A DNA stretch of 21,214 nt from a virus. This document shows, one piece after another, positions 1 to 21,214 of this stretch (positions are counted from its first letter, which is position 1; every line of letters starts with the position of its first letter). A program made the translations under genes and the position numbers. The DNA is taken from positions 1 to 21,214 of the IMG/VR virus record IMGVR_UViG_3300005830_000030. One strand, written 5' to 3'. The notes under the pieces were generated by a model. The model saw only the letters and a list, made by a program, of their open reading frames with translations. It was not told the origin of the DNA and did no database searches.

Positions 1-704
1 CTATTGACTTCTGGAAGCATCTGCGTCGCATCAAAAGTCTCTTTAAGGTGCTCTCTAGCCTGCACTACATTATCTGCCGTTTTGCCGGTAGACGCTTTGT
101 AAAACTTTAATAAGGCTTTTTCGGAGTCTTGAACGTTGGCCTCAGCTATTTCTTTTCCCCACCTTTGTTCTATCTCTTTCTGGGGCACTCCCATCTCCCT
201 CAATAGAGGTTGTAATGGTATGTGAGAAGTCCCATATTTGACGTTGAAATTCCGTTCTTTAGGATCAAATCCAACACTAAAGCCTCGTCCTTTGGCTAGA
301 TTGAATGAAGATTCCAGCTCCCCGTTGTCTTTAACCCGAGCGTATACGCCAGATTTCAGTCTCCACTGATTATCTATCTGATACTCTTGCCCATCTACTA
401 TTTGCGAATGCCTACGCGTAGTCTTGGGCAAATTGAACAAACGCATGGTCTGCTCATCAACGGTTTTTCCGGTAGTTACGTCTTTTAGGGCGACGCGAGC
501 TTCGACAGGTACGGCCCACGTACGTCCTTTGATTTTCGCCTGCTTTTGGGAGCGGATGTCGTCTATGCTAAGGTCGTCTTTGATGTTGATTTCTTTGAGC
601 TCTAACGCGTGCTTCTTTCCCACTATAGGAAAAATACCATTAATTGTATCGGTAACCCTACCTTTTAGAATCGTGAATCCCTCTTCTGGAGACAGTCTCG
701 CCAT
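1..704 (-). CDS. RNA polymerase beta subunit-like protein, N-terminal part (cut by window edge)
   Basis: This open frame is read leftward from ATG at 704-702 and has no stop before base 1, so 234 N-terminal residues are visible. An in-frame TAG lies 12 codons upstream, so this is the only ATG; AAAGGG about 8 bases before it is a usable ribosome-binding site. Residues 89-127 follow the RpoB pattern: a short 'lP.tt' segment, a 'ivdGqEy.i' turn, then 'R-x-K-S-G-V-Y'. Bacterial RpoB has 'iP.MTe.GtFiiNG.Er...RSPGVY' there. Residues 134-174 continue it ('GRGfsvgFD...IPLqpLLREMGVP', like 'RGawleFe...kLPvtvLLRalG'). The catalytic region lies outside the window, so activity cannot be judged. I infer a phage-encoded multisubunit RNA polymerase component that would transcribe phage promoters. 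The call rests on remembered family patterns, not an alignment. Confidence 0.68.
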   Translation of the reverse strand, partial: MARLSPEEGFTILKGRVTDTINGIFPIVGKKHALELKEINIKDDLSIDDIRSQKQAKIKGRTWAVPVEARVALKDVTTGKTVDEQTMRLFNLPKTTRRHSQIVDGQEYQIDNQWRLKSGVYARVKDNGELESSFNLAKGRGFSVGFDPKERNFNVKYGTSHIPLQPLLREMGVPQKEIEQRWGKEIAEANVQDSEKALLKFYKASTGKTADNVVQAREHLKETFDATQMLPEVN

Positions 705-895
705 AGATGTGCCCTTTCGTCCGATCCTCGAGAATTCCTAGACTCTCTTCCGGTGAAAGACTTTTGCTGCATACACTTTATACCGAAAAGCTAACAGATC
801 ACAGCCCGCCGTTGCAAACGAAATAACTTCGCGTAGTTGGATATAAGATAGATGTAAGTAGTTACGGCAATTATCACACAACAGGAGGAATCAGA
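705..895. promoter_or_regulatory. Divergent control region between RpoB-like gene and rightward small-gene cluster
   Basis: These 191 bases hold no convincing gene and must carry the start signals for both the leftward RpoB-like gene and the rightward cluster. The rightward side ends with AGGAGG (883-888), 7 bases before the ATG at 896. It contains GGATATAAGA at 839-848, a 10-mer repeated in the other rightward control region. On the leftward strand a TATAAA box occurs (about 777-782 on the plus strand), but I see no good -35 box at the right distance. No clean sigma70 promoter can be assigned, which would fit phage-specific promoters. Confidence 0.5.
839..848 (+). promoter_or_regulatory. Shared 10-base motif GGATATAAGA, copy 1 (candidate promoter core)
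   Basis: GGATATAAGA begins 57 bases before the ATG at 896. The identical 10-mer at 10789-10798 begins 55 bases before the ATG at 10844. An A-rich stretch, AAATAACTTC here and AAAAAACCTC there, precedes each copy with a gap of 7-8 bases. The TATAAG core resembles a -10 box, but no -35 consensus lies 16-18 bases upstream in either copy. It may be a promoter for a modified or phage-encoded polymerase. Confidence 0.4.
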
Positions 896-1051
896 ATGAT
901 CGACCAGATCTACTCGAACGACCCGAATGACCCGAACGACCAGAGGGACAGTATGGTGGATTTCAACGACTTGGTTCGAGACCAAGTCAATGGAGACACA
1001 TACAGCCAGGACAGCCAAGACTACAGTTCTTACGACGAAGATAGTGATTAA
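896..1051 (+). CDS. Small, extremely acidic protein of unknown function (51 aa)
   Basis: The ATG at 896 follows a strong AGGAGG (883-888) with a 7-base gap, so this short frame is very likely translated. The protein has 14 Asp and 1 Glu against 2 Arg and no Lys, a net charge near -13. Asp recurs about every third residue from 9 to 29 (including two Asn-Asp-Pro units), and the tail is rich in Asp, Ser and Tyr. No Cys, hydrophobic core or membrane segment is seen, so it is probably disordered or structured only with a partner. Small acidic phage proteins are often DNA mimics or inhibitors of host enzymes, but that is inference; no family is recognised. It is first in the rightward cluster, which fits early expression. 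Its stop codon overlaps the next start (TAATG). Confidence 0.65.
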   Translation: MIDQIYSNDPNDPNDQRDSMVDFNDLVRDQVNGDTYSQDSQDYSSYDEDSD

Positions 1052-1149
1052 TGCTCTTAAGACTATTCGCCTTATCAATAATAGTAGCTTTCATAGAGGA
1101 GGTTGCTGACGCTCTCACAGAAATAATGGAGAGCGTTAAAGGCGGATAA
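1051..1149 (+). CDS. Putative small membrane-associated peptide (32 aa), coupled to upstream gene
   Basis: The ATG at 1051-1053 shares its A with the stop TAA (1049-1051) of the acidic-protein gene, a typical coupled junction. There is no strong Shine-Dalgarno of its own. Residues 2-16 form a hydrophobic helix of Leu, Ile, Phe, Val and Ala with one Arg. A short amphipathic acidic segment and a Gly-Gly end follow. One short helix could sit in or on the membrane; no family is recognised. It is too short for coding statistics to prove, so the call rests on the overlap geometry and plausible composition. A GAGGAGG inside it (about 1096-1102) has no start codon at the right distance. Confidence 0.42.
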   Translation: MLLRLFALSIIVAFIEEVADALTEIMESVKGG

Positions 1150-1180
1150 ACAGGTAGCGGGAAACCCCGCATCTGAAGAT

Positions 1181-1187
1181 GGAGGAG
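1181..1187 (+). promoter_or_regulatory. Ribosome-binding site deciding the start at 1191
   Basis: GGAGGAG lies just upstream of the ATG at 1191 and inside the longer frame from 1179, so the shorter start is preferred. Confidence 0.7.
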
Positions 1188-1190
1188 GCC

Positions 1191-1640
1191 ATGCCCGAAC
1201 ACCGTATAGGTGAAGGAGATGTATGCACGATATGCGGAGAATATCTCCTAGGTGATGACCGCCCCCTAACTCTCGTTGAATCAGGAAGGATGGATCCAAT
1301 GAAAAAGGATCCATCTTTCCTGAAATTTATTCCTGATTATCTATGCGAAGATAGCCAGGAATCGGAAGACGCACTGGTAGATGTGTTCCACACAGAATGC
1401 GTCATAGCCAATGCCATAGAGGGAGATTGGGGACGGTTCAGTCCCCTCCAATGCGATGCCTGTGAGGCTCGATTTCTGCGGGATATCCCACGATGGGCCT
1501 TTCGGTTTCGAGTTGGAGGGGTAGATTTGGAAGGTTTCTTCGTAGCTGACAGGAACCCTGCCAACTCAGCAATACTCTGTCCAGAATGTTTCAAGATGCA
1601 AATAGAGGACGGGTATTTAGAAGATGCAGAAGGATACTAA
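1191..1640 (+). CDS. Zinc-binding protein of unknown function (149 aa)
   Basis: An ATG also exists at 1179, but GGAGGAG at 1181-1187 lies inside that extension and points to the ATG at 1191, which I take as the start. The protein has four metal-ligand clusters in order: Cys-x2-Cys near the N terminus (residues 12-15), His-x2-Cys in the middle, then Cys-x2-Cys, and a last Cys-x2-Cys near the C terminus. Three CxxC knuckles and one HxxC could bind two zinc ions in a RING- or treble-clef-like arrangement. No known family is recognised and no catalytic motif is seen. It ends the small rightward cluster; its stop overlaps the stop of the leftward portal gene. A role in binding nucleic acid or host protein is possible but unproven. 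Confidence 0.7.
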   Translation: MPEHRIGEGDVCTICGEYLLGDDRPLTLVESGRMDPMKKDPSFLKFIPDYLCEDSQESEDALVDVFHTECVIANAIEGDWGRFSPLQCDACEARFLRDIPRWAFRFRVGGVDLEGFFVADRNPANSAILCPECFKMQIEDGYLEDAEGY

Positions 1641-4600
1641 ACTAAGGAGGATTCAGGCCCGCGCCGTGCCGGTTTCTGCTCAGGCAGAGGCCGCGCGGCG
1701 GCTTGGGCCGACCTAGTAGGACCCCCACCTGCCATTAGCCCTAAAACGATGTCATGGAGTTGCGGCTGTTTTTGTTTAAGTACAGCCAGTGCCCTAGGTC
1801 TCTCGCTGGGTCCTAGCGATGACACCCTATCAGCAATCTGTCTGCCGAGCAGTAGAATATCTACGTTTTGCTGACCGGCTAAGGATTCCCCTGTAGCGCC
1901 AGGAGGTATCCTCTGCACTGACTGCATGGTCAGTGGTGATTGCACCTGAGGTGATCCAGCTAGTAACTCTGGTTGGCGCGGCGCAGGTTGCAGTTCAGGA
2001 GGAGACGGTGGCGGTTCCTGTCCCTGCTGCTGAGCCATCTGCTCTTGCATCATCTGACTCTGCTGTTGCCCTTGAAAAGCTGCTTGATCTTTGGCCGCCT
2101 CGTTTTGGATGGCCATCTGCATCTGCATTTGTTGCTCTTGGGCTTTATTTTGCCACTTCATAGCAGACATCTGGGCTTCACCCTCTATCTCTGCCTGCAG
2201 CAATCTCTGTTTCTTCATCGATCCAGCACGACGGGCAGCCTCACGCTCCATGATTTCGTCTTCTTTATAGGAGTCGTAATCCGCATCGGACAAGAGAGAC
2301 TCGTCCGACAGTTTTCCGGATTGATTTAACTGGAATAGGTACGCTTTCCTCTGTAAATCATCCGCCATTTTAAACGGTTTGAATCTTGCTCTGACCGAAG
2401 GCCACCCAAGCCAAGAAGACGTCTGGCGTATGACCCACTTAAGCAGAGATAGATGATCCTGGAGATACCCCAAAAAGGTATTCTCCAGCATACGCAAACT
2501 GACATTGCTGCCAGAATAGGACAGACCACCAAAAATCAACTCAGTGGGCACCCCCATGCCGGCCACTATCTGCTCGGACCACACCCTTATCTCCTGACTA
2601 AGGAGTAGAGCCCTGCCGTCTCCTCCAATAGACTGGTGTCCAAGAGGGAGAGGCATGATTGGTATGTAATTTGAGTCCGATCGCCAACGTTTGATTTCAC
2701 TAGCAACCTGATCCCTCCAATCCTGTAAATTTACGGAAGTGTAGGGATCTGAAGTAGCAGTACCTGCCTGGGGGAATATTACCCGAAGAGGAACGATATG
2801 CTCCAGCGCAATACTATTTTTAGTGGCTGTACCTGGGGTGCAGAATGTGGTGTCTACGGCAACTTTGAAATCTATATACTGCTCTTCTTCCACTTCTTCT
2901 ACGGAGCATATTCTAGCTGCGAAATAGTCCTTCCAGAAAAAGCCGCTTTTGCCGGATACTACTTCTGGCCCGTAACCGCTTTCCCAAAGGGCCCAAAGCC
3001 TATCTGCCGAGGAATTGCACACTGTCACATTATAAGAGCCTTTACTCCGCACTTCTCTGCCGTCTATCCAGGTAACAGTGGGCTTTAACGAACCGATGGC
3101 AGCAATACATCCAAAATGCAACATCAATCTGTACGCATCATATGCTTGATCTCTACTAGATGATGTCACGGCAATACTAGCCGTTGTTGACGTGCCGTCG
3201 GCCTCCCACAAGCCCTTGAGATACGACAACTTTACTTCGTCTGTACCCGTTAAAATTTCGTTGGGTGCTCTCTTTTGCCTAGCAGTGCCTGGAATCAATC
3301 CTTTAATGAGTTTACGCACAATAACGTCGGACAACACGACTGTATTAACAGTCGTTCCGTATTCCACGGTCGCCTCGACCGAGAACGCGTTGTGTATAGC
3401 ATCTAGCAGTGGAACAAAATTATCCTTTTTGCTTAGACTGAAATTTACATGCCGCGACCCACAACTACCATCCCCAGCGTACCACCCCAAGATGTAAGCC
3501 AGATCCTTGGTCATGGGTATACTACTGGGCATACGCTTCGGGACGCGACCCTCCTTCACTGCCCTCTTCGCCACCCGACCAGGATTATCATGCTTTACCG
3601 AGTCGCCGCGCTCTAACGCCTCAAATGCAGAAGCAGTGCTTTCCGAACAACCACTGTAAACAAAGTCATCAGTTCTGCGCAGTCCAGTATATTTAGCCAC
3701 GTCTATCGATGTCTCACCGACAGGTAAACACCTAGGATAAAGCACATATTCCCCGACCCCAAGCTGGCCAGCGGGACAGAGTACCTCTTCGTAGAGGTGC
3801 GGATTGCGCAATATTACTGACGATCTCTGGGAATCTTTTGTATCAGATCTGCGGGCTTCTTCGTTTCTGCGAATGGTGAAAACTGGGTGCTGAGGAGAAT
3901 ACGTTGTCGGGAATCCCCGAAGCCCAGTCAAAGTGATCTTTCGCCCAATCTCGTCTTCTCTGGCGTCTCTGTACCACTTGTCTTCTACTTCTCTCCAATT
4001 GCCGGTGTGCGTACGCACTAGGTCACCTACCTGCACATCATCTGCCAACACCAAGCCACTGGGCGTCTCAATCTCACTACTCAGAGACACACATTCTTGC
4101 GCCTTGCGTAAGATCTGGAGATAGAATGTGTCCTTCAAGACAGGCAAGATCATGGGCGTGCCCCATCCTCTATCCTTGCCAGCCAACGTCGGTCGCTTGA
4201 AGTGGTAGATGTTGTCTTTGGAGAAAACGACAGCTTTTTTTAGCTTCAAAGCATCGATGAACAACTGTGGAACAGTCTCTACAGTAGACTTCTTTCCTAT
4301 AATGATGTCGTTACGTATCTGATTAGGAATATCGTAGTAATATTCGTATTCTCCGGTGATCTCGTTGTAACGTATATCTACATTTTCAGGATTCCATCGG
4401 AGAAGTCTTATTCCTTTAGGAGCCCGTATATAGTGATCATAAGACCTCACAGGCCCATGATTACCACAATTGGGGCACTGCATATGGAACTGGAAATTTT
4501 GGAACCTATATGTAGAGTCCTTTGCCATGTGCTTAGACTTGCAACTAGGGCATTCCAGAATCTTTATAAACGGGTAAAATATAGAGACTAGAGCATTACC

Positions 4601-4939
4601 GTAGGTGTAATAGTCCAGACCCACTTCAATTTGGAACGCGCGGTAACGCAATTGCTCCAACAAAAAAGAGGTCCACCGCTGCTTCATCTCTGGACGTTCG
4701 GTATCGAACAATATGTCGGTGATGGGGTACTCACTCATCTTGAAAACTACTGCATTGATGAGAGGATTCACCAAGAAGTAATACCTACACCAACGAAACA
4801 TCTGCTTAACAGTGGCGGGTAAGTAGGTATGTGCGATGTCAAAGAACGGGCTAGGATACTGCAGTCCGTTATCCTGGGATCCGCCCATTCGTCCGCTGAA
4901 CCTTGCATCACCTTGGGTACTTGTTACTCCTAGAGTCAC
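1637..4939 (-). CDS. Portal protein precursor with in-frame intein (1100 aa; about 674 aa after splicing)
   Basis: The start is GTG at 4939-4937, directly after the upstream stop, with AGGAGG (4948-4953) 8 bases before it. Extein residues 1-282 and 709-1100 make a portal-type protein: an N-terminal 'yPsPFFDiahtYLP' region, a central alpha/beta core, and after the intein 'ALEHIVPLRVIFPQAG', 'GGDGRALLLSQEIR' and 'GMGVPTELIFGG', as remembered from portals of large phages. Portals form the dodecameric ring at the capsid vertex through which DNA enters and leaves. Unusual parts are a zinc-ribbon-like insert (Cys130, Cys133, Cys155, Cys158) and a C-terminal tail rich in Gln, Met and Pro (about 920-1010). 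Residues 283-708 are an intein, described separately. This is the last gene of the leftward virion block, and its TAG overlaps the stop of the convergent zinc-protein gene. Confidence 0.85.
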   Translation of the reverse strand: MTLGVTSTQGDARFSGRMGGSQDNGLQYPSPFFDIAHTYLPATVKQMFRWCRYYFLVNPLINAVVFKMSEYPITDILFDTERPEMKQRWTSFLLEQLRYRAFQIEVGLDYYTYGNALVSIFYPFIKILECPSCKSKHMAKDSTYRFQNFQFHMQCPNCGNHGPVRSYDHYIRAPKGIRLLRWNPENVDIRYNEITGEYEYYYDIPNQIRNDIIIGKKSTVETVPQLFIDALKLKKAVVFSKDNIYHFKRPTLAGKDRGWGTPMILPVLKDTFYLQILRKAQECVSLSSEIETPSGLVLADDVQVGDLVRTHTGNWREVEDKWYRDAREDEIGRKITLTGLRGFPTTYSPQHPVFTIRRNEEARRSDTKDSQRSSVILRNPHLYEEVLCPAGQLGVGEYVLYPRCLPVGETSIDVAKYTGLRRTDDFVYSGCSESTASAFEALERGDSVKHDNPGRVAKRAVKEGRVPKRMPSSIPMTKDLAYILGWYAGDGSCGSRHVNFSLSKKDNFVPLLDAIHNAFSVEATVEYGTTVNTVVLSDVIVRKLIKGLIPGTARQKRAPNEILTGTDEVKLSYLKGLWEADGTSTTASIAVTSSSRDQAYDAYRLMLHFGCIAAIGSLKPTVTWIDGREVRSKGSYNVTVCNSSADRLWALWESGYGPEVVSGKSGFFWKDYFAARICSVEEVEEEQYIDFKVAVDTTFCTPGTATKNSIALEHIVPLRVIFPQAGTATSDPYTSVNLQDWRDQVASEIKRWRSDSNYIPIMPLPLGHQSIGGDGRALLLSQEIRVWSEQIVAGMGVPTELIFGGLSYSGSNVSLRMLENTFLGYLQDHLSLLKWVIRQTSSWLGWPSVRARFKPFKMADDLQRKAYLFQLNQSGKLSDESLLSDADYDSYKEDEIMEREAARRAGSMKKQRLLQAEIEGEAQMSAMKWQNKAQEQQMQMQMAIQNEAAKDQAAFQGQQQSQMMQEQMAQQQGQEPPPSPPELQPAPRQPELLAGSPQVQSPLTMQSVQRIPPGATGESLAGQQNVDILLLGRQIADRVSSLGPSERPRALAVLKQKQPQLHDIVLGLMAGGGPTRSAQAAARPLPEQKPARRGPESSLV
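2816..4093 (-). other. LAGLIDADG intein inside the portal gene (426 aa)
   Basis: The intein runs from Cys283 to Asn708 of the precursor, and the +1 residue of the C-extein is Ser709. Block A starts Cys-Val-Ser, then 'Glu-Ile-Glu-Thr-Pro-Ser-Gly' and 'VGDLV'. Block B is 'TYSPQHPVFTI' (346-356), with the expected His351. Two LAGLIDADG endonuclease motifs follow, 'LAYILGWYAGDG' (480-491) and 'YLKGLWEADG' (573-582), both keeping their acidic residue (Asp490, Asp581). Block F is 'YIDFKVAVDTTF' (688-699) and block G is 'ATKN'+Ser. The penultimate residue is Lys707, where most inteins have His. Removing these residues joins 'RKAQE' to 'SIALEHIVPL' with no gap in the portal fold, which supports the boundaries. 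Both splicing and homing parts look intact; the effect of Lys707 on splicing is unknown. Confidence 0.9.
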
Positions 4940-5851
4940 TTAGTAAGCCTCCTGCCCCGCTACTTGCCCAGGTCTGCGGACCATCTGCACGCCTTTATCA
5001 CCTAGTCTTCCCACTTTGCCCCCGATATAACCCCCACCCATACCCACTATTTGTCCCCCCAATATAGTAGTCGGGGCGACCATCCAACCGAGAGCACTTC
5101 CCGCACCTCGCAGGCCCTTTTCCAATCGCCCAGGTCCGCCCTCTTCAGGTTTCTCCACCAATCCCTTGCCTGCTTCATAAGCTCCCAGACCGGCAAAAAG
5201 TTTGCCCGGTCCTCCACCACGCTGCCAACCGCTCCTGATGACGTCGCCAGGACGAGTTAACATACCGTGTACTACACCAGGCGCACTCATGTATCCCTTC
5301 TTAAGGGCATCTTCCTCGAACGCGATCCTGGCTTTGGCTGCCGCAGAAGCTTTGTCCGACTTCGCCACATTCCCTCCAAAATTCTTGGCGTTGAATGTCT
5401 CCGGATCAAATCTGCCTATCAGACCTATTTCTCGAGCCTTTTCTAGTTTTTCAGCTTCAGTTTTTCCTAGACCTTTACCGGTCAAAGAGTACCGCTGTCT
5501 CTGGTAAAAGTTGCCGATTCCTTTTCTGACAGCTTCCCTACCCTTTTTTCTGGCTAATACAGTCCCACCAGCGATACCACCCCCAACTAGAGCCCCTTTA
5601 AGAGCCCCTCGAGTATACCCGCCAGGCTGGTCCGGGTCTGATGCCAAGGCGCCTCCAACAGCGCCCAGACCAGTGCCGAGAAGCACCTGCCTACCATAAT
5701 TACCACGCAACTCGCTGCCGGCCATTCCCACAGCTTTACCAATATTAGAGCGCGCAAAGCGACCCGCTGACCGTAAAAAATCACTAACAGCGGCTTCCTT
5801 ATTTAGTTCGCCATAGAAACCGATCATGTGCCTGGGAGTAATATGTCTCAT
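4940..5851 (-). CDS. Gly/Ala-rich virion-associated protein of unknown function (303 aa)
   Basis: I chose the ATG at 5851-5849 because it overlaps the previous stop as ATGA (TGA at 5850-5848). A longer frame from 5908 would overlap the upstream gene by 61 bases with no added support. After a short N-terminal segment containing 'GELNKEAAV', the protein is rich in Gly, Ala and Arg. It has several GxxxG-like stretches, for example 'LLGTGLGAVGGALA', 'GALVGGGIAGGTVLA' and 'ILGGQIVGMGGGYIGG'. Such glycine-zipper segments can insert into membranes and occur in phage internal or ejected proteins. Basic patches are interspersed, and no enzyme motif is visible. It lies immediately before the portal gene (TAA then GTG), so co-expression with the portal is certain by position. 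The function is unknown; an internal virion or DNA-ejection protein is a guess. Confidence 0.7.
   Translation of the reverse strand: MRHITPRHMIGFYGELNKEAAVSDFLRSAGRFARSNIGKAVGMAGSELRGNYGRQVLLGTGLGAVGGALASDPDQPGGYTRGALKGALVGGGIAGGTVLARKKGREAVRKGIGNFYQRQRYSLTGKGLGKTEAEKLEKAREIGLIGRFDPETFNAKNFGGNVAKSDKASAAAKARIAFEEDALKKGYMSAPGVVHGMLTRPGDVIRSGWQRGGGPGKLFAGLGAYEAGKGLVEKPEEGGPGRLEKGLRGAGSALGWMVAPTTILGGQIVGMGGGYIGGKVGRLGDKGVQMVRRPGQVAGQEAY
4948..4953 (-). promoter_or_regulatory. Ribosome-binding site deciding the GTG start of the portal
   Basis: On the minus strand AGGAGG is followed by 8 bases and then GTG at 4939. It sits within the last codons of the upstream gene and supports the GTG start. Confidence 0.75.
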
Positions 5852-6726
5852 CGCAATAGCCTCAATTGATCTTTGAGCTGTCTGCGCCGCAAAGCTAGAT
5901 AATCGCATGCAACTTTCAATTTGGCCACCTGAATATCTATTGCGGTCTCGTGAAGGATAGGCTCGTCTCCACTACCCCATGCTTCCTCCGGCAGAGACAT
6001 AATCTCATCGAATCTCTTCTTTACAGAAGCAATAGATCCTTCTGGATTATCTATTTTGGTCTCTACCATGAGCTCCAGTATCTCATCCTGGCAAAATTCT
6101 ATAGGCTCTGGAGCGTAAAACACTCCTTCTGCCACCACGCTAGCAGCAACCCAAGATTGCACTTCCTGTATGAATTCTTCCTCAGATCGCACCAGGCTGG
6201 CTATGTCTACCGCGTTCATAATCTGCGCTATGGATGGCTTTTGTATAACTTGGAAATCAGGTATATTGTTGTTTAATGCCTGGGTAATCCAGCAAAACAC
6301 TTCCCATTTATCCCAAAACCACTCATTGATGTGGAGCGTCTTTATGGCTTGTATTTTCGCGCATGTGTGATCGCTTATAGAAGGTACTCTGAAGTCTTCC
6401 TTAATCTCCTTCCACAATGTAGCCGCTTCCCACCCAAACCAATCGGTATTGTATTTGGCAAGTAATGCCAAGTCGAGCACCACTGGATGAGTGTCGTGAT
6501 GAACAAACAAATTGCGATGCGTGATAGGAGCCAACCCAGCCGGAATTCCGGCTGGGTCTATCGGCTCATTTCGTATCTCTTCGTTTGGATCTTCGACATC
6601 GCCAGCGGTTTCTACGAGTTCAGCGCTGGCATCATCCACGTCTATTACAGACGGGACACTCGCGGGCACTTCAGGCTGTCCTATTTTTTCAAGGACAGCC
6701 AATAACCTATCTTCATGGGTCGACAC
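5848..6726 (-). CDS. Conserved-looking virion-block protein of unknown function (292 aa)
   Basis: The frame opens directly after an in-frame TAG, and the first possible start is GTG at 6726-6724. There is no clear Shine-Dalgarno, and the next candidate is a TTG eight codons later, so the start is uncertain. Residues about 20-60 are acidic and low in complexity (Val, Asp, Glu, Pro) and probably flexible. Residues about 70-292 look folded, mostly helical and rich in Trp, Phe, Ile and Glu ('LLAKYNTDWFGWEAATLWKE'). The C terminus is basic and helical. No catalytic or metal-binding motif is visible and I do not recognise the family. It sits between the tandem-repeat protein (gap of 6 bases) and the Gly-rich protein (4-base overlap), so it is translationally linked to both. 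A head, neck or tail completion role is possible from position only. Confidence 0.7.
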   Translation of the reverse strand: MSTHEDRLLAVLEKIGQPEVPASVPSVIDVDDASAELVETAGDVEDPNEEIRNEPIDPAGIPAGLAPITHRNLFVHHDTHPVVLDLALLAKYNTDWFGWEAATLWKEIKEDFRVPSISDHTCAKIQAIKTLHINEWFWDKWEVFCWITQALNNNIPDFQVIQKPSIAQIMNAVDIASLVRSEEEFIQEVQSWVAASVVAEGVFYAPEPIEFCQDEILELMVETKIDNPEGSIASVKKRFDEIMSLPEEAWGSGDEPILHETAIDIQVAKLKVACDYLALRRRQLKDQLRLLR

Positions 6727-6732
6727 TGGCTA

Positions 6733-9213
6733 TTACGTGAGAACAGCACTGAGTGTGTTCGACATCACTCCGTTAGAGCTCAGCATAATGCCAACGATAT
6801 CCGTGGCTGCCCTGCCGGTTAATGCAGGCACCAACACGGTTACTACAGTGTCGGTCCACTGAGTAGCTGCTTGAACTGGGTCGCAGTTCTGCCCATTGAT
6901 GGTTACTGTGTTTCCGGCGTAATAGCCAGCGCCTCCCGCCAGGGGAGTCGACGTGGCAACCACGACATTGTCGGCGCCTGTTCCTCCTGCTACCGCATGT
7001 ATGATTCCGATACAGGTAGTCTCGGCATTGATTGCCGCAGCTACGTCTGTTGCCGTGCTACCGCCGGCCGCTAACGTAACCGTTAGAACCGTACCAGCTA
7101 CTGCGGCAGCTAAAGCACCGACACCCTGTTCTATAACCAAACTGAAACCGCTCACCCCCGGTTTCAGCATTGTGACGGTTATGGCCGCATTAGCTGTACC
7201 AGACGTAAGGGTATCGAACGTTTGACCTCCGACAAAGTTGCGGCCTCTTATTACGAAGCTAGCTTGACCAGCAGCCAAAAGATCACCAGGATCCAGGGCG
7301 TCGATTACTGGTCTCAACGCAGTACTCTCTGTGCTGAGTGTATTGGACAGCACGCCATTGGCGCTCACAGTGACGCCGACGATATCTGTGGCTTGTCTTC
7401 CTGTCAGAGCCGGTACTAATACCGTGATAGAGGTGTCGGTCCACTGACTGGCAGCCTGAACTGGGTTGCAATTCTGCCCGTTAATAGTCACCGTATTGCC
7501 GGCATAGTAGCCGGTACCGCCAGCCAACGGAGTCTCGGTTGCTACTACGACATTGTCGGCACCAGTACCGCCCGCCACCGCATGTATGATACCAATGCAG
7601 GTCGCCTCTGCGTTGATGGCCGCAGCTACGGCTGTTGCCGTACTACCGCCTGCTGCTAGAGTCACTGTCAGCGTGGTGCCGGCAAACGCTGCCGCAAGAG
7701 CACCGACACCCTGCTCCACAATTAAGCTGACGCCGCTGTCACCGGGCTTCAGCATAGTCACTGCCACCGCCGCATTGGCCGTTCCAGATGTGAGGGTGTC
7801 AAAAGTCTGGCTTCCAACAAAATTGCGTCCCTTAATTACAAAAGACGCCTGGCCAGCCGCCAAAAGAGTGCCCGGATCCAAGGCATCGATCGCCGGCTTC
7901 AGTGCAGCACTCTCAGTACTGAGAGTATTGGACATCATTCCATTCGCGATAACTGTAACGCCGACGATATCCGCGGCCTGTCTTCCTGTCAGGAGCGGCA
8001 CCAGAACTGTAATGGAGGTATCCGTCCATTGGCTCGCAGCCTGTACCGGATTGCAGCTCTGACCATTGATATACACAGAGTTACCGGCATAGTAGCCGGC
8101 GCCCCCTGCTAGAGGAGTCGATGTGGCAACCACAACGTTGTCCGCGCCTGTACCGCCGGCCACCGCGTGTATGATACCGATACACGTCGCTTCCGCATTG
8201 ATAGCCGCCGCCACAGCTGTTGCCGTACTACCGCCCGCCGCCAACGTAACCGTCAACGTACTAGCAGAAAACGCCGCCGCAAGCGCTCCAACACCCTGCT
8301 CTATCACTAGACTAACACCACTATCCCCGGGCTTGAGCATTGTGACGGTTATGGCCGCGTTGGCCGTTCCAGACGTGAGAGTATCGAAAGTCTGACTTCC
8401 GACAAAGTTGCGCCCTTTGATTACAAAAGAGGCTTGACCGGCCGCTAGAAGAGTACCAGGATCCAGAGCATCCACGATCGGCACTTCCGCGCTAGTATCG
8501 GTGCAGATAGTATTCGACAGCACTCCATCAGAAACCACCATGACAGCCACGACATCCGTCGCCTGCCTACCCGTCAGGGCTGGAACCAGCACGGTGATGG
8601 ATGTGTCGGTCCATTGACTGGCGGCCTGGACAGGGTTGCAACTCTGTCCATTAATGTAGACGATGTTTTCCGCATAAGCCCCGACACCGCCTGCGAGTGG
8701 GGTCGACGTGGCGACAACAACATTGTCTGCCCCCGTGCCGCCCGCCACTGCATGAATAACGCCGATGCACGATGCTGCAGCATTGATCGCTGCAGCCACA
8801 GCTGTTGCGGTACTGCCGCCGGCAGCCAGTGTGACGGTCAATACACTGGCAGACAGCACTGCGGATAAAGCTCCAACTCCCTGAGCCACTACCAAGCTGA
8901 CTCCGCTATCGCCGGGTTTGAGCATTGTAACGGTTACTGCCGCATTAGCGGTACCCGTAGTGAGCGTATCGAATGTTTGACTTTGAAGAAGATTGCGCCC
9001 TTTGATTACAAAAGACGCCTGCCCGGCCGCCAGAAGGACACCCGGGTCTAAAGCATCCAATATCGGATGGCCAGTTCTGGATTCGGCAGCCAGGAAACCC
9101 GTCTCCACGTCGTCTCGGAGATCTGCGATCTCTGCTTGCAGTCCGCCTGTTCCGCGTAGAAGGTGGGCTTTCTTAGCGCGTTGTGCACTAAATGCTCTAC
9201 TCTCTCTTGTCAT
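6733..9213 (-). CDS. Tandem-repeat Ig-like (TIG-type) virion protein (826 aa)
   Basis: ATG at 9213-9211 follows AAAGGAGATC on the minus strand. Residues 1-50 are a charged, partly coiled-coil N terminus. Four tandem units of exactly 195 residues begin at 51, 246, 441 and 636; the last is 191 long. Each unit starts 'DALDPG..LAAGQASFVI+GRN' and ends 'INGQ.C.PVQAA.QWTDT..TVLVP.LTGR.A.D', then an 'S-N-T' close, the usual signature of IPT/TIG Ig-like folds. Between the halves sits an insert of about 105 residues ('VTMLKPG', 'LTVTLAAGGSTAT', 'AVAGGTGADNVVVAT', 'TPLAGG') resembling a domain I remember from many phage structural proteins. Each unit keeps two Cys 43 residues apart (149/192, 344/387, 539/582, 734/777). 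No receptor-binding tip or enzyme domain is seen. A capsid decoration or fibre-stalk role is likely; which of the two cannot be decided here. Confidence 0.82.
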   Translation of the reverse strand: MTRESRAFSAQRAKKAHLLRGTGGLQAEIADLRDDVETGFLAAESRTGHPILDALDPGVLLAAGQASFVIKGRNLLQSQTFDTLTTGTANAAVTVTMLKPGDSGVSLVVAQGVGALSAVLSASVLTVTLAAGGSTATAVAAAINAAASCIGVIHAVAGGTGADNVVVATSTPLAGGVGAYAENIVYINGQSCNPVQAASQWTDTSITVLVPALTGRQATDVVAVMVVSDGVLSNTICTDTSAEVPIVDALDPGTLLAAGQASFVIKGRNFVGSQTFDTLTSGTANAAITVTMLKPGDSGVSLVIEQGVGALAAAFSASTLTVTLAAGGSTATAVAAAINAEATCIGIIHAVAGGTGADNVVVATSTPLAGGAGYYAGNSVYINGQSCNPVQAASQWTDTSITVLVPLLTGRQAADIVGVTVIANGMMSNTLSTESAALKPAIDALDPGTLLAAGQASFVIKGRNFVGSQTFDTLTSGTANAAVAVTMLKPGDSGVSLIVEQGVGALAAAFAGTTLTVTLAAGGSTATAVAAAINAEATCIGIIHAVAGGTGADNVVVATETPLAGGTGYYAGNTVTINGQNCNPVQAASQWTDTSITVLVPALTGRQATDIVGVTVSANGVLSNTLSTESTALRPVIDALDPGDLLAAGQASFVIRGRNFVGGQTFDTLTSGTANAAITVTMLKPGVSGFSLVIEQGVGALAAAVAGTVLTVTLAAGGSTATDVAAAINAETTCIGIIHAVAGGTGADNVVVATSTPLAGGAGYYAGNTVTINGQNCDPVQAATQWTDTVVTVLVPALTGRAATDIVGIMLSSNGVMSNTLSAVLT
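6736..9063 (-). repeat. Four in-frame 585-bp tandem repeats within the TIG-type gene
   Basis: In reading order the units are 9063-8479, 8478-7894, 7893-7309 and 7308-6736. The period is exactly 585 bp (195 codons) with no insertion or deletion between units. The encoded units are highly similar, while the DNA differs at many third codon positions. Examples on the plus strand are 'ttacgaagctagcttgacc' near 7251, 'ttacaaaagacgcctggcc' near 7835 and 'ttacaaaagaggcttgacc' near 8420. Unit 4 is the most divergent at protein level (for example PGVSGF for PGDSGV). Confidence 0.93.
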
Positions 9214-9247
9214 TGTGGTGATCTCCTTTTTCTATATACCCCTCGTG

Positions 9248-10708
9248 CTATGGCTGCACGACGAACGGGCTTGGTTGCGGGTCATTTGCCATCCGCATGA
9301 TGATACGCTTTGTATCTAGCGGAAGGGAATCGAAAATCTGGACTGGGGATTTCCTCAGATTGTCAGCCATCTCGGTGCCGAACTTCTTCACGATAATCGA
9401 GTACCCGGCATTAACTGCCTGCTTGAGCTGCTCTTCATTGATTCTGTCCCCGTGCGTACTGAAGGTCCACTCGGCCTCTTTAGTGAACCCATATGTGGTG
9501 TACCACGGATCATATACACCATCATCCCAGTGATAATCCAGTCCAGTAGCCTCGTCGAACTGACGAACCGCCTCGCAGAAGACATCCGGTGGGACATGTG
9601 CATATTTATCCATTAATCCATGGAGCATGTCCCGTTCCGGTGAGTCATCCTGGAAATATTGCATCCTCGTGGATACCGCCACCCGAATCTCCCCATCTGG
9701 CGCATACCCGGCTCCGGCATATTTGCGGACGTGGTCGGTGACCTTGCAGCCAATTTCATCCGCTCGAGCAGCCAACTTGGTACACAGCTCGCGGCGATCC
9801 TCTGGGTGTAGCGACTCACCGTGGTCGTTGAACCAGCGGTCGGCATCCAAAACCTCTCCATAGGTATCGATTGGAAACCTTCTTTGTCCCTCTTTGGCCA
9901 AGGCAAAACGCTGATGGGCTACTTTCTCAAATCGTTCAGGAGCAGACTTGCCAGTTACATCCACGTATGGGTCCATTGCAGACGCCGTCTTCTTCTCTTC
10001 ATGCCTCTTCCTATCTGCTGCCCGGGCAGCGCTAGTTAAAGCGCCCATTCCCGCCGCCCCTATAATCGCCGGCAAAATACGTCTCTTGCCAGAAACGCCC
10101 GCAAGAGACGCAGCACTGTACCCGCCCGCGGCCCCAACTGAAGCACCTAGTGCCGGATGCATAGGTCGCATGTAAAACGGTCTGTCATCTTTAGCCGCCG
10201 CCTTCTCCGTATCGCTGGAGAGCGGCATGATCTCAGAGCCGGTGAGATCGCCGATTTTTGGCATCATGGACTGCTTGTAGCGCTTAACGCCTTGAGAGAT
10301 ATTACTTTTAGCGGTAGGCACTCCCGTAGCTAAGGTTAGCGCCTTGCCCACAAAGCCGGCCATCTTCATCAAAGGAGCTGGAGGTTGTAAATCGTACCAC
10401 CTACAGGCTGTAAGAAGATTGGCGGCGGCCACCTTCTGTGCCTCTTCTGGAAGTCTGTCTTTGTTCTCCAGGAAATAGATCACGGACAGGGCTGTATTCC
10501 CTTTGTCCACACATGCGTATTTCCTTAATTTAGCGCCTCGGTCTAGCATTACCAAGGCGTGCACATCGTCTGGTAAGGCGTCCCGCTGGGATTCCTCCAG
10601 AAATTGCGCAGTTTTAATAAAGCCGGGAACTTGCCCAGCGGCCAATTTTGTCTTCAATACGATCCCATTTGGGTCATCGTAAAAATCGATGATTGATCCA
10701 GTATGCAT
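9248..10708 (-). CDS. Virion-block protein with recurring K-x-A motifs and a Gly/Ala-rich segment (486 aa)
   Basis: A longer frame opens at 10732, but GAGGAG (10714-10719, minus strand) with a 5-base gap points to the ATG at 10708-10706. This is the first gene of the leftward virion block. The N-terminal 120 residues look like a compact helical domain. Residues about 185-231 are rich in Gly and Ala, with zipper-like segments that could associate with membrane or pack as helices. The rest is charged, with many Trp, Tyr and His. A short pattern, hydrophobic-x-Lys-[Tyr/Thr/Val/Glu]-Ala, occurs six times (residues 30-34, 61-65, 260-264, 327-331, 366-370, 408-412) and once in the downstream Gly-rich protein. 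No enzyme family is recognised. A structural or internal virion role is inferred from position between the promoter and the repeat protein. Confidence 0.72.
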   Translation of the reverse strand: MHTGSIIDFYDDPNGIVLKTKLAAGQVPGFIKTAQFLEESQRDALPDDVHALVMLDRGAKLRKYACVDKGNTALSVIYFLENKDRLPEEAQKVAAANLLTACRWYDLQPPAPLMKMAGFVGKALTLATGVPTAKSNISQGVKRYKQSMMPKIGDLTGSEIMPLSSDTEKAAAKDDRPFYMRPMHPALGASVGAAGGYSAASLAGVSGKRRILPAIIGAAGMGALTSAARAADRKRHEEKKTASAMDPYVDVTGKSAPERFEKVAHQRFALAKEGQRRFPIDTYGEVLDADRWFNDHGESLHPEDRRELCTKLAARADEIGCKVTDHVRKYAGAGYAPDGEIRVAVSTRMQYFQDDSPERDMLHGLMDKYAHVPPDVFCEAVRQFDEATGLDYHWDDGVYDPWYTTYGFTKEAEWTFSTHGDRINEEQLKQAVNAGYSIIVKKFGTEMADNLRKSPVQIFDSLPLDTKRIIMRMANDPQPSPFVVQP

Positions 10709-10713
10709 GGCTA

Positions 10714-10719
10714 CTCCTC
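10714..10719 (-). promoter_or_regulatory. Ribosome-binding site deciding the start at 10708
   Basis: GAGGAG on the minus strand is 5 bases before ATG 10708. It lies inside the longer frame that begins at 10732, so that upstream ATG is unlikely to be the true start. Confidence 0.75.
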
Positions 10720-10733
10720 GTGATCTCCACATA

Positions 10734-10763
10734 ATACTACGACTGCCTACTACGTGGGGTCAA
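10734..10763 (-). promoter_or_regulatory. Candidate sigma70-like promoter for the leftward virion block
   Basis: On the minus strand TTGACC (10763-10758) is followed by 18 bases and TAGTAT (10739-10734). The -35 box matches 5 of 6 and the -10 box 4 or 5 of 6 of the consensus. It is just upstream of the 486-residue gene. It is the only good candidate in this divergent gap, but the spacing and -10 are imperfect and nothing confirms use. Confidence 0.38.
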
Positions 10764-10788
10764 CCTGCAGCAAAAAACCTCAAACCAC

Positions 10789-10798
10789 GGATATAAGA
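10789..10798 (+). promoter_or_regulatory. Shared 10-base motif GGATATAAGA, copy 2 (candidate promoter core)
   Basis: This copy is identical to 839-848 and begins 55 bases before the ATG at 10844. It lies in the gap between the leftward virion block and the rightward replication block. See copy 1 for the shared upstream A-rich stretch. Confidence 0.4.
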
Positions 10799-10843
10799 AA
10801 ACTGAATTAATGTATCAGATCTAGCCCTAAGGAGGAAACCAAC

Positions 10844-11203
10844 ATGGGTTACGCGGACAATGTGCGTTCTTCCACCCGTCCAGCATGCTGGGGGAACACA
10901 TTAAGTTATGATCAAAATGACATAGAATGCGCAGAATGCCGATTCCGACATTCCTGTGATGTAGAGACCAAGAACAAAGGAGGAGGCAGGATACACGTCA
11001 GTTCTAACCCAGTCTACGGGAGAACCAATTATTCATCCAAAAACTGTACTAGCCCAGATATAGACGCAGGAACCAATCAACCTGCCGTTATAGAGCCCAA
11101 CGAAAAGCCAGCAGAACGCTTCGCAAAAGACGCTTTAGGGGGAGGTCTGCGAGGAATGTTCTATGAAATGTGGCAGTTCTGGAGACATTACCGCATACGT
11201 TGA
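10844..11203 (+). CDS. Small Cys-rich protein of unknown function (119 aa)
   Basis: The ATG at 10844 has AAGGAGG (10829-10835) 8 bases upstream. The N-terminal half has four Cys in the order Cys15, then Cys-x2-Cys-x5-Cys (residues 30-39, 'ECAECRFRHSC'), with a fifth further on. This could bind zinc or an iron-sulfur cluster. The middle is rich in Ser, Asn and Gly and probably disordered. The C-terminal 25 residues are aromatic and basic ('GMFYEMWQFWRHYR') and may form an amphipathic, membrane- or DNA-contacting helix. No family is recognised. It is the first gene of the rightward block and is followed by a strong terminator, so it forms its own early transcript apart from the helicase operon. 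Its stop codon lies inside the TTGACA box of a promoter. Confidence 0.72.
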   Translation: MGYADNVRSSTRPACWGNTLSYDQNDIECAECRFRHSCDVETKNKGGGRIHVSSNPVYGRTNYSSKNCTSPDIDAGTNQPAVIEPNEKPAERFAKDALGGGLRGMFYEMWQFWRHYRIR

Positions 11204-11228
11204 CAAGGACGCACGCCGTATGTATAAA
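11200..11228 (+). promoter_or_regulatory. Strong sigma70-type promoter, TTGACA-N17-TATAAA
   Basis: TTGACA (11200-11205) is a perfect -35 box, the spacer is the ideal 17 bases, and TATAAA (11223-11228) matches 5 of 6 of the -10 consensus. Transcription should start near 11234-11236, inside the left arm of the terminator stem (11228-11239). It would read into the SF2 helicase operon. The -35 box overlaps the end of the Cys-rich gene. Confidence 0.62.
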
Positions 11229-11264
11229 CAGACCCTACCAGACTGGGGTAGGGTCTGTTTTTTT
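11228..11264 (+). terminator. Rho-independent terminator after the Cys-rich gene
   Basis: A perfect 12-bp stem (11228-11239 with 11247-11258) encloses a 7-base loop and is followed by a run of seven T (11258-11264). The stem is GC-rich (AGACCCTACC arm). It should end transcripts arriving from the Cys-rich gene at 10844. On the other strand no T-run follows, so it acts rightward only. Confidence 0.85.
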
Positions 11265-11282
11265 GATCAAATCTATGCTTGT

Positions 11283-11313
11283 TTGACAGGTAAAATCCGA
11301 TATGCGGTGCAAT
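11283..11313 (+). promoter_or_regulatory. Weak candidate second promoter before the helicase operon
   Basis: A perfect TTGACA (11283-11288) is followed after 19 bases by TGCAAT (11308-11313), which matches 4 of 6 of the -10 consensus. It is free of the terminator hairpin, but spacing and -10 are poor, so it may be chance. Confidence 0.25.
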
Positions 11314-11329
11314 AACAAACAGTTATGCT

Positions 11330-11356
11330 AATTTTTGGTCGCGGCGACCAAAAATT
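11330..11356 (+). promoter_or_regulatory. Perfect inverted repeat abutting the helicase ribosome-binding site
   Basis: AATTTTTGGTC (11330-11340) and GACCAAAAATT (11346-11356) are exact inverted copies; a further G-C pair leaves a 3-base CGG loop, a 12-bp stem in all. It ends 4 bases before GGAGG (11361-11365) of the SF2 helicase gene. As DNA it could be a dimeric repressor operator. As RNA it would be a stable hairpin next to the ribosome-binding site, either a translational operator or a 5' stabiliser. There is no T-run after it, so it is not a typical terminator. Confidence 0.7.
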
Positions 11357-11360
11357 ATTT

Positions 11361-11365
11361 GGAGG
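11361..11365 (+). promoter_or_regulatory. Ribosome-binding site deciding the helicase start at 11370
   Basis: GGAGG is 4 bases before ATG 11370. An in-frame ATG at 11325 precedes the inverted repeat and has no ribosome-binding site, so it is rejected as the start. Confidence 0.75.
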
Positions 11366-11369
11366 TATT

Positions 11370-12824
11370 ATGGCGACTTACCGATTCGTCAAGAGAGACC
11401 CGGATAAAGGGTATTTCGGAAGACAGCTTTGGTTGCCAAAAAAGCACATCAACACACGGTCCGTGAAAAAGGGTCTTGAATTCCCAGTCATGGACGACCA
11501 GGGGATGTCCTATGTCCAACTATGGTACGAGGACGGTGAGCACCTCATTGTACCTAGAGAATTTATACCCAGAAAGCACTACGAAAGTCTCCCATTCCCC
11601 GTTGTGTCTGTACAGCCTACCCACTTTCCTCACGTCAATTTCAGAAGCAAGATAGTGTTAGATTTCAAAGAGCCAAAAAAGACCACGCAACGTGACGCTT
11701 TCGCGGACATGGAAAGGGCGCACTGTGGGATACTAAACCTGGCATGTGGGGGAGGAAAAACAGCCCTAGCACTACACTACATAGCCAGCAAAAAGGTGCC
11801 GGCACTAGTAATCGTAAACAACACTACCCTGATAGATCAGTGGCAAGACCGCATCAGGGAATTCCTAGATGTTCCCGGAGGAGTGGGCGTCATACAAGGA
11901 CCGCCAAGTTCCTGGGACTGGGAGGGGAGAGGCATATGCGTGGGCATGATTCACTCCTTGGCACTCCGCCATGCCGAGCTCCCAGTTGGTATGGACCGCT
12001 ATTTCGGGTTGGTGATCTATGACGAGGTTCACCACTTAGCAGCGCCATTATTCTCACAAACAGCCCCTCTATTCTTCGGAGAACGCCACGGACTAACGGC
12101 AACAAACAGTAGAGAAGATGGGCTAGAGGTAGTCTACCAATATCATGTCGGGGAAGCTTACCACAGAAATCTAATGCAGGATTTGAAACCGCGCATCTAT
12201 TTCCAGCAGTGCCCGGTGACTATCAACGCGAAAGATCCCGCCGTCAGTCGAGAAGTACACGACAAATCTGGCAGACTCAACATACCAAAGCTGCGTAACT
12301 ACCTGGGAAGTTTGCCAGAAGTTAACGAGTTTATAGCCGAAAAGCTTCAGATACCCGTAGCTGCCGGACGTAAAGTGTTGGTACTCAGCCATAGTGTCGA
12401 TCAATTACGCCGGCTCAACGAAATGTTCGAAGATTCCGGACTCTGTACCGGCAGAGAAAAGCCAGAAAAAAGACTAGAAACTTTACGAACCAAACAACTC
12501 AGTTTTGGGACTCTCCAATTAGTACGAGAGGCATTGGATGAAGATACATTGGATACTCTCTACTTCATCACCCCATTCGGTAGCCAAGAAATAGAAGATG
12601 GAGGGCTTAACACACTCCAACAAGGTATGGGACGGATACAACGATTTAAAGAAGGCAAAAAGACTCCCGTAGTCGTGATACTAGACCACATCTACATACC
12701 AAAAATGCACCGCATGTGCAGCAAAATGAAACGCCTACTCAGTGCATGGCCCGCAGAACAAGGAGGTGCACTCGAGTATACAACACTACGACCGTATTCG
12801 GAGGAGAATACCAATGAACGATAA
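11370..12824 (+). CDS. SF2 DNA helicase/ATPase, UvsW/XPB-like (484 aa)
   Basis: The start is ATG 11370 with GGAGG upstream. Numbered from that start, motif I (Walker A) is 'ACGGGKT' at 125-131, motif Ia-like 'LVIVNNTTLIDQW' at 146-158, motif II 'YDEVHH' with DEVH at 218-221, motif III 'LTAT' at 242-245, and motif VI 'QGMGRIQR' at 418-425 with Arg425 as the likely finger. This order defines a two-domain superfamily 2 helicase; the 'DEVHH' and 'LTAT' forms are typical of the UvsW/XPB/UvrB-like group. The first 95 or so residues are an extra N-terminal region that may bind DNA. It probably remodels recombination or fork intermediates during phage replication. It heads the replication operon behind a promoter and a hairpin and overlaps the next gene by 11 bases. 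The substrate cannot be told from sequence. Confidence 0.87.
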   Translation: MATYRFVKRDPDKGYFGRQLWLPKKHINTRSVKKGLEFPVMDDQGMSYVQLWYEDGEHLIVPREFIPRKHYESLPFPVVSVQPTHFPHVNFRSKIVLDFKEPKKTTQRDAFADMERAHCGILNLACGGGKTALALHYIASKKVPALVIVNNTTLIDQWQDRIREFLDVPGGVGVIQGPPSSWDWEGRGICVGMIHSLALRHAELPVGMDRYFGLVIYDEVHHLAAPLFSQTAPLFFGERHGLTATNSREDGLEVVYQYHVGEAYHRNLMQDLKPRIYFQQCPVTINAKDPAVSREVHDKSGRLNIPKLRNYLGSLPEVNEFIAEKLQIPVAAGRKVLVLSHSVDQLRRLNEMFEDSGLCTGREKPEKRLETLRTKQLSFGTLQLVREALDEDTLDTLYFITPFGSQEIEDGGLNTLQQGMGRIQRFKEGKKTPVVVILDHIYIPKMHRMCSKMKRLLSAWPAEQGGALEYTTLRPYSEENTNER

Positions 12825-13221
12825 CCAACGATGGATCATAGTATCTGATGGAACACCGCAAACAATGTACGCGGGTAAAACGAGGCTAAGCGAGGCAGAC
12901 CTAGACTCCGCAATAGCCAAATACGAACTCATTGAACTCACTGAGTGCCGGGCCATGCGCACTCTTTTGATACCAGCGCCACAAGGAGGGATCAGCCAGA
13001 ACGAGATAATCACGCCTATAAGCTGCGCAAGAACAGGAATACGCCTGAAAACTAAAGTGTGCTCCTACTTCTGGCCCGATGAATACGAAGCAATGGAAAG
13101 CGCGTTCATGGCCCAAATTAAACAGGCAGAAGAAGCAGAAGTTAAAATGCGGGCCGCTCGGTCCGGAATCGTCACCGCCGACGCAATGAAAATAGGACCA
13201 GGAGGGAAGCTATTTTCATGA
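12814..13221 (+). CDS. Protein of unknown function (135 aa)
   Basis: The frame could open at 12742, but GGAGGAG (12800-12806) lies just upstream of the ATG at 12814, which I take as the start. This leaves an 11-base overlap with the helicase gene. The protein has a beta-rich N-terminal part ('RWIIVSDGTPQTMYAGKTRL'), a middle with two Cys far apart, and a C-terminal charged helix rich in Glu, Lys, Ala and Met that could form a short coiled coil. No catalytic motif or known family is recognised. Its TGA overlaps the next ATG (ATGA at 13218-13221), so it is translated together with the uracil-DNA glycosylase. Its place between helicase and glycosylase suggests an accessory DNA-metabolism role, but this is position only. 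Confidence 0.68.
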   Translation: MNDNQRWIIVSDGTPQTMYAGKTRLSEADLDSAIAKYELIELTECRAMRTLLIPAPQGGISQNEIITPISCARTGIRLKTKVCSYFWPDEYEAMESAFMAQIKQAEEAEVKMRAARSGIVTADAMKIGPGGKLFS

Positions 13222-13910
13222 ACAAGAGAGAGAAACTACAGGAATTAGAGCACCACTGGGAAGATTGTAGACGATGCGAACTGTGTAGGACACGAAACAA
13301 TATAGTGTTTGGGGAAGGGAATCCCGAGGCCGATATCCTAGTGATCGGGGAGGCTCCAGGAGAATATGAAGATGTGAAGGGTAGGCCCTTCATTGGACCT
13401 GCCGGAGAAGTTCTGGATGGTTTCATAGATGCGATGTCGTTGAACCGGCAAACAGATCTATACGTCACCAACTCAGTATGCTGCCGACCTACTGTAGCTG
13501 GGGAAGATGAGCGCACCGGACAGGTACGCATAGACAATCGACAGCCGAGCAAGGACGAGCGGCTGTCATGCAAACCTAGACTTCTAGAGACTATCTACAT
13601 AATAGACCCCATGCTCATAGTCACATTAGGCCGCGTTCCTTACCAAGTCCTATTCGGCAAAGTACCAAAAATAGAATCTCTGCGCGGAAACACCCAGACG
13701 TTACGCATTCAGGGACGACATGCGGAAATCAAATACCCAGTGGTGCCCCTTTACCATACAGCCTATCTTCTGCGAACACACGACAAGCGTGCAGAAGGTC
13801 CGTGGGGGAAGACGATGGTAGATTGGGTAAAAATATGTAACGTGATCGATCATTTGCGCGAAGTCTATTACGGGATGGAGCGCCCCAACAGGGAGAACGT
13901 AGATGACTGA
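13218..13910 (+). CDS. Uracil-DNA glycosylase, family 4 (Fe-S type) (230 aa)
   Basis: ATG 13218 overlaps the previous stop by 4 bases. Motif 1 is 'GEAPG' at 44-48, followed by 'GRPFIGPAGEVLD' (55-67). This is the signature of family 4 uracil-DNA glycosylases, which remove uracil from DNA. Four Cys are placed as expected for the [4Fe-4S] cluster: Cys20 and Cys23 in 'CELC', Cys89 in 'SVCCRP', and Cys118 before the helix 'RLLETI'. Motif 2 is 'YHTAYLLR', with His180 in the place of the usual HPA/HPS. The length is in the usual range. In a phage replication operon it would repair deaminated cytosine, or clear uracil from the phage or host template. An alternative is the related phage-type UDG-like fold with another DNA role, but the motifs favour the glycosylase. 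Confidence 0.88.
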   Translation: MNKREKLQELEHHWEDCRRCELCRTRNNIVFGEGNPEADILVIGEAPGEYEDVKGRPFIGPAGEVLDGFIDAMSLNRQTDLYVTNSVCCRPTVAGEDERTGQVRIDNRQPSKDERLSCKPRLLETIYIIDPMLIVTLGRVPYQVLFGKVPKIESLRGNTQTLRIQGRHAEIKYPVVPLYHTAYLLRTHDKRAEGPWGKTMVDWVKICNVIDHLREVYYGMERPNRENVDD

Positions 13911-14382
13911 CGAAAAAGTAACATTGGCGCATAAGGCAGTAATAGCCTACGACAGAGCCAGAGAAGAGCTGCAACGCTTTATGTCCGACGAAGACATACG
14001 CGAAATATTGCTGGAGATGGAGCAATTGGTAGACGAGCACAATGCCAAGTTAGATGCGGCCATGCGTGCTATCAAAAGCGAACTGCGTATGATGGAGCAA
14101 GAAAAGCTTATCATAAATGGGCTTGGAGCGCAGAAGAAGTACAAACGGTATTATGATGCTGAGTTCCTAGCTAACGCACTGCCAGCAGACCAATCCGACG
14201 AGATTCTAACTGAGAGGGTTGTCTACGATCTGGACAAGGAGCGGCTAGAACAGCTCTTGAGACAAGGAGAGATAGACAACACGATAGTAGAGAAAGCATA
14301 CCACGAGGAAGAGCAGAACCCGGCCAACTTGCCGGGTACCCCCAAACCTTACATTCTGCCTACACTGCCGGTGCTAGAATGA
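13903..14382 (+). CDS. Coiled-coil protein of unknown function (159 aa)
   Basis: ATG 13903 overlaps the glycosylase stop by 8 bases, with GGGAG (13891-13895) upstream. Residues about 5-70 form a long charged helix, probably a coiled coil, with heptad-like Leu, Met and Ile. A segment of Lys and Tyr ('GAQKKYKRYYDAEF') follows, then a helix-rich part and a C-terminal tail of Pro and Leu. The overall plan, a coiled coil followed by a small domain, resembles phage Gam-like or Gp157-like host-nuclease inhibitors, but no diagnostic motif is seen and I do not claim it. It is one of four unknown genes packed with 4- to 47-base overlaps, so expression is linked to the glycosylase and DUF932-like genes. 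Confidence 0.7.
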   Translation: MTDEKVTLAHKAVIAYDRAREELQRFMSDEDIREILLEMEQLVDEHNAKLDAAMRAIKSELRMMEQEKLIINGLGAQKKYKRYYDAEFLANALPADQSDEILTERVVYDLDKERLEQLLRQGEIDNTIVEKAYHEEEQNPANLPGTPKPYILPTLPVLE

Positions 14383-14777
14383 GGGCGGCATTTCAACGCA
14401 CTACTGTCAAGACCAATAGGACCGATCAAAGGGAGGTCGGGAAACGTACAGTCGCGGGATCCATAGAAACAGACATACCAATAGGAGACGGAAACGCAAA
14501 GATAGGAATAACCAGAGGGCTCAAGACGTGGTTCAGCACGAGAGAAGCAGGCATGACTGTGGAAAGCACTGTCCATGTACAACTAACGTGTGGACAGAGC
14601 GAAGATGAAATTAAGGCAGCAGCAGAAGAAGCTGGGCGTTTAGCTGAAGAATTAGCGCTAAAGGGTAGCGAGGAAATGGGACTGCATCTAGAACCACTAA
14701 TAGGGGGATCTACGCCGGTAGAAGAAGCACCAAAAGCTAAAAGGTCAGAACACCCTAAGCACAGGAGATACCGGTGA
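14379..14777 (+). CDS. Protein of unknown function (132 aa)
   Basis: ATG 14379 and the previous TGA overlap as ATGA. There is little Shine-Dalgarno, so initiation probably depends on coupling. The first 80 residues are basic and then beta-rich ('VESTVHVQLTC'). An Ala/Glu-rich helix follows (about 74-100), then a Lys/Arg/His-rich tail ending in 'RRYR'. The beta-helix plan recalls small phage proteins with a 'strand-Cys-helix' core, of unknown function. The basic tail could bind DNA or RNA. No family is recognised. The next gene starts at GTG overlapping this stop (GTGA at 14774-14777). Confidence 0.66.
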   Translation: MRAAFQRTTVKTNRTDQREVGKRTVAGSIETDIPIGDGNAKIGITRGLKTWFSTREAGMTVESTVHVQLTCGQSEDEIKAAAEEAGRLAEELALKGSEEMGLHLEPLIGGSTPVEEAPKAKRSEHPKHRRYR

Positions 14778-15106
14778 AAATAGTAGAACATGGATGCAGG
14801 ATAAATGGCCTGAGCGTGACAGAAGTCACCGTCAAAAGATTGCCCAACATGCTGCAAACAATGGAAGCAACATATGCACTGGGCGCGTTTGCCAAGAAAG
14901 GGGATAAAAACCTACTCATTGGAACACACGGTCGTTGCACAGCCTACACACAAAATTGGTCTAAGGACACCATGAAGCTCCTAGACGAGTTGCTAAGTTC
15001 TATGGAAGAGGACCTTTTACCACGGCACTTTGAGAAGACAGCCGAGATGGAGGATTCTAATGAAGGGATTGAATCTAGAGAAGACGAAGAAGCTAGTCAA
15101 ATTTGA
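14774..15106 (+). CDS. Protein of unknown function (110 aa)
   Basis: The start is GTG 14774, overlapping the previous TGA; AGGAGA (14763-14768) is 5 bases upstream and supports it. The first 80 residues appear as a small mixed fold with two Cys (residues 8 and 55) and a helix 'TMKLLDELLSSMEEDLL'. The last 30 residues are strongly acidic and probably disordered. No catalytic motif or family is recognised. The following DUF932-like gene begins inside its last 47 bases, an overlap larger than its neighbours show. Confidence 0.64.
   Translation: MKIVEHGCRINGLSVTEVTVKRLPNMLQTMEATYALGAFAKKGDKNLLIGTHGRCTAYTQNWSKDTMKLLDELLSSMEEDLLPRHFEKTAEMEDSNEGIESREDEEASQI
15049..15053 (+). promoter_or_regulatory. 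Ribosome-binding site deciding the start at 15060
   Basis: GGAGG is 6 bases before ATG 15060. The longer frame from TTG 15030 has no such site and would overlap the upstream gene further, so it is rejected. Confidence 0.75.
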
Positions 15107-16181
15107 GGAAGTGCGAGCAGCAGTAGCACAACACCACGATCTGAAGAATGCCGATGTCGTTATAGAAATGGATAAGATACGGCTTAACGAAGAGCTGGAT
15201 GTAGAAGTGCCCAATGCTGGCACTTTTCGCATGACTAGTTGGGCCAAGAAACAGATGGGCAGCATCTTGGGGGTACAGTGGGACAAGTGGTTTGATCCTC
15301 GTTTTGTGACGCATACCCAAGTACAACAAGAGCTACAGCTCAGGTTTTCCAGAACCGGTGACCAGAGAAAACTGAGAACTATGAAATTCAAACCCGGCTC
15401 GCCGGGTTTAGAAGGCTGCGATGGTTATCTGCGTGCAGTCTTGAGCCCTACATATCACCCTATCGATGATGAGCGTGTATTCGATAGGCTAGAAAAACAA
15501 TTTGGACATGAAGCATCAGAATTGAACTTCATGCCTAACCACTTGAGTAAAAAGAGCTCGTGGGGCAACGATCACTGCAACTACTACACTATGGTAGGGC
15601 AGCCGGTAAATATGGGCGCTATCGATCGGAACCACCCAGACCCAAAAGTTAGGTCGATATATGATATAGCCGAAATGGAAGGGGCGCTACCAGAAGACGA
15701 CCTGGTATATCCAGGGTTCAACATACGTAACTCAGAAGTAGGATTCACGGCCATTACTATAGATGAGTTTTCCTTTCGATTAGTATGTCTGAATGGCATG
15801 ATGATCACCACTGGAGATAGTCGACTGATGTACCGCAGACACGTGCCAATAGAAGACGCACAGTTAGATAAACAGCTTAAAGACGTCTTCGACAAAGCCC
15901 CAATTCGCTGGGAAAAGACCAGACAGCTGATGTCTAAGACTCAAGGCGTCTTGTTAGCTAATCCCGCACAAATAATTGAGGATGAATTGAAACGACTAGA
16001 CGCACCCAAGCATTTCCGAGATCTTGCGGTAAAGAAACACGAAGAAGAGCCGCTTAAGAACGGATACGGCGTTCTTCAAGCCATCACAAGAGCGGCACAA
16101 GAGTACGAAGACATGGACAAACGATTCGAATTTGAAGCTATGGGTGGGAAAATACTACAACGAGTAGCTTCTATGAGCTGA
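15060..16181 (+). CDS. DUF932-like phage protein (373 aa)
   Basis: ATG 15060 is set by GGAGG at 15049-15053. Numbered from there, 'GYLRAVLSPTYHPIDDERV' (122-140) and 'NSEVGFTAITIDEFSFRLVCLNGMM' in two parts (224-230 and 243-248) match the pattern I remember for the DUF932 family of phage and plasmid proteins. That family has about 250-380 residues and no settled function. The N-terminal 110 residues appear to be a helical domain with Trp-rich segments ('TSWAKKQMG'). The C-terminal 70 residues are charged and helical. No nuclease or ATPase motif is visible. DUF932 genes often lie near recombination or replication genes, as here. The identification rests on these segments, so moderate confidence. 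Confidence 0.58.
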   Translation: MKGLNLEKTKKLVKFEEVRAAVAQHHDLKNADVVIEMDKIRLNEELDVEVPNAGTFRMTSWAKKQMGSILGVQWDKWFDPRFVTHTQVQQELQLRFSRTGDQRKLRTMKFKPGSPGLEGCDGYLRAVLSPTYHPIDDERVFDRLEKQFGHEASELNFMPNHLSKKSSWGNDHCNYYTMVGQPVNMGAIDRNHPDPKVRSIYDIAEMEGALPEDDLVYPGFNIRNSEVGFTAITIDEFSFRLVCLNGMMITTGDSRLMYRRHVPIEDAQLDKQLKDVFDKAPIRWEKTRQLMSKTQGVLLANPAQIIEDELKRLDAPKHFRDLAVKKHEEEPLKNGYGVLQAITRAAQEYEDMDKRFEFEAMGGKILQRVASMS

Positions 16182-16201
16182 ACACAACTACTGGAGAAGG
16201 T

Positions 16202-16504
16202 ATGAGCAGCATGTCACTAGAAGCTTTGTCAAAGAAAGTACAGAGCCTAAAAGATCGTTTCGAGCGGCTAGAAAAAGACGTCAAAGGACTGAAGGATCTA
16301 TTGAATGTACACGATAACTGGCACTCGATGATCCGTAAGTGGGTGGGGCACGGCGTGCGTATCTGCGACCGTGACGGCATCACCATAGGCACATTGCTGT
16401 GGTCGGATAGGTACAACGTGTGCGTGCAAATAGAAGAGGCAAGGACCGGTCAACGTACGCGTATGTATACCAAAGGCGGCATCAATTGGATAGAGGAAGT
16501 ATAG
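16202..16504 (+). CDS. Sm/Hfq-like small protein with N-terminal coiled coil (100 aa)
   Basis: ATG 16202 follows GGAGAAGG (16193-16200) with very short spacing; ATG 16211 is an alternative. Residues 5-36 form a charged heptad-type coiled coil ('LSKKVQSLKDRFERLEKDV'). Residues 49-99 read as a small all-beta domain: 'GVRICDRDGITIGTLLWSDRYNVCV', then a polar loop and 'RMYTKGGINWIEEV'. The order 'V.i.drDG..i.G.L...DrYn', then 'yykgaI..I', resembles Sm1 and Sm2 of Hfq-type proteins (Hfq Sm2 is 'YKHAIS'), which form RNA-binding rings. It is not certain; other SH3-like barrels share this pattern. It lies directly before the replicative helicase, with the helicase AGGAGG overlapping its stop region, so both come from one message. 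A role in RNA binding or helicase assembly is open. Confidence 0.6.
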   Translation: MSSMSLEALSKKVQSLKDRFERLEKDVKGLKDLLNVHDNWHSMIRKWVGHGVRICDRDGITIGTLLWSDRYNVCVQIEEARTGQRTRMYTKGGINWIEEV

Positions 16505-16508
16505 GAGG
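16503..16508 (+). promoter_or_regulatory. Ribosome-binding site supporting a TTG start at 16515
   Basis: AGGAGG overlaps the stop TAG (16502-16504) of the previous gene and is 6 bases before TTG 16515, the start of the replicative helicase. Confidence 0.72.
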
Positions 16509-16514
16509 CTGATC

Positions 16515-18011
16515 TTGGGTGCGCACGAAGAACTGATACTAGTCACCAAAATCATAGATTCCGGTGACATACTACCTGTTATAAACGCTAAGATAACGCC
16601 TGATCATTTCAAGAACGAGCACACACTAGGTATTTTCAACCGGATAATGAAAGATTGGAGGAGGTGGAAAGGCAAAAAGCCATCCATACCAACCAGGGAA
16701 ATTATAGCACGTGATTTTCCTACGATAGATCTGCCCCGCGAAGATAGAAGAAGCTTGGAAGTGGTAGTCGATGATTTCCTAAACCATCACCTTGTACAGG
16801 AACTACAAGGCATGGCGGACTTCATTAATGAATGGAAAGACAGTCCAGAGGACGTCCTAAAGCGCTTAAATGAACAGGTGCGCAAACTAGCATATATGAA
16901 GCGTGTAGGTCAAGACGTGGTTCTGTCTAACGTGACGAAGGAAGTAGTAGATCGTTACGAGAGCAATAGAGACAGCGATAGCATAAAAGGGATACCCTAT
17001 CCCTGGGAAGTGCTAAACCACGCCACTCAGGGTATGCTCCCAGGCGAATTCATCCTATTCTACGGTAGGCCAAAATCTCTAAAGACGTGGGTCCTTTTGC
17101 ATCTAGCTACTTTTGCCTACGACTATGCCAGCAGGAGAGTACTGATATACACAAGGGAAATGACCCCACAACAAATGATGGATCGCTGCGTTTGCTTGTT
17201 AATTGGAGCTCCCTATACCGCATACAAAGAGGGTACTTTATCCGAAATAGCCACGCCAGAGGGCGGAACAATGGAAGACAGATTCTATGATCTAACAGCT
17301 TCCATGAAATCGGATGAGCGGACCTGTGCCCTAGAAACCGGTTTTAACAAGAGCCTAATCATAACAAGTGATAGAGACGATCCCACAGGAGGCGGAGTTC
17401 AAGGTTTACGAAAAAAGGTAGATGATCACAAGCCAAACCTAATATGTGCCGATGCAGTATATCTGATGCGCAATGATCGCGCTGGAGGTAAAAGGTCTGT
17501 GAAGTGGGACGATCAGGCCGCCATAACCCAGGACCTAAAAGACCTGGCCCTAGACACCAATAAACCCCTCATAGGAACTAACCAAGCAACACGAAGTAGC
17601 GAGGATCGTAAGGGACAAAGTGTGTCCAACATCTCATTCTCCGACTCATATGGCATGGACTGCGATCTTGCTATAGAAATCATCAAGAAGAAAATCACCG
17701 ACGAAACAAATGAGTTAGCCCTAGCTATCACAGGCGCGCGCGAGATCAATATATCTGGATTCGCTATCAATGGTAATCCAGCAACCAACTTTGGGCCTCT
17801 ATACGAGAAATTCAGAGATCAAGCAGGCGTAGAACAGCTAGACGGCGACGGCAACCCACTAGTAGTTCCTGTTATCTTCAGTGATCACAACGACATCAAA
17901 GACTTCCTAAAGAAAGGAGAAGATTCCGAAAAGCCCAAAGATACCAAAACAAAAGCGCAATACGCTAAGTTAGCAAAAATTGCATTTAAAGAGGCGAGAA
18001 AGCATAGCTAA
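16515..18011 (+). CDS. DnaB-type replicative DNA helicase (498 aa)
   Basis: The start is TTG 16515 with AGGAGG at 16503-16508. The N-terminal 120 residues form a helical domain like the DnaB N domain ('HFKNEHTLGIFNRIM', 'PTREIIARDFP'). After a linker, 'YPWEVLNHATQGMLPGEFILFYG' leads into the RecA-type core. The Walker A is 'GRPKSLKT' (184-191), with Leu189 in the place of the canonical Gly before Lys190; I recall related forms in phage helicases. Motif H1a 'YTREMTPQQMMDR' has Glu215 as the likely catalytic base. Walker B is 'LICADAVYLM' (309-318). 'GTNQATRSS' (354-362) is the H3 sensor with Gln357. It would form a hexamer that unwinds the fork and partners the primase encoded next, whose ATG overlaps its stop (TAATG). 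The C-terminal tail is Lys-rich. Confidence 0.86.
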   Translation: MGAHEELILVTKIIDSGDILPVINAKITPDHFKNEHTLGIFNRIMKDWRRWKGKKPSIPTREIIARDFPTIDLPREDRRSLEVVVDDFLNHHLVQELQGMADFINEWKDSPEDVLKRLNEQVRKLAYMKRVGQDVVLSNVTKEVVDRYESNRDSDSIKGIPYPWEVLNHATQGMLPGEFILFYGRPKSLKTWVLLHLATFAYDYASRRVLIYTREMTPQQMMDRCVCLLIGAPYTAYKEGTLSEIATPEGGTMEDRFYDLTASMKSDERTCALETGFNKSLIITSDRDDPTGGGVQGLRKKVDDHKPNLICADAVYLMRNDRAGGKRSVKWDDQAAITQDLKDLALDTNKPLIGTNQATRSSEDRKGQSVSNISFSDSYGMDCDLAIEIIKKKITDETNELALAITGAREINISGFAINGNPATNFGPLYEKFRDQAGVEQLDGDGNPLVVPVIFSDHNDIKDFLKKGEDSEKPKDTKTKAQYAKLAKIAFKEARKHS

Positions 18012-19063
18012 TGCGGGACGTAATTTACAGAGAAGCAGCACGGCATCTACGATACATTAAGTCGTCCGGTCCAGACGATATAGGTGGCCCCTGCCCATTC
18101 CACAAAGGAGGGATGGAACAAAACCCGTCGTTCTATATCAGCCTAGTAACAGGGCAATTCTTCTGCCATTCATGTAAAGCAAAAGGAACATTCGTTCAAT
18201 TCCTTAAGCGTTTTAACGCACCGCCCACACTAATAGATTCCATATTAGAGTTAGGCAGAAGAGAAGAATCCCACAGACCAAAAGTAAAACTAGGTGCAGG
18301 TATAGGTGAGCATGTACTGAATGAGAGCTTGCTAGGGGTATTCCAATACTGCCCTACAGATTTAGTTAAAGCGGGCTTCGACGAAAAACTGCTACAAGAG
18401 CTTGATGTAGGGTTCGACAAAAATGAAATGCGGATCACGTTCCCTATACGTGATCTCTACGGAAGTCTAGTGGGAATCTCCGGACGATCTGTAACTGGAG
18501 ATTACCCAAGGTATAAGGTGTACAAATCCAAAGATCTGCTCCGGTATGCTCCAGATGACCACGCAGTAATAGCTCGATACAGAGCGTACAACATCAATAA
18601 CCACGATCATTTATGGAACCTACATAATGTGTACCCCGGCGCCTTCTATGGAGAGACCGATACAGTAATAGTCGTAGAAGGATACAAAGCGTGCATTTGG
18701 TTAATACAGCAGGGATTTGAAAACGTGGTAGCGCTACAAGGTAGCAGCCTAACACAACCACAAGGACAGCTTTTGGGTCGCCTAGGAACGACAATAATGT
18801 TATTCCTAGACAACAACAAGGCAGGCAAAGAAGGCACTTATTTAGCAGGATGGTGGCTTAGGCGAAGAGGTCTTCGCGTACTTGCTATAACATACCCAGA
18901 GTGGTGCGAAGAACAAGCACAACCAGATGACCTAGAACAGCCAGACATATTGAGCGTGCTAAACACCGCAGAGGACTGGCATTTTTGGAGGAACAAAAAC
19001 GATGCAATACTCAACGAAGCAAAGAAGTTCATTCGGACAGCGAGTAAGGGGCTACACTACTAG
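18011..19063 (+). CDS. DnaG-type primase, CHC2 zinc finger plus TOPRIM (350 aa)
   Basis: ATG 18011 shares its A with the helicase stop. Residues 28-55 form a CHC2 zinc finger (Cys28, His31, Cys52, Cys55) followed by 'GTFVQFL', which recognises template in DnaG-type primases. The catalytic half has 'RITFPIRDLYGSLVGISGR' (141-159) and a TOPRIM segment: 'VIVVEGYKAC' (219-228) with Glu223, and 'IMLFLDNNKAG' (262-272) with Asp267. In most DnaG proteins the second acidic motif is DxD; here it is DNN. A later 'QPDD' (304-307) matches the third TOPRIM acidic patch. At 350 residues it is short: no C-terminal helicase-binding domain is seen. It makes RNA primers beside the helicase and polymerase. The next gene starts inside its last 62 bases. 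Confidence 0.85.
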   Translation: MRDVIYREAARHLRYIKSSGPDDIGGPCPFHKGGMEQNPSFYISLVTGQFFCHSCKAKGTFVQFLKRFNAPPTLIDSILELGRREESHRPKVKLGAGIGEHVLNESLLGVFQYCPTDLVKAGFDEKLLQELDVGFDKNEMRITFPIRDLYGSLVGISGRSVTGDYPRYKVYKSKDLLRYAPDDHAVIARYRAYNINNHDHLWNLHNVYPGAFYGETDTVIVVEGYKACIWLIQQGFENVVALQGSSLTQPQGQLLGRLGTTIMLFLDNNKAGKEGTYLAGWWLRRRGLRVLAITYPEWCEEQAQPDDLEQPDILSVLNTAEDWHFWRNKNDAILNEAKKFIRTASKGLHY

Positions 19064-20090
19064 ACGTAGTGAAAGCTCAGGAGGTGGAGGTGCGCTATTA
19101 TCTGTCCGCTGGAACAGTATGTGGCGGCCGCCACAAAATGTAACTACCAAATTCAGATTGCTACCCGGAGCCTACGTAGGATTCGAAGGAGAAGAAAACG
19201 AATATTTCCAATATGTAGATCACTTTGTAGCACGTAGTAAACGTGGTTTCATATGCTCCAAACAATACCAAATAATAGACGGCAACCTAACCAGTACTGG
19301 AGGAAAATGCCTCGGCTGTAAAGAAAGAGACGGTGGAGCAGACGACATCTCTTGGAGCCTAAAACACGCATTTAACGGTGTACACCTAGTTTGGTACCAT
19401 TTAGAGCCAGTAATAGATGACAACGGAAAGCCGATGCTATATAAACACGGTGATCGTAAGGGGGAACAGATCATGCGCAAAATCGAATGCGAAGGTCGTC
19501 GTTGTCCCCACTGCAAAGACGGCTTAGAGAAAGTTTTCGGCAAACAGGTACACTGGAGTATAGGCTCCGGTCACCTAAATGATCTAGCCGGATTCGTATC
19601 AGAGATAGAAAAAGACTGCGCTAATTGTGGAGAAGGGCGACTAGAGGAAATATCGTATGAGTGCTCCAACTGCGGCTTCGTGTTCATAGATATGAACACG
19701 ACAGAGATGGATAACGCAGCTATCGCCAGTTACGTTTCGCATAAACGGGAATGCCCAGAGTGCAAAACTAAAGATTACCCGATGCGCCAATTTGAGTGCG
19801 ATGTCTGCCAAGATCCAGAAAGTACTTCTATATTCGACTGCACTCTGGAGATCAAACGACAAGGAGAGAATACCAACTCCACCATACAAATTCCTCGATG
19901 GACCAAAGAGGACCTACCCGATAACTTGGACCCGAAAATAGACCTTAAGCCTTTCCAGTTCAAACGTGTATTTAGTCCGGACCCATTCGATATCCAAGCA
20001 AAAATACTTAAGATACGCAATCCGTATGGCGCGGGCGACGTTGACGACCACGCCAAAGAGTACGGAGATGACGCCGACTACGGAAAATAG
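19002..20090 (+). CDS. Multi-zinc single-stranded-DNA-binding-like protein (362 aa)
   Basis: I take ATG 19002, with GGAGG (18987-18991) 10 bases upstream; the next in-frame ATG is 19119, without a good site. Residues 1-40 are basic, Ser/Gly-rich and probably disordered. The folded part starts 'TTKFRLLPGAYVGFEGEENEYFQYVDHFV' in two parts (48-60, 61-76), a start I associate with phage SSB-like proteins. Six Cys-x2-Cys knuckles follow: 103/106, 168/171, 206/209, 221/224, 251/254 and 266/269, enough for three zinc ribbons. The final 20 residues are acidic (Asp, Glu, Tyr), like the partner-binding tails of SSBs. It lies between primase and polymerase, the usual place for a single-stranded-DNA-binding protein, as in phage T4 gp32, which also binds zinc. 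No known family could be matched with certainty. Confidence 0.66.
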   Translation: MQYSTKQRSSFGQRVRGYTTRRSESSGGGGALLSVRWNSMWRPPQNVTTKFRLLPGAYVGFEGEENEYFQYVDHFVARSKRGFICSKQYQIIDGNLTSTGGKCLGCKERDGGADDISWSLKHAFNGVHLVWYHLEPVIDDNGKPMLYKHGDRKGEQIMRKIECEGRRCPHCKDGLEKVFGKQVHWSIGSGHLNDLAGFVSEIEKDCANCGEGRLEEISYECSNCGFVFIDMNTTEMDNAAIASYVSHKRECPECKTKDYPMRQFECDVCQDPESTSIFDCTLEIKRQGENTNSTIQIPRWTKEDLPDNLDPKIDLKPFQFKRVFSPDPFDIQAKILKIRNPYGAGDVDDHAKEYGDDADYGK

Positions 20091-20096
20091 GCCGAT

Positions 20097-20130
20097 GTAG
20101 CCCCCTCTGTTTCAACGCAGAGGGGGCTGC
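20097..20130 (+). terminator. GC-rich hairpin between the SSB-like gene and DNA polymerase
   Basis: AGCCCCCTCTG (20099-20109) pairs perfectly with CAGAGGGGGCT (20118-20128) around an 8-base loop, and two more pairs extend the stem. Only GTTTAT follows, so the T-run is weak. It may be a partial terminator that lowers polymerase expression, or a processing or stabilising stem. It sits 18 bases before the polymerase ATG, on the plus strand. Confidence 0.55.
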
Positions 20131-20147
20131 GTTTATGTGGAGGACAC

Positions 20148-21214
20148 ATGACAATCCAATATGTACCACCCGTAACGTGGGTAGATACACCCGAAGACTT
20201 CATGAAGTTTGCCCACCATGTACGAACTACAGGAGAGAGTGCGCTAGATACCGAAACCACCGGCCTCAATCGCATGGTAGACTACGTCCTATTCTGGTCT
20301 GCCTGTCCTGACGAGAAGACACGTTATTGTTTTTCCAGAGAAATGCTCCACTTGTGGGACGCCGAATTGTCACAAGATCAAGACATCAAATGGTATTTTA
20401 CCAACCAAACATTTGACTTCGCTATGCTGATGAATTCTGGGGTGCGTGTTCCTCTGGGAGACTCTTATTGTACTCTGGCCATGGATTGGTTGCTGGACGA
20501 AAACCGGCAAGGCCGACACGGACTGAAAGAGACAGCTCTGGATTACTTGGGCCTTAACATGCGCGAATTCAAAGAGGCATTTAAGGGCAAGAAAAAGGGA
20601 GAGAGTTATCATGACCGCCTACTACGCGCTATGGATGAAGAATTCGAAAGTGCGACTTCCTACGCTTCACTGGATGCGTGGGCTACCTTTAGAGTATTTC
20701 ACGAGCTAAAGCGTAGACTACAAAACGAATACAGTATGGATGGCATGTGCCTGTGGGATTATTTTGACGAAATAGAAATGCCATTCACAAGGGTGCTGCA
20801 CAATTGTAGCCGACGCGGCGTCATGGTAGACCTTGGCTATTTAGACGAATTGTCGCCTAAGATGGAAGCGGATATAGCCAAATTAGAAAAACAGCTAACT
20901 AAAATTGCTGGAACAGAAATCAACCCAAATAGCCCAAAACAACTACAAAAACTGTTCTTTGATAAGCTCGGGCTAAAACCCATCAAGATGACTTCCGGAG
21001 GAGCCAGCGGCAACCGTCAGCCTTCCACAGATGAGTCCTGTCTTAGGGCATGGGAAGAGGATGGCGTAGAAGCCGCTAAAATACTGTTAGAGCACCGTGC
21101 TCTAGCTAAAATGAAAGGCACTTACGTAGATGGACTACGTAAATGGGTAGATAAAGAGCTTCGGATACACCCTACACTAACTCAACACGTTACCGTTACT
21201 GGCAGGCTAAGCTC
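20148..21214 (+). CDS. polA: DNA polymerase, family A with 3'-5' exonuclease (cut by window edge)
   Basis: ATG 20148 follows GGAGG (20139-20143); the frame is open to the end of the window, so 355 N-terminal residues are visible. The 3'-5' exonuclease domain has Exo I 'LDTETTG' (Asp34, Glu36), Exo II 'NQTFDFAML' (Asn86, Asp90) and Exo III 'YASLDAW' (Tyr172, Asp176), all acidic residues present. The start of the polymerase domain shows 'INPNSPKQLQKLFFDKLGL' (258-276), 'STDESCL' (293-299) and the family A motif ending 'VTVTGRLS' (348-355), where the window stops. The nucleotide-binding and catalytic palm motifs lie beyond the edge. There is no N-terminal 5'-3' exonuclease domain, as usual for phage replicative enzymes. 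It would copy the phage genome with the helicase, primase and SSB-like protein encoded upstream. Confidence 0.92.
   Translation, partial: MTIQYVPPVTWVDTPEDFMKFAHHVRTTGESALDTETTGLNRMVDYVLFWSACPDEKTRYCFSREMLHLWDAELSQDQDIKWYFTNQTFDFAMLMNSGVRVPLGDSYCTLAMDWLLDENRQGRHGLKETALDYLGLNMREFKEAFKGKKKGESYHDRLLRAMDEEFESATSYASLDAWATFRVFHELKRRLQNEYSMDGMCLWDYFDEIEMPFTRVLHNCSRRGVMVDLGYLDELSPKMEADIAKLEKQLTKIAGTEINPNSPKQLQKLFFDKLGLKPIKMTSGGASGNRQPSTDESCLRAWEEDGVEAAKILLEHRALAKMKGTYVDGLRKWVDKELRIHPTLTQHVTVTGRLS

Follow-up and report, generated by a model that had tools for sequence, protein, structure and literature searches.

A putative class 1 intein with a penultimate lysine and a nested LAGLIDADG endonuclease in a tailed-phage portal gene

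The portal gene of the virus record IMGVR_UViG_3300005830_000030 (IMG/VR), from which a window of 21,214 bases was analysed, is interrupted by a 426-residue insert that is very probably a class 1 intein enclosing a LAGLIDADG homing endonuclease. It is fixed at a single codon of this tailed-phage gene and is predicted to excise itself from the precursor. The residue before its terminal Asn is Lys. As judged from the sequences of its relatives, the Lys-Asn end is a stable character of this intein lineage and not a mark of decay. The features of the gene are listed in Table 1.

Table 1. Features of the portal-intein gene, in window coordinates.
Feature	Position	Strand	Details and support
Portal-intein precursor gene	1637..4939	-	1100 aa, GTG start; stop at 1637-1639
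N-extein, portal residues 1-282, C-terminal end ..ILRKAQE	4094..4939	-	63 tblastn relatives; joined to the C-extein at gap 0 where the intein is absent
C-extein, residues 283-674 of the spliced portal	1640..2815	-	tblastn relatives, best 80 of 169
Intein, 426 aa, CVSL...TATKN	2816..4093	-	Alignments, AlphaFold model; PDB matches are inteins
Cys1, putative first splicing nucleophile	4091..4093	-	Invariant in 24 aligned portal inteins
His69 of block B, in SPQH	3887..3889	-	Invariant in 24 aligned inteins
LAGLIDADG motif 1, LAYILGWYAGDGS	3464..3502	-	PF14528 by Pfam
LAGLIDADG motif 2, LSYLKGLWEADGT	3191..3229	-	I-DmoI matches, model residues 192-373
Blocks F and G, QYIDFKVAVDTTFCTPGTATKN	2816..2881	-	Asp408 at F:4; Thr415 at F:13, usually His
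Penultimate Lys (AAA), residue 707 in the precursor and 425 in the intein	2819..2821	-	9 of the 13 inteins at this site have Lys
Ser+1, putative second splicing nucleophile	2813..2815	-	All 13 occupied sites have Ser
Portal intein sites, spliced numbering			a after 111, b 282, c 307, d 327 or 329, e 380 or 382

An AGGAGG sequence (4948-4953, minus strand), read directly from the DNA, lies 8 bases before the GTG start of the precursor gene. The calculated masses are 123.7 kDa for the precursor, 76.6 kDa for the spliced portal and 47.1 kDa for the intein, where the initial annotation had given 120 and 74 kDa for the first two. Pfam recognized only the LAGLIDADG domain in the whole frame, and searches of the precursor against PHROGs and NCBIfam gave weak portal and intein-endonuclease matches. 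Elsewhere in the window (6733-9213, minus strand), an 826-aa protein is built from four nearly identical repeat units, each about 190 aa long, and has IPT/TIG matches.

The site without the insert is preserved in many related portals. By tblastn, the exteins together match gp204 of Salmonella phage Arash (OQ632216), which carries the annotation 'portal protein', and sequences of three Vibrio phages at about 32% identity, in two pieces flanking the insert. The relatives that join residue 282 to 709 with gap 0 include phage Arash, Vibrio phage D181 and the record OZ196140. Scans of viral contigs yielded 92 distinct portals having both exteins, and in the majority residues 282 and 709 are adjacent, with no base gained or lost. 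Alignment across this junction had been named by the initial annotation as the test of its proposal, and the proposal passes it; its boundaries for the insert are also exact (426 codons on the minus strand). An insert is present at the identical codon (282/283) in 12 other contigs. Chance or artefact as its origin was rejected, because it recurs at one codon in 13 contigs.

The fold of the host protein was modelled for an intein-free relative (L013). Among the 50 matches listed for the L013 model (pLDDT 70), all are portal or neck structures (Z 16-21), including the portals of lambda (Z about 20), T4 and HK97 as well as other portals. Together with the annotated portal matched by the exteins, this agrees with the portal host originally assigned. 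The insertion site (site b) lies near the end of a long helix (265-287) in the L013 model, which, by the usual order of portal elements, would correspond to the stem helix that leads to the clip; the region beyond it is of low confidence. An insert of 426 residues at this position should hinder formation of the portal ring. Residues 130-158 of the L013 portal hold four Cys (CxxC..CxxC) that are invariant in the portal family, a pattern that suggests a zinc ribbon.

The insert extends from Cys283 to Asn708 of the 1100-aa frame, with Lys707 preceding the terminal Asn and Ser709 following it. Its ends thus carry the class 1 residues Cys1, Asn426 and Ser+1. In block B, SPQH has Ser for the usual Thr of the [T/S]xxH motif, and in block F an Asp occupies F:4 within YID (block positions are named after PMC4031507). 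The fold is that of a Hint domain, and the insert is in frame, absent from homologues and flanked by exteins that join cleanly. The penultimate His that is usual, and not obligatory, in class 1 is replaced by Lys in the window and eight relatives, which does not exclude class 1 because phage inteins are known with differing residues at this position. The window intein lacks both histidines that usually assist (G:6 and F:13), and this counts against its being a self-splicing class 1 intein; F:13 is most often His (PMC4031507). A class 3 intein (Trp at B:12, Cys at F:4, no Cys1) was rejected, as the insert has Val, Asp and Cys1, respectively. The NCBIfam models intein_Nterm and intein_Cterm (TIGR01445 and TIGR01443), which serve for detection and do not define inteins, matched nowhere in the window. 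Therefore, the Hint domain assignment rests on alignment and the fold model.

The AlphaFold model of the intein, built with 24 relatives, has a pLDDT of 92.1 and a pTM of 0.90. It matches the TliVMA, Pko, PhoVMA and yeast VMA (PI-SceI) inteins in the PDB over its full length, from the first to the last residue. The match to the TliVMA intein (VIA Z 31.1) has an rmsd of 3.3 over 327 residues, that to the Mtu RecA splicing domain (Z 18.8) has an rmsd of 1.8 Å over 130 residues, and the Z scores against PDB inteins range from 13 to 31.

Both LAGLIDADG motifs in the window retain the catalytic Asp (GWYAGDGS and GLWEADGT), and the PF14528 match is above its cut-off; the endonuclease that the initial annotation had recognized in the intein is predicted to cut DNA site-specifically. 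One catalytic Asp is lost in L008 and one in L031, so that activity of the window endonuclease should not be taken for granted. Retention in the window together with loss in these relatives is as expected for a homing cycle. In L102, from the same contig as L148, the site-b intein contains a single in-frame TAG at about 4048, where relatives have a Gln codon and the rest of the frame is open; it may be an error, a nonsense allele or a readthrough codon. Vibrio phage D181, whose portal is intein-free, has free-standing genes annotated as homing endonucleases close to that portal gene (L010, 5045-5668 and 9825-10442).

The lysine before the terminal Asn, already pointed out in the initial annotation, is shared by most inteins at this codon. 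The 13 distinct inteins of site b comprise nine with Lys-Asn (window, L002, L003, L004, L005, L006, L008, L148/L102 and L150) and four with His-Asn (L031, L151, L149 and L009); the Lys types L150 and L008 are at 55-56% identity. The F:13 residue is Thr or Ser in every Lys type, His in L031 and L151, and Glu in L149 and L009. It therefore cannot compensate for the missing His, and the earlier suggestion that block F compensates is not supported for its usual residue. Residues 37, 400 and 402 are acidic in the Lys types only, a pattern drawn from few independent lineages. Inteins of relatives at sites c and d all end in His-Asn except one Cys-Asn (L151, site d), and those at site a end in Gly-Asn. 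The only pair that is not saturated, L005/L006, has a dN/dS of 0.056 across its splicing blocks; for the endonuclease the value is 0.086. Sequencing error as the source of Lys was rejected, given nine separate contigs. Conservation over these contigs and strong purifying selection indicate that Lys is a fixed trait of the lineage, which argues against damage. The His types L149 and L009 fall among the Lys types on the best tree; a single Lys clade is not rejected (p-AU 0.108), yet it is not the best tree. The placement of these two in the tree, at the same portal site, suggests that the Lys and His types are exchangeable.

The intein has moved between portals. The window groups with L148, L002 and L003 in the intein tree (100/98) and with L004, L005 and L006 in the extein tree, and the extein and intein data each reject the grouping of the other (p-AU 0.009 and 0.003); this conflict shows horizontal movement. 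Compared with the window, L008 shows 30% identity in the N-extein and 55% in the intein. The +1 residue is Ser at all 13 occupied sites, whereas at 84 unoccupied sites it is Ala in 71 and Ser in 10 (Fisher p 2.5e-10, kinship ignored). Either homing with transfer of the flanking codon or a requirement for Ser explains this tie. Likewise, MCM-d sites have Ser if occupied and mostly Pro if empty (PMC10643990).

Five intein sites were located in the portal family, and the portals of L004, L006 and L151 carry three inteins each; those of L006 and L151 reach 1978 aa and more than 2000 aa, respectively. The sequence near the sites is slightly better conserved than the average (p 0.04). In the tree, the inteins of sites b, c and d separate into three groups according to site, so each spreads within its own site. 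At sites d and e, insertion occurs in either of two registers that differ by two codons: RWR|C..HN|SD (L004, L006 and L097) and RWRxD|C..N|S/T (L017 and L151) at site d, and those of L026 and L051 versus L151 (GGLSY|C and GGM|C) at site e. Either register gives a full-length spliced portal, and the inteins at each site are related. Site a of L073, L097 and L118 holds inteins of 310-318 aa ending in LTGN|C, with a penultimate Gly and a block F His.

The record IMGVR_UViG_3300032516_000003 (193 kb; L004 4001-8014 and L162-L164) contains at least nine inteins in six genes, namely those for the portal (three), DNA polymerase A, DnaB helicase, an RNA polymerase beta/beta' fusion, terminase and a 1339-aa protein (two). 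CrAss-like phages, for which the intron and intein density has been called unprecedented, had up to three inteins per genome (PMC7886860). The L006 contig (48.9 kb) has further intein-like matches in frames of 3596, 1050, 787 and 764 aa. A 444-aa intein ending in HN|S lies in a 1765-aa frame unrelated to portals (L153, 4001-5332) and is 23% identical to the window intein. One scan of prokaryote genome contigs found no relatives, and additional scans with L150, L149 and L008 as queries found no new members. Named phages gave only weak partial matches, found in genes for thymidylate synthase and ribonucleotide reductase and in hypothetical proteins; most of them cover the endonuclease part.

From the anatomy, the exact empty site, the family-wide Lys, the horizontal movement and the selection read in these sequences, we infer the following course. 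A precursor of 124 kDa would be translated, in which Cys1 takes over the N-extein and hands it on to Ser+1. Cyclization of Asn426, most likely aided by Lys425 (precursor residue 707) in place of the usual His, would then free the intein and leave a 77-kDa portal able to form the ring, the precursor presumably staying unassembled. During mixed infection, the endonuclease would copy the intein into empty portal genes, carrying the flanking Ser codon along. As a tentative wider proposal, this lineage may have exchanged the histidines at F:13 and G:6 for Thr/Ser and Lys, with Lys acting as a catalytic helper that is perhaps steadied by E37, E400 and E402, and the portal gene may act as an intein magnet, offering five sites or more.

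Three other explanations were weighed. Lys might make splicing slow or conditional, so that the intein times or senses portal maturation. A change at the penultimate position strongly alters the speed of the mycobacteriophage RDF intein (PMC5050341), and Lys co-occurs with Thr/Ser at F:13 and with the acidic residues at 37, 400 and 402. However, the sequence holds no sign of regulation, a noncanonical residue can be the faster state (the natural Gly of the RDF intein splices faster, and its change to His slowed splicing; PMC5050341), and the apparent exchangeability of the Lys and His types also speaks against this explanation, which we regard as unlikely.

Damage to the C-terminal step by Lys, leading to cleavage products or an unspliced portal, would be the outcome in a decaying intein. 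His is indeed the common residue, and the relatives L008, L031 and L148 show endonuclease decay or a stop. However, Lys occurs in nine diverged inteins with all nucleophiles intact and under purifying selection, and an insert left unspliced would disable a gene that is essential, which makes decay very improbable. A large domain retained in the portal would account for the failure of standard intein splicing models to detect the insert, but is hard to reconcile with the Hint fold, the full-length matches to inteins, the precise presence or absence at one codon and the horizontal spread. We give this possibility hardly any weight and retain the assignment as an intein, with Lys as a trait of its lineage.

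Earlier papers already describe inteins in phage portals, Lys in class 1 inteins and host genes invaded at more than one site (PMC5050341, PMC10643990). Six cluster C1 mycobacteriophage portals carry inteins (PORT; PMC5050341), so the remark in the initial annotation that portal hosts are less common is right, although such hosts are known. The C1 inteins share with the window the phage portal host, and are class 1 with a variable penultimate residue; Lys is already listed at that position in mycobacteriophage inteins (PMC5050341). Their site and intein family seem separate from those of the window; tblastn with the window portal or intein gave no mycobacteriophage match. The VMA inteins (TliVMA, 7qss/7qsu, and PI-SceI) likewise combine a Hint domain with a nested two-motif LAGLIDADG endonuclease and match the full-length fold, but they share 16-18% identity with the window intein by structural alignment, reside in a different host gene and differ from it in that the window intein has Lys at G:6. 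Like the window intein, the RDF intein (Gly) and cyanobacterial DnaE inteins (Ser or Ala) lack the G:6 His, and these splice without it (PMC5050341, PMC5874633). The F-block His can take over in inteins without the penultimate His (PMC5050341), whereas the window lineage has Thr or Ser there. Among open-access papers, we found neither a splicing assay of a Lys-Asn intein, nor a conserved Lys-Asn lineage without both assisting histidines, nor a five-site portal family.

Conserved genes invaded at several sites include haloarchaeal MCM (four sites), mycobacteriophage terminases (seven) and Prp8 (seven), and the tie between Ser+1 and occupancy is common to MCM-d and the window family (PMC10643990). 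The portal family differs from these hosts in that its protein is a structural part of the virion; it has five sites, and a single gene can carry up to three inteins. New here are this family and the Lys-Asn lineage without both histidines, which standard intein models miss. Because its splicing domain escapes those models, such portals are probably mis-annotated in databases. The Lys-Asn inteins and their His-Asn relatives, located at one codon of one gene, form a natural comparison for catalysis of the last splicing step. With the portal family, the known intein hotspots now include a structural virion gene, in which an intein crosses between portals only 30% identical.
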